Part shown: positions 1-64,000 of the stretch, piece by piece
Position numbering within the stretch: position 1 is the first letter of the stretch
How the letters are laid out: the number at the start of each line of letters is the position of its first letter
Virus record (IMG/VR): IMGVR_UViG_3300033997_000406
Coordinates: 1-64,000 of that record
Direction: 5' to 3' (one strand)
DNA from: a virus
DNA length: 64,000 nt
Made by a program: the position numbers and the translations under genes
Notes under the pieces: model-generated
What the model saw: only the letters and a program-made list of their open reading frames with translations
Databases searched by the model: none
What the model was told of the DNA's origin: nothing

Positions 1-28
1 TCGACTCCAGCGTCTGCACGTTTAACAT
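1..28 (-). CDS. Start of a baseplate-region gene, cut by window edge
   Basis: Reading leftward, an ATG at 28 preceded by AAGG opens a frame beginning MLNVQTLES and runs off the window. It follows the stop of the spike gene directly, so it is probably the next gene of the baseplate operon. Too little is visible to name it. Confidence 0.4.
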
Positions 29-31
29 CCT

Positions 32-766
32 TTACTTGCCTGCTGTCACAGTAGAGCTGCAATCGCTGTGTGGTGAACCTGTGTACTGACAGATATGAGC
101 GCCTGTAACTACACCAGCGCCTTCGTTTAACGCTATTTTTTCCGCATCAATAGAAGCTGGCCCTTTGACGATAATGGTTAATTTCTTTGATATTTCCTCA
201 AGGACATTGCCGTTTGTCGTGCGAAAGTGATCCCCCTCAGTGTGAAAAACAAGATGCCCTTTATCATTAATGTGGAAGCTGGTACCGCTGGGCTTATGCG
301 TCAGACAATATTCGCCGGACATGGTGATTTGCTGCAGAATACCGAATACATCAGCGACTTTATCACCGTAGGCAGATTGCGGGCCTGGCGGCTCCTTCTC
401 GCCCCGTTTGTGCTGATATGCACCTGAAAATAAATCATCAGGCAGATGACTTTCACCGCCTGGGGCATAATAAGCGCCACCTGTGATACGTGGGCGCCGA
501 GTATCACCGGAATACGGAAAGTCTACCCACACCAGATCGCCTATCTGAACTGGCATAGCTTCACCCGCTTTGGGCCTGGCGCCTAATGGCAGGCGATACT
601 CAGCCCATGGCAGCTCATCCACAGGGATATGTTCTGCACCCAAAAGCCGGATTTTCGCTTTATGCAGCCCTCTAGGTTCTATGTTGTCGACAACTGTAGC
701 GCGATACTCACCAAAGAGGCGGCCGGATGGATTACTACGGGTCTCGTTATTCAAAAGCGACCTCAC
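32..766 (-). CDS. Baseplate central spike protein (gp5/gpV-like)
   Basis: Forms the membrane-piercing tip of a contractile tail. Residues about 15-100 look like the OB-fold of gp5/gpV spikes (GLHKAKIRLLG, a conserved W and the string GDLVWVDFP, then RRPRITGG). The middle has the HxxSGTSFHIN style of a beta-prism. The end, VVTGAHICQYTGSPHSD then SSTVTAGK, matches the metal-binding tip of P2 gpV-type spikes. The GTG at 766 overlaps the upstream hub gene by 20 nt; a TTG at 754 preceded by GAGG is an equally good start. The family assignment is firm, the exact start is not. Confidence 0.82.
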   Translation of the reverse strand: MRSLLNNETRSNPSGRLFGEYRATVVDNIEPRGLHKAKIRLLGAEHIPVDELPWAEYRLPLGARPKAGEAMPVQIGDLVWVDFPYSGDTRRPRITGGAYYAPGGESHLPDDLFSGAYQHKRGEKEPPGPQSAYGDKVADVFGILQQITMSGEYCLTHKPSGTSFHINDKGHLVFHTEGDHFRTTNGNVLEEISKKLTIIVKGPASIDAEKIALNEGAGVVTGAHICQYTGSPHSDCSSTVTAGK

Positions 767-1736
767 TTAGTTCTATGCGGTTTAAATAACTCATGCCAGC
801 ATGGTGATGCGATATGGTTGACACCAGTAGCTTAGAGGGGAGGGATTCATCTACTTCGCCAAACGCATCATGTTTGACTATATCCAGCTCCAGCAGCATC
901 GATGGGAAAACAGACGCGAGGCCATGGCTAGTCATATCAAGACGTGGCAATAAATAGGCATTTTGATTGTCCAGTCTGCGGCCAGGCAACCCGGACACAA
1001 AGGCTGAAGGAAATCCCGCCTGAGCTGAGCCTTTTATAAGTTCGCCGTAATCGTTAAATGTGTACCACTGGCGCCGAAGGTTGCGCTCATACAGCGCTTT
1101 CAGATCTGGCCTTGTCTGGTTCGCTATGTTTATGTCAATCTTCCCGCGACTGCGGTTAGTGCCAACTTTGTAAGCGGGTGGCTGACCTTTGAGGCTGCTA
1201 AGCGTCTTAAAATACACTTTGCCACGGCAAATAAATAAAGCAGCCCCATAATCGCGAGCCATCGCCCTGAGCATCCGGCTTGGGGTCATTCCTTCGTTTA
1301 AGTGGTAGGTTCCAGCGTCCGTTATATCGGTGACAACTGTTAAGCCTGGCAGAAGCTGCTGCAAAATGAACCCAGGTCTTTTTTCGTTAAAATACCGAGC
1401 CTTTGGAGCTGGGGTTTTCAGTTTTGCACAATCGGCCTGAAACGCATCGATAGTGATCACGTCCCCTTCTTTCTTTGGAGGCCCCACGGTAAAGCGCTCT
1501 TTGAAACTGGAACCGGCGTTGTTGTGAAGGTCTGACATTTCACACACAATCTCAGAGCCACCCGTTAAACCATACTGGTCAGTGATCAGGGTTAAACTAT
1601 CCCTGATCTGCATCGTCAGCATCGGGCCATCCATATTGATAGTTTCTATGTAAGTCGCCTGTATCACCGAATCCAAATCAAGCGCTTGGCCGTTAATCGT
1701 CATGCTCTGAATGAATGCCCGCGATTTTTCAGCCAT
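747..1736 (-). CDS. Baseplate hub protein (gp27/gpD-like)
   Basis: Probably the hub on which the spike trimer sits. At 329 aa it has the length and beta-rich look of gp27/gpD hub proteins: an N-terminal segment that declares an axis (FIQSMTINGQALDLDSVIQA), a middle with KTPAPKARYFNEKRPGFIL and MLRAMARDYGAALFICRGKVYF, which resembles the hub domain that recurs in tail proteins, and a C-terminal beta domain. It lies immediately upstream of the spike gene and overlaps it, the usual hub-spike order. The name rests on context plus weak motif likeness. Confidence 0.6.
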   Translation of the reverse strand: MAEKSRAFIQSMTINGQALDLDSVIQATYIETINMDGPMLTMQIRDSLTLITDQYGLTGGSEIVCEMSDLHNNAGSSFKERFTVGPPKKEGDVITIDAFQADCAKLKTPAPKARYFNEKRPGFILQQLLPGLTVVTDITDAGTYHLNEGMTPSRMLRAMARDYGAALFICRGKVYFKTLSSLKGQPPAYKVGTNRSRGKIDINIANQTRPDLKALYERNLRRQWYTFNDYGELIKGSAQAGFPSAFVSGLPGRRLDNQNAYLLPRLDMTSHGLASVFPSMLLELDIVKHDAFGEVDESLPSKLLVSTISHHHAGMSYLNRIELSEVAFE

Positions 1737-1738
1737 AT

Positions 1739-2458
1739 CTACACCACGCCGGACACTTCAAGGGCAAATTCTGTTTTCACTGTCCGCGCTTCTGCATACC
1801 TGGCTTGCAAGTAATCAAAATCAAGCGCTGCAGTCACAGACAAACTTCGCAATTTACCTTCTTCGTAAGCAACAGATCCGTTTGTTGCTGTAGCCAATGG
1901 GCCGTCAGTGAATTTACCAGCTGTCATTAGCTGCGTGTCAGCAAGAACCGTCCTTACTTCGATAGACTTATCGCCCGTTCTGCGCCGTAGCCACATACAG
2001 TAAAGGGCCGCCAGTGGCTCTATATCCCTGTCACTCCAGCCAACAAAATTCACTGTGTACGTGAATGTCATAACCGAGCAGTCAATCAGTGCCACTAAAT
2101 TATCGTCATCGTCCCAAGTGGAATACATTGCATCTTTATCAACCCCTGCACTGGTCGCTGGATCAGCGAACACCAATCCAGGCTCTCGGGTGACATAGAT
2201 GGCAGGGAGTTGGTTTTTTGTGACACCTTTTTTAGCCAAGGCCATAAGGAACCGGCGCGGGCTCTCAAACTCGCCTATCATGACTCGCTCTTCAACTGGC
2301 CTGGCTGCCCACTCCCTGAGTCGTGGGGTCGCTATTCTGCTGACCACTTCACTGATGCGGTTCACAACCGCCGTATCGATATGGTCAAGCTCCATAGGTT
2401 CTATCGGGCCTGTCGGACTAAATTCTAAATGTTCAATTGTTTGGTCTAATGTGGTCAT
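1739..2458 (-). CDS. Tail/baseplate structural protein of unknown role
   Basis: A 239-residue acidic protein with no motif I recognise. It has mixed alpha/beta composition, a cluster WSDRDIEPLAALYCMWLRRR in the middle and a beta-rich end. Its stop is 2 nt from the hub gene start and its start overlaps the next gene by ATGA, so it belongs to the tail operon. Likely a baseplate wedge or tail-tube-end component by position only. Confidence 0.5.
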   Translation of the reverse strand: MTTLDQTIEHLEFSPTGPIEPMELDHIDTAVVNRISEVVSRIATPRLREWAARPVEERVMIGEFESPRRFLMALAKKGVTKNQLPAIYVTREPGLVFADPATSAGVDKDAMYSTWDDDDNLVALIDCSVMTFTYTVNFVGWSDRDIEPLAALYCMWLRRRTGDKSIEVRTVLADTQLMTAGKFTDGPLATATNGSVAYEEGKLRSLSVTAALDFDYLQARYAEARTVKTEFALEVSGVV

Positions 2459-3003
2459 GCGTTAAGCCCTGTAAAGTCTTTCAGTGGGATCAGGTAGTAA
2501 GTGGCGCCTGCTTTGGTGCTGCCAAGACTGCTGATGTGATGCACATACCACCACGTCCGGCGAGTTTCGCCTTCGCTTAACTCATCTTCCCATTCAAGGG
2601 CAGCACCCACCGGCACGGCGTCAGCATCAATAAAAACCATTAGGAACTCTTCAACGTCACTAATCAGGTCATCGCCTGACTGTTCAACGTCGAACTGATC
2701 TTGCTTACTTGGCTGCTCCAGGACGCACACCGTTATAGGGTCTTGATAGCTCAGCACCGCCTGATTTGTGTCTGGCCGAGAAAACTTAGCTGTTTCAAGC
2801 CATTCATCAGCACCAGCAGAGCCAGCAGATTCAACTGGCAGGTAAAGCAGCGCCTCAAAGTTTTCGGGGGACGTGCGAATATATTTGAGCTGGTCCTCTC
2901 TGATTGCATTGTTATAGGGCTGATGCCCCTTATGCCGACTTTTACGAATGATCGGCAGTGCATCAGTGGCGGCTGGTTCTGTAATGGCGGCTGGTTCTGT
3001 CAT
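2455..3003 (-). CDS. Tail structural protein of unknown role
   Basis: 182 aa. Begins with a short duplicated peptide (TEPAAITEPAATD) and continues as a mixed fold with an acidic middle (QSGDDLISDVEEFLMVFIDAD). Size and position between other baseplate genes resemble tail-terminator or tail-completion proteins of contractile phages, but no diagnostic motif is seen. Overlaps its downstream neighbour by 4 nt, indicating translational coupling. Confidence 0.45.
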   Translation of the reverse strand: MTEPAAITEPAATDALPIIRKSRHKGHQPYNNAIREDQLKYIRTSPENFEALLYLPVESAGSAGADEWLETAKFSRPDTNQAVLSYQDPITVCVLEQPSKQDQFDVEQSGDDLISDVEEFLMVFIDADAVPVGAALEWEDELSEGETRRTWWYVHHISSLGSTKAGATYYLIPLKDFTGLNA

Positions 3004-3005
3004 TT

Positions 3006-4223
3006 TTAATCGCTCGTTATTTCGTTTAATTGCTCAATGCTCAAGCCTATCTTTTGGGCCACCATTGCCTTTACATCCGCTTCCGGCTTTCCTTGGTGCA
3101 TATCCTCAAAAATTCTAATCATGCTCTTTGCCAGATCACGGTTGAGCTGACGACTCCTTAAACTGGCTTCATCAGCTGCTTTTGCTCGCGTTTCAGCGGC
3201 CTCTACTTTTTTCTCTACTTCCTTCAGCTTTTTTCTGGCCTTTAGCGTCTGCTGCCTGGCTCTTGCTAATGCCGGGTCGTTTTTACCAAGCTTTGCTCCA
3301 AGGGCATTCTGACGCCTCTCATACTTTTCGAACTCTGCCATGGCCTGACTCTGATCAAGCGGCTTGCGAGTCGTGTACAGCATCTTTTTAGCGTCATCTT
3401 CGCTGATCACGATTTTGCGGCCGTCACCATAACCAACCTTGCTGGCCTGCTGTGACATTGCCTTTTCAAACTGACGCTGGAAGGCTGCGTGTTGGCACTT
3501 GTTCAGCACATGCAGGACGTGCTTACAGGCCACACCAGAAAAATTAGGGTTACGAACCTTGGGCGGGGCGAATTCTTTGGGTGGCGCCAGGCAGTAATTA
3601 CCAATCGTGGATAGGTAGCGGTACCAGTACTGATGGCGCCCGCAATCGCATTGAATGGATATTCTGCCCTTCAGTGCCGCTTTGACTGCTTTGCCATACC
3701 CCTTATCAGGGTCTACCTGCATCAGTGCATCGTCCCACTCTTCAAATCGCAATTTGACGGCATGATACTCATAGCCGTTTTTCGCTGAGGCCTTGACTCT
3801 GAATGTGGTTACGTTGCTTTGAATTATGGAAATATTGGCGTAGCGAATGCCTGAACCATCAGACACCTGGTTGTTTGCCCGCTTAATATCAATATCAGTA
3901 GAACCGGCAATGATCTGCAGATAGGTAATGCCCGCTGACTTATTGTTATAGCGCTTCTGAAAAGCCTTTTTAGACTTCTCAAGGTTAAGCAAATCTTCCC
4001 TTGTGAACGGGGTTCCATCTTCTTTTTTACCGAGCTTAGCCAAGTCGGCCGGACTTTTCCGGCGTAGCATTGCGGGGGTAAGTGTCCTGTACGCATCCTT
4101 TCGTCGCTGGTTCTGCTCTTTGCGGATCACTTCAAATAGCTTTACGAACTGTTTCTGATTCAGCCCGTCGACTTTATAACGCCCATTGTCCAGCTTCTCT
4201 GGACGGCCCTTATTACTCGCCAT
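3006..4223 (-). CDS. Baseplate-operon protein with SWIM-like zinc motif and coiled coil
   Basis: 405 aa. Residues about 190-245 hold CDCG, then a Cys about 20 residues on, then ACKHVL: a CxC...CxH arrangement like SWIM-type zinc motifs. Residues about 310-375 are a charged coiled coil rich in K, E, A and R. The N-terminal third is very basic. It is embedded in the baseplate operon, overlapping the gp53-like gene by 11 nt, so a virion role is likely; the zinc motif suggests a structural metal or a nucleic-acid or protein contact. No confident family name. Confidence 0.6.
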   Translation of the reverse strand: MASNKGRPEKLDNGRYKVDGLNQKQFVKLFEVIRKEQNQRRKDAYRTLTPAMLRRKSPADLAKLGKKEDGTPFTREDLLNLEKSKKAFQKRYNNKSAGITYLQIIAGSTDIDIKRANNQVSDGSGIRYANISIIQSNVTTFRVKASAKNGYEYHAVKLRFEEWDDALMQVDPDKGYGKAVKAALKGRISIQCDCGRHQYWYRYLSTIGNYCLAPPKEFAPPKVRNPNFSGVACKHVLHVLNKCQHAAFQRQFEKAMSQQASKVGYGDGRKIVISEDDAKKMLYTTRKPLDQSQAMAEFEKYERRQNALGAKLGKNDPALARARQQTLKARKKLKEVEKKVEAAETRAKAADEASLRSRQLNRDLAKSMIRIFEDMHQGKPEADVKAMVAQKIGLSIEQLNEITSD

Positions 4224-4524
4224 CTTTCACCGCTCGGATCATTTGGCGCACAGTAGCCAGAGGCGGAAACAGCACAGAAAAGCCAACAGGCAAGCCAGCA
4301 AGTAAATCGTCCATATTGCAGACCAGCAGCACCAGCCACTCTAATTCAGGAGTGCCATAAATCCTTTGTGAAGCCAAATCCACCCTGAACTCTTCATCTG
4401 CCTTTACTTCATAGCGGCGGCACTCGCCTGGATTATCCCGGATAAAAGCCAGTATTTGCCTGTACAGCTGCACACGGCGAATATCATCTTCAATACTTAA
4501 ATCTGAAAGCCTGCTGACTGTCAT
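4213..4524 (-). CDS. Baseplate wedge protein (gp53-like)
   Basis: 103 aa. The C-terminal half, YGTPELEWLVLLVCNMDD followed by a Pro/Phe segment and IRAVKDGE, resembles the LysM-like core of the T4 gp53 baseplate wedge family (a Y-x-x-x-x-x-W-x-I/L-L-x-x-N-x-x-D pattern). Overlaps both neighbours by a few nucleotides, consistent with a coupled tail operon. The assignment is by pattern only. Confidence 0.55.
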   Translation of the reverse strand: MTVSRLSDLSIEDDIRRVQLYRQILAFIRDNPGECRRYEVKADEEFRVDLASQRIYGTPELEWLVLLVCNMDDLLAGLPVGFSVLFPPLATVRQMIRAVKDGE

Positions 4525-5087
4525 AGCCTGAACCCTCGTACAGTAGAGCGGCTGCCGGTCGCTTTAATAAGTGCCAAATGGCCAAAGTACTGCTGAAGGT
4601 AAGTTACCTCTTGCGGCTGGTGATGTAGGGCGTGATAGCTCAGCAACAAAATAGCGAGCTGCTCTTCTTTGAATGCTTCCCAGTCGATGATGTAAGTAGT
4701 GCGGCCGTTACCGTCTATCAGTGGCTCTGTGACTGTTTCATTGACATCGATACGAGGGCAGCCATCAGCAAATGTAATAGAGCGCAGCTGTTGCAGGCTT
4801 CGGTAAGCATTTAATGCCAGGACAAGGCGGGGCATACCATTTGAGTCAGTATCGGATAGGCCTGTGCGTAGTGCAGAGAACGGCAATTGGTTGTAGACAT
4901 CATCCACCGCGATGATAAACCCTTTGAGCTTGTACTCAGTGACATAAGCAGCTGCAGCTGCTGCCACTGAGGCAATATCGCCCTTAAAAGCTTTCCACTT
5001 TGCCACCATCAATCGGCCGTTTTTGTAACCGCCGATCATGACGGTAGCGCCATTTTTGACGCGCACGACACAAATCTTTTTGTCCAT
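4521..5087 (-). CDS. First gene of the baseplate operon, unknown
   Basis: 188 aa, no recognised motif. An alanine-rich helix (SVAAAAAAYVTEY) at about residue 40 and a region LAILLLSYHALHHQPQEV near the C-terminus are the only striking features. It is the promoter-proximal gene of the leftward tail operon; a candidate promoter and an operator-like site lie 30-70 bp upstream. Possibly a structural or packaging-coupled protein; function unknown. Confidence 0.5.
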   Translation of the reverse strand: MDKKICVVRVKNGATVMIGGYKNGRLMVAKWKAFKGDIASVAAAAAAYVTEYKLKGFIIAVDDVYNQLPFSALRTGLSDTDSNGMPRLVLALNAYRSLQQLRSITFADGCPRIDVNETVTEPLIDGNGRTTYIIDWEAFKEEQLAILLLSYHALHHQPQEVTYLQQYFGHLALIKATGSRSTVRGFRL

Positions 5088-5117
5088 CCTGACCGCTCAA
5101 TCTGTATGAATGGGTCA

Positions 5118-5147
5118 ATTATGAGTTATGCGCTTATTTACTGTAAA
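5118..5147 (-). promoter_or_regulatory. Candidate promoter of the leftward baseplate operon
   Basis: On the minus strand a TTTACA -35 and a CATAAT -10 are separated by 18 bp and lie 31-60 bp upstream of the ATG at 5087. The -35 abuts the dispersed operator-like element. Inferred by eye. Confidence 0.45.
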
Positions 5148-5159
5148 CTGTTAGGATAA
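5142..5159 (+). promoter_or_regulatory. Dispersed operator-like element, site A
   Basis: Reads TGTAAACTGTTAGGATAA, one mismatch from the consensus TGTTAACTGTTAGGATAA seen at other operon boundaries in this window. It overlaps the -35 of the baseplate promoter, a position suited to repression or activation. Confidence 0.6.
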
Positions 5160-5200
5160 TTAAGGCTTGTTCAAATGGTGGCAGCCGCACGATAGGCAGC

Positions 5201-5229
5201 AAAAAACCCGCCTTTAGGGGGCGGGTTCT
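5201..5229 (-). terminator. Rho-independent terminator, leftward
   Basis: On the minus strand an AACCCGCC/GGCGGGTT stem is followed by a run of U. It would stop transcripts from the 5546-5884 gene before the baseplate promoter. Confidence 0.75.
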
Positions 5230-5514
5230 GCGATATTTTAACGCTGGCGGGGTGTTTGCTAACGCCAGCGCTAGGCTTCACGCCTACTATAGCCTTTTAA
5301 ACCAAAGAAGCATCTACACCCAATACCCCATTGGTCGATCCGCTCAGGTTTAGTTTATGCGGCTCCAATTAGTCGGGTTCAGAATAGCAGTGCTGGTGCT
5401 GGAATTTCAAGCAGATGAAACACAGAAAGGTAAATTAAGTTGACTCAACCGCTTATTTTTCATCTAATGCCGCCCGCTGAGTGGTTGAGTTCGACGATTT
5501 TGTCACGCGGCAGA
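5230..5514. other. Non-coding stretch with two hairpins
   Basis: No credible gene in about 290 bp. It holds a hairpin ACGCTGGCG/CGCCAGCGC at 5240-5272 and, at about 5439-5492, the distant inverted repeat GACTCAACC/GGTTGAGTTC. Together with the rightward terminator at 5515 this makes a small RNA on the plus strand possible. No tRNA-like cloverleaf was found on either strand. Confidence 0.35.
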
Positions 5515-5542
5515 AGCCCCTGTATTGGGGCTTTTATTTTTT
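5515..5542 (+). terminator. Rho-independent terminator, rightward
   Basis: AGCCCC-TGTATT-GGGGCT followed by TTTATTTTTT on the plus strand. No protein gene precedes it on that strand, which suggests a short untranslated transcript from 5.2-5.5 kb. Confidence 0.65.
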
Positions 5543-5545
5543 CTG

Positions 5546-5884
5546 CTACGCCGCCAGGCTTGGTTCGCACCGCAATACCTTTAAACACGCCCTGTTAAAC
5601 GCATGGATAAAGGATGGCACGGTACTTTGAGTATGTTCGCTGCCGCTATTTAACTGCAGTATTACCCCTTTCCTGTGAGCATCTGACGCTTGAGTGATGT
5701 AGCACTTAGCCCGGAGTATGCCATACACAATCTGTTTTGCTTCTTTGCGAGTGACCGGGCTGTAAGGAGCGCTTTCGGTGAACATCGCTTGTATATCCTT
5801 GGCTGTATAAGCCACGCCTATTTTCATCTGAGACACCACCCAGCCCACTCGCCCACTACCGCCCCTTTTTCCTCTATTGGCCAT
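5546..5884 (-). CDS. Small basic protein, possible winged helix
   Basis: 112 aa, basic. An N-terminal Arg/Gly stretch (MANRGKRGGSGRVG) precedes a helical segment GVAYTAKDIQAMFTESAPYSPVTRKEAKQIVYGILRAKCYI that could be a winged helix. It is a single-gene leftward unit with its own terminator at about 5.2 kb and an operator-like site about 120 bp upstream, facing the XRE regulator gene. A DNA-binding early function is plausible but unproven. Confidence 0.5.
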   Translation of the reverse strand: MANRGKRGGSGRVGWVVSQMKIGVAYTAKDIQAMFTESAPYSPVTRKEAKQIVYGILRAKCYITQASDAHRKGVILQLNSGSEHTQSTVPSFIHAFNRACLKVLRCEPSLAA

Positions 5885-6006
5885 ACGTCCCCCAGTGCTT
5901 TAACCATTATCAAAGCCGCCAGAAAACCCATTTAAGCGGCAGAAAAATACAGTAAAAGTCTACAGCTAAAAACCACTGTATAAAATAACAACTTTAAATT
6001 ATTAAT

Positions 6007-6024
6007 TGTTATCTGTTAGGATAA
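6007..6024 (+). promoter_or_regulatory. Dispersed operator-like element, site B
   Basis: TGTTATCTGTTAGGATAA, one mismatch from consensus. It lies in the divergent region between the basic protein gene (leftward) and the XRE regulator (rightward), so it could control both. Confidence 0.6.
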
Positions 6025-6107
6025 TGGCAACTAAGAAGTATCCAAACCTGCTACATAGGCGGGAGCCTCTTAGTCCGCTTTGTATCTAATAACAGTAAGG
6101 GCAGATC

Positions 6108-6392
6108 ATGAAAGTTAAAAACACGGTAACAACAGGTTCGGTTTCCTCTCCAGCAGCAAAGGTTTTAACTCAGTACCTTAAGCGCCAGCGCCAAGAACAA
6201 GGCCTGACCATGCGCGAAATTGGTGAGCGCATGAATGGGCCGCACTCCTTTGTAGGCAAGATTGAGAACAACGAGCGCCGTATAGACATTGTTGAATACG
6301 CGAAGTACTGCCAGCTGTTAGGTATAGATGCAATGGTCGGTTTTCAGCTGGTCATGGAACAAGTCAAAGCAGAACTGGCCCAGCGCAGCTAA
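6108..6392 (+). CDS. XRE-family transcriptional regulator
   Basis: 94 aa. Residues about 22-75 form a classical lambda-repressor-like helix-turn-helix: LKRQRQEQGLTMREIGERM then HSFVGKIENNERRIDIVEY. No C-terminal protease or dimerisation domain beyond it. ATG preceded by AAGGG. It opens the rightward 6-10 kb operon and has an operator-like element about 85 bp upstream, making it one candidate for the protein that reads the dispersed element. Confidence 0.85.
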   Translation: MKVKNTVTTGSVSSPAAKVLTQYLKRQRQEQGLTMREIGERMNGPHSFVGKIENNERRIDIVEYAKYCQLLGIDAMVGFQLVMEQVKAELAQRS

Positions 6393-6434
6393 CCCACCTA
6401 CCGCAGCCAGTCGGCTACTGGCTAAGGAAAGAAG

Positions 6435-6599
6435 ATGAAATATTTGGTTACTTTAGAAGATGGCGAAGTGGTTTTACCAGCGCAAGGCGCTGCAGCTTAT
6501 GGTGCATGGTTCGATCAGCTAGCGCACAAATACGTTTTTCTTAGCGAAACCAAGGGTAAGAAATTAACAAAAATAATAGTTAAACATCGCGATTTTTAA
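6435..6599 (+). CDS. Small hypothetical protein (54 aa)
   Basis: Reads MKYLVTLEDGEVVLPAQGAA and ends KKLTKIIVKHRDF. ATG at 6435 is preceded by AAGGAAAG at good spacing, and it fits between its neighbours in the same operon. No family recognised. Confidence 0.55.
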   Translation: MKYLVTLEDGEVVLPAQGAAAYGAWFDQLAHKYVFLSETKGKKLTKIIVKHRDF

Positions 6600-6663
6600 C
6601 TACAAAGACCGTAGCCAGTCGGTTATCGCTGGCTCCTTCCGCATATTTAATCCTGAGGCAGTA

Positions 6664-7155
6664 ATGACGAACCAAACACCTAACGGCGAGTTCTGTGGTG
6701 CGGACCATTCAAGTGGCCCCGACAGCGGCGCTGAAATTACAGCTACTAACGTCACAATAGAGCTGTGCATTGGCCTGCACGGCGTATGTGTTGTGAGTCT
6801 ATTGGGCGATGAATGGGACTGGGTGGATAACGACCTTGCAAGCAACGGCGCTGATGTGTGGCATGACCGCTTACCAGAACACGACAAGCCAATTCAGGGC
6901 GCATACTCCATAGACTGCAAGGTTTCACTTTACGAGCAAGCCGATCGGTTAACTTATGAAGTAATTTCCTCTGGCCCTGTGAACCCAAAGAACTGGGATA
7001 GCTCTTGGAGCGATAGCGAAAAAGAGACACCTACACCAGCTGATTACTATGAGCTGCAAAAGCAGTATGACCAGCTTCAAACTGAGCTTTTTAGCGCACA
7101 AAAAGAATTGGCCGGCTACCAGAAATTGGAGGCGGCTAATGGTGAGAGGGATTGA
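6664..7155 (+). CDS. Hypothetical protein
   Basis: 163 aa, acidic. The middle (WDWVDNDLASNGADVWHDRL) is Trp/Asp-rich and the C-terminus (YYELQKQYDQLQTELFSAQKELAGYQ) is a short coiled coil. Its last 17 nt overlap the start of the downstream cytosine methyltransferase, so the two are probably co-translated. No known family. Confidence 0.6.
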   Translation: MTNQTPNGEFCGADHSSGPDSGAEITATNVTIELCIGLHGVCVVSLLGDEWDWVDNDLASNGADVWHDRLPEHDKPIQGAYSIDCKVSLYEQADRLTYEVISSGPVNPKNWDSSWSDSEKETPTPADYYELQKQYDQLQTELFSAQKELAGYQKLEAANGERD

Positions 7156-8056
7156 TTTATTTGCTGGTGGCGGTGGAACCTCTACCGGGGCTATTAAAGC
7201 TGGTGTAAACATCATTTGGAGCGCAAACCATAATAAGCTTGCTGTAGATTTCCTTAAAAAAAATCATCCTGGCATGGACGTAATATGCCAAGACCTGCAC
7301 CAGGCCGATTGGTCAACTGTGCCAGAGCATGACATATTGTTTGCGTCACCCTGCTGCCAGGGCCACTCCAGAGCCGCTGGCAAGGTAAAGCGAACCATAA
7401 AAGCGGACCAGAGCAGATCAACCGCTTGGGCGGTTGTAAGCGCATTGGAAGCACACAAAACAAAAGTTGCAGTGATTGAGAATGTGCTCGACTTCATGAA
7501 GTGGCAGCTTTTTGATGCGTGGAAATACGCTATGGAGTCCATCGGTTACACGCTTTCTATTAACCTCATAAACGCTGCCGACTTGGGCGTACCTCAGAAC
7601 CGGTTGAGGCTGATTATTGTAGCTACCAGAACAAAGCACCCGCTGGAGCTAAATCTAACTAAAGAGGATCACGTTCCAGCCAGAACCTTCATAGACCTTT
7701 CTTTTGAAGGTCACGATTGGGATCTAGTGGCTGATAGAGTGCAAAAAACCCGTAGCCGCGTTGAAAATGGTCGGAAGCAGTTTGGTGAGATATTCCTAGA
7801 CGCCGCATATGGCACAGAGCGCAGCGGTCGATCGTTAGATAGGCCAATAGGCACCATAACCACAGTAAATAAACACAGCGTTGTTTTTGGTGACTACATA
7901 CGCCCTATTTCAATAGCTGAAGCAGCTGCAGCTCAATCATTCCCGCCTAACTATAAATGGCCATCATCATCAACAGCAACTAAGCACATGATAGGCAATG
8001 CCGTACCACCACTGATGGCTGAGAAGATAACCACAGCTATCCTGAGAACAATTTAA
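7139..8056 (+). CDS. C5-cytosine DNA methyltransferase
   Basis: 305 aa. Transfers a methyl group from SAM to C5 of cytosine. Motif I is GIDLFAGGGGTSTG, motif IV is SPCCQGHSRA (catalytic Cys in a PCCQGHS variant of PCQGFS), motif VI is IENV, motif VIII is QNRLRL and motif X is IGNAVPP. Start chosen at 7139 because the conserved RGIDLFAGGG begins there and TTGGAGG precedes it. No cognate restriction endonuclease is adjacent, so it probably protects phage DNA from host restriction or marks it. Confidence 0.92.
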   Translation: MVRGIDLFAGGGGTSTGAIKAGVNIIWSANHNKLAVDFLKKNHPGMDVICQDLHQADWSTVPEHDILFASPCCQGHSRAAGKVKRTIKADQSRSTAWAVVSALEAHKTKVAVIENVLDFMKWQLFDAWKYAMESIGYTLSINLINAADLGVPQNRLRLIIVATRTKHPLELNLTKEDHVPARTFIDLSFEGHDWDLVADRVQKTRSRVENGRKQFGEIFLDAAYGTERSGRSLDRPIGTITTVNKHSVVFGDYIRPISIAEAAAAQSFPPNYKWPSSSTATKHMIGNAVPPLMAEKITTAILRTI

Positions 8057-8069
8057 GGCAGGTAAAACG

Positions 8070-8288
8070 ATGAGTAATGCAGGGCCAGGCAAATACGATG
8101 ACGCTTGCACTGTTGCAAGAGAATCAACAAAAGCAAGCGGCGTATTGCTTGTGGTTTTTGAGGGTGAAAAAGGTAGCGGCTTCTCTGTTCAGGCACCCCC
8201 TGAAATCATAGCGGCTATGCCCAACATTCTGGAAGAAGTGGCAGCGCAAATCAGAACTGCAGCTGCCAGAGCACCCCAACTAGATTAA
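8070..8288 (+). CDS. Small hypothetical protein (72 aa)
   Basis: Contains SGVLLVVFEGEKGSGFSVQAPPE and a C-terminal helix rich in Ala. Resembles small conserved phage proteins of unknown role. Lies 13 nt after the methyltransferase with an AGG ribosome-binding site, in the same operon. Confidence 0.6.
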   Translation: MSNAGPGKYDDACTVARESTKASGVLLVVFEGEKGSGFSVQAPPEIIAAMPNILEEVAAQIRTAAARAPQLD

Positions 8289-8305
8289 ACAACAGGTGAT
8301 AATCC

Positions 8306-8863
8306 GTGAAATTTGAAGCAACAAAAGACCAGATCACACTGCATGGACTTGGCTTTCTGCAGGTTATTTTACCTCACAATCAGCGCCTTCATGTCTGGCA
8401 CCCTGACCTGCCTCGGCGAAGCTGTTTTGAGCATTCAGCTATTCATGATCACCGCTTTGGCTTTGTTTCCAGAGTGCTGATCGGCTATCAGGTAAATCAA
8501 TTGTACAGAATCAACCCAACCCCTGAACTTTTAACTCATGTAGCTTATTTGCATGAAGGTCCGCGAACAAGATTTGGAAATCGACCGTGGATTGAGGACT
8601 ACCGCTGCCATTTAGAGCCAGTTGGCGAGCCTCGAATCATAAGCCCAGGCGAACAATATGAAATGAATCCCTACATGCTTCACGCGACTAAATGTGAGGG
8701 CATTTGCGTAACCTTAATGACAAAGACCACCGAAGAAACTCAAGGGGCGCATTCATACTGCTCGATAGGTATAGAGCCGGATGTGGATTTTGACCGCAAA
8801 CAGTGGACGCAAGACCGCCTGTGGGAAGTTTTCAAAGACTCCATGATGACAGATAGGGGGTAA
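8306..8863 (+). CDS. Cupin-like metal-binding protein
   Basis: 185 aa, GTG start after ACAGGTG. Two cupin-type motifs are visible: CFEHSAIHDHRFGF followed by VLIGYQVNQLY (the HxH motif 1), and GEQYEMNPYMLHAT (G-x5-P-x3-H motif 2). This gives a plausible 3-His metal site in a beta-barrel. Substrate unknown; a metal-dependent oxygenase or a non-catalytic binding role are both possible. Such proteins occur in phage accessory regions without assigned function. Confidence 0.6.
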   Translation: MKFEATKDQITLHGLGFLQVILPHNQRLHVWHPDLPRRSCFEHSAIHDHRFGFVSRVLIGYQVNQLYRINPTPELLTHVAYLHEGPRTRFGNRPWIEDYRCHLEPVGEPRIISPGEQYEMNPYMLHATKCEGICVTLMTKTTEETQGAHSYCSIGIEPDVDFDRKQWTQDRLWEVFKDSMMTDRG

Positions 8864-8869
8864 AGCGAC

Positions 8870-9295
8870 ATGGCCAAGCTAAAACCTAAAGGATTTATTG
8901 CGATCTGCCAGTGTGAAAACATTGTTGGAGCAATGGATTATGAAAGTACTGAACGCAAAGACGCAGGTAAGCTGCTGGGTGAGTGGATTCATAACGGCTG
9001 CACAATTAAGCCAATGTTCCTAAGCTCATGGTCTGCATCTGTAAAGCCTTGTGAATGCGAATCTGGCAAGGCTAAAGAAAAAGAGCATCAAACAAACAAA
9101 ACAGAACATCAAATACGGGTGGATGGAAAGCCTATCTACTGGCCTTATGGCATAAATAATGACGCCTTAGAAAAATTCGTTACGTTGTGCGAAGTCCATC
9201 CCGATTGCTATGTAGACATTGCCATTGTTCACACCCAAATACTGGTGAGTCAGCATAGTTATGGCCAGCTTAAAAAACACTTTAATACACAATAA
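8870..9295 (+). CDS. Hypothetical protein
   Basis: 141 aa. Cysteine-containing N-terminal part (GFIAICQCENIVGAMDY), a CECESG segment at about residue 62, then a hydrophobic end YVDIAIVHTQILVSQHSYGQL. Starts 6 nt after the cupin-like gene. No family recognised. Confidence 0.6.
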   Translation: MAKLKPKGFIAICQCENIVGAMDYESTERKDAGKLLGEWIHNGCTIKPMFLSSWSASVKPCECESGKAKEKEHQTNKTEHQIRVDGKPIYWPYGINNDALEKFVTLCEVHPDCYVDIAIVHTQILVSQHSYGQLKKHFNTQ

Positions 9296-9308
9296 GGAAA
9301 AAAATCAG

Positions 9309-9491
9309 ATGGCTACTGCACAGCAGTTAGAAATTGGAACAAAAGTTAGATACTACCCACTTCTGAGCAATAAAGATGTTTTTACTGACCATGAAGTTCA
9401 ATCAGAGTGCTGGGATGTTTGTGGTGAGCAAGTTGTAAAAGTAACTGGTAAGTCTGGCGGTGTAAGCATTAAGCACCTTGATTTAATTTAG
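9309..9491 (+). CDS. Small hypothetical protein (60 aa)
   Basis: MATAQQLEIGTKVRYYPLLS... has the look of a small beta-barrel or SH3-like domain (GTKVRYYP, GEQVVKVTGKSGGVSIKHLDLI). ATG at 9309 is preceded by AAGGAAAAAA. Part of the same run of small genes. Confidence 0.6.
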   Translation: MATAQQLEIGTKVRYYPLLSNKDVFTDHEVQSECWDVCGEQVVKVTGKSGGVSIKHLDLI

Positions 9492-9504
9492 GCGGGACTA
9501 AGCT

Positions 9505-9777
9505 ATGGAAAACCAGCTAGATATACCGAACGCACATCTTTTAGATTTAGTTGTCGATGAAACAGCACAGTCAGATGTTTTTAAGTCGGTTTTGGCTAAC
9601 GATATAAATATTTGCATTAGTAGAGTAAATACCGAATTGCAAACTAAGCGTGAAGATACTGACGTTGATTTTTACCGCTCTATGCTGCGATTGATTCGCC
9701 GAATTTCAGAATCTGAAGGGTTTGACTTTATTGAGCCGCAAGCTTTAGAAAAAGTAAGTAATTCATTAATTCATTAA
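9505..9777 (+). CDS. Small hypothetical protein (90 aa)
   Basis: Acidic, mostly helical (VDFYRSMLRLIRRISESEGFDFIEPQALEKV). No recognised motif. Operon-internal position. Confidence 0.55.
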   Translation: MENQLDIPNAHLLDLVVDETAQSDVFKSVLANDINICISRVNTELQTKREDTDVDFYRSMLRLIRRISESEGFDFIEPQALEKVSNSLIH

Positions 9778-9792
9778 CAAACAGGCACTTAT

Positions 9793-10107
9793 ATGGCAGC
9801 AGGTAAAAATTTATTGTGGTTTCTTATTGAGCTGGCCAATGCTGAGCCGTACCAAATGGAAACTGGAGAATTAGAGATATTAGGCGAAGATGAGCAAGGG
9901 CGAGAATGCACCAGCAACGTCAGCATTAACGGATTGGCGCAGGAAGCAGCAAACAGGATCAGGGCTGCAAATGAAGCCATACACTCAGCTATTGTAAATC
10001 CAGATGCAACAGCGGCCATTGCCAAGTTACGTGAATTTAGTGCAAATCAACTACGCTTAGATATGCCAGACACGCCACTCACAGAACCGACTTTAGACCA
10101 GCAATAA
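9793..10107 (+). CDS. Small hypothetical protein (104 aa)
   Basis: Helical acidic protein (AGKNLLWFLIELANAEPYQ at the N-terminus). It is the last gene of the 6.1-10.1 kb operon; a strong terminator follows 7 nt after the stop. Function unknown. Confidence 0.6.
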   Translation: MAAGKNLLWFLIELANAEPYQMETGELEILGEDEQGRECTSNVSINGLAQEAANRIRAANEAIHSAIVNPDATAAIAKLREFSANQLRLDMPDTPLTEPTLDQQ

Positions 10108-10114
10108 AACAAAC

Positions 10115-10136
10115 GCCCCGCACATGGGGCTTTTTA
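10115..10136 (+). terminator. Rho-independent terminator
   Basis: GCCCC-GCACAT-GGGGC followed by TTTTT. Ends the 6-10 kb rightward operon and insulates hicAB. Confidence 0.8.
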
Positions 10137-10167
10137 CTACCTGCTAAACACACCCCAAAATAAGTAT

Positions 10168-10215
10168 ACATTTTTGTTTACTACCCATTGCAATGGTAAA
10201 CATTTTTGTTTACTA
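10168..10215 (+). promoter_or_regulatory. hicAB operator: two 16-bp direct repeats
   Basis: ACATTTTTGTTTACTA occurs at 10168-10183 and again at 10200-10215, 32 bp apart. Between them lies an inverted arrangement GTTTAC...GTAAAC around CCATTGCAATGG. This is a typical place for the HicB antitoxin to bind and autoregulate. Confidence 0.6.
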
Positions 10216-10246
10216 TGTGCTTATTGAATAACGCAACGGAGGTAAG

Positions 10247-10423
10247 GTGAAGCAAAGCGAATTCAGGCGCTGGCTGGTAGCTCAAGGGGTAGAAATGAAA
10301 AATGGTAAGAAACATTTGAAACTCTACTACAACGGCCAACAGTCAACAATGCCAAGGCACCCAAGCCAAGAAATCGGGGAAGGCCTCAGAAAGGCCATAC
10401 TCAAACAGCTTGGATTAGAATAA
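10247..10423 (+). CDS. hicA: HicA family mRNA interferase toxin
   Basis: 58 aa. HicA toxins cleave mRNA through a double-stranded-RNA-binding-like fold with a catalytic His. Here the sequence starts VKQSEFRRWLVAQG, has KNGKKHLKLYYNG with the His in the expected GKKHLK context, and ends MPRHPSQEIGEGLRKAILKQ, the HicA signature. GTG start after GGAGGTAAG. It precedes hicB by 53 nt, the usual toxin-first order. Confidence 0.9.
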   Translation: MKQSEFRRWLVAQGVEMKNGKKHLKLYYNGQQSTMPRHPSQEIGEGLRKAILKQLGLE

Positions 10424-10429
10424 AAGTGA

Positions 10430-10447
10430 GCCCCTGAAATGGGGCTA
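10430..10447 (+). promoter_or_regulatory. Hairpin between hicA and hicB
   Basis: GAGCCCC-TGAAAT-GGGGCTA forms a stem without a U-tract. It may modulate hicB expression or mRNA stability; it is not a convincing terminator. Confidence 0.3.
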
Positions 10448-10476
10448 GCTTTATCGCAAAGCGGAGCAACAGAACT

Positions 10477-10887
10477 ATGAAATATCCAGTAACTATACTT
10501 GAAGATGGGAACGGCTATATGGCCACATTTGCTGATATACCAGAAGCACTAACAGCTGGCGATACTTATCAGGAAGCTCTTGATAATGCAGCCGATGCAC
10601 TGGTAACAGCCTTTGAATTTTATTTTGAAGATGGAAGGAAAATACCCTTACCTGCAGAGACAAAAGCCGGTGAATTTGTCACCGTGCCGGTCAGCTTGTG
10701 GTCTAAAGTTTTACTCTTGAATGCAATGGTAGAAAACAAAGTAACTCAAGCGGCTTTGGCCGAAAAAATGGGGCTGTCAAAACAAAGCTTTCAACGTATT
10801 GTGGATGTGAGACATGCAACTAAAATTGATATGATCGACGCAGCGCTAAACGCGCTTGGAAAACGACTTGAGCTGACAGCAGCTTAA
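10477..10887 (+). CDS. hicB: HicB family antitoxin
   Basis: 136 aa. Residues 1-65 are the HicB RNase-H-like fold (MKYPVTILEDGNGYMATFAD, then PEALTAGDTYQEALDNAADAL). Residues about 85-130 are a helix-turn-helix (VTQAALAEKMGLSKQSFQRIVD) for operator binding. It neutralises HicA and represses the pair. On a phage-plasmid the module would act as a stabilisation or anti-phage system. Confidence 0.9.
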   Translation: MKYPVTILEDGNGYMATFADIPEALTAGDTYQEALDNAADALVTAFEFYFEDGRKIPLPAETKAGEFVTVPVSLWSKVLLLNAMVENKVTQAALAEKMGLSKQSFQRIVDVRHATKIDMIDAALNALGKRLELTAA

Positions 10888-10894
10888 GTACAAT

Positions 10895-10924
10895 AGCCCC
10901 GGTCGTGCCGGGGCTTCTCATTTT
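10895..10924 (+). terminator. Rho-independent terminator after hicB
   Basis: AGCCCCGG-TCGTG-CCGGGGCT followed by TCTCATTTT, between convergent hicB and the recombinase gene. Confidence 0.7.
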
Positions 10925-11537
10925 AAAACTTTATTGCCTGTACCAACCTCTCAGAATCCGACATAAACGTACTCAGATAGTGATCTGTTGACGACAAAGA
11001 CGCCTGCCCTAAACCATCCCGAACCTGATGAATAGACGCCCCATTATCAACCAAAGCCTTAGCAAACGCTTTTCTCATACTGTGCGTTGATAGTTGATAA
11101 TCCAGGCGCAACTCAGCAGCAACCGTCTTTAGTATCTGATTCACATGCTGACAAGTGTAAGGCTTGCCTGGCCGCACACTGCTTTCAAAAATAAGAGCTT
11201 TACCGTGATTCAAATGCTCTGCATCTTCAATAACCGCCTTACACTGATCCGTCAGGTAAACAGTCAATTTAGCCACCCGCTTAGCCTCTGCCTCACTCTT
11301 GCCAGCCGTTATAGATTTTGCGTAAATCTTAGACTGAATTATGATGACCGAGCTTCTAATTACACCGTTAATATACAGCTCTTTAAAGGTGAGTTTTGAT
11401 ACATCACAAAACCTTAAACCGCTCAAACAACTAAATTCCAACATCAATGCAATGATGGGGTTTTTCTGATCCACCAGCTGCAGTATTTTGCGCATTTCCC
11501 TCAAATCCTTAGGGGGATAAGCTAGTCTGCCCGACAT
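10923..11537 (-). CDS. Tyrosine recombinase, catalytic domain only
   Basis: 204 aa. Site-specific recombinase with Arg I in LSGLRFCDVSKL, a beta-strand Lys region, HSMRKAFAKAL (His-x-x-Arg box II) and the nucleophile in GQASLSSTDHYL. The usual LGH before the Tyr is LGQ here. It lacks the roughly 100-residue N-terminal core-binding domain of Cre/Xer/Int proteins. Possible roles are multimer resolution of the plasmid form (as Cre does in P1) or integration of the moron island. It faces mazEF and hicAB. Confidence 0.82.
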   Translation of the reverse strand: MSGRLAYPPKDLREMRKILQLVDQKNPIIALMLEFSCLSGLRFCDVSKLTFKELYINGVIRSSVIIIQSKIYAKSITAGKSEAEAKRVAKLTVYLTDQCKAVIEDAEHLNHGKALIFESSVRPGKPYTCQHVNQILKTVAAELRLDYQLSTHSMRKAFAKALVDNGASIHQVRDGLGQASLSSTDHYLSTFMSDSERLVQAIKF

Positions 11538-11556
11538 TGTTGCTTTTCCTTATATA

Positions 11557-11886
11557 TCAATCAAATATGGCTTGAATTCTGGCAAGAATATCCACCAGCA
11601 AGTCCGGTTCCACAGCATCAGTCTTAACCGCCCTATTGGCTGCTAAGTTTATTGTAAATGGCTGCCCGCAGTTGACGATCCCTGATGTAATACTGGTAGT
11701 GAGCCCGCCGCGTGCTTCAACGAAAAAGCCATAACTTTGATGATTAATCTCCCTGTTTATGGGGCAAACGATAGCAAGCTTAGTGGATTCATTAAAAGCT
11801 GTTGCCGATACAACCAGCACATACCTGTCACCAACCAGCGACGATTCACCTTGCTGGGGCACCCTATAAATATCACCTTGCTTCAC
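11557..11886 (-). CDS. mazF: MazF/PemK-family endoribonuclease toxin
   Basis: 109 aa. MQGDIY-type start (MKQGDIYRVPQQGE), then RYVLVVSATAFNESTKLAIVCPI and the conserved ITSGIVNCGQPFTINLAANRA, matching the MazF SH3-like barrel with its catalytic Arg/Thr strands. Cleaves RNA at short sequences. Overlaps the antitoxin stop by 4 nt, giving translational coupling. Confidence 0.92.
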   Translation of the reverse strand: MKQGDIYRVPQQGESSLVGDRYVLVVSATAFNESTKLAIVCPINREINHQSYGFFVEARGGLTTSITSGIVNCGQPFTINLAANRAVKTDAVEPDLLVDILARIQAIFD

Positions 11887-12125
11887 GGCTTAATCTCCAC
11901 TGACTGAGCAACTTCCCAACCTTCAACGCGAGGCAGGCAGCCTGACATTTCAGCAATAAGATCATCCAACTTATAGCGAGGTCTACTTTTCGCCTCAACG
12001 GTCATTTTTGCACCATCCAGCTGCAACTTCACCTTGGAGCCATCACCAAGGGAGTTCTGATCAATAAAAGCCTTTGGGACAGTCATCACTAACGAACCGC
12101 CAGCCTTTCTTAATGTTTGCCACAT
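11883..12125 (-). CDS. mazE: MazE/AbrB-family antitoxin
   Basis: 80 aa. N-terminal swapped-hairpin AbrB fold: LRKAGGSLVMTVPKAFID then DGSKVKLQLDGAKMTVEAK. The acidic C-terminus (YKLDDLIAEMSG) would wrap MazF. Gene order mazE-mazF is canonical, and an inverted repeat just upstream is the probable autoregulatory operator. Confidence 0.9.
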   Translation of the reverse strand: MWQTLRKAGGSLVMTVPKAFIDQNSLGDGSKVKLQLDGAKMTVEAKSRPRYKLDDLIAEMSGCLPRVEGWEVAQSVEIKP

Positions 12126-12147
12126 GCGAACCTCCTATTAATTTCAA

Positions 12148-12188
12148 ATCCTACTCTAGTATAACATCATGTTTTACTCAAGTAGGAT
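12148..12188 (-). promoter_or_regulatory. mazEF operator-like inverted repeat
   Basis: ATCCTACT (12148-12155) and AGTAGGAT (12181-12188) are perfect inverted arms 25 bp apart, 23-63 bp upstream of the mazE start, with AT-rich promoter-like sequence between. Confidence 0.55.
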
Positions 12189-12480
12189 ATTTTAGGGTAA
12201 ACGAAAATTACAGGTAGCAACCCCCTTTTCAGTGCGATTTTCCTGCTGTTGCCATACGCTACAAACAAAAAAGAGCAAGTGCGTAAGTCATTGTTTTTAT
12301 TCTGTTTATTTTGCCTATTTGCCGATTTAAACAACCCCTACCACTTTCAAGAATGCGTATTCTTGAAAGTGACGGGGCGTTTTGGTGAATTCTGCATGAC
12401 TAAGCCCCTGCAAAACTTAAAGCAGGAGCGTAGCGGCGCGTTTTTAAAAGTGGTTTTTATGGGGTAGGGGGCCGAGCAGT
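12189..12480. other. Gene-free stretch with strong secondary structure
   Basis: Nothing convincing is coded here; a 72-codon frame at 12249-12467 lacks a ribosome-binding site and has no protein-like composition. The stretch contains the perfect hairpin at 12342-12371, a CCTGC/GCAGG hairpin at about 12407-12427, and an imperfect long-range inverted repeat (CCCCTACC...GGTAGGGG-like ends at 12335 and 12466). This could be a remnant of a small mobile element or a recombination site. Confidence 0.45.
12342..12371. repeat. Perfect 13-bp inverted repeat with 4-nt spacer
   Basis: CACTTTCAAGAAT-GCGT-ATTCTTGAAAGTG, extended outside by CCCC/GGGG. No U-tract follows on either strand, so it is not a normal terminator. 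The 13-bp arms recall tyrosine recombinase sites, although the spacer is shorter than in loxP or dif unless the innermost pairs are counted as core. Confidence 0.7.
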
Positions 12481-13089
12481 TTAGGCAGATATTTTTCTGG
12501 ACAGTCTTTCTTTCAGGTAATGAGCATCTAGCATCATCGACCACACACCAAGCATAATTAAGTTGTGACTCGCTACCTCAAAACTCTCATACTTTCTATA
12601 GAAAAAAGGTGGACCCACAAATAAGTTATGATCAAAGTGATAAAGAGCCACCTCACATAAAGCGATGAAAAAAGGCACTGTAGATAAAATCAGTATGGCT
12701 GACACAGCTATGGATTGAGGAATAAATGCTCTACGAATGTCAGCCCTGGCTAACTGCAGCAAGAAACCCGAACAGTGAAACTTAAACAGCAAGTAACTGA
12801 ACAATACATAGTTAAATACTTCCAGCGTCAACACGTAAGGTGCAGCCTCAAAGTTCCAACCAATGAAATAATAAACTAATCTATGTGATAAAAACTTGAC
12901 CAAGAAAAATACTGCAAGAATCCACAATGAAGGCTGTATCTCACCGCGTTTTAAATTGGCAAGAATCACATAAATAAATATACCAAGAGTAATAATAGTG
13001 CCTACTGACTTTTCAAAGGTGAAATAATAGTAGGCCCACATTGAAAACATAAATGCCAGTATGTGAACTGGCACCATTAGATTCTTCAT
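12481..13089 (-). CDS. Multi-pass membrane protein of unknown function
   Basis: 202 aa with about five hydrophobic segments (LMVPVHILAFMFSMWAYYYF; IITLGIFIYVILANL; SLWILAVFFLVKFL; VLTLEVFNYVLFSYLLF; SIAVSAILILSTVPFFIALC). No domain recognised. AT-rich relative to its neighbours and embedded in the moron island, so it may be an exclusion or superinfection-immunity factor; that is inference only. Confidence 0.6.
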   Translation of the reverse strand: MKNLMVPVHILAFMFSMWAYYYFTFEKSVGTIITLGIFIYVILANLKRGEIQPSLWILAVFFLVKFLSHRLVYYFIGWNFEAAPYVLTLEVFNYVLFSYLLFKFHCSGFLLQLARADIRRAFIPQSIAVSAILILSTVPFFIALCEVALYHFDHNLFVGPPFFYRKYESFEVASHNLIMLGVWSMMLDAHYLKERLSRKISA

Positions 13090-13120
13090 AAAAAATTAAT
13101 CCTTCCTTGGAAGCGTAAAA

Positions 13121-13360
13121 TTAATTCTCGTTTGTTGGCCATGGCGGCAAAGTATTGCCCATGGTTTTAACTTCACCGCCACTTAAGGCCAAAGCCTCAG
13201 GTGATAAAGTAACAGTGTCTGCCTGAGTGGCAATCGCAGTCTCACCGCTTTTATTCTCCGGCTTTACTGCTGTAGCTGTTGGTGCAGCCGTGCCAGGCTT
13301 TACTTCCGCTTGGACGGACTGATAAGCCGCCGCGCCGTTATTTGTCACTTGCATTTTCAT
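13121..13360 (-). CDS. Small Ala/Thr-rich hypothetical protein
   Basis: 79 aa, low complexity (AEVKPGTAAPTATAVKPENK), with the segment ADTVTLSPEALALSGG also typical of small chromosomal proteins in gammaproteobacteria. Its ATG at 13360 overlaps, as ATGA, the stop of the frame that would restore the upstream regulator. An ATG at 13354 with GGAG 8 nt upstream is another start. Confidence 0.5.
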   Translation of the reverse strand: MKMQVTNNGAAAYQSVQAEVKPGTAAPTATAVKPENKSGETAIATQADTVTLSPEALALSGGEVKTMGNTLPPWPTNEN

Positions 13361-13628
13361 CTCTCCGTCTTTGCCGCCAGGCCTTGCTGGCTGAATATAA
13401 AAACTCTCTCGGTATTAGGAGCTTGATAATAAGATAAAGTGACGGCTTTGTAACGGTTATCCACTTCTTGCAAAACTGCAGTGAAGGATCAGCTTCGTTT
13501 TTCTCAACACGATAAATATGAGACTTAGCGCAACCAATTTTCGCAGCAAGCTGAGTAGCAGATAAACCAGCCTTCTCACGCATATCCCTAAAAATATCTC
13601 CTGGTGTACATCCGCTCTCTTCGGTCAA
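13338..13628 (-). CDS. XRE-family regulator, probably frameshifted
   Basis: 96 aa as read. A clear HTH occupies the N-terminal half: REKAGLSATQLAAKIGCAKS then HIYRVEKNEADPS. After about residue 50 (near 13470) the sequence turns unlike the family. In a neighbouring frame the same DNA reads VTLSYYQAPNTERVFIFSQQ and ends at 13357, coupled as ATGA to the next gene. A one-base frameshift therefore seems likely. TTG at 13628 or ATG at 13583 (after AGGG) could be the start. It may be a decayed host-derived regulator. Confidence 0.5.
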   Translation of the reverse strand: MTEESGCTPGDIFRDMREKAGLSATQLAAKIGCAKSHIYRVEKNEADPSLQFCKKWITVTKPSLYLIIKLLIPREFLYSASKAWRQRRRDENASDK

Positions 13629-13943
13629 AACACTATCTCACTGCTTACAAATTAGGCTAAAGCTCTGTTTTATATTCAAATATAAAGAAATATCAAGAAT
13701 TCGTAATATAAAACAGTGCGTTATTTGAACAACGTCTCTTTTTTGGGACGGCCCAAACTATACAATAGTCCTGGCATTTGAGCAGCAGTAATCTGGTTAT
13801 TTTTTACCGTAACCACTTTATCCTAACAGACATTACTGCTGGCTGAACAAAATATGGACTTAATGATTTAATTAGCAAGGTATTATTTATTAGCTTATTA
13901 ATCATTATTAATTTGTGTGTTATTATCTTAGTTGAGGTTAGTA
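13629..13943. other. AT-rich intergenic control region
   Basis: About 315 bp without a gene between the leftward XRE gene and the rightward 13944 gene. It contains an operator-like element at 13818 and a strongly AT-rich segment (13860-13930) suitable for promoter melting. No RNA gene recognised. Confidence 0.4.
13818..13835 (-). promoter_or_regulatory. Dispersed operator-like element, site C
   Basis: The plus strand reads TTATCCTAACAG followed by ACATTA: the first 12 bases match the consensus exactly, the last six do not. It lies about 110 bp upstream of the gene starting at 13944. Confidence 0.45.
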
Positions 13944-14243
13944 GTGAATAGTGCATACGCAGGTTTTAAAACGGAATTTCATCAGTTTGTAAGTGATTTA
14001 TTGGTTGTTGACGCATTAAAAGACGCCTCTCTAGGCCTTTCAACAGCTGAAGTCGCTGAGTGCTTATCTACAATAGAAAGTGACACCATTGATAGTAATG
14101 GCTTGCTTTCCAGCGCAGTGAATACGTTGAGGAACCTGTTACCAGACCACTTGAGGGAGTGGCCTTGTGCATCTGAATTCATTGCTACCCTTATAATCCC
14201 TCGCGCTCGTGCGGTTCTGTGCGTGGAGGGTATTGCAGATTAG
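13944..14243 (+). CDS. Hypothetical protein
   Basis: 99 aa. GTG at 13944 chosen because TTGAGG lies 6 nt upstream; a TTG at 13932 is an in-frame alternative. Contains FHQFVSDLLVVDALKDASLGLSTAEVAECLSTIESD, mostly helical. First gene of a two-gene rightward unit downstream of an operator-like site. Not recognised. Confidence 0.5.
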   Translation: MNSAYAGFKTEFHQFVSDLLVVDALKDASLGLSTAEVAECLSTIESDTIDSNGLLSSAVNTLRNLLPDHLREWPCASEFIATLIIPRARAVLCVEGIAD

Positions 14244-14262
14244 GAGATAATCAGGGGGCAAC

Positions 14263-15069
14263 TTGGCTAAGATCACTCTAAAAGAGCTGACTGAAACACG
14301 TAATTTGTATGATCAGGTGATTAACGACCTGAAAGTCAGATTTAAAGACAATCTCATTTATCAAGAAACGACTTCAACGGGCGCTACGCGGCGGCCGTTG
14401 TTTTATGTTGCCTCTCAAAAGCAGCTGGATGATGTAAAATCCACAATTCACCGGCTGCAACAGCTCGCTAATGAAATCCGCACCCTTGCAGGCAGTGACG
14501 TTCGCCTGAATATGCCTATCCTTGAAGAGGGTGTGCTGCTTTATCGAATCTGGCTAAATACGGCACACGCCAGCTCAAGCTCAAGCACAACTACTCGCGT
14601 TGAAATCATTGAGCGCATCAAAAGACGTATAGAGTCTGTTGAACGCTACGGCGATTCACCAACCCATACAGCCCTTATGGAGCAGCTGCAGAAAGAACTT
14701 AGGTTCTTTGAAAATGAGACTGAAGTTAGTTACCGCTCTCGTTCTATGGGACACCCAGTTACCACTGTTGGTATATCCAAAATCCACGGAATAGATGGTA
14801 AACAACTACTGAACGATGCAGGCATGTACATTGTTGGCACTGACTTTGAAGTACCTCGCGGTGAAACACCCGATAGTAAGAATAAAAAGCAGCGCAAAAA
14901 GCGGGTAAACATCTTTGACGAACTAACGCCTGTCGAGTACAGCGGATCGACAGCATTGCTTTACAGAGAAAGCGAAGTGGAGGCCCGTAAACAAGCAATC
15001 GGCTTTACGGCGGAAAAACAGAAGCAGGTCGTTGCAGAAAACCGCACCAGCAAAAAGAAGCGCGATTAG
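14263..15069 (+). CDS. Hypothetical coiled-coil protein
   Basis: 268 aa, TTG start preceded by AGGGGG. Two helical stretches (ITLKELTETRNLYDQVINDL; VEIIERIKRRIESVERYG) flank a Ser-rich linker (ASSSSSTTTR), and the C-terminus is very basic (SKNKKQRKKRVNIF; TSKKKRD). Its last 4 nt overlap the convergent sspA gene. The basic tail suggests nucleic-acid contact; function unknown. Confidence 0.6.
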   Translation: MAKITLKELTETRNLYDQVINDLKVRFKDNLIYQETTSTGATRRPLFYVASQKQLDDVKSTIHRLQQLANEIRTLAGSDVRLNMPILEEGVLLYRIWLNTAHASSSSSTTTRVEIIERIKRRIESVERYGDSPTHTALMEQLQKELRFFENETEVSYRSRSMGHPVTTVGISKIHGIDGKQLLNDAGMYIVGTDFEVPRGETPDSKNKKQRKKRVNIFDELTPVEYSGSTALLYRESEVEARKQAIGFTAEKQKQVVAENRTSKKKRD

Positions 15070-15683
15070 CCATCTAACGCGCTCTGAAATTGCGGTCGAC
15101 TGTATAAGCGGGCCAGATACAGCCTTAGTGGCTTTAAGGCCCGCGCTTTTGATTCAACCCCTATATCAGGCAGACGCCACATTAAAGCCGCTATAAAGCA
15201 ATCCAATGCACTGACTTCATCTGACAGCATATAACGCTGCTCACCTAATGCTGAGGCTAATTCGGTCATTGCATCCACCAGCTGCCGCCTGGCCTGTGCC
15301 GCCCCTTTGCCTTTGGCCAACACTTCCTCAGCTGCAGGGATAAATATGTGCTGAAACCGGTGCAACATCAGTTTGATTGTAGCCTTAGCACCAGCACCTT
15401 TTGTAACGGGACCAGGCAAATACAAACTAGGCTCCGGATAGCGCTCATCCAGATAATCCGCAATAATCAGCGCATCAAACAGCATGGCGTCATTTCTGAC
15501 ACTCAGCATAGGTAGTTCACGGGTAGGGTTAAAGCTCAGCAGCTCAGCAGGTAATCGGCCGGGCTCCATTGGCACCAGCCTGTAAGTTAGTCCTTTTTCC
15601 CTCAGCATCAGCCGGATAGCATGACTTCGGATACAGCCAGCGTCATAAATGGCGATGGGTGATTTATCATAGATTTTAGCCAC
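15066..15683 (-). CDS. sspA: SspA-like RNA polymerase-associated protein
   Basis: 205 aa, GTG start after GGAG. Thioredoxin/GST-fold protein. The N-terminal domain has AGCIRSHAIRLMLREKGLTY and RELPMLSVRNDAMLFDALII followed by ADYLDERYPEPSLYLPGP; the C-terminal domain has LSDEVSALDCFIAALMWRLP, close to the SspA pattern. SspA binds RNA polymerase and in P1 is required with Lpa for late promoters. The exposed PHP triad known to matter in E. coli SspA is PEP here. It lies 14 nt after terL, in the packaging operon. A phage supplying its own SspA could bias polymerase toward its late genes. Confidence 0.85.
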   Translation of the reverse strand: MAKIYDKSPIAIYDAGCIRSHAIRLMLREKGLTYRLVPMEPGRLPAELLSFNPTRELPMLSVRNDAMLFDALIIADYLDERYPEPSLYLPGPVTKGAGAKATIKLMLHRFQHIFIPAAEEVLAKGKGAAQARRQLVDAMTELASALGEQRYMLSDEVSALDCFIAALMWRLPDIGVESKARALKPLRLYLARLYSRPQFQSALDG

Positions 15684-15697
15684 TTTGTATACTCCTG

Positions 15698-17218
15698 TTA
15701 GCTATCAAGCCAGTCGGCCATTTCATCGGCTGCAGTGTCGTGATCTGCATGATCCGATTCGTAGTTATGCGGTACATAGTCAATCAACTGAGTGAAACAG
15801 TACGTGTCAGAGCGGTCAGGCGAGGGGATTTGCAATTTTGTGCGCATGATTTCTTTTTTCATCATCAACCACAGGCCCGATTCATTCATGGACACAGGCA
15901 GCTTAGAAAACTGGTCTATTGTTTTGTTATCGCTATCCAGGCCCATACGTCCCGTCAGAATTGCTGCCTGAGTGTATATGTGCGCCATTGCCCGAAGGTT
16001 AACGAATCTACGCTTAGCCGCTGGCATTTTTGGCGGGAAACCCCACCGAATACGGATAACGGTAAAATCGGGCGCCAGCTCGGACACATGGCTATGCACT
16101 TGATGGCCAGCACCATCGCCGTCTATCGCTATGGTGATATTTGGGTATTGGCCACTACAGCACTCGGCAACAATGCGGCGGCAGAACACGGCCGGATCAA
16201 TATCAGCTGGCATTTCCAGCAGCCGGTGATTGACGACAACCCGCTCTGGCCCAATTGGTCCTGATACCCGGCTAATGTTTATGACAGACCTGTCACGACC
16301 ACCACCAACGTCTATCGTTGCCACCCACCCCCAATCAGCGCCAAGCTTCTGTGCAACAGCGCGTCTGGCTGCTGCAGTAGCTGCCGCTTGAACATCATCA
16401 CGGCCAAGCAGGTAGGCCGACATATTGCGAGGGAAGCAACCCAGTACTTTGATTTGAAACTCAGGACTATCGAACCCGCCATACTCTTTGAGCTTGTCGA
16501 TAATGAATTGCTTGGTGACGTGCTTAGACAGGGCAGAGGACATCGTAATAGAGTGCCAGGTGCCATCTGCTGACATCTTAATGCTAAGGTCATGGTGCGT
16601 TCGGTAAAAGTAACCACCTACACGGGTAGGCTGTGACAGCAGTAGTACTCGGTTATCTTCTGATGTTTGGGCGCCCATGATGACGCCAAACGCTCTGTCG
16701 TTAACACCTGAGGCCTCATCGACAATGGTAAGCATGTGGTCGGCGTGTTCACCGGCTAATGACTCTTCCTGATTTAAGCGGAAGCCTTTAGGGCTGACAT
16801 ACCAGATACCTTTACTGGTACGTTCAAAGAAACTGCTCTCAGTCAGTACAAAATAGTTGGCTATCCAGGGGAACCGGCGCTGCAGTGCCTTAAAGTGTAT
16901 TTTTAGGTTTTTCCAGACCGCATCCATGACCTGGCGTATTTTGTTGGCGATGATGACAACCCGCCCCCCAGGGTGCAGAATCATAAATATGATAATCATC
17001 GCAGCGGTAAGGAAAGACTTGCCGGTACCATGGCCAGAACTGACTGAGGTTCTGCTACCGACCTTACTCACGTTATCCAGCACTTCGCGCTGCTGGAAAT
17101 CTGTCTCAATACCTAATAGTTCAGCACAAGCCAAGTCCCAATCGGCATCGTATCTTCTTATTAGGTCGAGGTAGCGAGGATCACTGACGATACTCAGGAT
17201 GCGCTTTTTGCCACTCAC
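15698..17218 (-). CDS. terL: Terminase large subunit
   Basis: 506 aa packaging motor. Walker A is SSGHGTGKSFLTAAM (about residue 60), Walker B is HMLTIVDEASGV (about 160). The C-terminal RNase-H-like nuclease has ATIDVGGGRDRSVINISR and TIAIDGDGAGHQVHSH as acidic metal-binding strands. GTG start overlaps the terS stop as GTGA. Drives headful packaging; the pac-like array lies just beyond terS. Confidence 0.92.
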   Translation of the reverse strand: MSGKKRILSIVSDPRYLDLIRRYDADWDLACAELLGIETDFQQREVLDNVSKVGSRTSVSSGHGTGKSFLTAAMIIIFMILHPGGRVVIIANKIRQVMDAVWKNLKIHFKALQRRFPWIANYFVLTESSFFERTSKGIWYVSPKGFRLNQEESLAGEHADHMLTIVDEASGVNDRAFGVIMGAQTSEDNRVLLLSQPTRVGGYFYRTHHDLSIKMSADGTWHSITMSSALSKHVTKQFIIDKLKEYGGFDSPEFQIKVLGCFPRNMSAYLLGRDDVQAAATAAARRAVAQKLGADWGWVATIDVGGGRDRSVINISRVSGPIGPERVVVNHRLLEMPADIDPAVFCRRIVAECCSGQYPNITIAIDGDGAGHQVHSHVSELAPDFTVIRIRWGFPPKMPAAKRRFVNLRAMAHIYTQAAILTGRMGLDSDNKTIDQFSKLPVSMNESGLWLMMKKEIMRTKLQIPSPDRSDTYCFTQLIDYVPHNYESDHADHDTAADEMADWLDS

Positions 17219-18348
17219 TCGGATTCACCGCCATCAGTGAATAGCTCGCTGTCGTCGCTGATAGTTTCCTTAACCTCACCAACCTGACCGCTTTCCTCAA
17301 GGATTTGCTTAAGCCAGCCCTCTCGCTCTTTCCTAAAACTCTCATCTTCTTGTTGGCGATTTTTCTTCGCTGTGGCTCTGGCCTCTGCCAGTTCTTCCTC
17401 AGTAACGCCGTTTTCATCCGGTTCTGGCTCAGCTGTCTTAATCTCTTTTTCCGCTTCCATCAGCAGTAGTTTTGGCGGCTCTATACCTTTGGACGCAAAC
17501 AGGTGACAGGTATCAACGGCTGTTAAATTCTCCTGGCTTCGCTGCATCAATATGGCGGCTGTTAACTCAACCACTTCTGATTTAGTCATAGCGCTGATGT
17601 CGCGGCGGTTCTTCTCAATAGATACTGTCTTTTCCTCTACCAGTACCAGCTGACTCATTAGTCGGCTAAATGGCTCAATACCGGAATACTCCACTGACTC
17701 CATTGCTTCAATCAGAGTCATTGGCTCCTGGCGCTCTTCACCATCAGGGCCGATATAAGTCCGGGTTAACTTATTTCCCTTCTCATACATATCAGCAATG
17801 CCATTCATCCGATCACGGCGAATGCGGCTCATGCCTAATATTCTGGTCTTTAAAATCCGGCCCATATCGGATAGGTCTAAATCGTCCGGCTCCATTTCAA
17901 GATCCAGAGACGACATAACAGAGCTATAGCCGCCGTGCTTCATTGCTGCGGTATTGCCTTTCGTAAACGTGCGGGTTCCGTTCGGTCTTGTTTCCACATT
18001 GGGGCGGCTATTGATCGTAATATTCGTTTTTGGTATTTGCGTCGTCTTTTGGCTCCCCACCTTTGCAGTGGTGCGGCGCGCATCTGTGTGCGTGACCTGA
18101 TCAGGTGCCTTGCTTTTTGTTTCCTTTTTGGGTTTATCTAATGCAGCCTTTGTGGTTGGCTTTGTCTTTTTGTCTGCTTTTTTCGGTGGGGTTTCTTGCG
18201 ATTTAGATTGGCTATAAGTTGCCAGCTCACGCCTGAAACTGTTTGGATTCAGGCCGTTGCTCTCGCAATAGTCGCGGCGAGCAGCTGCAGAAGTATCCTG
18301 TAAACTCAGGAATTCAGCACAGTGCTTTTGCCAGTCGATTTTTGCCAA
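17215..18348 (-). CDS. terS: Terminase small subunit (PacA-like)
   Basis: 377 aa. Begins with a helix-turn-helix-like region (KHCAEFLSLQDTSAAARRDY; CESNGLNPNSFRREL), then a charged Lys/Thr linker, then FTKGNTAAMKHGGYSS, a motif common before the oligomerisation core of small terminases, and ends in an acidic tail. Expected to bind the pac array 50-210 bp upstream of its start and recruit TerL. TTG start at 18348 with AGGA 9 nt upstream; that AGGA is part of the operator-like element, so binding there would also block translation initiation. Confidence 0.8.
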   Translation of the reverse strand: MAKIDWQKHCAEFLSLQDTSAAARRDYCESNGLNPNSFRRELATYSQSKSQETPPKKADKKTKPTTKAALDKPKKETKSKAPDQVTHTDARRTTAKVGSQKTTQIPKTNITINSRPNVETRPNGTRTFTKGNTAAMKHGGYSSVMSSLDLEMEPDDLDLSDMGRILKTRILGMSRIRRDRMNGIADMYEKGNKLTRTYIGPDGEERQEPMTLIEAMESVEYSGIEPFSRLMSQLVLVEEKTVSIEKNRRDISAMTKSEVVELTAAILMQRSQENLTAVDTCHLFASKGIEPPKLLLMEAEKEIKTAEPEPDENGVTEEELAEARATAKKNRQQEDESFRKEREGWLKQILEESGQVGEVKETISDDSELFTDGGESE

Positions 18349-18354
18349 AGTTAT

Positions 18355-18372
18355 TTATCCTAACAGTTAACA
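18355..18372 (-). promoter_or_regulatory. Dispersed operator-like element, site D (perfect)
   Basis: The plus strand reads TTATCCTAACAGTTAACA, the exact consensus. On the coding strand its AGGA serves as the Shine-Dalgarno of terS. A TTGAGC -35-like hexamer lies 32 bp further upstream, so the element spans the transcript start region. Confidence 0.7.
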
Positions 18373-18396
18373 TCAGATATTTTGGCAGATGATAAC

Positions 18397-18556
18397 TGAT
18401 CAGCTCAACCTGATCACTGATCAATTTACTATTGAGCGCTAAACTGATCAGTTAGGCTGTGATCAAACGGCGGGCTATTTATTGATTACGCTAAGGATTG
18501 GTGCGGCTTCTGGCGTGATCAGAGCTACTGATCACGCCGCAAATAGATGTTGATCA
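18397..18556. promoter_or_regulatory. pac: Pac-like packaging site: eight TGATCA hexamers
   Basis: TGATCA starts at 18397, 18411, 18418, 18445, 18460, 18516, 18529 and 18551: five on one side and three on the other of a 50-bp gap, 160 bp in all. P1 pac is about 160 bp with seven TGATC(A/G) hexamers grouped four and three around the cut region, and is cleaved only when Dam-methylated. The two hexamers at 18516 and 18529 sit in a perfect 10-bp inverted repeat (GGCGTGATCA, 7-nt spacer). Adjacent to terS. No protein is encoded here. Confidence 0.85.
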
Positions 18557-18565
18557 GATACGCAA

Positions 18566-19171
18566 TTAAGGCTTGAACTCTTGGGGCATGGTCTGCCCTT
18601 TTGGAAGATTCCAGTACTCTAAAAAGGCGCACAAGGCGGCTTGCAGCCCATAGGCGAATACAACGCTATACCCTTCCGCCCTCAGCTCAGCGGCCACCTT
18701 CAACTGCTCAGCTGACGGCTTGCCGGTCATTGTTTTAATCTCCACCCTCAAGCCATGGTAAGCGCCTCGGGCCGCGTCTAATGTCGTATCAGGATAACCA
18801 GCCCTCTGCCCCTCTGACTGCATGATGAAAGCAGTTAGCTTTCCCCGCTTGCCGCTATTGGGTGTTGAGTGTGTCAGTCTGTATATGGCAGGGTGATCAC
18901 TTTCCAAAATCCAAAACAGCTCAACCTGTATAAAATGCTCTTCATTGCCTTTCATCAGCTCCGGATTTTTTTTCAGGCGAGCTAACTCTCTGGCATGTGG
19001 TGAAACTTTCGTACCGCTACGAGCTTTTGCAGTCGCTTTTGGCTTTGATGCTTGCTGAAGGCTGTCGATCGGATTTGATGACCGGCTAGCACTTTTCTGG
19101 CTGACCTTTAAGTGCTTATTGCCGTTGATCAGCTTCTGATAATCTTCCTCGCTGTACCGTAAACCATTCAT
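18566..19171 (-). CDS. VRR-NUC domain nuclease
   Basis: 201 aa. The C-terminal 110 residues show the PD-(D/E)XK layout of VRR-NUC: E in EEHFIQVELFWIL, then GYPDTTLDAARGAYHG, LRVEIKTMTGKPSAEQL and YSVVFAYGLQAALCAFLEYW. D of PDTTL, E of VEIK and K are the expected catalytic residues. ATG at 19171 lies one nucleotide after the upstream stop; an upstream in-frame ATG at 19234 would give a 62-nt overlap. Probable Holliday-junction or branched-DNA resolvase, useful before packaging next to pac. Confidence 0.8.
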   Translation of the reverse strand: MNGLRYSEEDYQKLINGNKHLKVSQKSASRSSNPIDSLQQASKPKATAKARSGTKVSPHARELARLKKNPELMKGNEEHFIQVELFWILESDHPAIYRLTHSTPNSGKRGKLTAFIMQSEGQRAGYPDTTLDAARGAYHGLRVEIKTMTGKPSAEQLKVAAELRAEGYSVVFAYGLQAALCAFLEYWNLPKGQTMPQEFKP

Positions 19172-19172
19172 G

Positions 19173-19928
19173 CTATCGGCCTTTATGCTTTCGGTGCTGC
19201 TTAACTCTGCTGGCCAGCTCTCGTTTGTAATCACCGTACCGCTTCATTATCTCTTTGAAATGAGCGGCCAGCTCTGGAAAAGATGGCTCACTCATAAAGT
19301 GCTCGCCTAAATCTTTAATGTCAGCCAGGCTCTGCTCTGAGGCCAAAGCCCCGGATGATTTAACACTGAGCAGCTGCAAACCCTCGTTGACCGCCTCAAT
19401 AATATCCTGCTTCTTATGGGCCATTATCTTTGTGGCCAACTCTTCTTTTTGCGGCTTGGTCAGCGGTATGCGGGCGCCAGACTGAGCCACCACTTGGCCC
19501 TGACTTTCAAAAATCACCTGAGCTTTGCCGGAGACTTCCAGCAGCAAATACGCACAGTAAGGCGTGGTGTTATATGGCTCAGCCAAGAACTCTGTGCTGG
19601 TACTTAGCAGGATGACATCTAACTTTTCGTCTACGGTATAGATTGGCTCACGCTGCAGCAGCTTGTTTACTTCAACAACATAGGCCCACTTCTGGCGGGT
19701 TCTTTGTAAGTCTGCAAATTGCGCTGACATCAGTTTGGCGGTTTTGTCGTTATGATTTTCGTGCGATTGCACTACGCTGGCCATCTTATCCATGGCCTCT
19801 GACATATCTGCAACCAGCTGAGATAAACGCTGATTATCCTCTGAAAGCGATTTACTCTTTTCTGTTAAATCATTGATTACCAGCTGCTGCAATGCAAACG
19901 CGTCAGCACCATTTGTTGTGTCGCTCAC
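19173..19928 (-). CDS. Coiled-coil hypothetical protein
   Basis: 251 aa, GTG start. Residues 10-75 form a coiled coil (LTEKSKSLSEDNQRLSQLVAD), the middle is globular (LDVILLSTSTEFLAEPYNTT) and the end is basic (RVKQHRKHKGR). Sits between a CxxCxGxG zinc protein and the VRR-NUC gene in the packaging operon. Function unknown; virion or DNA-processing roles are possible. Confidence 0.6.
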   Translation of the reverse strand: MSDTTNGADAFALQQLVINDLTEKSKSLSEDNQRLSQLVADMSEAMDKMASVVQSHENHNDKTAKLMSAQFADLQRTRQKWAYVVEVNKLLQREPIYTVDEKLDVILLSTSTEFLAEPYNTTPYCAYLLLEVSGKAQVIFESQGQVVAQSGARIPLTKPQKEELATKIMAHKKQDIIEAVNEGLQLLSVKSSGALASEQSLADIKDLGEHFMSEPSFPELAAHFKEIMKRYGDYKRELASRVKQHRKHKGR

Positions 19929-19937
19929 TTCTTAACC

Positions 19938-20327
19938 TCAATCATGCTTGTTAATCTTAGAGTCCTTATAGAACTCACTGACAGACTCACCCATTCGCTT
20001 ATCCAGATCGGCTTTGCGCTGTGCCTCTGTCATGCTTAGATGTTTTATTTGCTGGCGCTGCTGCCTATATGCCGCTTCAGCTTTGACTATCCGACCACGC
20101 AACAACTTGATAATCCCAACCGAATGGCGCAAATCCACGCCAGAACCAAAGCACTCAATACAGTCCAGCTGGTGCAGTAAACCGGTTGTTTTACCCACCC
20201 CCTTACACGCCGTACACAAGGGTACTGACGATATATCAGGACCATCGACCAGCAACACCTGCTGAACTTCTCTTGGTTCCAGAGCGCCTATGCCCTTGCG
20301 TGGCACTATCTTTGATTTTTGGCTCAA
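19938..20327 (-). CDS. DnaJ-type zinc-finger protein
   Basis: 129 aa, TTG start. Two CxxCxGxG modules, LCTACKGVGKTTG and CIECFGSGVD, would bind one zinc as in the DnaJ cysteine-rich domain; a helical basic C-terminus follows. AGGA of the operator-like element lies 7 nt before the TTG. Possibly an assembly chaperone-like or regulatory protein of the late operon. Confidence 0.65.
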   Translation of the reverse strand: MSQKSKIVPRKGIGALEPREVQQVLLVDGPDISSVPLCTACKGVGKTTGLLHQLDCIECFGSGVDLRHSVGIIKLLRGRIVKAEAAYRQQRQQIKHLSMTEAQRKADLDKRMGESVSEFYKDSKINKHD

Positions 20328-20331
20328 TTAT

Positions 20332-20349
20332 TTATCCTAACAGTTAACT
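20332..20349 (-). promoter_or_regulatory. Dispersed operator-like element, site E
   Basis: Plus strand TTATCCTAACAGTTAACT, one mismatch. On the coding strand it carries the Shine-Dalgarno of the zinc-finger gene. Confidence 0.65.
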
Positions 20350-20354
20350 GTCGA

Positions 20355-20383
20355 ATTATTGCAGCATAACCACGACAGCTCAA
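20355..20383 (-). promoter_or_regulatory. Candidate promoter of the 20.3-15.1 kb operon
   Basis: On the minus strand TTGAGC and AATAAT are 17 bp apart; transcription would start within or just before the operator-like site E. The terS region has the same TTGAGC-to-element layout, which supports the reading. Confidence 0.5.
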
Positions 20384-20393
20384 CACAAAGCGC

Positions 20394-20867
20394 TTACTTG
20401 CCCATAGGGAACTCAGCCAAAAAGGCACCATAGAACGAGGGAAAGCCATTGGCGTAAACAACTAATGCTTGATCCTCACCAGAGTTACTGATTTTCATCA
20501 TGGAGTAGTTTTTGTGCTGATCCAGGCTAATCATGTGTGTAGCGTCTGGCTGGCCTGCTTTTTCATCGGCAACGCGACAAAGAAGCTCCAGCTCTTCTAT
20601 CAGGCAATTTGCAGTACTGTGGAGCCTCAAATACAGCTGTGCGATTTGCGCATCACTGAAACGAACCTGACCAGAAAAGCCACCAGCCTCTGAGGGCTCT
20701 TTGTGGCCGCTGAGTATTGCTGACGCTTGCAGCATATCTGCCAGTGAATAACCCCTTACTACTTTCGCTTCTTCAGCGGTCGACGTTCCAACCCCTTCAA
20801 AAGCCATACCCACCTTGACACAGGCGTCATTTATTTCTTTAGCTCGCTGAATATCCACGGTCATCAC
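20394..20867 (-). CDS. Hypothetical protein
   Basis: 157 aa, helical N-terminal two thirds, ending in a beta segment (ALVVYANGFPSFYGAFLAEFP). Overlaps the upstream 67-residue gene by about 29 nt. No family recognised. Late-type position near packaging genes. Confidence 0.55.
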   Translation of the reverse strand: MMTVDIQRAKEINDACVKVGMAFEGVGTSTAEEAKVVRGYSLADMLQASAILSGHKEPSEAGGFSGQVRFSDAQIAQLYLRLHSTANCLIEELELLCRVADEKAGQPDATHMISLDQHKNYSMMKISNSGEDQALVVYANGFPSFYGAFLAEFPMGK

Positions 20868-21042
20868 CCAATAAATTAGCTACAACAGCTTTTTCCACTA
20901 CATCGTTGCGAATACTGGCTGATTCGCGCCAGCGCCCCTTTCCGTCCATATACTGTGCGTACATTCCGGCCGGATTAATCCGGTGCAAAATATCGCCCAC
21001 CAAAGCTGAGCGCTCTTCTAAAACTGATTCGACGTTGGCCAT
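20839..21042 (-). CDS. Small hypothetical protein (67 aa)
   Basis: MANVESVLEERSALVGDILHRI... basic and helical, followed by a Tyr/Met segment. Overlaps the next gene. Unknown role; a good start (ATG) but no clear family. Confidence 0.5.
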   Translation of the reverse strand: MANVESVLEERSALVGDILHRINPAGMYAQYMDGKGRWRESASIRNDVVEKAVVANLLGDDRGYSAS

Positions 21043-21059
21043 AAAATCATTACCTTTTA

Positions 21060-21090
21060 GAAAATAAAAAGCGCTGGACTATGCCAGCGC
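21060..21090 (-). terminator. Rho-independent terminator, leftward
   Basis: Minus strand GCGCTGG-CATAGT-CCAGCGC followed by TTTTTATTTT. It follows the 58-residue gene at 21101. Confidence 0.75.
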
Positions 21091-21100
21091 CTTTAGGTGC

Positions 21101-21277
21101 TTAGTTCTTCAACTCTAATTTTGCAGTGGCCGCCTGCTCGCGCATGGCCTTCAAACCATCCAGCATGGCAGCGAACTCTGACCAACGCATGGTGCCCTTA
21201 ATAAACACCGGACGCTTAGTTTCTGCTGCTGCTTGTTTGCTTGATGCAAAAATTGACTGTATTATCTCTGCTGACAT
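21101..21277 (-). CDS. Small hypothetical protein (58 aa)
   Basis: Reads MSAEIIQSIFASSKQAAAET and ends LKAMREQAATAKLELKN; entirely helical. AGGAT lies upstream of the ATG and a terminator follows, so it is probably a real small gene in the two-gene unit with 21360-21626. Confidence 0.5.
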   Translation of the reverse strand: MSAEIIQSIFASSKQAAAETKRPVFIKGTMRWSEFAAMLDGLKAMREQAATAKLELKN

Positions 21278-21359
21278 CGTTATATCCTCATGATCTGCCC
21301 GACCATTTGTGTGTTAATGATGAAGCTCTGTAGCCAGTTACCAGCTGGCTACAGAGCGA

Positions 21360-21626
21360 TTAAACCCCTTCCGAGCCGCCCTTAAGTTTATCCGCGCTGA
21401 TATTTGCCAACGCTTCATTAAGAGCTGCAAAATACTCACTAACTAACAACTCAAGACCTCCTTTTTCATCGACTTCACGTAACCGATTTACATTGTCAAT
21501 CTTATATCTTTCAATAAGTTGACTCTTCACCATTGCTAAGCTCGGCTTCCAATCAGACAGAAAGTGTTTTGCTATCCACGCCTTTATAGCTGCATCAAAT
21601 TCAAGCTGATTAGTGCTTCCGCTCAT
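21360..21626 (-). CDS. Small hypothetical protein (88 aa)
   Basis: Helical acidic protein (EFDAAIKAWIAKHFLSDWKPS; GLELLVSEYFAALNEALANI). ATG at 21626 has AGGA 9 nt upstream, inside operator-like site F. It is divergent from parA, so the intergenic region probably serves both. Confidence 0.55.
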   Translation of the reverse strand: MSGSTNQLEFDAAIKAWIAKHFLSDWKPSLAMVKSQLIERYKIDNVNRLREVDEKGGLELLVSEYFAALNEALANISADKLKGGSEGV

Positions 21627-21632
21627 AGCTAT

Positions 21633-21650
21633 TTATCCTAACGGTTATCA
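21633..21650 (-). promoter_or_regulatory. Dispersed operator-like element, site F
   Basis: Plus strand TTATCCTAACGGTTATCA, two mismatches. Its AGGA acts as the ribosome-binding site of the gene starting at 21626. Confidence 0.6.
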
Positions 21651-21682
21651 GTTATTAATTAACCACAATTTGAATTTACACA

Positions 21683-21749
21683 TTGATTTAATAAAAAGCA
21701 ATGGTAATATTCCATAAATAATCTATTTATCTTCGTTTTTTTATGGAAT
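21683..21749 (+). promoter_or_regulatory. par operon promoter and operator
   Basis: TTGATT and TAATAT are 16 bp apart (21683-21710). A perfect 10-bp inverted repeat, ATTCCATAAA at 21709 and TTTATGGAAT at 21740, covers the expected transcript start. P1-type ParA proteins autoregulate by binding such an operator. Confidence 0.6.
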
Positions 21750-21789
21750 GATAGATTTATCAATGAAACAACTTAAGCGGAGCAACGAA

Positions 21790-22980
21790 ATGTCGGGCAC
21801 TTCACCACAAAAAACTCTAAATCAAATATCCAACATCGCTCAGCGGCTAAGAGCGGTCATTAAACTAAACAAAGACCACGCACTGAGCCCGGACAGCGAA
21901 AGCGGAAAACTGGTAAGGCATTACAATCAGGCTGAGGCTATAAAAGCCACTGGCGCCCACGCTAAGAACATTGGCCCTTTGTGCGCTCAACTTGGCATTG
22001 ATACACAGGACGGCAACCGCTGGCGTATCACATTAAAAGACGTTCAGGCATTGCGGGAGTCGCTGGGCTATTTGCCATTTGTTAGAGAAAAGAATCAGAA
22101 GCTGCAGATAATTGCAGTGAGTAGCCTTAAAGGCGGCGCAACAAAAACAACCATAGCGACCACACTGGCTGTTGGTTTGGCAACTGAGTGCAAAACACGG
22201 TACCGCGTTGGATTTATGGACCTAGACCCGCAATCAACAGCAACCAACCGGATCAAGCCAAATACTGACGAGACAATTATTAGTGCCGGCGACCTGCTGA
22301 GCGGGCAAGTGCAGCTGGATGAAGGCGAAACCTTTGAACAGGCCTGTAAAGCTTCATTCTATCCAACAAACATACCGAACCTTCGGATCCTGCCAGCCAA
22401 AGAAAGCGACAGGGAATATGAAGTACTCGCAGAAGAGCGCAAGGCATCAGGCGGTTATATCGCCTACAAAGACCTACAGAGCATTATCGACGCCGTGGCT
22501 GATGACTTTGACATTATCATCATAGATACGGCCCCACAGTTCAGCACAGCAACGCTGGCAGCGCACTATTGCGCTAACAACCTGATTATTCCTATCCGCC
22601 CCTCTGAGGATGACCGGGACGCATCCAGCAAGTACGTCGACTTCTTAGAGCGCATGTATCACCTACTTGCGGGTATGGGACATGGCGGCTGGGATAACCT
22701 CTCTATTCTGCTCAGTGCCATTCGCAGCACCAGCAACGCACACAAACAAATGGTAAAAGAAATTCGCTCAGCCATTGGTCAGGACTGTTACGCCGTAGAA
22801 ATACCTGAAAGCGAGGCTGTACTGACGTGCGCCAAGCAGTACTGCACGGTGTTTGATATGTCAGCCAGCGAGTATGTGAACCTTGGCAGCCGCAACACCA
22901 TCAAAACCGCACAGACGGAATTCGGCCACTTCGTGGATGAAGTGGAAGCTCAAATTAAACGCTCTTGGGGTATAAAATGA
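21790..22980 (+). CDS. parA: Plasmid partition ATPase ParA (P1 type)
   Basis: 396 aa from the ATG at 21790 (GGAG 7 nt upstream; ATG at 21748 is a longer option). Deviant Walker A is SSLKGGATKTTIATTLAVGL, motif 2 MDLDPQSTATN, Walker B IIIIDTAPQ. The roughly 100-residue N-terminal extension with a DNA-binding look (NQAEAIKATGAHAKNIGPLC) marks the type Ia (P1/F) class, which also autoregulates. Positions the low-copy plasmid form at division together with ParB. Confidence 0.93.
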   Translation: MSGTSPQKTLNQISNIAQRLRAVIKLNKDHALSPDSESGKLVRHYNQAEAIKATGAHAKNIGPLCAQLGIDTQDGNRWRITLKDVQALRESLGYLPFVREKNQKLQIIAVSSLKGGATKTTIATTLAVGLATECKTRYRVGFMDLDPQSTATNRIKPNTDETIISAGDLLSGQVQLDEGETFEQACKASFYPTNIPNLRILPAKESDREYEVLAEERKASGGYIAYKDLQSIIDAVADDFDIIIIDTAPQFSTATLAAHYCANNLIIPIRPSEDDRDASSKYVDFLERMYHLLAGMGHGGWDNLSILLSAIRSTSNAHKQMVKEIRSAIGQDCYAVEIPESEAVLTCAKQYCTVFDMSASEYVNLGSRNTIKTAQTEFGHFVDEVEAQIKRSWGIK

Positions 22981-23513
22981 GTTCAACCCTATTTGTCTTG
23001 CGTGATAGTCGAGGCGACTGCGGCGGTAACGCTATGTTTTGGCCTACAGGTGGCGGCTATACCACTGACCTGAATAAAGCAGCTCATTACACAAAAGAAC
23101 AGGCTGAGCGCCAACACAAAACCCGCCCCACTGACATACCTCTACCTTTGGAGGCGCTGCAGAAGCTCACACGCATTACTGTAGACCATCAGTATCTACC
23201 GGACGAACACAACAACCACTCGCCTGATGCTGAGTATGTGATCCAGCACTGCAGAATGTGGGACGGCAACGACATCTACTTTCAGAACGATACCAGCGCC
23301 AGCAATGGCGATGACGTAAAAACAACAAACCTTACCAACGCAACCCGATACAGCAAAACCGAAGCCATTAAGCGAGCAGCAACGTTTAACAATGCTCAGA
23401 TATGGCCATTACAGGATTTGGTTGCGATAGGCAGACAATCAGTGTCTGCGAAGCGAATAGACACAGCGGCAATGGCTGCACTGTCTGGCATTACAATTTT
23501 AGAGGCGGAATAA
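22977..23513 (+). CDS. Unknown protein inserted between parA and parB
   Basis: 178 aa. ATG at 22977 overlaps the parA stop as ATGA, so it is part of the par operon. It appears to be a tandem duplication: FVLRDSRGDCGGNAMFWPTG with later ADLNKAAHYTKEQA-like and PLPLEALQKL segments, repeated as YVIQHCRMWDGNDIYFQND, NLTNATRYSKTEAI and IWPLQDLVAIG. The fold is unrecognised. Standard P1/F par operons are two-gene, so this is an extra component. Confidence 0.65.
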   Translation: MSSTLFVLRDSRGDCGGNAMFWPTGGGYTTDLNKAAHYTKEQAERQHKTRPTDIPLPLEALQKLTRITVDHQYLPDEHNNHSPDAEYVIQHCRMWDGNDIYFQNDTSASNGDDVKTTNLTNATRYSKTEAIKRAATFNNAQIWPLQDLVAIGRQSVSAKRIDTAAMAALSGITILEAE

Positions 23514-23515
23514 CA

Positions 23516-24511
23516 ATGGCAACGGCACCTGTACGCAAGAAACTTGAACTACGCGGCATCAGCGCAGACGCTATGGAAACAGCTCGGGCAAATTTCCAAT
23601 CTATGGCGGCAGTGATAGAGATTCCTATCAGAGGCGGCAAAGTCGCTACATTCACTCTGGTTGTGGTACCAAGCGATGATATTGAATCAAAGACCTATGT
23701 AGCCGGTGAAAACGGTCGTAATCAAAAGCTACTGAACAAAGTCTCTGTATCTGACATATCACCCACAATTAAAGCAAGCGGTCAGCAGTTCCCCGCCTTT
23801 GGTCAGTGGGACAACGATTTAATCAAAGTGATTGACGGTTCACGCAGACGTTTTACGTGCAAAGCGTATAGCCAGCCCTATTACATTTACGTCACCAGTG
23901 ACCCGATTGAGCGCGCTGACGTTCGCTATATCAGCCAAGTGGCAAACATCAGTAAAGGCTTATCCCTGTATGAGAAAGGCTCTACCTTTGCGGCTTTACT
24001 TGATTATGGTACCTATGCCGACAATAAGAGCCTGGCAGAAGGTGAAGGCGAGCACGAAAGCACGGTATCTATTGCTATATCGTCCTTTAGAAACCTTCCA
24101 GTGTCTGTTGCTGAACGCATACCAAGCATAAGCGACATAGGCCGCTCTCTAATGAAAGAACTGATTGACCTTAGTTCTGACACCCGGTTAAGCGTAGAGC
24201 AGCGTACAGGCCTTATTGATACGGTCCTAACTGATGAATTTAGTTTAGACCAACTAATTGCCGAATCAGGTTCAGAGGATCCAACCGTTTTAAATAACCT
24301 CTTTATCAAAAAGTACAAGGCTGCACACGCTGAGCTGCTTCCAAAAGCCAAGGAAAAAACACCAGCCCCTATTTTGGCTAGCAAAGGGAACACTCAGGCC
24401 GTTATCGCCAAGTCATCTAAACGAGGCTTTACGGTTCAGATCAACTGCACTGACGCAAAGGTACGGGCTGCTATTGAGGCCGCCATACAGAAAGCGATTG
24501 AGGGTAAGTAA
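23516..24511 (+). CDS. parB: Partition protein ParB
   Basis: 331 aa from the ATG at 23516. The N-terminal half carries a ParB-type segment (KVSVSDISPTIKASGQQFPA; FGQWDNDLIKVIDGSRRR) and VANISKGLSLYEKGSTFAAL; the C-terminal half has helices and a basic beta end (SKRGFTVQINCTDAKVRAAI) typical of P1/SopB dimerisation domains. Binds the centromere parS and stimulates ParA. No parS is obvious directly downstream. Confidence 0.88.
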   Translation: MATAPVRKKLELRGISADAMETARANFQSMAAVIEIPIRGGKVATFTLVVVPSDDIESKTYVAGENGRNQKLLNKVSVSDISPTIKASGQQFPAFGQWDNDLIKVIDGSRRRFTCKAYSQPYYIYVTSDPIERADVRYISQVANISKGLSLYEKGSTFAALLDYGTYADNKSLAEGEGEHESTVSIAISSFRNLPVSVAERIPSISDIGRSLMKELIDLSSDTRLSVEQRTGLIDTVLTDEFSLDQLIAESGSEDPTVLNNLFIKKYKAAHAELLPKAKEKTPAPILASKGNTQAVIAKSSKRGFTVQINCTDAKVRAAIEAAIQKAIEGK

Positions 24512-24850
24512 ATGTCCGGACCAACTGAAAAGGAAATTAACGTCACTTTAGCCAGGTATGAAGCACCAGCAGATCTTGTATTTGACCCTGACGGCCACCC
24601 AATGACTCACAACGCCCTGATTAATGAGTATAGGGATTTGAACTACTGCAACAACTGGAACCTATTAATGCCGTTGGCCATAAAGCTACACATTGGCTTT
24701 GACCCATTGCCCACAGATGAAACAGCACCAGCGGTAGCCTGGAGTAATGCGGCGGCTATTCAAGTGACTGCAGATACCCACCAACGAGCTATCGCTGAGT
24801 GCGCCTATCTAATCGTCACTGAACGTAACAGTGTGGCACTCACAGGTTAA
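24512..24850 (+). CDS. Hypothetical protein
   Basis: 112 aa. Begins at the nucleotide after the parB stop, so it is co-transcribed with the par operon. Contains LTRYEAPADLVFDPDGHPMT-like N-terminal sequence and a helical C-terminus. Not recognised. Confidence 0.55.
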   Translation: MSGPTEKEINVTLARYEAPADLVFDPDGHPMTHNALINEYRDLNYCNNWNLLMPLAIKLHIGFDPLPTDETAPAVAWSNAAAIQVTADTHQRAIAECAYLIVTERNSVALTG

Positions 24851-24859
24851 GGGCTCCGT

Positions 24860-26059
24860 ATGCAATCCATTGTGCAACAAATTTACGAGCAATCAACTGG
24901 GCCTTTAACAAACCAGCAGCTGTATGACGCACTGGCAGAACGCGGCTATAGCAAAGACGACTATCAGGAAGTTGGTCAGTCAGGTAAGCGCCACAACCTG
25001 TTTTACAGGCGGGTAAGGTGGGTTCAGCAGTCACTTAAAAAGCGATCACTGGTGTTACGCACAGGCAAGAACGCTTGGGAACTGTCCACCCACAGAAAGA
25101 TAGAACTGCGCTCCATAGGAGCTGCACAATCAGTTATAGCTATGAGCACGTCCTTAGGTATCGCTATATGGGGCAAAAGCGAGGTTATTGGTCGCGATGT
25201 CATAGACGAACCAGTGCATTTGATTTTGTCATCGCCACCTTACCCACTCAAAGTAGCAAGGGCTTACGGCAACCCTGTTATAGATGAATACATCGACTTT
25301 CTATCTATGGTGCTTGAGCCGTGGATTGATAAGCTGGCCCCTGGGGGGAGTATTGCGCTTAACGTTAGCAATGACATCTTTGAGGATGGCTCACCAGCCA
25401 GATCAACATACCTTGAAGAAATGACAATAGCCCTTAAAAAACGCTTTGGCCTGCACCTTATGGACCGTATGCCATGGGTAAGCAATAAAGCACCCGGACC
25501 TATTCAGTGGGCCAGCCTTGAAAGAACTCAGCTAAACGTTGGCTATGAGCACATTATATGGTTCACCAACGACCCGTTTAAGTGCTTTTCTAACAATCAG
25601 CGAGTACTGCAAGAGCATTCTGAACAGCACAAACGACTAATGGCCAAAGGCGGAATGCAATACCACTCAACTGCAGCTGATGGCAATTATGTGAAAAAGG
25701 TAGGAGCCTATGGCGCACAGACTAAGGGGCGCATCCCTACAAACGTTCTGCAGTTCTCCAATTACTGTAAATCCGGACGACAAGTAACTGCATTTGCCAA
25801 AAGTTTGGGGATGCCAGCACACGCGGCAAAGTTCCCTGTATCGCTGTGCAACTTTCTGATTGAGTTTTTAACTCAGCCTGGACAGTTGGTTGCTGATATT
25901 TTTTCTGGCACCCTGACCGTAGGGGAGTCAGCAGAAGGGCTAAATAGGCGGTGGGTTTGCGTTGAAATGATGTGGGAATACATTAAACAGTCATTCCCTC
26001 GCTTTGAACGATTCGGGCACGATGTTTATTGGAACCCTTCATTTTTAAAAGCCATTTGA
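24860..26059 (+). CDS. Amino-group DNA methyltransferase (N4-cytosine or N6-adenine)
   Basis: 399 aa. Catalytic motif IV is HLILSSPPYPLKVARAYGN, and the SAM-binding motif I comes late, DIFSGTLTVGESAEGLNRRW, giving the beta-class order. SPPY favours N4-cytosine modification but adenine cannot be excluded. Residues 1-95 form an additional winged-helix-like domain (LTNQQLYDALAERGYS) perhaps for target recognition. No restriction partner nearby. Confidence 0.88.
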   Translation: MQSIVQQIYEQSTGPLTNQQLYDALAERGYSKDDYQEVGQSGKRHNLFYRRVRWVQQSLKKRSLVLRTGKNAWELSTHRKIELRSIGAAQSVIAMSTSLGIAIWGKSEVIGRDVIDEPVHLILSSPPYPLKVARAYGNPVIDEYIDFLSMVLEPWIDKLAPGGSIALNVSNDIFEDGSPARSTYLEEMTIALKKRFGLHLMDRMPWVSNKAPGPIQWASLERTQLNVGYEHIIWFTNDPFKCFSNNQRVLQEHSEQHKRLMAKGGMQYHSTAADGNYVKKVGAYGAQTKGRIPTNVLQFSNYCKSGRQVTAFAKSLGMPAHAAKFPVSLCNFLIEFLTQPGQLVADIFSGTLTVGESAEGLNRRWVCVEMMWEYIKQSFPRFERFGHDVYWNPSFLKAI

Positions 26060-26073
26060 AAAAAGGACCAGGT

Positions 26074-26229
26074 ATGAAGTACCAGCTTTGGTTAGTGCAA
26101 CTTAGCTTATTAATCCGTGACAAGTTTCAATACTGTGCAGACTGGGAGCAGTGGGACGAATGGCGCGACTACTTCAATCAAGGCTCTTCACCTGAAGAAG
26201 CTTTAAACGAATCGCACAGGCCTGGCTAA
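26074..26229 (+). CDS. Small Trp-rich hypothetical protein (51 aa)
   Basis: MKYQLWLVQLSLLIRDKFQY then DWEQWDEWRDYFNQGSSPEE. ATG at 26074 follows AAAAGGACCAGGT. Helical, aromatic; unknown role. Confidence 0.5.
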   Translation: MKYQLWLVQLSLLIRDKFQYCADWEQWDEWRDYFNQGSSPEEALNESHRPG

Positions 26230-26281
26230 AAGCGAAGTACAGGCCCAGCATTAAACCTTGACAACAAAGGAGCAAGACACA

Positions 26282-26745
26282 TTGAGCGCATTTTTTATTT
26301 GGACAGACTTAGAAACAGGCGGCCTCGCTGGAAAACTGGATAACGGACAACTGGGCTGTAACTACTACCCTATTGCAGAACCTATGGCATTGAGCAGGAA
26401 AGTGCTGAGCAAGCCATCTTGGACCACCTGAAAAGCAACGGCGTCGACGCCTACGACAAAAAAACTAAAACGGGCGGGATTATGGCGGGCAACTCTATAG
26501 TGCTGGACCGTATGTTTATTGCAGCACAAATGCCTAAATTTGAAAGCTACATGCACTATCGCCAACTGGATGCGTCTGCGCTGGCCATTGCTGCCCGTTA
26601 TTGGGCGCCAGAAGTGGCTAAAGAAGCTATAGCGAACAAAGCTTATGGTCATGAAGCGCTGGCGGATATACGGGAAAGCATTGCAGAAGCAAGGGTGTAT
26701 ATGGATATGTTTAAGCTGAAGAGCTTATCACCTAATTTATCCTAA
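26282..26745 (+). pseudogene. DEDD exonuclease (oligoribonuclease-like), broken by deletion and frameshift
   Basis: A TTG at 26282 after AAAGGAG opens AFFIWTDLETGGLAGKLDNG with the Exo I motif, but the frame stops at 26431. A second frame carries the rest: AEQAILDHLKSNGVDAY, then GNSIVLDRMFIAAQ (Exo II), YRQLDASALAIAARYW and YGHEALADIRESIAEA (Exo III with its His and Asp). Compared with family members roughly 50 residues between Exo I and Exo II are missing at about 26380. Activity is doubtful unless frameshifting occurs. Confidence 0.7.
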
Positions 26746-26754
26746 CAGTTAACA
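26737..26754 (-). promoter_or_regulatory. Dispersed operator-like element, site G (perfect)
   Basis: Plus strand TTATCCTAACAGTTAACA, exact consensus. It overlaps the last codons of the exonuclease remnant and ends at the -35 of the next promoter. Confidence 0.7.
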
Positions 26755-26782
26755 TTGATTATTTGGTAGAACCCACTATAAT
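26755..26782 (+). promoter_or_regulatory. Sigma70-type promoter
   Basis: TTGATT, 16 bp, TATAAT. The transcript would start near 26789, about 30 nt before a strong terminator. Confidence 0.6.
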
Positions 26783-26788
26783 CGATAA

Positions 26789-26845
26789 CGCTTTTTGACA
26801 GGAAGAAACCTTGGTATTGCCCCGCTCCCCGCGGGGCTTTTTTAT
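26789..26845 (+). ncRNA. Candidate short RNA or leader/attenuator
   Basis: Between the promoter at 26755 and the terminator at 26819 lie about 55 transcribed bases with no ORF of note. Either a short regulatory RNA or an attenuated leader for the membrane protein gene at 26906. No family match recognised. Confidence 0.35.
26819..26845 (+). terminator. Rho-independent terminator
   Basis: GCCCCGC-TCCCC-GCGGGGC followed by TTTTTTATT. Confidence 0.8.
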
Positions 26846-26905
26846 TGTCCTGGAACACACTCAGCATTACAATGCGGCTCGCATCAAATAGAAGGGCCAG
26901 TATCT

Positions 26906-27109
26906 ATGCTTTCTCTACCATCCATCACCAGCGGCGGCAAAGACAAGCCAGAGATTTTTACCTCAGCTGGCGGTACATCACTTCCACCAATACCAGGCGA
27001 TGAGGCCTACACAGAACCAAGCGAAACAAACTATGAGTACGCCTATCTTTTTATAGTTTTTGTACTTGTTGCGGTGATATGGCGGGCCTACAAAGGCAAT
27101 AAGGACTAA
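26906..27109 (+). CDS. Small single-pass membrane protein (67 aa)
   Basis: A Pro/Gly-rich N-terminal part (ITSGGKDKPEIFTSAGGTSL) and a C-terminal transmembrane helix (YAYLFIVFVLVAVIWRAYKG). ATG at 26906 follows AGAAGGG. Stands alone, convergent with the minus-strand block. Unknown function; a possible small lysis or envelope-modulating protein. Confidence 0.5.
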   Translation: MLSLPSITSGGKDKPEIFTSAGGTSLPPIPGDEAYTEPSETNYEYAYLFIVFVLVAVIWRAYKGNKD

Positions 27110-27127
27110 CGCTGACTGGCGCCAGCT

Positions 27128-27583
27128 TTAGTTTGGCTCAATCCAGCCCAAGCTTAATCCTTGGCAACGCATTGCAAATATCTCAAACTCAGACTTATCG
27201 TTGTCTGAAAACGAATACCCCTCACCGTAAGCAATGCCGCGAGTCCCTATCAAAATATCAAACGGCTTAAACCTCTGCACCTTGCAGACATCCCTATAAA
27301 TCCGTTCTTCGCCCTTTGCAAAAAAGACGTTCACAAAGGCCGTTGCAACATGACCAGCAGATATAAAGTCAAATAGCTTTGCATAGTCCTGAGACAGCCT
27401 GTAACCCTCCTGATCTGGCACTATGACAATCGGCTTTCCTGATGCGTCAGGTTGAGCCGTTACCTTGTCGCCCTCGCGCAGCCACACTAAAGAGCTACCC
27501 TGCTCAGCTAAAGCTTTAGCAGCATCCAGAGTGAGGCCGCTTATTGTCACGCTGTATAACTGTTCACTTTTCTGATATTCCAT
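27128..27583 (-). CDS. Hypothetical protein
   Basis: 151 aa, beta-rich (YSVTISGLTLDAAKALAEQG; IRDVCKVQRFKPFDILIGT-like). Last gene of the leftward 32.8-27.1 kb block. Not recognised. Confidence 0.55.
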   Translation of the reverse strand: MEYQKSEQLYSVTISGLTLDAAKALAEQGSSLVWLREGDKVTAQPDASGKPIVIVPDQEGYRLSQDYAKLFDFISAGHVATAFVNVFFAKGEERIYRDVCKVQRFKPFDILIGTRGIAYGEGYSFSDNDKSEFEIFAMRCQGLSLGWIEPN

Positions 27584-27591
27584 ACTTGCCC

Positions 27592-27855
27592 CTACGGTTT
27601 TCTTAATTTGATGTTGTACGAATGCTCAGGCGGCTTTATCCATGCCCGGTAAAAGAAATTAGGCAGTACTTGGGTGGCGTCCGCCAGCAGCTCTATTTCT
27701 TCATTGGTGGGGTAATTGCGGCCTGATTCAATGCCAGCCAGGCGAACAGAGTTAATGCCGGTCATGTCCATAAGTTCGTCTAAAGACAGGCCTCCAGCAA
27801 ATCTGGCGCACTCTAAAGCGCTACCCTCAAACTTGTCTGACTGAATAAACGCCAT
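27592..27855 (-). CDS. Small XRE-like DNA-binding protein
   Basis: 87 aa. The segment ECARFAGGLSLDELMDMTGI then NSVRLAGIESGRNYPTNEEI is a helix-turn-helix of the XRE/Cro type, followed by LLADATQVLPNFFYRA. Possible regulator within the block. Confidence 0.7.
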   Translation of the reverse strand: MAFIQSDKFEGSALECARFAGGLSLDELMDMTGINSVRLAGIESGRNYPTNEEIELLADATQVLPNFFYRAWIKPPEHSYNIKLRKP

Positions 27856-27857
27856 GA

Positions 27858-28190
27858 CTACAGCCTTTTTCTGACTTTCAATAGCGCCAAATCCAGCTGA
27901 AGCTCGCTTATCTCAGAATCTAGCTCTACCCTTTGATGAAACAACTTCGGATCACTCTGCTTTTTTGCGTCAGACATCAGCTTCTTTTCCTCTTTGGCCA
28001 GCCGACTTAATTCAGCAGAATCTTCCGGAGACATTTTTCCGGCCTGCATCCTTTCAACAAAAGGTACAGCACTTCGCCTCAACTCAAACACTTTGCTAAG
28101 CGGCGATGACTGCATGAATGCAACCAATTCGTCTCGCTTCTTACGCCTGACTTCTATAGCTTTCTCAAGGAGCTGAACCGTAATACTCAT
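27858..28190 (-). CDS. Coiled-coil hypothetical protein
   Basis: 110 aa, strongly helical and charged (ELSRLAKEEKKLMSDAKKQS; ISELQLDLALLKVRKRL). Overlaps the upstream gene stop by 1 nt. Function unknown. Confidence 0.55.
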   Translation of the reverse strand: MSITVQLLEKAIEVRRKKRDELVAFMQSSPLSKVFELRRSAVPFVERMQAGKMSPEDSAELSRLAKEEKKLMSDAKKQSDPKLFHQRVELDSEISELQLDLALLKVRKRL

Positions 28191-28420
28191 TAGTGATCAA
28201 TCCTACCCATGCAGCGCTCCAGCATTAATGGGTTAGCCCTGCCAAACGCTTTAAAATGTTCTGCAGCTACAGTGGCTGACCAGCGCATATCTGCCTGCTC
28301 GGATACCAGCACCAGCGGTTCAACACTAATAACAACCGCAAACTCATAACGACCGCAACCGCTAGCAAGCTGATATTCAGCGCTCACCGGCTCAACTAAA
28401 TCACCTACGCTAATCGACAT
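28190..28420 (-). CDS. Small hypothetical protein (76 aa)
   Basis: Beta-rich (GDLVEPVSAEYQLASGCGRY then EFAVVISVEPLVLVSEQAD), reminiscent of a small SH3-like barrel. Operon-internal. Confidence 0.55.
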   Translation of the reverse strand: MSISVGDLVEPVSAEYQLASGCGRYEFAVVISVEPLVLVSEQADMRWSATVAAEHFKAFGRANPLMLERCMGRIDH

Positions 28421-28422
28421 AG

Positions 28423-28755
28423 TTACCTCTTCGTTTTCTTTGTACCAAGCTGGTACCGTTTAGGGCATACAGTGCAGCAAGCACGTAAAGAGCCTGAGCG
28501 AGCTTGTTTCAATGTGCCACCACAAGTACATCTACTCTTTTCTAATGCTGGCGCCATTCTTCTGTTTATTTCCTCCACTCTTTTTACTGCCATGTCGTGC
28601 GAAACCTTGGCACCATACAAAGCTTTTGAAATTTTACTGTACTCTCGACTAATCCAACGGCCGCCACTTTCAAGGTGCAAACCATCACCCATCATGTCGC
28701 CTAACTTTATGAGCTGCTGGTGCAGGTACTTTTTATCTTCGTTATCAGCTTCCAT
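28423..28755 (-). CDS. Zinc-finger hypothetical protein
   Basis: 110 aa from the ATG at 28755 (GGAAG upstream); this start overlaps the upstream gene by only 11 nt, whereas a longer frame would overlap by 167 nt. The C-terminus CTCGGTLKQARSGSLRACCT then VCPKRYQLG is a four-Cys zinc ribbon. N-terminal part helical. Function unknown. Confidence 0.6.
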   Translation of the reverse strand: MEADNEDKKYLHQQLIKLGDMMGDGLHLESGGRWISREYSKISKALYGAKVSHDMAVKRVEEINRRMAPALEKSRCTCGGTLKQARSGSLRACCTVCPKRYQLGTKKTKR

Positions 28756-29353
28756 AACTAATAGCTTCCAAAGGCGCATAGAAAGGGTTTTTGTTGCCAG
28801 GCGGGCAGACCAAAGCGACTTTAATAGTTTCAATAGAGCGAAAGCACCAACCACAGTCACTATCCCAATCGGTCCAGCCATTTTTAAGGGTTCTGTAACC
28901 AAGGAAAACACAAGACTCTAACTTGCGTTTTTCTGCTTTCCACACCTTCTTTCTCCGGGTGCGGCCTTGAGGCACAAATTCGTTTTCTTCTCGCCTAAAA
29001 TATCTTTGACTAACAGCTACAGTCTGGCCAAGCTTAAGTGTCTCGCTATCTTGCTTTGCCACTTCAGGCGCTGCTGATTGAGCATCAACCAGAGCTACCG
29101 CTTTTTTTATTTTCTGGTTGAAATCTAAGTGGTCCAAATCCGGATCCGTGCAATTGTCTTTTAGCACCTCATAACCCATAACGATTCTGGCTATTGCACC
29201 TGTGCCCATGGCCTCCAATATATTCAGTATGTGCTTTTGTATTCGTTGCTGTTTGCTTTCACTATTGAGATAGGAATACTCAAGCCTTCCGATATTTCTG
29301 TGAAGCATCCACGCAAGCTTTAAATCGCGCTTTGAGGCTACGGCTAATTTCAT
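28745..29353 (-). CDS. Hypothetical protein
   Basis: 202 aa, basic (RTRRKKVWKAEKRKLESC). Contains Trp/Cys-rich LKNGWTDWDSDCGWCFRS near the end. Start overlaps the ASCH-like gene stop by 4 nt. Not recognised. Confidence 0.55.
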   Translation of the reverse strand: MKLAVASKRDLKLAWMLHRNIGRLEYSYLNSESKQQRIQKHILNILEAMGTGAIARIVMGYEVLKDNCTDPDLDHLDFNQKIKKAVALVDAQSAAPEVAKQDSETLKLGQTVAVSQRYFRREENEFVPQGRTRRKKVWKAEKRKLESCVFLGYRTLKNGWTDWDSDCGWCFRSIETIKVALVCPPGNKNPFYAPLEAISYGS

Positions 29354-30126
29354 ATAGCCACCTTTCCAATCACGCCATTGGTAGTAAGCACTTTAAACTC
29401 AATAACCCACACCCAAGGGTTAGAATCCCAATCACCACCGGTTGAACGCCAAAGTGAAGCAAAAGAATCTAATGCTGTATCCAAGTACGACCGGCCGCCA
29501 GCTTCATAGCCTGGCCAGACCTGCACACCAGCCTTTGGAAATGGGCGAGGCAAAGGGAATGAATAAACACCTTCACTTTCAATGTCCTTATCACTAATTG
29601 ATTGCAGTCGCTCTAATCGTTTTCCGGTAATTTCTAAGATAATTCGACACGCCCAGCGCGGCATGTGAATGGATGGACGCCAAGCAAGATCCCCGCCGCT
29701 CCAGCCAGCTCTGTAAATAGCAAAATCAGGCGTTTGTAACTCTGCTGGAACAGCATTTACCTTGCTGCCACAACCAGACCATTCGAAATAACTCACCTTA
29801 CTGCTATCCCAGGCGGAATGATTGGAAGGTGGATCAGGGATAAATGCCTCACGAACCCAAAGACGATCTCCTTTACTGCCAAAGGGGCACGGCGCAAACA
29901 TTTGCATTTCCTCTACGCAAGCTAACTCAGACTCGCCAAAGCAACCAAAGCCATATCGACTATCTCTTTGAGCAATAGCCATCCAGTTGTAACGTGCATC
30001 ATCACTATCATTGTTCTGCCTCTGAGGAACCTGCCATTTTGGCACCACTCGGCGCGTTGCACCCTTTTTCCCAGCTAAAATTGATTCAACCATCGCCGTA
30101 TTAAAAAAGATCGGTAACTCTTTCAT
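29350..30126 (-). CDS. Phage ASCH-like protein
   Basis: 258 aa. Shows the pattern of a widespread phage family: PIFFNTAMVESILAGKKGAT with TRR, CPFGSKGDRLWVREAF, WRPSIHMPRWACRI, LERLQSISDKDIESEGV and the C-terminal NPWVWVIEFKV. The ASCH fold is thought to bind RNA or modified nucleotides. Role in phage biology not established. Confidence 0.78.
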   Translation of the reverse strand: MKELPIFFNTAMVESILAGKKGATRRVVPKWQVPQRQNNDSDDARYNWMAIAQRDSRYGFGCFGESELACVEEMQMFAPCPFGSKGDRLWVREAFIPDPPSNHSAWDSSKVSYFEWSGCGSKVNAVPAELQTPDFAIYRAGWSGGDLAWRPSIHMPRWACRIILEITGKRLERLQSISDKDIESEGVYSFPLPRPFPKAGVQVWPGYEAGGRSYLDTALDSFASLWRSTGGDWDSNPWVWVIEFKVLTTNGVIGKVAI

Positions 30127-30140
30127 ATTGAGCCTTATAC

Positions 30141-30374
30141 CTAAATAGGAATATCGCTATCTGCATCGACAGCAGGCGGTGCCGCTACCCATTTAAGCAG
30201 TGGGTATCTGCCATCAAGGTAGAAACCAGCGCCAGCAGGTTCTTTTGGTATTTGTGGCATTACAGCAACACACGTTTCGCAGTAACAGCGATAGCCGCCC
30301 GCGTTATCCTCTGTCAGGGCGACATCGCACCCTGGACAGAACACGCCATCAAACATTGACTGTACGACCGCCAT
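30141..30374 (-). CDS. Zinc-ribbon hypothetical protein
   Basis: 77 aa. [20 protein letters not shown] then CETCVAVMP gives two CxxC knuckles. ATG at 30374 overlaps the rdgC-like gene end; ATG at 30356 is an alternative. No better identification. Confidence 0.55.
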
Positions 30375-31503
30375 TATGTGAAGGAGCTGAAACAACCCCG
30401 TCTTGCTCCATAGCCTCAACTATGCGAGCGGCACGGTTATAACCAATGCGGAACTTTCGCTGAATACTGGACACGCTGCAGCTGTTGCTTTCACGAATAA
30501 AAGTAACGGCTTGGCCATAAAGAGGATCAGAGGCGCCACCATCTAATTCAGATGATGCAGCTGGCTCCTTAGTTTTTTGCTCTTCGGACACTTCCGAACC
30601 GTCATACTGGTTGCCTACAAGCAAGGCATCAATGGATGTACTGATAATGGAGTGCATCAGGATAAGGTCAGCATCTAAGCGGGCCTTAATATCATCCCAA
30701 CCCAGCTCAGTATTTTGACCGACTAGCAGGTCGTGATATTTAAGACCGGTAATAACTCCGCTATCCCGGATAACAAAAGATATTTCACTTGGCTTACACA
30801 GCCCTATCAGGACCACTAACTTGTCCTGCAAATGCGATTGAACTTCGTCAGACATGATCAGGTGATTATCAAAGCGCGCCTTACCGCCTTCCTCATCCGG
30901 GGCTTTAAACTCTACCTTGCTGCCCTGCTCAAAACCTGCAGGTAGGTTTTCGCCTTTAGTCCACAGAGCCAAGTTGCCGTTTAATTTATGGTTATCAAAC
31001 AAGGGCAAAGCAGGCAAAGAGCCAATTGACTTACGCAACAACGCCACAATAGTCTCAGCAACACTATGGCTAGATGTGCCAATAGCGATAATGTGGCGCT
31101 TTTTATCGTAATAACCATGCACTACCCTAGAGCGACTAAACGCTCTTGGCATTAGGGTTTGACGCAATTCAGATTTAAGGGCTTCTTTTTCTTTTTTTGC
31201 TAAATGGCGGCCCTTTTCGCGCTCAAGGTCTTTTATTTTTGGCGCCAGCTCTTCGTTCAGCACGTCTGAGGGCAATATCTTTTCTTCTTTCTTGACCGCA
31301 AAAACAATTAAATCACTGGATTCGTAGGTGTAACCTTCAAACGACTCATGGAGCGGCGTAGTAAAACCCTGCTTCATCGACTCTTGTGAGGTGCAAGCGG
31401 TAAACTTAAACGCCGCTAAAGCCTCACCCAATTGAACCGCACCAAGAGCCAGTGGCTCTGTCACACGATATAAAATCAAACTTTTAAAATGTACAAACGC
31501 CAT
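30349..31503 (-). CDS. rdgC: RdgC fused to an FtsK gamma (KOPS-reading) domain
   Basis: 384 aa from the ATG at 31503 (GGAGTGGGG upstream). Residues 1-300 match RdgC, the ring-shaped DNA-binding recombination modulator: [65 protein letters not shown] and LDADLILM. After an acidic linker, the last 60 residues are an FtsK-gamma winged helix: [52 protein letters not shown]. In FtsK this domain reads KOPS (GGGNAGGG). The fusion could steer RdgC toward KOPS or the dif region. Upstream lies the palindromic element at 31516. Confidence 0.88.
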
Positions 31504-31515
31504 AAACCCCACTCC

Positions 31516-31532
31516 AATTAACAATGTCAATC
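31516..31532. promoter_or_regulatory. 17-bp palindromic element, copy 1
   Basis: Minus strand GATTGACATTGTTAATT, one base from the palindrome GATTrACAwTGTyAATC. It sits 13 bp upstream of the rdgC-like start. On the minus strand TTGATT and GTTAAT hexamers 17 bp apart overlap it, so it may be an operator. Confidence 0.6.
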
Positions 31533-31551
31533 CCAATTAAATCAACAACTT

Positions 31552-31585
31552 AATAAAAACAAAAACGCCAGAAATTATCTGGCGT
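31552..31585 (-). terminator. Rho-independent terminator, leftward
   Basis: Minus strand ACGCCAGA-TAATT-TCTGGCGT followed by TTTTTGTTTTTATTA. Ends the 32.8-31.6 kb unit ahead of the rdgC promoter. Confidence 0.78.
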
Positions 31586-31595
31586 CACATACTAA

Positions 31596-31781
31596 TTAAT
31601 CGTCGTATTCAAATTCTCTTTTACGCCGGATCCGCTCCTGCACTTCTTCAATCCGGTTTCTGGTTTGCAATACATTGCGGCCGCCAGAAGTGGAGCGACT
31701 AGCTTCACGCAAGCTATGTATCTCACTGTCTCTTACAACAGCACCAGCAATGTAAGGCGGGTTAATCGGCGCTCTGCTCAT
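31596..31781 (-). CDS. Small hypothetical protein (61 aa)
   Basis: MSRAPINPPYIAGAVVRDSE then a basic helix VQERIRRKREFEYDD. Start overlaps the upstream gene by 20 nt. Not recognised. Confidence 0.5.
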   Translation of the reverse strand: MSRAPINPPYIAGAVVRDSEIHSLREASRSTSGGRNVLQTRNRIEEVQERIRRKREFEYDD

Positions 31782-32103
31782 ATAAGGGATCTCCTAATTG
31801 TGGGGCGGCCTGAACCATTTTTGTGTAATCGAGTCGGCAATAGACTTCATCTTCCGGCTGAAACTTGTCACCAAGGGCAGCTTTAACCTGAGGCGCAGTA
31901 GCGTCGACTGGTACAACTCTGTGCGTTTCTGGCACCAATGCCAGCTTCGCGCTGAACGTATCCACCAGTGCAGCGGCAGAAATGCGCTGGATCATGCTGA
32001 TGGCCGTAGGGGGCGTTACAGTCCTGTCGGTTGCAACGTTTAAAATCATCGCCATGGCTGCTTTTAGTGAGTCATGTCGTTTTTGTAGGTTTTCGCTTTC
32101 CAT
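31762..32103 (-). CDS. Hypothetical protein
   Basis: 113 aa, helical N-terminus (HDSLKAAMAMILNVATDRT), then a Val/Pro-rich part and an acidic end. Unknown. Confidence 0.5.
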   Translation of the reverse strand: MESENLQKRHDSLKAAMAMILNVATDRTVTPPTAISMIQRISAAALVDTFSAKLALVPETHRVVPVDATAPQVKAALGDKFQPEDEVYCRLDYTKMVQAAPQLGDPLYEQSAD

Positions 32104-32190
32104 TTTCGATCTGCCCTATTTTTTTGGCGCTATTACCAGTAACGCCTACTTATCCGCACCATTGCGGAAACCTGACACCAAATCAGCTCA

Positions 32191-32568
32191 TCAAACGTAA
32201 TGACCTTCCTGCTTTTTTGGGGTAGAACCATTGGTTACACGGCCTCGGGGCAAACAAGAGCCAACGGCTAAAGAAGATAAATAACGATTAAACTTGGTAA
32301 GTGCTTTGGCGGCATCCTCACCTTGCAGCTCGCAGCCAGTGCGGATCAGTTCAATCATTTCATTTGAATAGGCCGCAATGTCGGCGGCACTGATAGTCAG
32401 GTATTCGGGCAGCTTCATTGCATCGGAAAGGCTAATGCGGCAATTAGTGCATTGACTGCAACCAAACTCACAGGCAGGACATGCAACGGTACCACTTGAA
32501 AGCGAGCTTAATAGCCTGGCTAACTTCCAGCGTTTAAAGACTTGATGCTTAACTTTTGACATCTGCAT
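32191..32568 (-). CDS. Cysteine-cluster hypothetical protein
   Basis: 125 aa. CPACEFGCSQCTNC gives CxxC-x3-CxxCxxC, a metal cluster motif (zinc or Fe-S). The rest is helical. Start overlaps the upstream gene by about 20 nt. Confidence 0.55.
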   Translation of the reverse strand: MQMSKVKHQVFKRWKLARLLSSLSSGTVACPACEFGCSQCTNCRISLSDAMKLPEYLTISAADIAAYSNEMIELIRTGCELQGEDAAKALTKFNRYLSSLAVGSCLPRGRVTNGSTPKKQEGHYV

Positions 32569-32779
32569 TTTGCTCCGAGCTACGCAGCAACTCCAGCTGC
32601 TGATCCTGTGACAAATCAGAGAACCACAAGATGGCCGCTCTAACGATGTGGCTCTTGCTTACCCTCCCCATTTTTTCCAACAGTTTTTGGTGGGCAGAAT
32701 CAAGACGCTCTTCGTCTTTTTTGCTAAAGGAAAAAGCTGATGGCTTGTAAGTTGGTTCGTTGCTATTTGATTGCGTCAT
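32549..32779 (-). CDS. Possible ribbon-helix-helix protein
   Basis: 76 aa. KPSAFSFSKKDEERLDSAHQ then KLLEKMGRVSKSHIVRAAIL resembles a ribbon-helix-helix (beta strand, then SKSHIVRAAI). First gene of the small leftward unit, 40 bp downstream of operator-like site H. May be a small regulator. Confidence 0.55.
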   Translation of the reverse strand: MTQSNSNEPTYKPSAFSFSKKDEERLDSAHQKLLEKMGRVSKSHIVRAAILWFSDLSQDQQLELLRSSEQNADVKS

Positions 32780-32816
32780 TTTTCGGCTGCGACCTTATTA
32801 ACTGTTATTAATAATA

Positions 32817-32834
32817 ATATCCTAACAGATAACA
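32817..32834 (-). promoter_or_regulatory. Dispersed operator-like element, site H
   Basis: Plus strand ATATCCTAACAGATAACA, two mismatches. A partial second copy (TTAACTGTTA) lies at about 32799. It faces both the ribbon-helix-helix gene and the replication region. Confidence 0.55.
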
Positions 32835-33036
32835 TGCAATAAATTGAACGTATTTTAATATCACTGGAAAAACGAACAGTATTACTTTGGCAAAAAAGGC
32901 TGGATCATGCGGGCGGATCGGATCTACACTGGCCGCCTTTAATTTCAATAGATCTATTCCGATCCTTGGATAGATCAACTATGATAATTTGAATACAAAT
33001 AGGGGGTTAGATGAATGAAGTCATAAAACGCGGGCA
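32835..33036. other. Gene-free replication-region DNA with GATC cluster
   Basis: Six GATC sites occur in 74 bp (32903-32976), four of them within a dyad (GGATCGGA at 32915 and TCCGATCC at 32958). A possible 9-codon peptide (MNEVIKRGQ, ATG at 33011 after GGGGG) precedes the terminator. Dam-site clusters next to an initiator gene are typical of replication origins. Confidence 0.5.
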
Positions 33037-33070
33037 ATAAAAAAGGACTCTTTGGCGGGAGTCCTTTTTT
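33037..33070. terminator. Bidirectional rho-independent terminator
   Basis: AAAAAAGGACTC-TTTGGCG-GGAGTCCTTTTTT works on both strands. Confidence 0.75.
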
Positions 33071-33081
33071 ACGAATTTGAT

Positions 33082-33193
33082 GTTCTAAATCGTTTGGCGG
33101 CGTTTTAGAACTGAAAGTTCGAAACTAATTGTTGAACAGCTGAGCTGTTGTTTTCACTAACATCAACCAATCGCAAGTTGATATTAGTGAAAA
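33082..33193. promoter_or_regulatory. Three consecutive dyads upstream of the replication gene
   Basis: GTTCTAAA/TTTAGAAC at 33082-33111; the palindrome AACAGCT-G-AGCTGTT at 33135-33149; and a 17-bp inverted repeat with one mismatch (TTTTCACTAACATCAAC at 33151, GTTGATATTAGTGAAAA at 33177, 9-nt spacer). They precede the rep ATG by 50-160 bp and probably control it or form part of the origin. Confidence 0.55.
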
Positions 33194-33244
33194 ACGCGCA
33201 GCGGGTCAACTCATCCTTAAAAAAATTGTATAGAGAATATACTA

Positions 33245-34081
33245 ATGGACGAGAATTTTACGATCCGGCACAGTGCTGCCCTTATTTCAGCTATTGAGCT
33301 GATGATGTCTACCAAAGTCATAAAGTCAGGTTTAGGAAAAACGATGCAGGCAATAGCTGCATTTTGGAACCCAAGCGGCAATATCTACCCTTCACAATCC
33401 ACGCTGGCCAGCATGACCGGCATACACCGCAGAACCATTATTACCCACATTAAAACTTTGACCGGAATGGCAGTGGTTGAAACCACCACTAGACCGGGGC
33501 GCTATTACAACGGCGAGAAAGTGGCCAGCACACTGATGTATTCATTCAACACGGAAAAGCTGGGCGAACTATTCAGAAAGGCTAAGGCGAAACTCAAAGC
33601 GCAAGCTATTGCCACGGCCAGAAAGGCCAGAAAAGATCACTTCAAAGCACTGCAAAATGATCACACTAACAGAGCTAAAGCTCAGGCCGATAAGATCACT
33701 GTCAGCCAGGCGCTGGCAGACTGGTTTAAATCTCTTTGTCAAAAGGCTTTCAACGCAGAAGTGCGCCACAAAGAAAAGCTGGTGCAGCAACAGGCCTACA
33801 AAAGCGGCATAGAGCGCAATAGGATAGCCAGAGGCGAATTATTTAGCCGCGCTGAGCGCAAGCGAAGGGCTGAGGAAGCTAAGCGAGTGCAACCAGAGCG
33901 CGAGAATGCACAGCAGCTGCATGAACGCATAGTTACCCTTAGCAAGGCTGCCCTTATCAACAAATTTTCGCCTGGCGCATTTACAGACGCCATGTACTAC
34001 GAACTGATGAACATATCGAAGCAAGGGCAGTTACTCGACATCGCTACAAGAATGGCACTGAGCGCGTATAAAGCCGCTTAA
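33245..34081 (+). CDS. Replication initiator-like protein
   Basis: 278 aa. Residues 25-80 form a winged helix typical of phage O/DnaD-type replication proteins: GLGKTMQAIAAFWNPSGNIY then PSQSTLASMTGIHRRTIITH and IKTLTGMAVVETTTRPGRY. The middle and C-terminus are basic and helical (KAKLKAQAIATARKARKDHF). Its own coding region contains three GATCAC boxes (33635, 33659, 33694), partly duplicated just after the gene, resembling initiators whose origin lies inside the gene (lambda O, P1 repL). Probably opens the origin and loads helicase. Confidence 0.7.
   Translation: MDENFTIRHSAALISAIELMMSTKVIKSGLGKTMQAIAAFWNPSGNIYPSQSTLASMTGIHRRTIITHIKTLTGMAVVETTTRPGRYYNGEKVASTLMYSFNTEKLGELFRKAKAKLKAQAIATARKARKDHFKALQNDHTNRAKAQADKITVSQALADWFKSLCQKAFNAEVRHKEKLVQQQAYKSGIERNRIARGELFSRAERKRRAEEAKRVQPERENAQQLHERIVTLSKAALINKFSPGAFTDAMYYELMNISKQGQLLDIATRMALSAYKAA
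33631..33706 (+). repeat. Iteron-like block, copy 1 (inside rep)
   Basis: GATCAC boxes at 33635, 33659 and 33694. The 47 bp from 33659 are about 89 percent identical to the block at 34108. Confidence 0.65.
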
Positions 34082-34155
34082 AAGGATCACAGCTGGAGCT
34101 ATAAAAAGATCACACTAACAAAGCTAAAGCTTAAGCCTATAGGATCACTGTCAGT
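34081..34155 (+). repeat. Iteron-like block, copy 2 (after rep)
   Basis: GATCAC boxes at 34085, 34108 and 34143 with nearly the same 24/35 bp spacing as copy 1. It is followed by the inverted repeat GTCAGT-AA-ACTGAC. Non-coding, directly downstream of rep: origin candidate. Confidence 0.65.
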
Positions 34156-34255
34156 AAACTGACGGTACTTTGCTCTTTAACATGATGGATTAACGCCCAA
34201 TTTAGCGCCCCACTTATCCTACCCATGCTTTCATCAACATATGGAGGGTAAGCAA

Positions 34256-34675
34256 TTGAGCCAATTAAAAGTGTATGCAGGGCTGGCTGTGGCTGCTGCA
34301 GTACTGGCACTGTCTGTTTTTGGTTATTTCCACTACCAAGGCAAGCTTGAGCAGATAAAAACGTTAAATAACGACATATCAGCAAAAGACACGCTGATAG
34401 GTGAAAAGAACCAGTCGATTTTGCAGCTGGAAACAACAGCCAAAGATAACAGTGAAGCACTGGAAAACCTTAAGAAGCAGAACAAAGACATTGATTCAGC
34501 TCGGGCCGACCTAGCTATCACTAACAAGGCTTTATCAAGTGAATTAACAGCTGCAGAAACTGAGCTACAAGAATGGGCGCTAAAAAATGAAATCAACGAT
34601 GTTTGTATTAATAGCGATATGCCTGATCACATTATCAGGATGCTCGACAAAGCCACCGGCAGAGCCGCAAATTAA
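34256..34675 (+). CDS. Rz: Inner-membrane spanin (Rz-like)
   Basis: 139 aa from the TTG at 34256 (GGAGGG 9 nt upstream; ATG at 34241 is longer). N-terminal transmembrane anchor (YAGLAVAAAVLALSVFGYFH) followed by a long periplasmic coiled coil (KTLNNDISAKDTLIGEKNQS; LKKQNKDIDSARADLAITNK). It bridges to the outer-membrane spanin to fuse membranes at lysis. The Rz1-like gene is nested in its 3' end. Confidence 0.85.
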   Translation: MSQLKVYAGLAVAAAVLALSVFGYFHYQGKLEQIKTLNNDISAKDTLIGEKNQSILQLETTAKDNSEALENLKKQNKDIDSARADLAITNKALSSELTAAETELQEWALKNEINDVCINSDMPDHIIRMLDKATGRAAN

Positions 34676-34907
34676 GTATGTAACGAAAGTAGAAGTACAA
34701 CGAGTTACTGTAGACCAGTCAATGACCGAGCCTTGCACTCTGGCGCAACGAACCGGTAAAAAGTGGGTGGACGGCACGAACCTAACTTTAAAGCTTGCTA
34801 CAGCACTGGTGCAGTGCAACAACAAGCTTCTGAAGATAGAGAAATGCTACGGCCCCAATGGTAGTACAGACAGCCCCGAATGTACCAATAAAAAAAGCGC
34901 CCAATAG
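34587..34907 (+). CDS. Rz1: Outer-membrane spanin lipoprotein (Rz1-like)
   Basis: 106 aa. Signal peptide with lipobox ICLITLSGCSTKPPAEP (Cys about residue 19) and a Pro-rich start of the mature protein. Begins inside the Rz-like gene in another frame, the classical nested arrangement, overlapping by 89 nt. The 3' part contains four more Cys. Confidence 0.83.
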   Translation: MKSTMFVLIAICLITLSGCSTKPPAEPQIKYVTKVEVQRVTVDQSMTEPCTLAQRTGKKWVDGTNLTLKLATALVQCNNKLLKIEKCYGPNGSTDSPECTNKKSAQ

Positions 34908-34917
34908 TGGCGCTTTA
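34889..34917. terminator. Bidirectional terminator between spanins and portal operon
   Basis: AAAGCGCC-CAATAGT-GGCGCTTT; the minus strand has the better U-tract (TTTTTTTATT). Confidence 0.6.
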
Positions 34918-34936
34918 ACTTATTGAATTTACTAAG

Positions 34937-34953
34937 ATTGACATTGTTAATCG
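34937..34953. promoter_or_regulatory. 17-bp palindromic element, copy 3
   Basis: GATTGACATTGTTAATC matches the palindrome GATTrACAwTGTyAATC completely. It lies between convergent genes, not near an obvious start, which argues that the element may not be only a promoter operator. Confidence 0.55.
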
Positions 34954-35011
34954 GGAGCTGATTCTTAAGCTAAAAAGACTAACATCCGTGTCAGCCAAGG
35001 GAGAAAGTCAG

Positions 35012-35305
35012 TTAGTTTTTTGTGTATTCCATGTACTTCAATGTGTTTTCAGGCCCACCCAAAACATCATTTAATGCCGTAACCCGCTCGGCCTCCAGTT
35101 GAATATCAACCCGCCTGGATTTTGTTTCTTCAGCTTTAACGACTTCACTATAAAGCGGGTGAACCACAAACGCCGTTAACGCCAATACAAAGAACAATGC
35201 CAAATTAATTGCCACCCCTTGCCTGTTACTACTCTTAACAGACCATAGGGCCAGAGCAAAGAAGCACAAAGCCGCTGTAATAATTACGACTGATATATTC
35301 ATCAT
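35012..35305 (-). CDS. Small membrane protein, two transmembrane helices
   Basis: 97 aa. MNISVVIITAALCFFALALW and AINLALFFVLALTAFVV are hydrophobic helices, followed by a charged soluble tail (SEVVKAEETKSRRVDIQLEA). ATG at 35305 overlaps the upstream stop (TAATG). In the portal operon; could be a holin-like or virion-assembly membrane protein, but this is not resolved. Confidence 0.55.
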   Translation of the reverse strand: MMNISVVIITAALCFFALALWSVKSSNRQGVAINLALFFVLALTAFVVHPLYSEVVKAEETKSRRVDIQLEAERVTALNDVLGGPENTLKYMEYTKN

Positions 35306-36237
35306 TACTTCCATGTAAGGCCAGTTGTCATTTGCACCAAATCATCTATTTGAGAATTGGACGAACGCTGCTGAACAGATACCTTGACAGCTTCATGCGG
35401 GAACTGGCTTAAGTCTGTTTTTTGTATAGAGCTAAGCAGCTGCACAATATCCCCTATATCTTCCGGCCCCTGGCGCACGAATGCCGCTTTTTGGTCATCG
35501 GTCAGCATAAACGGCAGCTTATCCAAGGCAGCTGATAACCGTGACTTTCTGGACTCTTCTTGCTCTAAAAGGCTGGATACAATTAAATCAGTTAGAGCCG
35601 CTGCATCACTTTCCGGCTGAGCAGTGAAGCGGTTTAGCATTTTCCCTGCATCTTCTTCACCAAACTCAGACTTAAGGCTTGATAGCAGCTGATCCTGCTG
35701 CTCAGACACTGAAGAAAGCAGCATGTTCTGACGATGAATTGGGATGAAATTAGGCTGTCTAACAAAATCGAAACCTTTGAATGAGGTAGCTAAACTGGCT
35801 TCGCCTCGCTCTGTTCCATCGCGGCCGGACATAGCCCAGCTGAAACCACCAAAACCTTGCTTGTAAAGGTCATAAGCTTTACGGCCCAGCTCTGTGTCCG
35901 CAAACTCTTGCTCATGGGTTACATCACCGTTATCAGCCACTTCAACAGATAAGGTTCTGATAATGGGCTCTACGTTTACTACAACAGCCTTACCGTCTAC
36001 CTGTATAACTTCAAACTCTGTTGGGTCAATCTTGCCTGTTAACTGGCGGATACGATGGCCCCAATAGCCAACGGCTTCACCTAACCGGATCCGCTCCAAT
36101 GTTTCACCGGCAGAAAACACCTTTTTAAGGGCCGCTAACTGGAAGCTCTGCGGTGCCGGGTTAAATTTGCGGCCATCACGCAAAATATTGAATGTCTCTT
36201 TTGCCCGCATTGGGCTTGCGCCTGTACTATTGCTCAT
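35305..36237 (-). CDS. Putative prohead protein (protease/scaffold-like)
   Basis: 310 aa. The first half has LGRKAYDLYKQGFGGFSWAM and SFKGFDFVRQPNFIPIHRQN, the second is helical and charged (SLKSEFGEEDAGKMLNRFTA; LLEQEESRKSRLSAALDKL), a layout seen in head-maturation protease plus scaffold proteins next to portals. A catalytic triad is not evident by eye. Overlaps the portal gene stop by 11 nt. Confidence 0.5.
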   Translation of the reverse strand: MSNSTGASPMRAKETFNILRDGRKFNPAPQSFQLAALKKVFSAGETLERIRLGEAVGYWGHRIRQLTGKIDPTEFEVIQVDGKAVVVNVEPIIRTLSVEVADNGDVTHEQEFADTELGRKAYDLYKQGFGGFSWAMSGRDGTERGEASLATSFKGFDFVRQPNFIPIHRQNMLLSSVSEQQDQLLSSLKSEFGEEDAGKMLNRFTAQPESDAAALTDLIVSSLLEQEESRKSRLSAALDKLPFMLTDDQKAAFVRQGPEDIGDIVQLLSSIQKTDLSQFPHEAVKVSVQQRSSNSQIDDLVQMTTGLTWK

Positions 36238-37924
36238 TGCTCACTCCTAATAACTTTTTCAAAACCTTTTGCATCAACATTTGTTCAACTTCATCACCAT
36301 GCAATTGCATAAGCTGCTCTGCTGCCTGCTCTAATTTCATGGATGACATAACCATATCGCCGCCTTCACCGCCCTCATCAGCACCAGCCGCTTTAATGTC
36401 AGCAAGAACCTGCTTCATTTGTTCGTCATCTAAATCAAGGGCACCCTCTAACAGGGCTTTGGTAAGCAGTGGTGATCGCTGAGTTGCACCGTTAGCAATC
36501 GCATCAACAAGCGTTGCAATGACAGTGGCATAGTTCGCCCGGCTTTCGCGGGCCTCGTTTTCTGATTCAGCTATAGAGGTGTTTAAGCTGTTGAATTGCA
36601 CAGACCATGGCTTGGCCATGTCGGCCGGCACCACCTTTTTGTATTTGTACCAAAAGTGCAAATCAAGGGCGCGATTTATCATTGTGCTTGCAGCCTGGCG
36701 AATCCATGTAGCTCGCCTTGCCGCTTGAATGCTTTGCTGAAAGAAGCCGCCTTCACCTAAACCGCCCGACAGCAAATCAGCCCAACCCATCATTGTCACA
36801 TCAATACCTAAAGAGGCCGTCAAACGCTTCAGATGAAACATGATGTCCTCTATGTCAGAAATGTTCGGATCAGTTCTGTTCGTGTCGATAGTCATCTGGC
36901 CTTTCCCACCATGGACAGGGATAAGACTGTTATTAATAAGCGGTCGAAGGCTTTTTAAAACGGCTCTGCGCTCCTGATTTTCTTGGTTCGCTTTCAGCTG
37001 ACTTGCTATGTAGTTGGAATATTCTGCTGCCGCTATTGGGTCTAAGCCTTCCATAGGAACCAACATCATGCGATCAATGCGACTGGCGTTTTTACGGCTG
37101 CCACGCATTGAATCAATTGCTTCCACCAGGTCGCGCCATGGACCGAAGCTGTTTTCTAAGAAGCTATGGCCATAGTCCTGTGTCTCTACAATCATTTGAT
37201 CGTAGACATCATCAAACAGCGAATAGATGGCAGAGCCGAAGTGCTCTGGTTCGCGTGTGGGGTCGGCAACGTGATACGGCACTTTCATTGATATTAATGA
37301 CCAGGGCGGAGCTAACTGAACTGTGCCCGTATGCTGCTTATCCCGTAAATACTGGTTTGTGTAGCCCGCAAGCAATCCGCTGCGCGTGTACTCCCGCACA
37401 AACTGAGGCAACGTGTAGAAAGAGCTTTCAAAGTGGGTGATACCCACGCCGTCTTTTGCATAAGGCCTGATGTAGTTCACGCCGTAGGTGCACATGGTTT
37501 TAGCCCAGTTCACGATATTGGCATTAATCAGCTTCATTACACCGGCATTAAGCTCTGCTATCAGTTCGTCATGTTCTGGAGCTGTCGATTTAAGCTCAAT
37601 GATAATTCCGGTTTTTGAGTCGGCCGATAGCGCATGTGTTAAGTGCATATCTATTGCATCGCTAACAATAGAGTCAGTGGCCATCAGTGAAAACGTTGCA
37701 TACCGGGCTGATCTGTCTTTGCTAAGCCCTAAATTGCTGAGGCTGTCCGATTCGTCAATATCATCTGTTTCACCACCCAAGCTGCCATACACACCGCTTA
37801 GCGGGGAGTCTTGCACGAAAACATTATTGTGCTGGCTATCGGTTTCTTTGTAGGCAGGAAATAGCGTGGAATAAAAAGATTTTAAGCCATCAATTATTGG
37901 GTTTTTGCTCTGTTTTTCACTCAT
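36227..37924 (-). CDS. Portal protein
   Basis: 565 aa. Length and features fit the dodecameric portal: N-terminal acidic part, a conserved-looking core (ATDSIVSDAIDMHLTHALSA; IRPYAKDGVGITHFESSFYT), a long middle, LKRLTASLGIDVTMMGWADL and a helical crown with Ala/Asp-rich tail. Followed by the prohead protein and, in P1-like fashion, separated from terminase by about 19 kb. Operator-like site I lies just upstream. Confidence 0.8.
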   Translation of the reverse strand: MSEKQSKNPIIDGLKSFYSTLFPAYKETDSQHNNVFVQDSPLSGVYGSLGGETDDIDESDSLSNLGLSKDRSARYATFSLMATDSIVSDAIDMHLTHALSADSKTGIIIELKSTAPEHDELIAELNAGVMKLINANIVNWAKTMCTYGVNYIRPYAKDGVGITHFESSFYTLPQFVREYTRSGLLAGYTNQYLRDKQHTGTVQLAPPWSLISMKVPYHVADPTREPEHFGSAIYSLFDDVYDQMIVETQDYGHSFLENSFGPWRDLVEAIDSMRGSRKNASRIDRMMLVPMEGLDPIAAAEYSNYIASQLKANQENQERRAVLKSLRPLINNSLIPVHGGKGQMTIDTNRTDPNISDIEDIMFHLKRLTASLGIDVTMMGWADLLSGGLGEGGFFQQSIQAARRATWIRQAASTMINRALDLHFWYKYKKVVPADMAKPWSVQFNSLNTSIAESENEARESRANYATVIATLVDAIANGATQRSPLLTKALLEGALDLDDEQMKQVLADIKAAGADEGGEGGDMVMSSMKLEQAAEQLMQLHGDEVEQMLMQKVLKKLLGVSNEQ

Positions 37925-37935
37925 TAATTAACCGC

Positions 37936-37953
37936 TATTAACTGTTAGTATAA
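37936..37953 (+). promoter_or_regulatory. Dispersed operator-like element, site I
   Basis: TATTAACTGTTAGTATAA, two mismatches from consensus; the change creates a TATAA box. It lies between the divergent portal and DarB-like genes and may control both. Confidence 0.55.
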
Positions 37954-38008
37954 ACTGATTAACGCGATCATAAATTCGACGCGCATTAAACAGAAGAGAG
38001 CAAACCCA

Positions 38009-41000
38009 ATGGATCAGACCAAATTTGCCATACAAGCGGGGCGGGCAACGTCTGTACGGCAACTAATTAGCGTGTTCGACAGCTTTTTACCGCAATCAGC
38101 ACCAGCAGCGGAAGAAGAGACAGAAGGTGGAACGAGGGCGCAAGCGAGGCGAAAATCTAACGCTGCAGCTCTGGCCATACTGGCAAGGAATCCGGATCCA
38201 AGCTTATTAACGGCAGGCGAAAAGCAAGCACTGTGGGCCTACTCCGGCCGAGGCGGCATAGGTGATAGCACCAACGAGTACTACACGCCACCTGTATTGG
38301 CTAAAGGTGTTTGGAGTCACTTTCAGGCATATGGCTTTGAGAATGGCAACGTACTGGAGCCCAGCTGTGCCACAGGCATTTTTAACAACCTAAAGCCGGA
38401 CAATGTAATTATCACCGGCGCAGAAGTGGATCCCACGTCCAGCAGAATTAACCAGTTACTGCACCCGACAGACACTATTCACAACATGCCTTTTGAAGCT
38501 CTGGCCAAAGCCACGCCCGACAGTACTTTTGACGGCGTTATAGGTAATGCACCATTCGGTAGGCGATTGAATACCTTTGCTGCACAGGATGATGTATATC
38601 GCGACTTGAAAACAAATGAGCAGTATTTTATTGCCCGCTCCATCGATAAAGTGAAGCCTGGCCACTTGGTATCACTAATCGTCAACACATCAATAGTCAG
38701 CACAAAAGGCCTAGCCAAGTTCAGGGCCATGATCAGCCGCAAAGCTGAGTTTTTAGGAGCGCACCGCTTCCCATCAGGCACTTTTAGCGCTAACGGCTCT
38801 GATTCGGTTGTGACTGATCTTGTTGTGTTTCGCAAGCACCCGGATGAACTCGCCGAAAAAATGCTGGATATGACAGATGAACAGCTCCAGGAAGCAAATG
38901 TGCTTTGGGACACGTTTATCAGTGGCCGCTGGTTTGACGCGGAAGGCCGCAAATTTATACATGGCGAAGTAATTAGCGGGGCGGGGCAGTGGGGTAGCGA
39001 CCTTGTTGTTATTCCTGGAATGCCTAAAGCAGAGCAAGGGCAGCGCCTATCCCCGCATCAGCGCATAGAAAAAGCAAACGTCATCAACGCTCACAACGAA
39101 ACAATAGCCAAAGCGCTCAGCAAGCGGTTTGAAAGCCGGATTGATTGGGATCTAATAGGCGCGGCTGAGCCTGTCATAGCAAATTATGTCGACGGCGACC
39201 GCAGATTAATAAACGGCCGCTGGTTTGAAATGACCGATGGCCAGTGGCTGCAAGTGGCGCTTACTGATGCCAAGGGCTCGCTGGACGCAACGATGTACGG
39301 TTTTACCTCTGTATCAGCAATTAAAGACGCTATGACTGATTCACGTTCAGCCATAGACATACCGTTTAATCAACTGTCGAACATTTACCAAAACTTGCGC
39401 GACACATTGCCTTTTGATGTTGTCAGCGCTTTCCGCCTGGCTGACCAAGCACCAGCAGAACACAGAGAGCGTTTAGTTAAAGGCGCACTTATTGGCGCCC
39501 GCCTCCGGGCTTTTAATGAACGCCAACTTATTGATCCTGACTACGACAGCGAGCTGATTGAATTACGTGAAATGTGCGCTGCAATGCACCGCAAGTTTGG
39601 CGACAGCAATAAGGTTCGCGGCATTAAAAAGCTAACAGGTGAAAGTGCAGCCTCTTACAACTTCTTTAAGTCAGCTCTGGACAAAGACGGCAACTACAGA
39701 GATTTGCTATCAGGAAACGTGGAACGCCGCGCTATAGCTCAATACAGCAACGACAATCCGAGCCACGTCATAGAGCAGCTGACCGCTACTGTTGTCAGCT
39801 CAATCACTCTGGACGAATTCAGGCAGTCTTACACAGGACCAGATGCAGAGCTGAGTGACGCTGAGTTTCTGGATAAGCTGGCACTTTATGAAAACATAGC
39901 CATTGACCAGTTTGGCAATCTGCAGCTGATGGACCGTGCTATAGCTGGTGACGTTGCAAAAAACAATTCTCGCCTAATGTCCGCTTTGGCCAATGAAACC
40001 CTGAGTGACGTGGTTAAGTTCAATATAGCCCGCCAGCTGGACATGATTAAATCACGGCGCAAGTGGACAGATGCTAGCCGTATAAGCTTTGGCTTGCGTG
40101 ACCAATTTATACCGCGTCAGACAGTGCTGGAGTTCCTGCAGCAAGAGGGCTTTTCTCATCTTAAATACGTTGGTATTGAGCAAAAATCTGTAGAAGAGGC
40201 TGGCGAGGAAAGTTTGGTTGAAGTGGATATGCCAGAAGAGCAAAACGGCATTTTCACCGGCTATTACACTCAGGGCGGCAAACAGAAAACCCGTAAAGAC
40301 GATGACGGCGGCACCTTTGGCGCTCAACTTGAAAAATACCTAAACGGCTTAGGTGTTCGCAGTGCTGATGCCAAGGAGAACAGCAAGTACCGTGACCGGA
40401 TCCGTGGTATGGAAAAGCGTTTTCAAATCTGGCTTCGTCAGCATGATAGCGCTGACGATATTGTTGCAGCCTACAACGATATGTTTAACGGCCATGTGGA
40501 GTTTGAACACTCAGACGCGCCCATTAACTTTGAAGGTGTTTCTGGTGAAGTACTGCATAAGGGTTATCAAAACAGTGCAATCCGCCGTCTATCAGAAGAT
40601 GGCAGGGGTATTCTCGGTTTTGGTACCGGCCTTGGCAAAACATTTGCAGCGTTAGGTGCTGCTAAATATGGTGTTCAGACAGGTCGTAATCGTAAAGTTT
40701 GTATCGTCATGCCAAAAGCAGTAAACGAAAACTGGATAAACGAAACCGTGCTGTTTTATGGTGGCGGCAACTTGTCCAAGGTCTTATTTGTCGGTTATGA
40801 GCTGGAGCAAAAAGACGGCGCATTAAGCACAAGGCCTGTGCTTGATGGCAAAGGTCAGCAAAAGCTGAATCCTTTGACTGGAAACGCTCTGACCACGCCA
40901 GTACTGCGAGAGCTGTCTGCAGCCGAAATCACAAACAACATGCACTTAATCCCGCACTCCGATTTTAACTTGGTGCTGATGACTAAAGAGCAGTATGCCG

Positions 41001-44000
41001 CTATCCCGATGAGACAAGAGACACTGGACGAAAACGCCAGAGATCACTTGTGGGCGCACCAGGATAAAGGCCACGTTGCGATGATGGCCAAAGGCTACAA
41101 AGAGCAAGCCAAAAAAGAGGCGGTGCTTAATAAGTTCAGTGATGACGGCACAGAAAAGACGCATGAATACCCTTACTTTGAGGATATGAACTTTGACTTA
41201 GTGATCGCCGATGAAGGCCATAACTACCGCAACAGTCAGAACCCCGGACAAGTCGGCCGGAACCTTGTCTATGTGTCTGCAGGTCAAGAGGCTCAAATCG
41301 CTGCTGATATGCGTCAAAAGCTGCACTACCTGAAACGCAAGTACAATGGTCGCGGCGCCATTCTCTTAACTGCCACCCCCACACCTAACAGCCCGCTGGA
41401 CATTTACAACATGCTTAGTCATGTAATGACAGTCAGCGAGTGGCAAAAGCTCGGCATTGCGAACCAGGATGACTTTATTAAGCACTTTGGCGAAGTGTCT
41501 GAGGTCATGGTTAGTCGGATCAGTGGTGGCGTTGCATTTGTCGAAGGCCTCACTGGCTTTAAAAATCTTGACGCGCTGCGCTCACTGTTCCACCGCTGGA
41601 TCAACAAGAAATCTGTTGAGGATGTTAAAGAGGACGTGAAAGTCCCAACAGTTGAAGATAAGGTGTCCGCCGTTCCGATGTCCGGCGATCAGAAGGCCGC
41701 TTATGAGCTACTGCGATACCGTGCAAAGCTTATCAGCGATAAAGCTAAAGGCGTCGACAGCACAATAAATGCTTCACCACAGGAGCTGCTGCTAATTGAG
41801 CGCATAGAGTCGATGTATCCGGACGACCAGCTCTTTAGCATTATTCGTGACATGGACCGCGTTTGTTCTGATATGGAGCTTTTTAACGGGCGAATGACGT
41901 TTATTTTCCCGAAAGAAAAAGCACCAGCAGTACGCCAGTTAGTAAAGTCTCTGCCTACTGAAAAAGTACGGATGGTAAACGACAAGAGCGAAAGCGGCGA
42001 AACTATCAAGGTGAAGCAAGTACTGCAGCTTAATGCAGTAGTCAACGAAAACCAGAACGGACATTTTACTGTCCAAATCAATGAATCCTTTGAAAGTGAT
42101 CTGCTGGGGCTCCTGAAGCAGTCCGGCCTGACACAGCAAGATATTACTCACCCATTAAGCCCTAAATACGCAAACCTGATTGAGAACTTAAAAGAGTCGA
42201 TCAAGGATGGCGGCAAACAACTGGTATTTAGTGAAGAAAAATCACAGCACAAGAAGCTGCACCGGATAATTTGCCACCACTTGCAGCTAAGACCAGATCA
42301 AGTAGGTATTTTGAATGGAGACACTGTAACCGGCAAAGACAGCGTAACGAATGATGAGAATGCTAAGGCAACCAAAGCAAAAGCCGCACTTGATGATGAA
42401 GCCATTGAGCAGGAAGGTCTTGAGGGCATTGCAGCCAAATACAACTCTGGTCAGTTCAAAGTGCTGATCCTGAATAAAAAGGGAGAAGTGGGCGTAAACC
42501 TTCACATAGGTACCAGCGACATACACCACTTAACTTTGCCATGGACAAGAGACGCATTAGTTCAGCGAAACGGCCGAGGCGCCCGAGTGGGTGCGCCACA
42601 AGATAAAGTAAACAGTCATGTGTATGTTTGTAAGGATTCGTTTGACGTATTCCGCAAAGACACAATAGACCGCAAAGGAAGTTGGCAGGATGAACTGTTT
42701 TTAGGTGAAGCTATCCGCGTTGATAATGGTGACGCAGAGCCTGACTTTGATATTGGCGCAATTATGTCGACCAACATTGAAGAGTACAAAGCCCAGGTGG
42801 CAGAGCAGAAGCGCAAAGCCGATGAAGCCCTTAAGCAGGAAAAGCGTACAGAAGCCTCAATTTCACTTCACAACCTGATCCGAACATCAAAGCTGATGCG
42901 CCGTGATATTGCGCCTGAGGAAGAAAAGGAGGCAAACCTTGCCGCCTTTGTTGCTGAGCGCCAGGCTACATTAAACAGCAAAACGGCAGCCCTTAACGAA
43001 GCCCGCGATAACTGGCAAGCAGCTAACAATGCCGGGCAAGACCAAACCACAGTCAATTATCTGCGAACCAAATACAAAGCAGCTAATGCCGCATCTGAAA
43101 CGGCCCTTAAGGATTTACGAGCTGCGCAAAGTTCGCTCGGCAAACAGCGGGCTGTTATCGCTTCCATTGAGCGAGCCAAAACACAGGCAAAACTTTTGCG
43201 GGGCAATGTAGAAACGGCGATTGCTGCAGGGCTCTTATCCATCAACCTGGATGACTTAGAGCACGTCAGCAGTATGGCTGTTGCTGAAGGCCGAGTTTAC
43301 AAAATTGGTCAGTACTATGAGTTTTTACTGAATGGTGCCAACAGTACTCCTGCGATTGTAAAAATTGAAGAGTTCACTCCGGATCAAAGCCAGTGCAGCG
43401 CATTAGTGGTCTTAAATGCTGGCGGGAGAACAAATACTGTTCGCACTATTCCGCTTAAGCAATTGGTAAATCAAACCCACTTTACTGAAACGGAAATTCA
43501 GTTACGCCAACAGCTTGCAACCGCTACATTTGACAACATAGCCCAGCTGGTCGGTCGGGACGAATTCTATTCACTGATAGAGCAGGGCGCCATTAACCCA
43601 AGCATGTACACGTACTATATTGAAGATGGCAAATTTAAAGGTGTTTCAGGCATCAACATAGTTCCTAAGGAAAGCCGTAATTCCATCGTTTATCCTGATC
43701 CAACATCAAGCAAGTTACGTGAAATGGTTATCCAGTCAGGTCTTGAATCACTGAAAAGTAGCTATGGTTCAACATCGTTACACCCACTATGGAAAGCTGT
43801 ACTTGGCGAAAATTACCTTGAAATTATAGGAAATGCGGACCCTTCACGCGAAACAGACGAACAGATAGCCGCCTGGCTACAAAATGCGGCTGATAAAACA
43901 CCAGAATCATCATGGCCATATAGGAAAGTACTTGATGCGGCAAAATCGGAAGAGTCCAGCGCCAAGAAATCCTATATCGATAGCATTTTCAGAACATATT

Positions 44001-44785
44001 TGAGGCGTTTAATACCCGGCACTACACAAGGTACGCGATACATATCCGCTATCACGGAATACTGCAGAACGTTAGAGGCTCAGTTTGACGTGGAGTTTGA
44101 AGAGTATCAGCAGAGAGTGGCAGACTTAAATAGCAAACTCACCACTGACGCGCTTAATAGCCCTGAAGGTGCCATACGCGAGCGCTTAGCATCTTTGACG
44201 CCAGGCCTATGGAGATTTGTGACTTTTTACGATAAAGCATCTGTTGATAAAATATTAGATGGTTCAAAGTATGAAAGCCTGAATCAGATAATGGCAGACT
44301 TAGTTAATGTTGGTTACACAGGCCATGGCTCAGTTAACACCACAAATTATGCGATGCCTAACAAAGAGTTGCTGAGACTCACAGCAAGACTTTGGGATGA
44401 AGCTAAATACAGCCGTGAAAAACTGACTAAGTTTATTGATAGCGGAGTACCGCAAGCTGAAGAGGCTACAGCCACAACTGCAGGCGTTTCAGTTGAACAG
44501 ATGGCAGATATACCATTTGCTCAAGCCCTGCTGGATAAGCACGGCATACAAGCTAAACGGAATACCAAGCCTGTAAAAGGTAAGGGCGCTTATGCCTGGA
44601 TAGGGTTGTTTGACCCGAAGGGCTATGGCCACGTTTTACAAAAGAGTCTGGCGGGGAAAGGAAATCCAAACAAAGAGCGCTTAGGGGCCGTATGGTATTC
44701 TAAAGCCGGTGACGAAATGGAAAACTATTGGTTGATACCTGCTGACGTGGACCCGTCCATTGTCGCTGATGTTTTTGACCTGTAA
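38009..44785 (+). CDS. darB: DarB-like giant methylase-helicase antirestriction protein
   Basis: 2,258 aa, about the length of P1 DarB. An N-terminal SAM-methyltransferase domain (NVLEPSCATGIFNNL about residue 115; GVIGNAPFGRR replacing NPPF/Y) is followed by a SNF2-type helicase: Walker A GFGTGLGKTFAALGAA (about 872), DEAD-box-like VIADEGHNYRNSQ, ILLTATPTPNSPLDIYNML and a helicase-C end (WTRDALVQRNGRGARVGAPQ). The last 700 residues contain a coiled coil (from about residue 1620) and additional modules. In P1, DarB is packaged and injected to shield DNA from type I restriction. The NAPF box may have altered methylation ability. ATG with AGAGAG upstream. Confidence 0.85.
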   Translation: MDQTKFAIQAGRATSVRQLISVFDSFLPQSAPAAEEETEGGTRAQARRKSNAAALAILARNPDPSLLTAGEKQALWAYSGRGGIGDSTNEYYTPPVLAKGVWSHFQAYGFENGNVLEPSCATGIFNNLKPDNVIITGAEVDPTSSRINQLLHPTDTIHNMPFEALAKATPDSTFDGVIGNAPFGRRLNTFAAQDDVYRDLKTNEQYFIARSIDKVKPGHLVSLIVNTSIVSTKGLAKFRAMISRKAEFLGAHRFPSGTFSANGSDSVVTDLVVFRKHPDELAEKMLDMTDEQLQEANVLWDTFISGRWFDAEGRKFIHGEVISGAGQWGSDLVVIPGMPKAEQGQRLSPHQRIEKANVINAHNETIAKALSKRFESRIDWDLIGAAEPVIANYVDGDRRLINGRWFEMTDGQWLQVALTDAKGSLDATMYGFTSVSAIKDAMTDSRSAIDIPFNQLSNIYQNLRDTLPFDVVSAFRLADQAPAEHRERLVKGALIGARLRAFNERQLIDPDYDSELIELREMCAAMHRKFGDSNKVRGIKKLTGESAASYNFFKSALDKDGNYRDLLSGNVERRAIAQYSNDNPSHVIEQLTATVVSSITLDEFRQSYTGPDAELSDAEFLDKLALYENIAIDQFGNLQLMDRAIAGDVAKNNSRLMSALANETLSDVVKFNIARQLDMIKSRRKWTDASRISFGLRDQFIPRQTVLEFLQQEGFSHLKYVGIEQKSVEEAGEESLVEVDMPEEQNGIFTGYYTQGGKQKTRKDDDGGTFGAQLEKYLNGLGVRSADAKENSKYRDRIRGMEKRFQIWLRQHDSADDIVAAYNDMFNGHVEFEHSDAPINFEGVSGEVLHKGYQNSAIRRLSEDGRGILGFGTGLGKTFAALGAAKYGVQTGRNRKVCIVMPKAVNENWINETVLFYGGGNLSKVLFVGYELEQKDGALSTRPVLDGKGQQKLNPLTGNALTTPVLRELSAAEITNNMHLIPHSDFNLVLMTKEQYAAIPMRQETLDENARDHLWAHQDKGHVAMMAKGYKEQAKKEAVLNKFSDDGTEKTHEYPYFEDMNFDLVIADEGHNYRNSQNPGQVGRNLVYVSAGQEAQIAADMRQKLHYLKRKYNGRGAILLTATPTPNSPLDIYNMLSHVMTVSEWQKLGIANQDDFIKHFGEVSEVMVSRISGGVAFVEGLTGFKNLDALRSLFHRWINKKSVEDVKEDVKVPTVEDKVSAVPMSGDQKAAYELLRYRAKLISDKAKGVDSTINASPQELLLIERIESMYPDDQLFSIIRDMDRVCSDMELFNGRMTFIFPKEKAPAVRQLVKSLPTEKVRMVNDKSESGETIKVKQVLQLNAVVNENQNGHFTVQINESFESDLLGLLKQSGLTQQDITHPLSPKYANLIENLKESIKDGGKQLVFSEEKSQHKKLHRIICHHLQLRPDQVGILNGDTVTGKDSVTNDENAKATKAKAALDDEAIEQEGLEGIAAKYNSGQFKVLILNKKGEVGVNLHIGTSDIHHLTLPWTRDALVQRNGRGARVGAPQDKVNSHVYVCKDSFDVFRKDTIDRKGSWQDELFLGEAIRVDNGDAEPDFDIGAIMSTNIEEYKAQVAEQKRKADEALKQEKRTEASISLHNLIRTSKLMRRDIAPEEEKEANLAAFVAERQATLNSKTAALNEARDNWQAANNAGQDQTTVNYLRTKYKAANAASETALKDLRAAQSSLGKQRAVIASIERAKTQAKLLRGNVETAIAAGLLSINLDDLEHVSSMAVAEGRVYKIGQYYEFLLNGANSTPAIVKIEEFTPDQSQCSALVVLNAGGRTNTVRTIPLKQLVNQTHFTETEIQLRQQLATATFDNIAQLVGRDEFYSLIEQGAINPSMYTYYIEDGKFKGVSGINIVPKESRNSIVYPDPTSSKLREMVIQSGLESLKSSYGSTSLHPLWKAVLGENYLEIIGNADPSRETDEQIAAWLQNAADKTPESSWPYRKVLDAAKSEESSAKKSYIDSIFRTYLRRLIPGTTQGTRYISAITEYCRTLEAQFDVEFEEYQQRVADLNSKLTTDALNSPEGAIRERLASLTPGLWRFVTFYDKASVDKILDGSKYESLNQIMADLVNVGYTGHGSVNTTNYAMPNKELLRLTARLWDEAKYSREKLTKFIDSGVPQAEEATATTAGVSVEQMADIPFAQALLDKHGIQAKRNTKPVKGKGAYAWIGLFDPKGYGHVLQKSLAGKGNPNKERLGAVWYSKAGDEMENYWLIPADVDPSIVADVFDL

Positions 44786-44803
44786 ATCACTTGGGGTTGA
44801 CGA

Positions 44804-44824
44804 CCAATTAACAATGTCAATCCC
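44804..44824. promoter_or_regulatory. 17-bp palindromic element, copy 2
   Basis: Contains ATTAACAATGTCAATC plus flanks identical to copy 1 over 21 bp. It sits between a TTGACG and a TATAAT hexamer 24 bp apart (44797-44832), upstream of the gene at 44848. Confidence 0.6.
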
Positions 44825-44847
44825 TTTATAATCAATAGGATAGTGTT

Positions 44848-45282
44848 ATGGATTTAGATAAGTTACCGGATGATATTTTACGCTCATTTATTGAAGATAA
44901 CCGGGGCGGATTGACGGACGACGATTTTGTAAATCGGTATCTGGATACAGTAATTGACGGGCTGATGCTTAACCCTCTGCTATACCGCACGTATGGCGGG
45001 TATTGGTGGCCTTTAAAGCGCCTGCTGATTGCCAGACCAGACTATAAGCCTGAATGCGGCGATAGCTTTGACACCGATTTAAACCAGCTATTCAGTCACA
45101 GCGAAGATATTTTAACAGTTGCGGCTGCTTATCTGGAGCAGGCTAAGAATCTGGCGGACAAGATGCTGAGCGACAACCATTTTGTTTACGATGTAGCCGG
45201 TGGCGAATCGTTTGAGCTGACACTGGAAGATCCGGGCATGGAAAGGCTGCTTTTTGCTGAGCGGTTCGCGCAAAGTTTATGA
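44848..45282 (+). CDS. Hypothetical protein
   Basis: 144 aa acidic (DLDKLPDDILRSFIEDNRGG; FDTDLNQLFSHSEDILTVA). ATG follows a TAGGATAG ribosome-binding region and the palindromic element. Own promoter after darB; unknown role. Confidence 0.6.
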   Translation: MDLDKLPDDILRSFIEDNRGGLTDDDFVNRYLDTVIDGLMLNPLLYRTYGGYWWPLKRLLIARPDYKPECGDSFDTDLNQLFSHSEDILTVAAAYLEQAKNLADKMLSDNHFVYDVAGGESFELTLEDPGMERLLFAERFAQSL

Positions 45283-45343
45283 TGCACCTGTCTTATCGAT
45301 TGCCCCCAATTGAAAGGCAGTAAGCCCCCTCAGCTTGCTTAAA

Positions 45344-45374
45344 CAAAAAGCCCGCGCAATGCGGGCTTTTCTTT
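45344..45374. terminator. Bidirectional terminator between convergent genes
   Basis: AAAAGCCCGC-GCAAT-GCGGGCTTTT with T-rich flank on both strands. Confidence 0.78.
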
Positions 45375-45386
45375 GGGCGAATAGAA

Positions 45387-46766
45387 CTAAGCACCAGCAG
45401 GGCTTAAATCAAGACCTTGGCAGTTTAGGAAAAATCGTTGCACCGGTACCAGAGCCTGAAGGTAATCAATACTTTGCCCTAAAATCTGATGGCCAACAGT
45501 CGGGCCGCAGTTTCTTATAAGCACAGGCGGAATTTGCTTTACCGCAGCATGTTCGCCCAACGTCAATAGGCGCTCTTTTCCATCCGGACGAACAACAAAA
45601 GGCTCTGAAGAACGTTTTTTGTTGTAGTGGCGGCCGATCACACCAATAGATTCGGTATCTGCCGTTATGAGTTGGCGATTTGCATAGCCATGGCCTGCAG
45701 CTTCATCGCGTACCTGCTTGTCTTTTAAGTACTGGTTATCAGACCACATGGACTCAGGCGCGTTAATATCCAGAATCTCACCAAAGGAGTTTTGCTTTTT
45801 CGGTAAGTAAAAATCGAAAACCCCTTCAAGCCACTTTGCTGGCAATCCGCTTGATAACGCCATAAACCAGTAGCGCGGGCGGGCCTCAAAGCTGCCTGTA
45901 TTTTGGTTGGTTAATATCTTTTCAATAATAACGTACCCAAGCCGGATCAGCTCTTGTTTTAACAGTATGTAGATTGGGCTGTCTTTAGCGTCCTTCACAT
46001 TTTCGCTTGTGATCATGGCTGGGTTTGATGCAACTATGATGTCTCTTATTCCGAAAAGAGCGGTGCCGGATTCGTGTTCTTCTGCACTTAGTTTGTGCTT
46101 CGATTTACCTGCTTGGGATATGCCAGCACAAGGCAAGCTAAATGTTAAAACGTCGACCTGAGACAAGTACTTGGTTTCCAACTCTTCCAGTGTCGACTCA
46201 AAGCAGGCTGTTTCGTCTGTAATGGCATAGCTATTTGCAAATGCGGATTGCAGGTAACGAATATCGGCATCTACAACCCAAGCGAGCTTACCCTTCAGGC
46301 CTGCACCGACTATGCCGTCATGCGCTGCTGTGGTGCTGATAGCTCCACCCGTGCAGCAACTGCCTTCTGTAACTTCACCATTAGCCAAATGCTCAATAAA
46401 TCTAGCTTCTCGCTCTGCCTGTCTCTGGCGCTCATGGTGGATAGAAATAGTGATAGAGCCAGCTGTGAAAATTGCCCTGATTTTTGTCCCTATAGGGTAA
46501 TCTTCCTTGTACGGCGTCATAGTCATATCAATGACCGGGATAATTACGCCGAATTTAGTCTTGCCAACAACCACGTAATCGCCATCAGGGGAAAGAGTCA
46601 GTGTGATCGTATCGCCCACTCGTTCACGTTTATATTTTTCGCCCTTTGCAAAGCCCGCCATTTCAAGTTTTGCGCCATCAATCCAGAGCCTGGAGCCGTT
46701 ACGATGCTTTGTAACTGTTCTGTAACTAAGCTGCTTAAGCTTACCTATCACGCCTAATAAACCCAC
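45387..46766 (-). CDS. Divergent C5-cytosine methyltransferase with SymE/AbrB-like N-terminus
   Basis: 459 aa. The C-terminal 330 residues carry a C5 methyltransferase core with altered motifs: GSCCTGGAIST (I), FSLPCAGISQAG (IV, catalytic Cys), SENVKDAKDS (VI), RPRYWFMAL (VIII-like) and VGHQILGQSI (X-like). Residues 1-90, YRTVTKHRNGSRLWIDGAKL then GFAKGEKYKRERVGDTITLT, resemble a SymE/AbrB-type DNA-binding barrel. It lies alone on the minus strand next to the 47 kb early block. Presumed DNA modification; the N-terminal domain could target or autoregulate. Confidence 0.78.
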   Translation of the reverse strand: MGLLGVIGKLKQLSYRTVTKHRNGSRLWIDGAKLEMAGFAKGEKYKRERVGDTITLTLSPDGDYVVVGKTKFGVIIPVIDMTMTPYKEDYPIGTKIRAIFTAGSITISIHHERQRQAEREARFIEHLANGEVTEGSCCTGGAISTTAAHDGIVGAGLKGKLAWVVDADIRYLQSAFANSYAITDETACFESTLEELETKYLSQVDVLTFSLPCAGISQAGKSKHKLSAEEHESGTALFGIRDIIVASNPAMITSENVKDAKDSPIYILLKQELIRLGYVIIEKILTNQNTGSFEARPRYWFMALSSGLPAKWLEGVFDFYLPKKQNSFGEILDINAPESMWSDNQYLKDKQVRDEAAGHGYANRQLITADTESIGVIGRHYNKKRSSEPFVVRPDGKERLLTLGEHAAVKQIPPVLIRNCGPTVGHQILGQSIDYLQALVPVQRFFLNCQGLDLSPAGA

Positions 46767-46788
46767 TTAAAACACCTCTTTTTAGCAA

Positions 46789-46806
46789 ATATCATAACAG
46801 TTGATA
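46789..46806 (-). promoter_or_regulatory. Dispersed operator-like element, site J (weak)
   Basis: Plus strand ATATCATAACAGTTGATA, four mismatches. It lies between the divergent methyltransferase and the 47 kb rightward operon; a TTGATA (46801) and TGTTAT (17 bp downstream) could be its promoter. Confidence 0.4.
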
Positions 46807-46902
46807 TTAATTATTAATTCAGATGTTATCTTTTACTTTAATTGGTGTATATACTGCAAGCCATTAAATTATTAATTAACCAGCACCAGCAAAAGGTAAG
46901 TG

Positions 46903-47310
46903 ATGACTGAAAAGACATCGGACGGCCTCACAGCCAGGCAGAGAAATATTAGAAATCAGAACAACAACCGCAAGAATATGCCGCGAGTAGGGCCGTTCTA
47001 CATCAGCGAGGCCCAGCTGTTTTTGTTTAATCAGCAAGCAGCTCTGCACGGCTCGAAAAAGGCGGCATTTGCTGCAGGCCTGCAGCGGCTAAGTGCAACA
47101 AGTGCTGATGTGGTTATTAGTCGTGAACTGCTGCACAACCTACTGAGTGCAGCCAGTGGATTTAGAGGCTATATCGACGCCATACCCGCAGATGTTGAAC
47201 TGTCCGACATGCCTGGCTTAGATAGGGATTTAGCAGATGAAGCGATTTATTTAGTGGGTGCGCTGATTCATTCAAAGACTCTGAGCAGTAACAGAAGGAT
47301 AAATAGATGA
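46903..47310 (+). CDS. Hypothetical protein, first of the early block
   Basis: 135 aa, ATG at 46903 after AAGG. Basic N-terminus (SDGLTARQRNIRNQNNNRKN), then PFYISEAQLFLFNQQAALHG. Stop overlaps the next start by 4 nt. Not recognised. Confidence 0.6.
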   Translation: MTEKTSDGLTARQRNIRNQNNNRKNMPRVGPFYISEAQLFLFNQQAALHGSKKAAFAAGLQRLSATSADVVISRELLHNLLSAASGFRGYIDAIPADVELSDMPGLDRDLADEAIYLVGALIHSKTLSSNRRINR

Positions 47311-47621
47311 ACGATAAAAAACCTGTAACCGGCACCCATGATGCGATAGCCGTTCTATCGCAACTGTCCGGGATTGATAAGACTGAAATTGGGGCTATGG
47401 CCGCTCAGATAAAAGCTAATCATGCCAAGTTAGACAGCTGTAGCTATCACGAATTTGAACCCACAGGGGCGGTACCAGCTTCAATAATGCGCCAAAAATA
47501 TCAGTGTAAGAACTGCGGCGGAACAATAGATAGATCCGCATACATTTGGCACGAACGCGGCAGACGCGCCAATCCAGCAGCGCAGAAATCAAGCTCAGTT
47601 GAAGGCAATCAGAATGGCTAA
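47307..47621 (+). CDS. Small zinc-ribbon protein
   Basis: 104 aa. YQCKNCGGTIDRSAYIWHER carries CxxC and a nearby His. ATGA-type overlap on both sides. Unknown role. Confidence 0.58.
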   Translation: MNDKKPVTGTHDAIAVLSQLSGIDKTEIGAMAAQIKANHAKLDSCSYHEFEPTGAVPASIMRQKYQCKNCGGTIDRSAYIWHERGRRANPAAQKSSSVEGNQNG

Positions 47622-47946
47622 ACAGTATCCTTTAGTTATAGAGAATGTGGGAAGTGACGTTTACGCCGTTATGTCAAAAGGGCACCATGACCCGGACCTG
47701 TTTATGACAGCTGTAAGGCAGGAATATAACTGGCCGCTTGGCAATCCTGAGCATGTGTGGATCAAGTCTACTCCTTGCAATACTGGCGAATATTCGGCGC
47801 ATTACAACATTGTTGAAAAAGGCACTCGCGGAGCCTGGCCAGCGACTTACAGCTGGGAAGCTTACGGCGAAGAGCAATATATGCCAAAAGCTCAGCACCA
47901 GCCAAATAGTGAATTGTCGGATAATAGAATGCAGGGCTTTCAATGA
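47614..47946 (+). CDS. Hypothetical protein
   Basis: 110 aa from the ATG at 47614 (overlaps by 8 nt). Trp-rich beta protein (VRQEYNWPLGNPEHVWIKST). Unknown. Confidence 0.55.
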   Translation: MAKQYPLVIENVGSDVYAVMSKGHHDPDLFMTAVRQEYNWPLGNPEHVWIKSTPCNTGEYSAHYNIVEKGTRGAWPATYSWEAYGEEQYMPKAQHQPNSELSDNRMQGFQ

Positions 47947-47996
47947 TGGATTAAAGTACACACCTTAATTCTAATTGATTCAATGAGGGTGAAAAT

Positions 47997-48098
47997 ATGG
48001 TCGAGTTTATTGTTTCTGGTGGTGGCGTTGAGCCGCCTTTAACAACGTTTATTCTGATAACTTCAGTGCTTATCAAAGTGATGCAGGTCAGACAATAA
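47997..48098 (+). CDS. 33-residue membrane peptide
   Basis: MVEFIVSGGGVEPPLTTFIL then ITSVLIKVMQVRQ, one hydrophobic helix. GAGGGTG upstream, and its stop overlaps the next ATG as TAATG, which supports reality. Confidence 0.55.
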   Translation: MVEFIVSGGGVEPPLTTFILITSVLIKVMQVRQ

Positions 48099-48283
48099 TG
48101 ACTGATAACGAAAAAGATGAATTGTCTAAATACTGTAAAAATAACTGTGGACTGGATGCCACAGAAGTTGCTGATTTAGCACAAGTGCCACGCCGGACAT
48201 TTTACGACTGGTGGAGTGGCCGCCGCAGAGCCGTAGAGCTAATAGTTAAAGGCATCAAAGCAGAGCTGGAACAAAACAAATGA
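48098..48283 (+). CDS. Small HTH protein (61 aa)
   Basis: LSKYCKNNCGLDATEVADLA then QVPRRTFYDWWSGRRRAVEL is a helix-turn-helix. The 13-bp repeats directly downstream of its stop are candidate binding sites, so it may repress the operon beginning at 48365. Confidence 0.65.
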   Translation: MTDNEKDELSKYCKNNCGLDATEVADLAQVPRRTFYDWWSGRRRAVELIVKGIKAELEQNK

Positions 48284-48333
48284 GCGGCATTCGCTCATAA
48301 TGTCTTTACATGTGTGCGATATTCGCTCATAAT
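48281..48333 (+). promoter_or_regulatory. Promoter with repeated operator
   Basis: TTTACA (48305) and CATAAT (48328) are 17 bp apart. ATTCGCTCATAAT occurs at 48289-48301 and 48321-48333, the second overlapping the -10. An inverted repeat TGAGCG...CGCTCA lies at 48281-48297. Candidate operator for the small HTH protein encoded just upstream. Confidence 0.6.
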
Positions 48334-48364
48334 TGATTTATATTAACTAAATGAGAAACGCGCC

Positions 48365-48640
48365 ATGCAAAGAGTTCAGGTGATGACTGCTGCAGAACTT
48401 CAGAAAGACGGTTCTTTTATAAAACAAATTCATGCTGTTTATGCTTCGATAGAATCGGCTAGGGCTGAAATGCAAAGGATAGCTGACACTTTCAACTCAG
48501 AAGATGGGCTTTATAAAGATTGGCGCGCCGAGACTCCAATAGGCCAGGTTGATGCTCTGTCATTGGAGCGTTTAGAAGGCAATCATTATCAGTGCCAGAC
48601 CTTCTACAAAATTCGGCCCTACAACGTAATAGCTGAGTAA
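48365..48640 (+). CDS. Small hypothetical protein (91 aa)
   Basis: MQRVQVMTAAELQKDGSFIK, helical middle, then FYKIRPYNVIAE. Immediately precedes the DndB-like gene in the same operon. Not recognised. Confidence 0.55.
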   Translation: MQRVQVMTAAELQKDGSFIKQIHAVYASIESARAEMQRIADTFNSEDGLYKDWRAETPIGQVDALSLERLEGNHYQCQTFYKIRPYNVIAE

Positions 48641-48651
48641 GGATGGATCGA

Positions 48652-49713
48652 ATGAGCTTTCAATTTACAGCAACAAAGGGTACTCAGGGCGGCAAAATAT
48701 ATTATGTCGCCAACGTTACTTTTGGCGCTCTGTCGCGGGTTCTGGCTATTGACTCAGGTGAAGTGATGGAGCGTTCACAGCGCGAAATTGAAAAACCAAG
48801 AGCCACAAAAATTCAATCGTATCTGAACGAAAACAGGGAAAGCTATGTGCTGCCAGCGCTAACAGGGATTGTTGACGATCCTAATTTGCTTTTTGAGGAG
48901 TTTGGTCATGCCGGTTCTGGTGTGGGGCGACTTAGCTTGTCGCTGGACGCGGAGATAAAATTGTTTGACGGACAGCATAGAGCGACTGGCATCCGGCAAG
49001 TCCTTAAGCAAAACAACTATATGAAGAACGATCAGATTGCTTTGCAATTATTTGTCGGTATGGATTTGCTGCAGCGTCAGCAGGCCTTTTCAGACATAAA
49101 CAGCAATGCTAAGCCAGTCAGCAAGAGTTTGAATATGGCATATAGCCACCGTGATACAAATGTCCAGCCAATAGTCACTGCGATTGGTCATATATACGGA
49201 TGGGCTGGCCGCATTGATTATGAAAACAATACAGTACCAAAAGACAGTGAAAACATATTCTCACTGCGTAACATCGTACAGGCCTGCAGAATCCATGAAG
49301 GTTGCAGCAAGAATCAAATGCTGGCTCGCAATGCTTATTTGACTATGAGTAGGTACTGGAATGACATTGGTACTACTGTAGGCTGGTTCTTTTTTGAAGA
49401 TGGTGCAGTTAAACAAATACCACGTTCAGAAGGTATGGCCGCAGGGAATATATTTTTTACCGTTGCAGGCCTGATGGTGTTGGCTCGGGTAGGACACAAG
49501 GTGGGGCAGTTGCCAGGCTACGACCCTGATCGAATGAAATTGCTTAATACCGTTTTGCGTCAGGTAGGCCAGCATCGTGACTCCCCGTTTTGGAGGGGTA
49601 ACATTGTCAAAGAGAACGGCAATATGGATGCGTCTACAAGAGCACAAATTACGGCCGCAGATGCGATTATGGAACTGTTCTCTAAAGCCCTAAGTCGTTC
49701 TCTGAATACTTAA
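48652..49713 (+). CDS. DGQHR-domain protein (DndB-like)
   Basis: 353 aa from the ATG at 48652 (AAGGA 8 nt upstream). DGQHR signature IKLFDGQHRATGIRQVL at about residue 105; REIEKPRATKIQSYLNENRE upstream and FSDINSNAKPVSKSLNMAYS downstream match DndB, which regulates DNA phosphorothioation genes in host dnd clusters. No dndCDE here. A phage copy could interfere with host dnd regulation or be an unrelated DGQHR enzyme. Confidence 0.78.
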   Translation: MSFQFTATKGTQGGKIYYVANVTFGALSRVLAIDSGEVMERSQREIEKPRATKIQSYLNENRESYVLPALTGIVDDPNLLFEEFGHAGSGVGRLSLSLDAEIKLFDGQHRATGIRQVLKQNNYMKNDQIALQLFVGMDLLQRQQAFSDINSNAKPVSKSLNMAYSHRDTNVQPIVTAIGHIYGWAGRIDYENNTVPKDSENIFSLRNIVQACRIHEGCSKNQMLARNAYLTMSRYWNDIGTTVGWFFFEDGAVKQIPRSEGMAAGNIFFTVAGLMVLARVGHKVGQLPGYDPDRMKLLNTVLRQVGQHRDSPFWRGNIVKENGNMDASTRAQITAADAIMELFSKALSRSLNT

Positions 49714-49764
49714 TTTATAAGCTGCGCCTGCTAGTCAGGTGCAATCATTTTGTTAGGGGAAAGC

Positions 49765-50196
49765 ATGGCAGACGTAATTTATCAAAGGGTGGCAAGTTTC
49801 ACGCCTGTAGTTCAGCCAAATCACCGCGCTGCCATATGTCAGCTTCATGCGCTGGGCTACAAGCCTTTTCATTTGGCGGCGGTATTCCCTTACAAGATAA
49901 ATACTATAAAAACAATTGTTAGCCGATTAAAGCCGTTTAAGCCTGTCGTCCTAAAGGATATACCTGAGGCGGTTCTACTAATGACGGGAGCTGTTAAGTT
50001 TAAAAAAGGCCTACTCAGTCCATACGAATATAATGTACTTCTCACTGAAGGGCTTAGCGCTTATTTGGAAAAAACAGGTCGCTCTGAAGAATCAATTGCT
50101 CGCGACCATTTTTATCCATCGGGTAAGTTTTTAAATAGATCTAGGTTTACAGCTGAGGAGCTTCGCGCAGCAGTTTTACCTGCTGCATCCAGATAG
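49765..50196 (+). CDS. Hypothetical protein
   Basis: 143 aa, ATG at 49765 after TTAGGGGAA. Helical, basic (TIKTIVSRLKPFKPVVLKDI). A helix-turn-helix-like segment (HRAAICQLHALGYKPFHLAA) resembles the N-terminus of FlhC-like or terminase-like DNA binders, but not convincingly. Confidence 0.5.
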   Translation: MADVIYQRVASFTPVVQPNHRAAICQLHALGYKPFHLAAVFPYKINTIKTIVSRLKPFKPVVLKDIPEAVLLMTGAVKFKKGLLSPYEYNVLLTEGLSAYLEKTGRSEESIARDHFYPSGKFLNRSRFTAEELRAAVLPAASR

Positions 50197-50273
50197 TTTA
50201 GGCGTATCGGAAGCTAAAAGGCGTCCGTCAAATTGACGATTTAAGATAATTCAAAGTACAGGAAACCCCGAAC

Positions 50274-50531
50274 ATGGCAGAGTTAAACGGAAAATCACCA
50301 GCAGCAACCAACAACTTTGGAATTGAGCAGGTCAGAATTATTGCTAGTGAGTTATTTGATGGCGACAGCACAAGGTTTAGTGAGCTTGTTCAGGGGGCGG
50401 ATGCAAAGTTTCGCCGCCTTGAGGCTTTAGAAAATCTTTGTACTGATTTGGTAAAGCGTAGTCCTGGCGGCTGTTATTTTCTGCCCTGGGCTGAGCGTTT
50501 TGCCAGTCTGGGTATCAAGTCAAAAAACTAA
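50274..50531 (+). CDS. Small hypothetical protein (85 aa)
   Basis: Helical (VRIIASELFDGDSTRFSELV), no motif recognised. Operon-internal in the early block. Confidence 0.52.
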   Translation: MAELNGKSPAATNNFGIEQVRIIASELFDGDSTRFSELVQGADAKFRRLEALENLCTDLVKRSPGGCYFLPWAERFASLGIKSKN

Positions 50532-50552
50532 TTTAACTAGGTAGGATAACCC

Positions 50553-50801
50553 ATGGGCTTAGTAATCGAATTACCTAAACCTAAACACGGCGAACAACGG
50601 AACTGGCGCATGGAAAAAGCTGCCAGCAATCACAGCGAGTTTGTGGCTGGTGATGGCTCTACGATTGAAATCGAATCGCACAGTTCAGAGCATTCTGCAT
50701 CAGAACGGTTCTGTGCTACGTGCGATAAGTGGGTTACTGCGGTCGGTGTTTTGGGTGGTGTTTGGTGCCCTGCTTGCCTGACCAATTGGCATAAAAACTG
50801 A
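50553..50801 (+). CDS. Small zinc-ribbon protein (82 aa)
   Basis: RFCATCDKWVTAVGVLGGVW then CPACLTNWHKN gives a four-Cys ribbon. One of several such tiny zinc proteins between 47 and 55 kb. Confidence 0.58.
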   Translation: MGLVIELPKPKHGEQRNWRMEKAASNHSEFVAGDGSTIEIESHSSEHSASERFCATCDKWVTAVGVLGGVWCPACLTNWHKN

Positions 50802-50817
50802 TAGAGGATTTACCGTT

Positions 50818-51264
50818 ATGGCAGAGCAATGGCTAAAAATTGAGATTGCACCTCTGGATCAGCAAATAGTTATTGCCACTAAAGACGGCAGAGTTTGCCA
50901 AGGTCACATATTCAAAGTCAATGAAGCGGGAAAGACTGACTCCGATGAAATCGGGGATTTACGAGCCATGTTGGCTGTTGCTGATTCTTGGGGGGGTGCT
51001 CGTGCAATACCTATTGGCTGGCAACCATTGCCGAAGCATCCATTGAAGGAAAAAACTATGCAAAAGCTTACTCAGTGCAGTGCATGTGGCAGCAAAAGTC
51101 TTAAATGGCATTGCGGCCAGAAGAACCTGAGCGGCGTTCAGGACGGTCTGTTTCGTATGCACGAAGTCGGCACCGAGTTTTATCTTGGCTGTGAGGCTTG
51201 TAGTGAAACGCTTCAGGTGGTCAGTGGTGATCAGGTGGCCGAACACCTGAATAATTCAATGTAG
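50818..51264 (+). CDS. DUF551-like protein with zinc ribbon
   Basis: 148 aa. Residues 1-75 (EQWLKIEIAPLDQQIVIATK; IPIGWQPLPKHP) match the WQPLP type of small phage domains (DUF551-like). Residues 80-140 add a zinc ribbon (CSACGSKSLKWHCG; GCEACSETLQ). The fusion is uncommon to my knowledge. Confidence 0.6.
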   Translation: MAEQWLKIEIAPLDQQIVIATKDGRVCQGHIFKVNEAGKTDSDEIGDLRAMLAVADSWGGARAIPIGWQPLPKHPLKEKTMQKLTQCSACGSKSLKWHCGQKNLSGVQDGLFRMHEVGTEFYLGCEACSETLQVVSGDQVAEHLNNSM

Positions 51265-51277
51265 GACTTAGCAGAAA

Positions 51278-51517
51278 ATGGACGAACAATTACAGCAAGA
51301 CCCGCAATACCAAGGCGCTCAATGCTTCTTTGCCAAGGGACAGATGACTGATAACCCATACGCTAGCGGTACAGCTGAATTTCAGCGCTGGGAACGTGGT
51401 TACTATTCAGCCGCAGCAGAGGACTTTGACGAACATCGTTGTGGAGCTGACGCCAGCTGGGTTGACGCTGAAAAGTTCTGCAATGTTTGCGGCAAGAAAG
51501 TAGACGAATTGGAATGA
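51278..51517 (+). CDS. Rmf-like small protein with CxxC
   Basis: 79 aa. DNPYASGTAEFQRWERGYYS resembles the core of ribosome modulation factor (NPY...W.RG). The C-terminus adds FCNVCGKKVDELE. If it behaves like Rmf it would dampen host translation; likeness is limited to this short segment. Confidence 0.5.
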   Translation: MDEQLQQDPQYQGAQCFFAKGQMTDNPYASGTAEFQRWERGYYSAAAEDFDEHRCGADASWVDAEKFCNVCGKKVDELE

Positions 51518-51527
51518 AGGAAAAAGC

Positions 51528-51692
51528 ATGATTAAAGGATATTTAAAATACACTGCGCTTTTCATCGCTCTAATTGTTCTTATTGGGCTGCTGTGCGGGG
51601 CGGTAACGACTCCAGAGCGAAACTGCGAAAAGACGCAATCACACCACGGAATTCCAGCTGCGTGCAATGTTTACTCAGCTCCAATTGGTTAA
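51528..51692 (+). CDS. Small single-pass membrane protein (54 aa)
   Basis: MIKGYLKYTALFIALIVLIG then LLCGAVTTPERNC and a short Cys-containing tail. GGAAAAAG upstream. Unknown role. Confidence 0.5.
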   Translation: MIKGYLKYTALFIALIVLIGLLCGAVTTPERNCEKTQSHHGIPAACNVYSAPIG

Positions 51693-51706
51693 AAGGGAAA
51701 TAACAG

Positions 51707-51958
51707 ATGGCGACTCCGGCTTACATAAAGGCCCGCGTAGAAGATGGCCTGATCAAGTGTGTCAGGCTAAACAAGTTCCCCGATGGTTATAGCTGTGCAT
51801 TTGAATTCAACGAAAAAGGCAAAAAAGCACTGTACCCGTCTACCGGAAAACAGCCTTTGCGCATCTGGAAAACATACAAAGAGGTGCTTGATTACGTTAA
51901 AGAACAAATTGGCTGGACAGGCCATATTTACAACGAGCATTTAGAAAAAATTCAGTGA
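51707..51958 (+). CDS. Small hypothetical protein (83 aa)
   Basis: Basic beta-rich protein (ARVEDGLIKCVRLNKFPDGY). No motif recognised; in the early block. Confidence 0.52.
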   Translation: MATPAYIKARVEDGLIKCVRLNKFPDGYSCAFEFNEKGKKALYPSTGKQPLRIWKTYKEVLDYVKEQIGWTGHIYNEHLEKIQ

Positions 51959-51971
51959 AGGGAAAAAACAG

Positions 51972-52304
51972 ATGACACCGGAAGATCGCTTTCAGAAAGC
52001 AATTTCACTTTTCATTGAGCAAAATGAACGAGTCGCAAATGAGATTAATCAATTATCCCCTCAGGTTGCAGAGCAGCTGGGTATCTCATTCGATGAATAC
52101 AAAAAGGCACATGCAGGCAGGCTATTTGGAGAGTACGCGGCGTCAGTAGGCTTAGATGTTTTTATGCTGGCTTTTGAGTTGACAGCGACTTCTCAAACGG
52201 AATTGCACGAACTCAAATCCAAGCATTATCGGTCTTTAGCTGAAATGCTCGGTATGAGCTGGGAAGAGTATATTGTTCACAATCCGCATTTAGCTGGTTA
52301 TTGA
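51972..52304 (+). CDS. Hypothetical protein
   Basis: 110 aa with two similar segments, PQVAEQLGISFDEYKKAHAG and LAEMLGMSWEEYIVHNPHLA, suggesting a duplicated helical motif. Unknown. Confidence 0.55.
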   Translation: MTPEDRFQKAISLFIEQNERVANEINQLSPQVAEQLGISFDEYKKAHAGRLFGEYAASVGLDVFMLAFELTATSQTELHELKSKHYRSLAEMLGMSWEEYIVHNPHLAGY

Positions 52305-52322
52305 TAACAACAGGAAAGCTAA

Positions 52323-52724
52323 GTGGCAACCAGGCACATACCAGTTTGCAAAGGGGAAGTATTTGAGCGACTAACTGTAATAAGTCTATCTCGCGGGGCT
52401 GAAAACGGCACTCACGTCATGTACCAATGTTTATGTGAATGCGGGGTAAAAGTTGAAGTAGCGGCAAGTCATCTTAGGCGAAAAATCAGGACATCTTGCG
52501 GCTGCCTCAGGGATGAACGAGCCAAAGAGCTTGGGCTGAAAAGCCGGAAAAAATTAGTAGGCGGTGAGCGGTTCGGTTCGTATGTCGTCCTAGTTGATTT
52601 AGGCACTAATGAACACCGAAAGGCCATTTACAAAGTTAGGTGCGCTTGCGGCCATGAAACAACAATGACGGGAGCCAGGCTGCGAAGCGGCTTGAAGCTC
52701 CATTGTTACCATTTAAACAAATAG
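52323..52724 (+). CDS. Protein with two tandem zinc-binding domains (AP2/HNH-associated type)
   Basis: 133 aa, GTG start. Two repeats: GEVFERLTVISLSRG with YQCLCECGVKVEVAASHLRR and SCGCL, then GERFGSYVVLVDLGTN with YKVRCACGHETTMTGARLR. The G-x-R-F-G-x-L-x-V...C-x-C-G...SCGCL pattern occurs in phage endonuclease-associated domains; here no nuclease domain is attached. Confidence 0.65.
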   Translation: MATRHIPVCKGEVFERLTVISLSRGAENGTHVMYQCLCECGVKVEVAASHLRRKIRTSCGCLRDERAKELGLKSRKKLVGGERFGSYVVLVDLGTNEHRKAIYKVRCACGHETTMTGARLRSGLKLHCYHLNK

Positions 52725-52733
52725 GACAAAACG

Positions 52734-53060
52734 ATGAAAATATTACTCAGAATAGTTGAAGGCGCTACTGTGGTTTTGGTATCGGATGATAACTTGGCTT
52801 CAGTTGAAATGCTGCCAACTCGGTACGATTTATTTCAGTACAGGGGCGGTGTAGCTTGGGGGTATAAGGGTTCTGGTGTTCAAAATCTTGGTTATGCGAT
52901 AGCCGCCAGGCTGACTGAGGAAATGCCTGAAAAAATGCCAGACCAAGGGATTCATGCTGCAGCGATGTCGCTGGTCAAGAATCTGCTGTCGAATCTGGAT
53001 GGTCATAAGGAACACACTATCGATCAGGCCACTCTACTTAATGCTATGGCATCAGATTAG
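52734..53060 (+). CDS. Small hypothetical protein (108 aa)
   Basis: Begins KILLRIVEGATVVLVSDDNL, then a beta-rich part. Not recognised. Early block. Confidence 0.52.
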   Translation: MKILLRIVEGATVVLVSDDNLASVEMLPTRYDLFQYRGGVAWGYKGSGVQNLGYAIAARLTEEMPEKMPDQGIHAAAMSLVKNLLSNLDGHKEHTIDQATLLNAMASD

Positions 53061-53072
53061 GTATCAGAATTC

Positions 53073-53318
53073 GTGGATAACCAGCTGCAACACCAACGAA
53101 AGCATTGTCTATTTTGCGGTAACACGCATTCAGGCGAGTGCAGCCCTGACTCATTTGCTTATTTTCAATGCTCTGATTGCAAAGGTGGCCAAATGATGCC
53201 GTTTGATGCTTGCTTTGGCTTTGATGGCATTCACTGTTGCAGCAATGAAAAGTCAGCAGCGGATACGTGGGTATCCATTACCCACGAACAATATAAACAA
53301 CTCCAAGTCCAGCTATAG
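53073..53318 (+). CDS. Small zinc-ribbon protein (81 aa)
   Basis: GTG start. HCLFCGNTHSGECSPDSFAY then FQCSDCKGGQ, two CxxC knuckles plus later Cys-Cys (IHCCSNEKS). Unknown target. Confidence 0.55.
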   Translation: MDNQLQHQRKHCLFCGNTHSGECSPDSFAYFQCSDCKGGQMMPFDACFGFDGIHCCSNEKSAADTWVSITHEQYKQLQVQL

Positions 53319-53326
53319 GGATGCTC

Positions 53327-53944
53327 ATGGGATCAACCGAATCACTGATAGAAACCGCACGGAAATGGCGCGAATGTAATCAGGAATACCAGGGCGGTGT
53401 AGTGCTCATATGGCAAGGCGAAGCCTACGGCTGGAAAAACTGCTTGCGAGATCCTGCACACGAACAGCCCGGCGCATTTGCGGTTGACCTTGATGGCCAT
53501 ATTTTTATCGCAGAGGGCGGGACTGGATACGATGGCGCTAAATGCTGGGTAGCGTTTTCACCTAAAAGCAGTGAATTTTTAACCAAGGAAAATAATATGG
53601 ACCCAATTGATAAATACGAAGCGAGAGAGAGGGAAAAAGGAGCGGCGATTCTTCAATCAAGTTCGCGTGGTAAGTCTGCTTTTGCTTTAGCAAGCATGGC
53701 CCTTGAGCATTGTGGCTCAGGTGCTGAAACTGCAGCCAGACTGTTACTGTCAATGGAGTATGGCCATCCGTTCAACGTGCAGAACCTATACCGCTTTGAC
53801 ACTGAAAACCGTGCACATGCAGAGGTTGCCATAGCAGGTTGTGTCGCACACGAATTGTGGCCTTCAGGGTGGATGGATGCCGAAGGCTTTGATGGTGCCG
53901 GTATAATGCAGCAGCTGCGTGATAAATGGAAAAATGAAGAATAG
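53327..53944 (+). CDS. Two-module hypothetical protein
   Basis: 205 aa, ATG at 53327 after AGGGATG. The first 90 residues (GVVLIWQGEAYGWKNCLRDP) and the last 110 (ALASMALEHCGSGAETAARL; GWMDAEGFDGAGIMQQLRDK) look like separate domains joined by a charged linker. An internal ATG at 53597 with AAGGAAA could express the second part alone; the second part resembles a small phage domain of unknown function. Confidence 0.55.
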   Translation: MGSTESLIETARKWRECNQEYQGGVVLIWQGEAYGWKNCLRDPAHEQPGAFAVDLDGHIFIAEGGTGYDGAKCWVAFSPKSSEFLTKENNMDPIDKYEAREREKGAAILQSSSRGKSAFALASMALEHCGSGAETAARLLLSMEYGHPFNVQNLYRFDTENRAHAEVAIAGCVAHELWPSGWMDAEGFDGAGIMQQLRDKWKNEE

Positions 53945-53954
53945 GGTAAGAGTA

Positions 53955-54212
53955 GTGGATATTGAAAAGCGAGATTATCAGCTTGCGATACTGATAGCTG
54001 CAATAGAGAAAGTTGGTGCAATTAATCCAGAGCAACTACCATCTACGCGGGCTGAAACGCACGCTTTTTATTCCAACACTATTGCTGCTTTGCATGGAGC
54101 AAAGCTGATCAGTGAGGAAGAGTGGAGGCTTTTAGCTTCACCACCATACCCAGTCGATGATCAGAGACTGATTAGAGCAATTAATCAGTTTAAAGCTGAA
54201 GCACAGGCTTGA
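53955..54212 (+). CDS. Small hypothetical protein (85 aa)
   Basis: GTG at 53955 after AGGGTAAG; longer in-frame starts at 53919 and 53934 overlap the previous gene. Helical (YQLAILIAAIEKVGAINPEQ). Unknown. Confidence 0.48.
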   Translation: MDIEKRDYQLAILIAAIEKVGAINPEQLPSTRAETHAFYSNTIAALHGAKLISEEEWRLLASPPYPVDDQRLIRAINQFKAEAQA

Positions 54213-54227
54213 TGCAGGGTAATTACT

Positions 54228-54431
54228 TTGTACGCAAATGCAGATACAGATAAGAGATCAGTGGTCGCAGTAGAGAGCAAGAGCCGTAAACTTTGTTCGT
54301 GTGGGTGCTCTGCAAGGGCAACTCATAAAGGTTTTGCTGGCGATATGTGCATGATGATCGGTTGTGAATTAACTGTAAGGCGCTGGGTTAAGCAGGGCTC
54401 AAAAGCCTTACAGAGCTTCAAAAATAAATAG
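54228..54431 (+). CDS. Small Cys-rich protein (67 aa)
   Basis: TTG start after CAGGG. RKLCSCGCSARATHKGFAGD then MCMMIGCELTVRRWVKQG, with five Cys. Metal binding likely. Unknown role. Confidence 0.48.
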   Translation: MYANADTDKRSVVAVESKSRKLCSCGCSARATHKGFAGDMCMMIGCELTVRRWVKQGSKALQSFKNK

Positions 54432-54441
54432 GGATGGCTCT

Positions 54442-54684
54442 ATGACAGTTACGGTAATTCAGTTAGACAGCAGCAATTTGGTGCCACCTCCACCAGGCCA
54501 TTGCCCTGAGTGCGCGATTAAACACGATGCTGACCAACCTCACAACAGAGACAGTATTTTTTACCAAATGAAATTTAAGATGGACAAGGGCAGGGATCCG
54601 ACCTGGCATGATGCGGTTGAGCATTGTTCAGAAGAAGTGAAATCACATTGGATTGCAACGCTCAAATCCATGAATGTGATTTAG
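54442..54684 (+). CDS. Small zinc-binding protein (80 aa)
   Basis: PPPPGHCPECAIKHDADQPH has CxxC and two His, then YQMKFKMDKGRDPTWHDAVE. A conserved phage-type small protein judging by PECA..HDP-like layout. Function unknown. Confidence 0.58.
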   Translation: MTVTVIQLDSSNLVPPPPGHCPECAIKHDADQPHNRDSIFYQMKFKMDKGRDPTWHDAVEHCSEEVKSHWIATLKSMNVI

Positions 54685-54692
54685 GGGGATCC

Positions 54693-54836
54693 ATGGATGC
54701 AGGGGATGATCAAATCCATTGTGAGCCTTGCGATTTAGACTGGGATAAAGACGACTGCCCGATCGGCACATACGGCCATCTGTGTCCTGTCTGCCGTCAA
54801 TACATGAAGAATAGCAGTAGAGGCACCGATGAATGA
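54693..54836 (+). CDS. Tiny zinc ribbon (47 aa)
   Basis: ATG at 54693 after AGGGGGATCC. IHCEPCDLDWDKDDCPIGTY then GHLCPVCRQYMKN: CxxC twice. Stop overlaps the next start by 8 nt. Confidence 0.55.
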   Translation: MDAGDDQIHCEPCDLDWDKDDCPIGTYGHLCPVCRQYMKNSSRGTDE

Positions 54837-55065
54837 TTTTATAGCCCGCCTTCAAAAGAACTGGGGCGCTACCAAGGAATTAGAAAGCCGCCTGATAAAA
54901 GAGCACGGCAATACTATATTTAAAGCCGATAGCACGGACGACCAGTTTGCACATATGACGTGCGGCAATTATGTGGTCAGTATTGAGCTTTCAAGCTTGG
55001 CGGACTGCGAGGGGCAGGCTATTAGTAAAATGCGTCTGGATATAATGAAAATAACCGAAAAATAA
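54829..55065 (+). CDS. Small hypothetical protein (78 aa)
   Basis: MNDFIARLQKNWGATKELES..., with MTCGNYVVSIELSSLADCEG. Last gene of the early block; terminator at once after the stop. Unknown. Confidence 0.55.
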   Translation: MNDFIARLQKNWGATKELESRLIKEHGNTIFKADSTDDQFAHMTCGNYVVSIELSSLADCEGQAISKMRLDIMKITEK

Positions 55066-55088
55066 AGGCGGAACATTCCGCCTTAAAT
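55062..55088. terminator. Bidirectional terminator
   Basis: AAGGCGGA-ACAT-TCCGCCTT with T-rich flanks on both strands, between convergent operons. Confidence 0.75.
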
Positions 55089-55118
55089 TTATGATTTTAG
55101 TGCGATTTACATTGTAAA

Positions 55119-55993
55119 TCAGCTGGCCATTTGTTCCCTGATGTACTGCCCGTTAGCCACGTTTATCTGTAACCAATGATCCATCACCGGCACAAGCTCA
55201 GGCACGGTATAGCCCTGCTGATCCAGCACCAGCATTGACTGCTTTAGCTTCAACGCATCCATATCCTGATAATCGGCAGCAATAAGCTGGGCCCGTTCAG
55301 TGGTTTCAGCCTCTAAGATAGGCAAATCACCGCTGGAGTACTTCACTGGCTCATTTTTCTGGCCACCGTATACCCATGCTTTAAACGTATCCATATCATA
55401 CGCACGTATAGCACCAAGCCCACGCCAACCTTTATCATAATTAGCCAGGTAAGCTTTTTTAGCGCCAGATATACTGTCAAAGCCGAGCATTACCTTGTGT
55501 TCGTCAAACTGCAGCGTGTCCGGGTTAATCTGATCAATAACAAAAACAGTCTCTGGCTCCAGTACTTCACCTAAAAAGACATCTATCGGATCATCATCAG
55601 CCCCTTTAGTGCCTCTAATGTCACCGTAATGATTAAGCATAGTCGTTGACCATGTTGAGCCATCTTCGGCGGTACCAGAGCGCACAGAGCCTTTGGGGTT
55701 TTCTATCGTAATGTCGATACCCGCAAACGTCACCCGGCCTTTTTTGTAATTGCCTGCTATTTTCTGAGCCTCAGTGGGCTCCGGTAAGTCATTATCGCCT
55801 GTAGCGGCCTCATTGGCTGCTGCATCTATTGCGGCGGCCTCTGGTGATACTTCCTGACCTTTTAGCTGCTTGATAATGGCAGACCATTGCCGCTGTAGTG
55901 CAAGGCGCTGGCGAACATCGCCAGCCCCCTGAATATCTTTCTTTAAAGCTGAGGCCTGGCGCTGCAGGGCAAGCTTGCTTTTGGCATCAAGCA

Positions 55994-55994
<1 letters not shown>
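55119..55994 (-). CDS. Inorganic-pyrophosphatase-like polyvalent-protein domain
   Basis: 291 aa. Residues 80-215 match the InPase-like module found in phage and conjugative polyvalent proteins: GNYKKGRVTFAGIDITIENP, SVRSGTAEDGSTWSTTM, HYGDIRGTKGADDDPIDVFL, VIDQINPDTLQFDEHKVMLG and FKAWVYGG. The Asp/Glu/Lys pattern fits a metal site but hydrolysis of pyrophosphate is unproven. Coupled by 1-nt overlap to the 944-residue protein; both are probably packaged/injected accessory proteins. Confidence 0.75.
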
Positions 55995-58828
<2,834 letters not shown>

Positions 58829-58831
58829 TTC

Positions 58832-59443
58832 TTATGCTCCCAATAGCTTAAGCTCATCTTTCAGCTGCCGCGTCCGGGCTGCTGACAGGCTGTATTCTGT
58901 TTTTCGCTGTTTCAGCTGGTTTTCAGCGTCAGCGGCGGCCTGTTTTTGGCGCTCAATTTCGGCGAGCGCCAGCTGCTCTTGAGCAATCGATTCAGCCAGG
59001 CCCGTTTTGGCCTCAGCAATTTTTTTCGACAGTGGGACAGAGGCAGGGCGTAGTGCGGTTTCCACCCGGACCGACTTCAGCTTCTTGAATAGGGATTTAT
59101 CAAAGGCGGGCTGACCACGCTTTAAATAATCCGCTATTTCTTCAGCGACCTTTTGCAGCGTGTCAGGGGATTTTAGCGGCACAGCTTTGCCGTTGATTTC
59201 TAAGATAACGATGTCACCGGCTGCACCGATACGGATCATTGCCCGTTGGCCATTGTTAAAGTAAAAATCAGCTTTCTTTGATGAGGTCAGGCCTTTGACG
59301 ATGGCGCGGTTTGACGCGGTGACAGACGCTACTGGAGCGCCAGCTTTAGCCAGCATGGCCATAAACTTCTGCAGGCCAGCCTCACTGAAGTTATCGACAT
59401 CGAAAGTGGCATAGTTTTTATTATTCTGAGAATTCAAGCTCAT
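58832..59443 (-). CDS. Coiled-coil accessory protein of the polyvalent operon
   Basis: 203 aa. The first 80 residues are globular (YATFDVDNFSEAGLQKFMAM; ADFYFNNGQRAMIRIGAAGD), the last 80 a charged coiled coil (EQLALAEIERQKQAAADAEN). Directly upstream of the DarA-like gene, 3 nt apart. Might be another injected accessory protein; no domain match certain. Confidence 0.58.
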   Translation of the reverse strand: MSLNSQNNKNYATFDVDNFSEAGLQKFMAMLAKAGAPVASVTASNRAIVKGLTSSKKADFYFNNGQRAMIRIGAAGDIVILEINGKAVPLKSPDTLQKVAEEIADYLKRGQPAFDKSLFKKLKSVRVETALRPASVPLSKKIAEAKTGLAESIAQEQLALAEIERQKQAAADAENQLKQRKTEYSLSAARTRQLKDELKLLGA

Positions 59444-59445
59444 AA

Positions 59446-59874
59446 CTATTCCTTGTTTACATGCACAGTCCGCTGCTGGTGGGACGTGATAGGGCAGATT
59501 TTGTAAAACGGATTAATCCGGCAACCAATGCTTTCTATCTTCACGTCGACAATCCAGTCACCTGGCGTTAGCAGTTCAGACTTAACAAGTAAGAACTCGC
59601 TGTTTAAGCCGCGGCGCGAAAACTCAAGCGTCCGAGTTTTGCCGGTGATCACAGTCGTCGGGTGATTTGCATCGCGCAGCGTGTAGCTCACCTGGCTAAA
59701 CATCAGAGGGGGGTAAGCATTAAAGCTAATACCTACCCTGTAAAATCCATCTTTAAAGCCGCCACCGGATACAGATAGCAGCTGACAACGGCCGCGCCGC
59801 ATAATGAAACGGTCCATTAATGCCAGCAATATCGCAATAGCTGACCAGATCACGTACACAGATACATCACTCAT
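59446..59874 (-). CDS. Membrane-anchored hypothetical protein
   Basis: 142 aa. One N-terminal transmembrane helix (VYVIWSAIAILLALMDRF) then a beta-rich soluble domain. Overlaps the holin-like gene by 8 nt. Function unknown. Confidence 0.5.
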   Translation of the reverse strand: MSDVSVYVIWSAIAILLALMDRFIMRRGRCQLLSVSGGGFKDGFYRVGISFNAYPPLMFSQVSYTLRDANHPTTVITGKTRTLEFSRRGLNSEFLLVKSELLTPGDWIVDVKIESIGCRINPFYKICPITSHQQRTVHVNKE

Positions 59875-60190
59875 TGTCTTTACCTACACTGTTAATTTTT
59901 AATCTTGAGGCAACCACTTTTGATACCAGGCCTTTTAGCCAGATCAGTGAGTCGCCCCCGTTATTGCTGAACACCAATATCAACACACACGTCAATGCTG
60001 GCGGCCATCCTTGCCAGACACCGCAGTACATCACGACAAAGCCTACAACCAAGGCAAGCACGATTTCCGTAATAGCATTGGTCCAGCTCCGCGCAAATCG
60101 CGATTCCCTGCAGCCGTGCAGGTACGAGCCAAGACCGCCTAACAAGGACAGCAAACTCGCGTTTAAAATGAGTTCTATTGTTAAAGTCAC
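59867..60190 (-). CDS. Holin-like membrane protein
   Basis: 107 aa from the GTG at 60190 (AGGTG upstream; TTG at 60223 is longer). Two to three hydrophobic segments: ELILNASLLSLLGGLGSYLH, TEIVLALVVGFVVMYCGVW, PALTCVLILVFSNNGGDSLI, and a basic tail. Size and topology fit a small phage holin. It starts an operon behind operator-like site K. Confidence 0.6.
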   Translation of the reverse strand: MTLTIELILNASLLSLLGGLGSYLHGCRESRFARSWTNAITEIVLALVVGFVVMYCGVWQGWPPALTCVLILVFSNNGGDSLIWLKGLVSKVVASRLKINSVGKDNE

Positions 60191-60249
60191 TTCGCACCTG
60201 TTTGTTTTAGTCCTAGCTGGCAATGGTAATTACAGCGCTAAATAAACAC

Positions 60250-60267
60250 TACAAACTGTTAGTATAA
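60250..60267 (+). promoter_or_regulatory. Dispersed operator-like element, site K (divergent)
   Basis: TACAAACTGTTAGTATAA, four mismatches, with the same TATAA variant as site I. It precedes the holin-like operon (minus strand). Confidence 0.4.
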
Positions 60268-60295
60268 AAAAGGCCGCACTATGGCGGCCCTTTTA
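60265..60295 (-). terminator. Rho-independent terminator, leftward
   Basis: Minus strand GGCCGC-CATAGT-GCGGCC followed by TTTTTTA. Ends the tail-fibre operon before the holin-like operon. Confidence 0.72.
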
Positions 60296-60310
60296 AACTT
60301 CTTCCTGCTT

Positions 60311-60670
60311 TTACCGCCTGTCTATCGCATCCCACTCAATACAGTTGGCGCAGTGATTTTCTTCGCGTGTGGTTATATAAAATAAAGTGTTAATGACCTT
60401 TTCAGCGAATTTGTATCCGGTACTGCCTTGCATGGCCAGATAGCCCACTCGGCCACTTATGGTTTGGTCTGGATTACCAACAAACAAGGCATTTACATGC
60501 TGATCTGAGGATACCCACAAATCAAGGCAGTAAGCGCGAGCTGGTCGGAAAAACTGACTAACAACCGTTACAACAATTCGCCACCAGCCAAGCGGTGACA
60601 TCAAGGTTTCAGCAAGCCAAATCAGTGCAACCGCGACAAGAGCCAGAGCGGCATAAATTCGACTCATCAT
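60311..60670 (-). CDS. Small membrane protein of the tail/lysis operon
   Basis: 119 aa. One N-terminal helix (IYAALALVAVALIWLAETLM), then CLDLWVSSDQHVNALFVGNP and CANCIEWDAIDRR: resembles a widespread small phage membrane protein family of unknown role with a C-terminal HCxxCIExD. Confidence 0.55.
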   Translation of the reverse strand: MMSRIYAALALVAVALIWLAETLMSPLGWWRIVVTVVSQFFRPARAYCLDLWVSSDQHVNALFVGNPDQTISGRVGYLAMQGSTGYKFAEKVINTLFYITTREENHCANCIEWDAIDRR

Positions 60671-61225
60671 TTACGCCACCGCTGTATCTATATACACATC
60701 AAACTCAATCGTTTCAAAACTCAGGCGATATGGGGCGTTAATGCGCTCTAAACCACGATTCAAACGACTGGCTTCTAAAACATAGTTGCCTGTCCCTTCG
60801 ATTCTGCCTTTAATGCTGATATTGCCGTCAGTTATAGTTGCAATAAGTCGCACGTCATCTACGCGCTGCATCCCATCCACAACGCGCTCCATCATCACCA
60901 TGACTTCACCGTCTGGTAATGGGATATTTCCTTTTATCTCAAAGTTTGCTTTGTTTGAAACCCACCAGATGTCGCCCACTTTCCGGGCTGGCACAACATC
61001 GACATTACCCACATTAAAAACAGGATACCCGGAAGGCTGTTCACCGCCATCGCCATCTGAGGGGAGCACATCTACAAACTTCTCACCATCCCATTTTTTG
61101 CCAATCAAGCTGACATCGTATGAATCTATTGAAATTAATTGTGGATCATCGACAGGTTTTGAAAAGTCAGAAACCACGAAAACAACCCCTTCATCAGTGA
61201 CCTGTGCATAATAATAATTAAGCAT
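60671..61225 (-). CDS. Tail-fibre-associated hypothetical protein
   Basis: 184 aa, starts MLNYYYAQVTDEGVVFVVSD, beta-rich throughout. The opening (Y-Y-A-x-V...V) and position after the fibre genes fit a fibre-tip or chaperone-like protein. Not named. Confidence 0.5.
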   Translation of the reverse strand: MLNYYYAQVTDEGVVFVVSDFSKPVDDPQLISIDSYDVSLIGKKWDGEKFVDVLPSDGDGGEQPSGYPVFNVGNVDVVPARKVGDIWWVSNKANFEIKGNIPLPDGEVMVMMERVVDGMQRVDDVRLIATITDGNISIKGRIEGTGNYVLEASRLNRGLERINAPYRLSFETIEFDVYIDTAVA

Positions 61226-61538
61226 ATTCTACAACCTCCCAGTTTGAAGTTGCATACTCACCACTCCGAACCCGTAATTTTGTTTCGCTAATCAAAGTGG
61301 CAGTGGCTCCATGAGGATATGTTGAGCTGCCACCCCCTCCATACCGTGCCGTAAGCAGGGTGCCTAGATGCTTAACGACTGTTTTGGCCATGTTCACTGC
61401 TGGTATTGTTAATTGCTGATCGTTATCTGATGTAGAAGATACCGTCACGCGATGAATGTTTTTGATAGTGCTCACTTGCTGCCCAGCAAGTGCCACGGGG
61501 TCTTTCTTTGCTGACTCAGGGACTGAAAATATCGTCAT
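61218..61538 (-). CDS. Small tail-fibre operon protein
   Basis: 106 aa, begins MTIFSVPESAKKDPVALAGQ, beta-rich. Overlaps the BNR-repeat fibre stop by 1 nt. Unknown. Confidence 0.5.
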   Translation of the reverse strand: MTIFSVPESAKKDPVALAGQQVSTIKNIHRVTVSSTSDNDQQLTIPAVNMAKTVVKHLGTLLTARYGGGGSSTYPHGATATLISETKLRVRSGEYATSNWEVVEYA

Positions 61539-62911
61539 TATTTAATCCTCACTGTTTTTGTAACGTCTTGAGCGGTGCTTCTATAAGGGACGCCCGCGAC
61601 AGGTATGTCGAATCCACGCACTGAAGGGTTGAGCACGGTTGGCAGCGTTGGCAAAATAGCGATGGCACTACTGGCTTTTACCACTGAATTTATAGCTGCT
61701 GGCGCTGTATAGAGCTTTTCAAACTTAGTGAAATCAAATGTTTTATAAATAGTCACATTGTTTGAAGCGAAAGCTATGAGCGAGCCATCTGATGCAACGA
61801 AATAGCGACCCGGCCGGAAACTTAAACCATGGATATTGATAGAGCCACGATCCACCCAGCTGTCTCCACCCTCTGACAAGTGGATAAAATTATTACCTTC
61901 CGCTATAAACAACTGACTTCCGGCACGGCCAATAGATGTTAGAGAGGCAGAGCGACTGCTGGTGTAGATTTTAGCCCATGATTGACCATTATCTTTACTC
62001 ACATAAAGGCGACCGTTAGTTGTGACAGCATAAAACGCATCTGTAACATCGTCATAAAAGACATCATTAAACGCGCCAGAGAAAGCTTCTGGATAACTAA
62101 TGGCAGCACTAAATGTTATTCCATTATCCGTGCTGCGATAAATTGCCGGGGTGTTTGTTGTGGCTAAACCAACGGCAATAACAACATCGCCTTTATTGGC
62201 CATCGCCATAACAAGCCTACTAGCAGAGGATGGCAGCACAATTGCAAATGAGCCTGAAGTCGCTGTTGCCGATCTGACAAGCCTACCTGATGAGTCTGAC
62301 ACATAAAATGCGCCATTTATGTACTCAGAGAAATAAGGGTGATTTCCTAAATTTGGGGCTATTGAAACGAAATTAGCGCCCACATCATCAGAAACAAAGG
62401 CCAGAGCTGATGAACCTGAGTAACCAACTACCAGAATTCTATTTGCACTTGCTGTAGCTGAAACCGCAGTAAAGTTATTCAGATCAGTATCGTGCGGATT
62501 TTCAATCCAAAAGCTGTGAAGCATTTGCTGCCAATATTCGACATCAAACTCAGCTGGATCATCTTCGATTTCACCAAATGCCATAAAGGAGCCACTGCTA
62601 TTTTTGATTTTTTTAGGAATTCCCACAGGGAACTCAACAACGCTACCGACAGGCACGGACGACGAGCCTGCCGGACCTGACGAGCCAGCGCCATTATCGG
62701 CCTTTCTTGCCAAAATTAAGTCTATGTCTGGCGTGTTATCGTTAAAACCAGCAACAACAGTTGATAGCAGAGTATCTAAATTGGTTTCGTCACACCCTAA
62801 GCCTGCAGCCTGAGCGCGCAAGGCCGCCAGACTTGCCAATGTGGTTGCAGGGGTAGCGGCGTTAATCCGAGCCTGCACCAACGCTTTATATTCATCAGTA
62901 ATTATTGTCAT
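61538..62911 (-). CDS. Tail fibre/spike with Asp-box (BNR-like) repeats
   Basis: 457 aa. Repeats of the S/T-x-D-x-G-x-x-(W/F) type: VSDDVGANF, YRSTDNGITF, VSKDNGQSW and LSEGGDSW, as in sialidase-like beta-propellers. N-terminal Ala-rich helical part (NAATPATTLASLAALRAQAA) joins the baseplate. Probably a host-recognition or glycan-binding spike. Neuraminidase activity is not implied. Confidence 0.72.
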   Translation of the reverse strand: MTIITDEYKALVQARINAATPATTLASLAALRAQAAGLGCDETNLDTLLSTVVAGFNDNTPDIDLILARKADNGAGSSGPAGSSSVPVGSVVEFPVGIPKKIKNSSGSFMAFGEIEDDPAEFDVEYWQQMLHSFWIENPHDTDLNNFTAVSATASANRILVVGYSGSSALAFVSDDVGANFVSIAPNLGNHPYFSEYINGAFYVSDSSGRLVRSATATSGSFAIVLPSSASRLVMAMANKGDVVIAVGLATTNTPAIYRSTDNGITFSAAISYPEAFSGAFNDVFYDDVTDAFYAVTTNGRLYVSKDNGQSWAKIYTSSRSASLTSIGRAGSQLFIAEGNNFIHLSEGGDSWVDRGSINIHGLSFRPGRYFVASDGSLIAFASNNVTIYKTFDFTKFEKLYTAPAAINSVVKASSAIAILPTLPTVLNPSVRGFDIPVAGVPYRSTAQDVTKTVRIK

Positions 62912-62912
62912 T

Positions 62913-63533
62913 TTAAATCGACCCCAACAATGCTAATAGTTCCAGCTCTTTTTTATCAGTCTGAGTTAGGTATTCACCCTTGAGTTGATACCTGTCGTCA
63001 GCCTGCTCAAACGTAGGCTTGTTATCCAAGCCCGCTACCGTTCTGCTTTCCAAATCCAAATGCTCAGCATTCAACGGGGTGCCATTGGGCAGCAGTATTT
63101 TCGTGATCACAACATGGTGACTCAGCAGCTCAGCGATAGGAACGACCTTGACTTGCGCTGCTGCAACCAAGGAATTTTTATCGACCTGATTGGTTAAAAG
63201 TCCGTGCTGAGATATAGCTTCAATAACCACAGCGCACTCAATGCCGGGAGTAATGAAAACTTCAATAGGGTGCTGACCTTGAACAGTAATCAACTGGCCG
63301 TCACGCTCTATAGCTGCAGTGCCTTTACCAGCGCTGCCTATGGTGATTTTATTCACGCCAGAGACAACCACATCAAAGCCCCTGTAAATACCAGCAGCTA
63401 CAATGCCCACAAATTTACGGTTAAATGATTCAGACCCCATTTCCTCCGCAAACTGCGTGTCCGCAAGCAACGGGAAAGCGGCAAGCTCAGCCCGGCTGGT
63501 AGGGGATATATTATTAAAATCAACAGCACTCAT
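62913..63533 (-). CDS. Baseplate-fibre connector, hypothetical
   Basis: 206 aa. Acidic N-terminus, then FVGIVAAGIYRGFDVVVSG and ITVQGQHPIEVFITPGIE, typical of beta-rich baseplate-to-fibre connector proteins. Overlaps the upstream gene by 4 nt. Confidence 0.5.
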   Translation of the reverse strand: MSAVDFNNISPTSRAELAAFPLLADTQFAEEMGSESFNRKFVGIVAAGIYRGFDVVVSGVNKITIGSAGKGTAAIERDGQLITVQGQHPIEVFITPGIECAVVIEAISQHGLLTNQVDKNSLVAAAQVKVVPIAELLSHHVVITKILLPNGTPLNAEHLDLESRTVAGLDNKPTFEQADDRYQLKGEYLTQTDKKELELLALLGSI

Positions 63534-63958
63534 ATGGTCGGCCTCGCCGTGTCAATTACAAATTCAACAGTTAACCCCCGGTCTGAACTCATCCAGACGG
63601 GCATACCCACAGCGATAGCTACAACACCGCTTTCATCATCAAGCACATAAAGCGTTGTAAACTCAGATCTAACACCAAGAGGCAGATACCCTTTTGGTAT
63701 GGTTGCCCTGACATTGATAGTTTTTGCTACTGGATCATATCTGTATGTCGCGCCAGTTCTTGCAAACTCACCTGTAATGGAGTCGACAGCAGAGGGAAGT
63801 GAGGGGATAACAGACGGCTTTCCGTCGACTATTTCTAAGTAGCCAGAACCCCAAGCCACCTTATCAAGCTTGAAAAACGGGATTGAACTACATAACGACA
63901 TAGCTCGCCGGGCATAGTATCGGTCAAGAAGCTTACCCCCATCTAAAATAACAGCCAC
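63530..63958 (-). CDS. Tail-fibre operon protein, hypothetical
   Basis: 142 aa, GTG start after AGGAGG at ideal spacing. Beta-rich (AVDSITGEFARTGATYRYDP; NVRATIPKGYLPLGV). Position suggests a baseplate periphery protein. Not recognised. Confidence 0.52.
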   Translation of the reverse strand: MAVILDGGKLLDRYYARRAMSLCSSIPFFKLDKVAWGSGYLEIVDGKPSVIPSLPSAVDSITGEFARTGATYRYDPVAKTINVRATIPKGYLPLGVRSEFTTLYVLDDESGVVAIAVGMPVWMSSDRGLTVEFVIDTARPTI

Positions 63959-63969
63959 AATATGACCTC

Positions 63970-64000
63970 CTAAAGTTCTATGGTTCTTGCAATAAAGACA
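63970..64000 (-). CDS. C-terminal end of an upstream tail gene, cut by window edge
   Basis: The frame ends VFIARTIEL then TAG, 12 nt before the next start. Only nine residues are visible. Confidence 0.35.
   Translation of the reverse strand, partial: VFIARTIEL

What the first reader, a model, noticed from the sequence alone, without database searches (positions are those of the whole stretch)
18397..18556. P1-style pac site: eight TGATCA hexamers, 5+3, in 160 bp
Seen: hexamers at 18397, 18411, 18418, 18445, 18460 / 18516, 18529, 18551. Known: P1 pac has seven TGATC(A/G) hexamers in about 160 bp in a 4+3 layout and needs Dam methylation for cutting. The length, grouping, sequence and place next to terS match, although the array lies upstream of terS rather than inside it. 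Inference: methylation-gated headful packaging in a phage whose proteins are otherwise divergent.
Basis: partly seen in the sequence, partly recalled or inferred. Interest (0 to 1): 0.9.

Follow-up and report, generated by a model that had tools for sequence, protein, structure and literature searches.

The report
P1-type packaging site, moved outside terS
A relative of phage P1 carries the cluster of methylatable TGATCA sites that P1 uses to start packing its DNA, but here the cluster sits in front of the packaging gene instead of inside it, and comparing relatives shows that this probably methylation-controlled start signal is an old, shared and movable element.

Summary
In detail: eight TGATCA hexamers at 18397-18556, every GATC in a 217-bp noncoding gap, the only such cluster in the 84-kb genome. 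The window is a complete-looking P1-related phage-plasmid: TerL is 47-50% identical to P1/D6 PacB, TerS is a full-length remote PacA homologue (hhalign 98.8%), plus ParA/ParB and DarA-like genes. A survey of 52 TerL lineages found a significant GATC cluster in or beside terS in 22 of 23 lineages with long PacA-type TerS, and in 0 of 29 others. P1, where pac is proven experimentally, is one of the 22. The nearest relative (L010, TerL 71%) keeps the terS-proximal hexamers in register. The phage encodes its own Dam-family methylase (outside the window). So the best reading is a genuine P1-type pac site, probably Dam-gated. It is not a copy of P1's: the array lies upstream of terS, behind an in-frame stop; the order along terS is 3 then 5 rather than 4 then 3; the gap is 50 bp rather than 90. 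Relocation upstream probably happened at least twice (one clade rejected, p-AU 0.002). Cleavage, binding and methylation dependence remain untested. A new variant of a known kind.

The parts
18397..18465 (.). Five-hexamer group (TGATCA at 18397, 18411, 18418, 18445, 18460), the terS-proximal half of the proposed pac site
   Evidence: three terS-proximal hexamers keep 7 and 14 bp spacing in L010
18466..18515 (.). 50-bp gap between the two groups; predicted cleavage region by analogy with P1
   Evidence: position by analogy with P1, whose annotated cut sites lie between HEX4 and HEX3; cleavage itself not tested
18475..18487 (-). IHF-like site AATCAATAAATAG (1 mismatch to WATCAANNNNTTR) inside the gap, same strand relative to terS as the P1 site
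   Evidence: chance about 5%, so weak alone
18516..18556 (.). Three-hexamer group (TGATCA at 18516, 18529, 18551), the distal half
18512..18538 (.). Dyad GGCGTGATCAG-AGCTA-CTGATCACGCC spanning two hexamers
   Evidence: sequence; self-match on opposite strand
18351..18371 (-). GTTAACTGTTAGGATAAATAA element between array and terS start; five copies with up to 3 mismatches in the window; probable late promoter or leader element
17215..18348 (-). TerS, PacA homologue, 377 aa, TTG start: N-terminal helical HTH-like domain (residues 1-50), disordered linker (about 51-115), core
15698..17218 (-). TerL, PacB homologue, 506 aa, 47-50% identical to P1/D6 PacB
18566..19234 (-). 222-aa nuclease or resolvase-like protein (PHROG 2363/824/5702), gene upstream of the array; a similar protein is encoded upstream of terS in L010 too

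Best explanation
The array is the pac site of a P1-related phage-plasmid. The PacA-like small terminase binds the two groups of TGATCA hexamers, probably through its N-terminal HTH-like domain. IHF may bend the 50-bp gap, and the PacB-like large terminase cuts between the groups to start a headful packaging series. Methylation of the GATC cores by Dam, either the phage's own or the host's, probably licenses cutting as it does in P1. Shown: the array, terminase homology, conservation of GATC arrays at this place across the family, and a phage gene of the Dam family. Inferred: binding, bending, cutting and methylation gating. In this lineage the array has been separated from the terS coding sequence and lies upstream of it.
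For: TerL 47-50% identical to P1/D6 PacB. TerS aligns to the PacA profile over its full length, prob 98.8%, E 4.6e-17. P1's own pac gives the same kind of array, 7,12,15|96|12,11 spacing, span 159 vs 160 bp. 22 of 23 long-TerS lineages have a significant GATC cluster 0.7-1.6 kb before TerL, 0 of 29 others do. Nearest relative L010 keeps a 7-hexamer upstream array with the proximal part aligned. A clade whose TerS lacks the HTH-like domain and linker also lacks the array. The N-terminal domain is confidently helical (pLDDT 89-97) followed by a disordered linker. The phage encodes PF05869 Dam at 79799-80602 of the 84-kb record; L010's record encodes PF02086 Dam. P1 pac needs Dam, and mutating its hexamers lowers P1 titre about 9-fold (PMC10028697, PMC12707154).
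Against: No virion-end, binding or methylation data. The array is outside terS, unlike P1. The order of the groups along terS is reversed and the gap is shorter. The IHF-like site is weak, and many relatives lack one. Several array-bearing relatives encode no Dam of the two families searched. Moritella plasmid pMR24a, with TerL 52% identical to the window's, has few GATCs near terS.
Confidence: 0.83

Rival explanations
1. The array is an operator: TerS or another regulator binds it to control terS transcription in a methylation-sensitive way, and packaging starts elsewhere.
For: The array ends 48 bp before the TTG start, and a repeated promoter- or leader-like element lies between them.
Against: In most relatives the same array lies inside terS; in P1 it is downstream of the pacA promoter and is pac. 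No sigma-70-like promoter was found here. It could do both jobs.
Confidence: 0.08
2. Real pac site, but binding and cutting do not depend on Dam; the GATC core is only part of the TerS recognition sequence.
For: At least one relative seems to use another motif (Moritella TTTGGCA x4), and several array-bearing records encode no Dam of the two families searched.
Against: The GATC core stays while flanking bases vary between lineages (TGATCA, CGATCA, TGATCC, CGATCC). The window phage and L010 each carry a Dam-type gene, from different families.
Confidence: 0.2
3. Replication or partition site rich in Dam sites (ori, or a parS centromere).
For: GATC clusters occur at some replication origins (own knowledge), and ParA/ParB genes lie 3-6 kb away.
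Against: All GATCs share the same flanks, the array follows terS across the family, and the replication-protein gene (33245-34081) and parAB are elsewhere.
Confidence: 0.03
4. Chance cluster or residue of repeats.
For: Random TGATCA clusters do occur in large collections.
Against: Never reached in 20,000 random placements, conserved in L010 and matched by GATC arrays across 22 lineages.
Confidence: 0.01

Closest known systems
Bacteriophage P1 pac (HEX4-gap-HEX3) with PacA/PacB
   Same: TGATC(A/G) hexamers in two groups over about 160 bp; homologous TerS and TerL; IHF-like site in the gap on the same strand relative to terS; phage-encoded Dam-type methylase
   Different: Array upstream of terS, not inside it; groups 3 then 5 along terS instead of 4 then 3; gap 50 not 90 bp; all eight TGATCA, no TGATCG; Dam from another family (PF05869 instead of PF02086)
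Putative pac of IMG/VR contig 3300036770_005287 (L010)
   Same: TerL 71% identical, upstream array, three proximal hexamers in identical spacing
   Different: 7 hexamers as 2+5; the distal pair lies inside a 111-aa upstream ORF; PF02086 Dam
Putative pac of L030/L048 (IMG/VR 2903352716_000007, 2869455143_000004)
   Same: Array upstream of the likely real terS start
   Different: Separate TerL branch next to the D6 group; one five-hexamer group
D6-type pacA region
   Same: Homologous terminase; GATC cluster inside terS
   Different: Flanks mostly TGATCC, and the cluster is only marginally significant

Membership tests
P1-type pac site | About 160 bp with seven TGATC(A/G) hexamers in two groups around a gap | tested here: met
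   8 TGATCA, 160 bp, two groups; counts 3+5 instead of 4+3
P1-type pac site | Lies inside the pacA coding sequence (true of P1; treated here as descriptive, not defining, because the position varies among relatives) | tested here: not met
   Upstream of TTG start, in-frame TAA between. L010, L030 and L048 are also upstream
P1-type pac site | Served by PacA and PacB homologues | tested here: met
P1-type pac site | IHF site between the groups, near the cut | tested here: inconclusive
   One-mismatch site at 18475-18487, chance about 5%
P1-type pac site | Cutting requires Dam methylation | not testable with these tools
   GATC cores present; phage Dam-family gene present
P1-type pac site | Packaging series starts by cleavage in the gap | not testable with these tools
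   No reads from virion DNA; contig has a 127-bp end repeat, so it closes as a circle
P1-like phage-plasmid | Phage structural genes plus partition genes, P1-type terminase | tested here: met
   ParA/ParB, DarA-like, portal, tail, terminase

The most novel reading that the evidence does not exclude
P1-family pac sites are a movable, evolving epigenetic address: a Dam-methylatable GATC core is kept while the flanking bases change by lineage with the PacA DNA-binding domain. The array can leave the terS gene, and in the window's lineage the order of the groups is flipped relative to terS, possibly reversing the direction of packaging relative to the terminase genes.
Probability: 0.4. Interest if true: 0.68.

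Novelty: new variant of a known kind. Interest (0 to 1): 0.52.

Why it matters
P1 pac is a textbook case of DNA methylation controlling when a virus packs its genome, but the held papers found here describe it only in P1 itself. A family-wide set of natural variants, with different flanks, positions and spacings, makes it possible to test which parts of the signal matter, how terminase specificity evolves, and why many of these phages carry their own Dam. It also gives predicted packaging starts for many phage-plasmids, which bears on how they transduce host genes.

Tried and rejected
Protein-only search of viral contigs with TerS found nothing: TerS is too divergent, so TerL was used. PDB sequence search and Foldseek with the TerS model gave no significant match; the HTH assignment rests on the conserved motif and three confident helices. 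A universal IHF site was rejected: many relatives have none. Strong single-strand folding of the array (z -4.6) was set aside because palindromic hexamers fold by themselves. A single origin of upstream arrays was rejected (p-AU 0.0023), though long branches are present, the group was named after the arrays were seen, and the direction of the move in the window's lineage is parsimony only. The A. wodanis plasmid (L269) shows five upstream GATCs, mostly AGATCA, but too weak to count. The P1 primary papers (Sternberg and Coulby 1990; Lobocka 2004) are not held. An earlier count said 13 of 17 array-bearing records encode a Dam; the right tally is 11 of 17, or 13 of 19 with L024 and L148.

Full report
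Observation. They fill most of a 217-bp intergenic stretch (18349-18565) between a 222-aa nuclease-like gene and a 377-aa gene, both on the - strand. Random placement of the window's 34 hexamers never gave eight in 160 bp, and no other stretch of the 84,431-nt record comes near. All eight GATCs in the stretch are TGATCA, against 14% elsewhere, which points to a protein that reads the whole hexamer and not only to Dam. Overall GATC frequency in the genome is ordinary: 236 observed, 225 expected from dinucleotides, 324 from trinucleotides. The record has a 127-bp end repeat and so closes as a circle.

Surroundings. The genome is a P1-related phage-plasmid: ParA and ParB, DarA-like head protein, portal and tail proteins. 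The 506-aa TerL is 47-50% identical to PacB of P1 and D6. The 377-aa TerS barely matches P1 PacA by BLAST, but a profile of it and its two nearest relatives aligns with a PacA profile over the full length (prob 98.8%, E 4.6e-17). AlphaFold gives a confident three-helix N-terminal domain (residues 6-50), a disordered linker, then a helical core.

P1 as yardstick. In P1 the same scan finds hexamers spaced 7, 12, 15 | 96 | 12, 11 over 159 bp inside pacA, with the annotated IHF site and cut sites in the gap. An eighth, TGATCG, lies 28 bp further on. Published work describes a 161-bp pac with seven TGATCA/G hexamers in HEX4 and HEX3, bound by PacA/PacB with IHF and HU; synonymous changes in the hexamers cut P1 titre about nine-fold (PMC10028697). 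P1 needs Dam methylation at pac, and its own methylase is essential in Dam-negative hosts (PMC12707154).

Family survey. TerL relatives were collected from viral contigs, bacterial genomes, phages and plasmids. After removing near-copies, 52 lineages remained. Of the 23 with a long PacA-type TerS, 22 have a significant GATC cluster 0.7-1.6 kb before TerL; of the other 29, none does (first version). The grouping was made after the arrays had been seen and lineages are related, so the Fisher value (8.5e-14) overstates independence, but the pattern is clear. In a Vibrio/Shewanella/Tolumonas clade TerS is only 233-248 aa, lacks the HTH-like domain and linker, and has no significant array. This suggests that the N-terminal domain is what reads the array; it is one evolutionary event, so it is a lead and not proof.

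Variation. In most relatives the array lies in the terS linker and is translated as Asp-His / Asp-Gln repeats, in more than one reading frame in most of them. The bases around GATC differ by lineage: TGATCA in P1, the window and most others; CGATCA in L017; TGATCC in D6 and L029; CGATCC in an A. hydrophila plasmid. In the window and L010 (TerL 71%) the array is upstream of terS; the proximal hexamers align and keep spacing 7 and 14. In L030/L048, on a different TerL branch, the array is also upstream of the likely real start. The tree rejects a single clade of upstream arrays (p-AU 0.0023), so the move probably happened at least twice. Moritella pMR24a (TerL 52%) has few GATCs there but four TTTGGCA upstream of terS, possibly a GATC-free version; this was found after the fact.

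Dam. The window's genome encodes a PF05869 Dam-family protein at 79799-80602 of the record, outside the window. L010's record and eight others encode PF02086 Dam. In all, 11 of the 17 array-bearing records first searched carry one or the other, and 13 of 19 if L024 and L148 are added (L148's array is not significant). Five of the six without belong to one Aeromonas/Leclercia-type clade; the sixth is a 56-kb fragment. That different families of Dam appear in close relatives is consistent with a need for GATC methylation, but a phage Dam may serve other ends such as anti-restriction. That the PF05869 protein methylates GATC is taken from its family name.

Orientation. Along terS the window has 3 then 5 hexamers, while most relatives with two clear groups have the larger group first. 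Read on the opposite strand, the window's spacings (14, 7, 27, 15 | 56 | 13, 22) resemble P1's (7, 12, 15 | 96 | 12, 11) with 27 = 12+15, which would suit an inverted site. The IHF-like site, however, has the same orientation relative to terS as in P1. Whether packaging runs the other way cannot be decided here.

Mechanism and confidence. TerS binding, IHF bending, TerL cutting in the gap and headful packaging are inferred by homology with P1. I put the pac identity at about 0.83 overall and Dam gating, given pac, at about 0.75-0.8. An additional regulatory role for terS is possible, because the array lies directly upstream of the repeated GTTAACTGTTAGGATAAATAA element.

Verdict. Real, very probably functional on comparative evidence, and a new variant of a known kind. 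The wider result, a movable GATC-core array shared across the P1-like terminase family, is the more interesting part.

Noticed in passing
window 18351-18371(-), 20328-20348(-), 26733-26753(-), 5143-5163(+), 21629-21649(-): GTTAACTGTTAGGATAAATAA, five copies with up to 3 mismatches (0.01 expected); the core CTGTTAGGATAA has ten copies with up to 1 mismatch. Probably a shared late promoter or leader element.
   Followed up: partly
G000 79799-80602 (+), outside the window: Phage-encoded PF05869 Dam-family methylase, while the closest relative L010 uses a Dam of another family (PF02086).
   Followed up: partly
L270:5127-5912 (Moritella pMR24a), also L136 (Escherichia): A TerL-like protein covering only the N-terminal ATPase half; in Moritella it sits between terS and a full terL, in L136 it is a second, partial match in the same contig as a full TerL.
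   Followed up: no
window 48643-49713 (+): DndB-like protein (PF14072, DNA-sulfur modification-associated), E 1.9e-57, in a phage genome.
   Followed up: no
window 24860-26059 (+), 7049-8056 (+), 45387-46766 (-): Three further DNA methyltransferase-like genes: N6/N4 type with an Mrr_N-like start, C5 type, and a diverged C5 type.
   Followed up: no
L034, L043 (Vibrio-type phages): TGCGCAA repeated three or four times in the terS linker, in addition to CGATCG sites in L034; possibly a differently coded pac.
   Followed up: no
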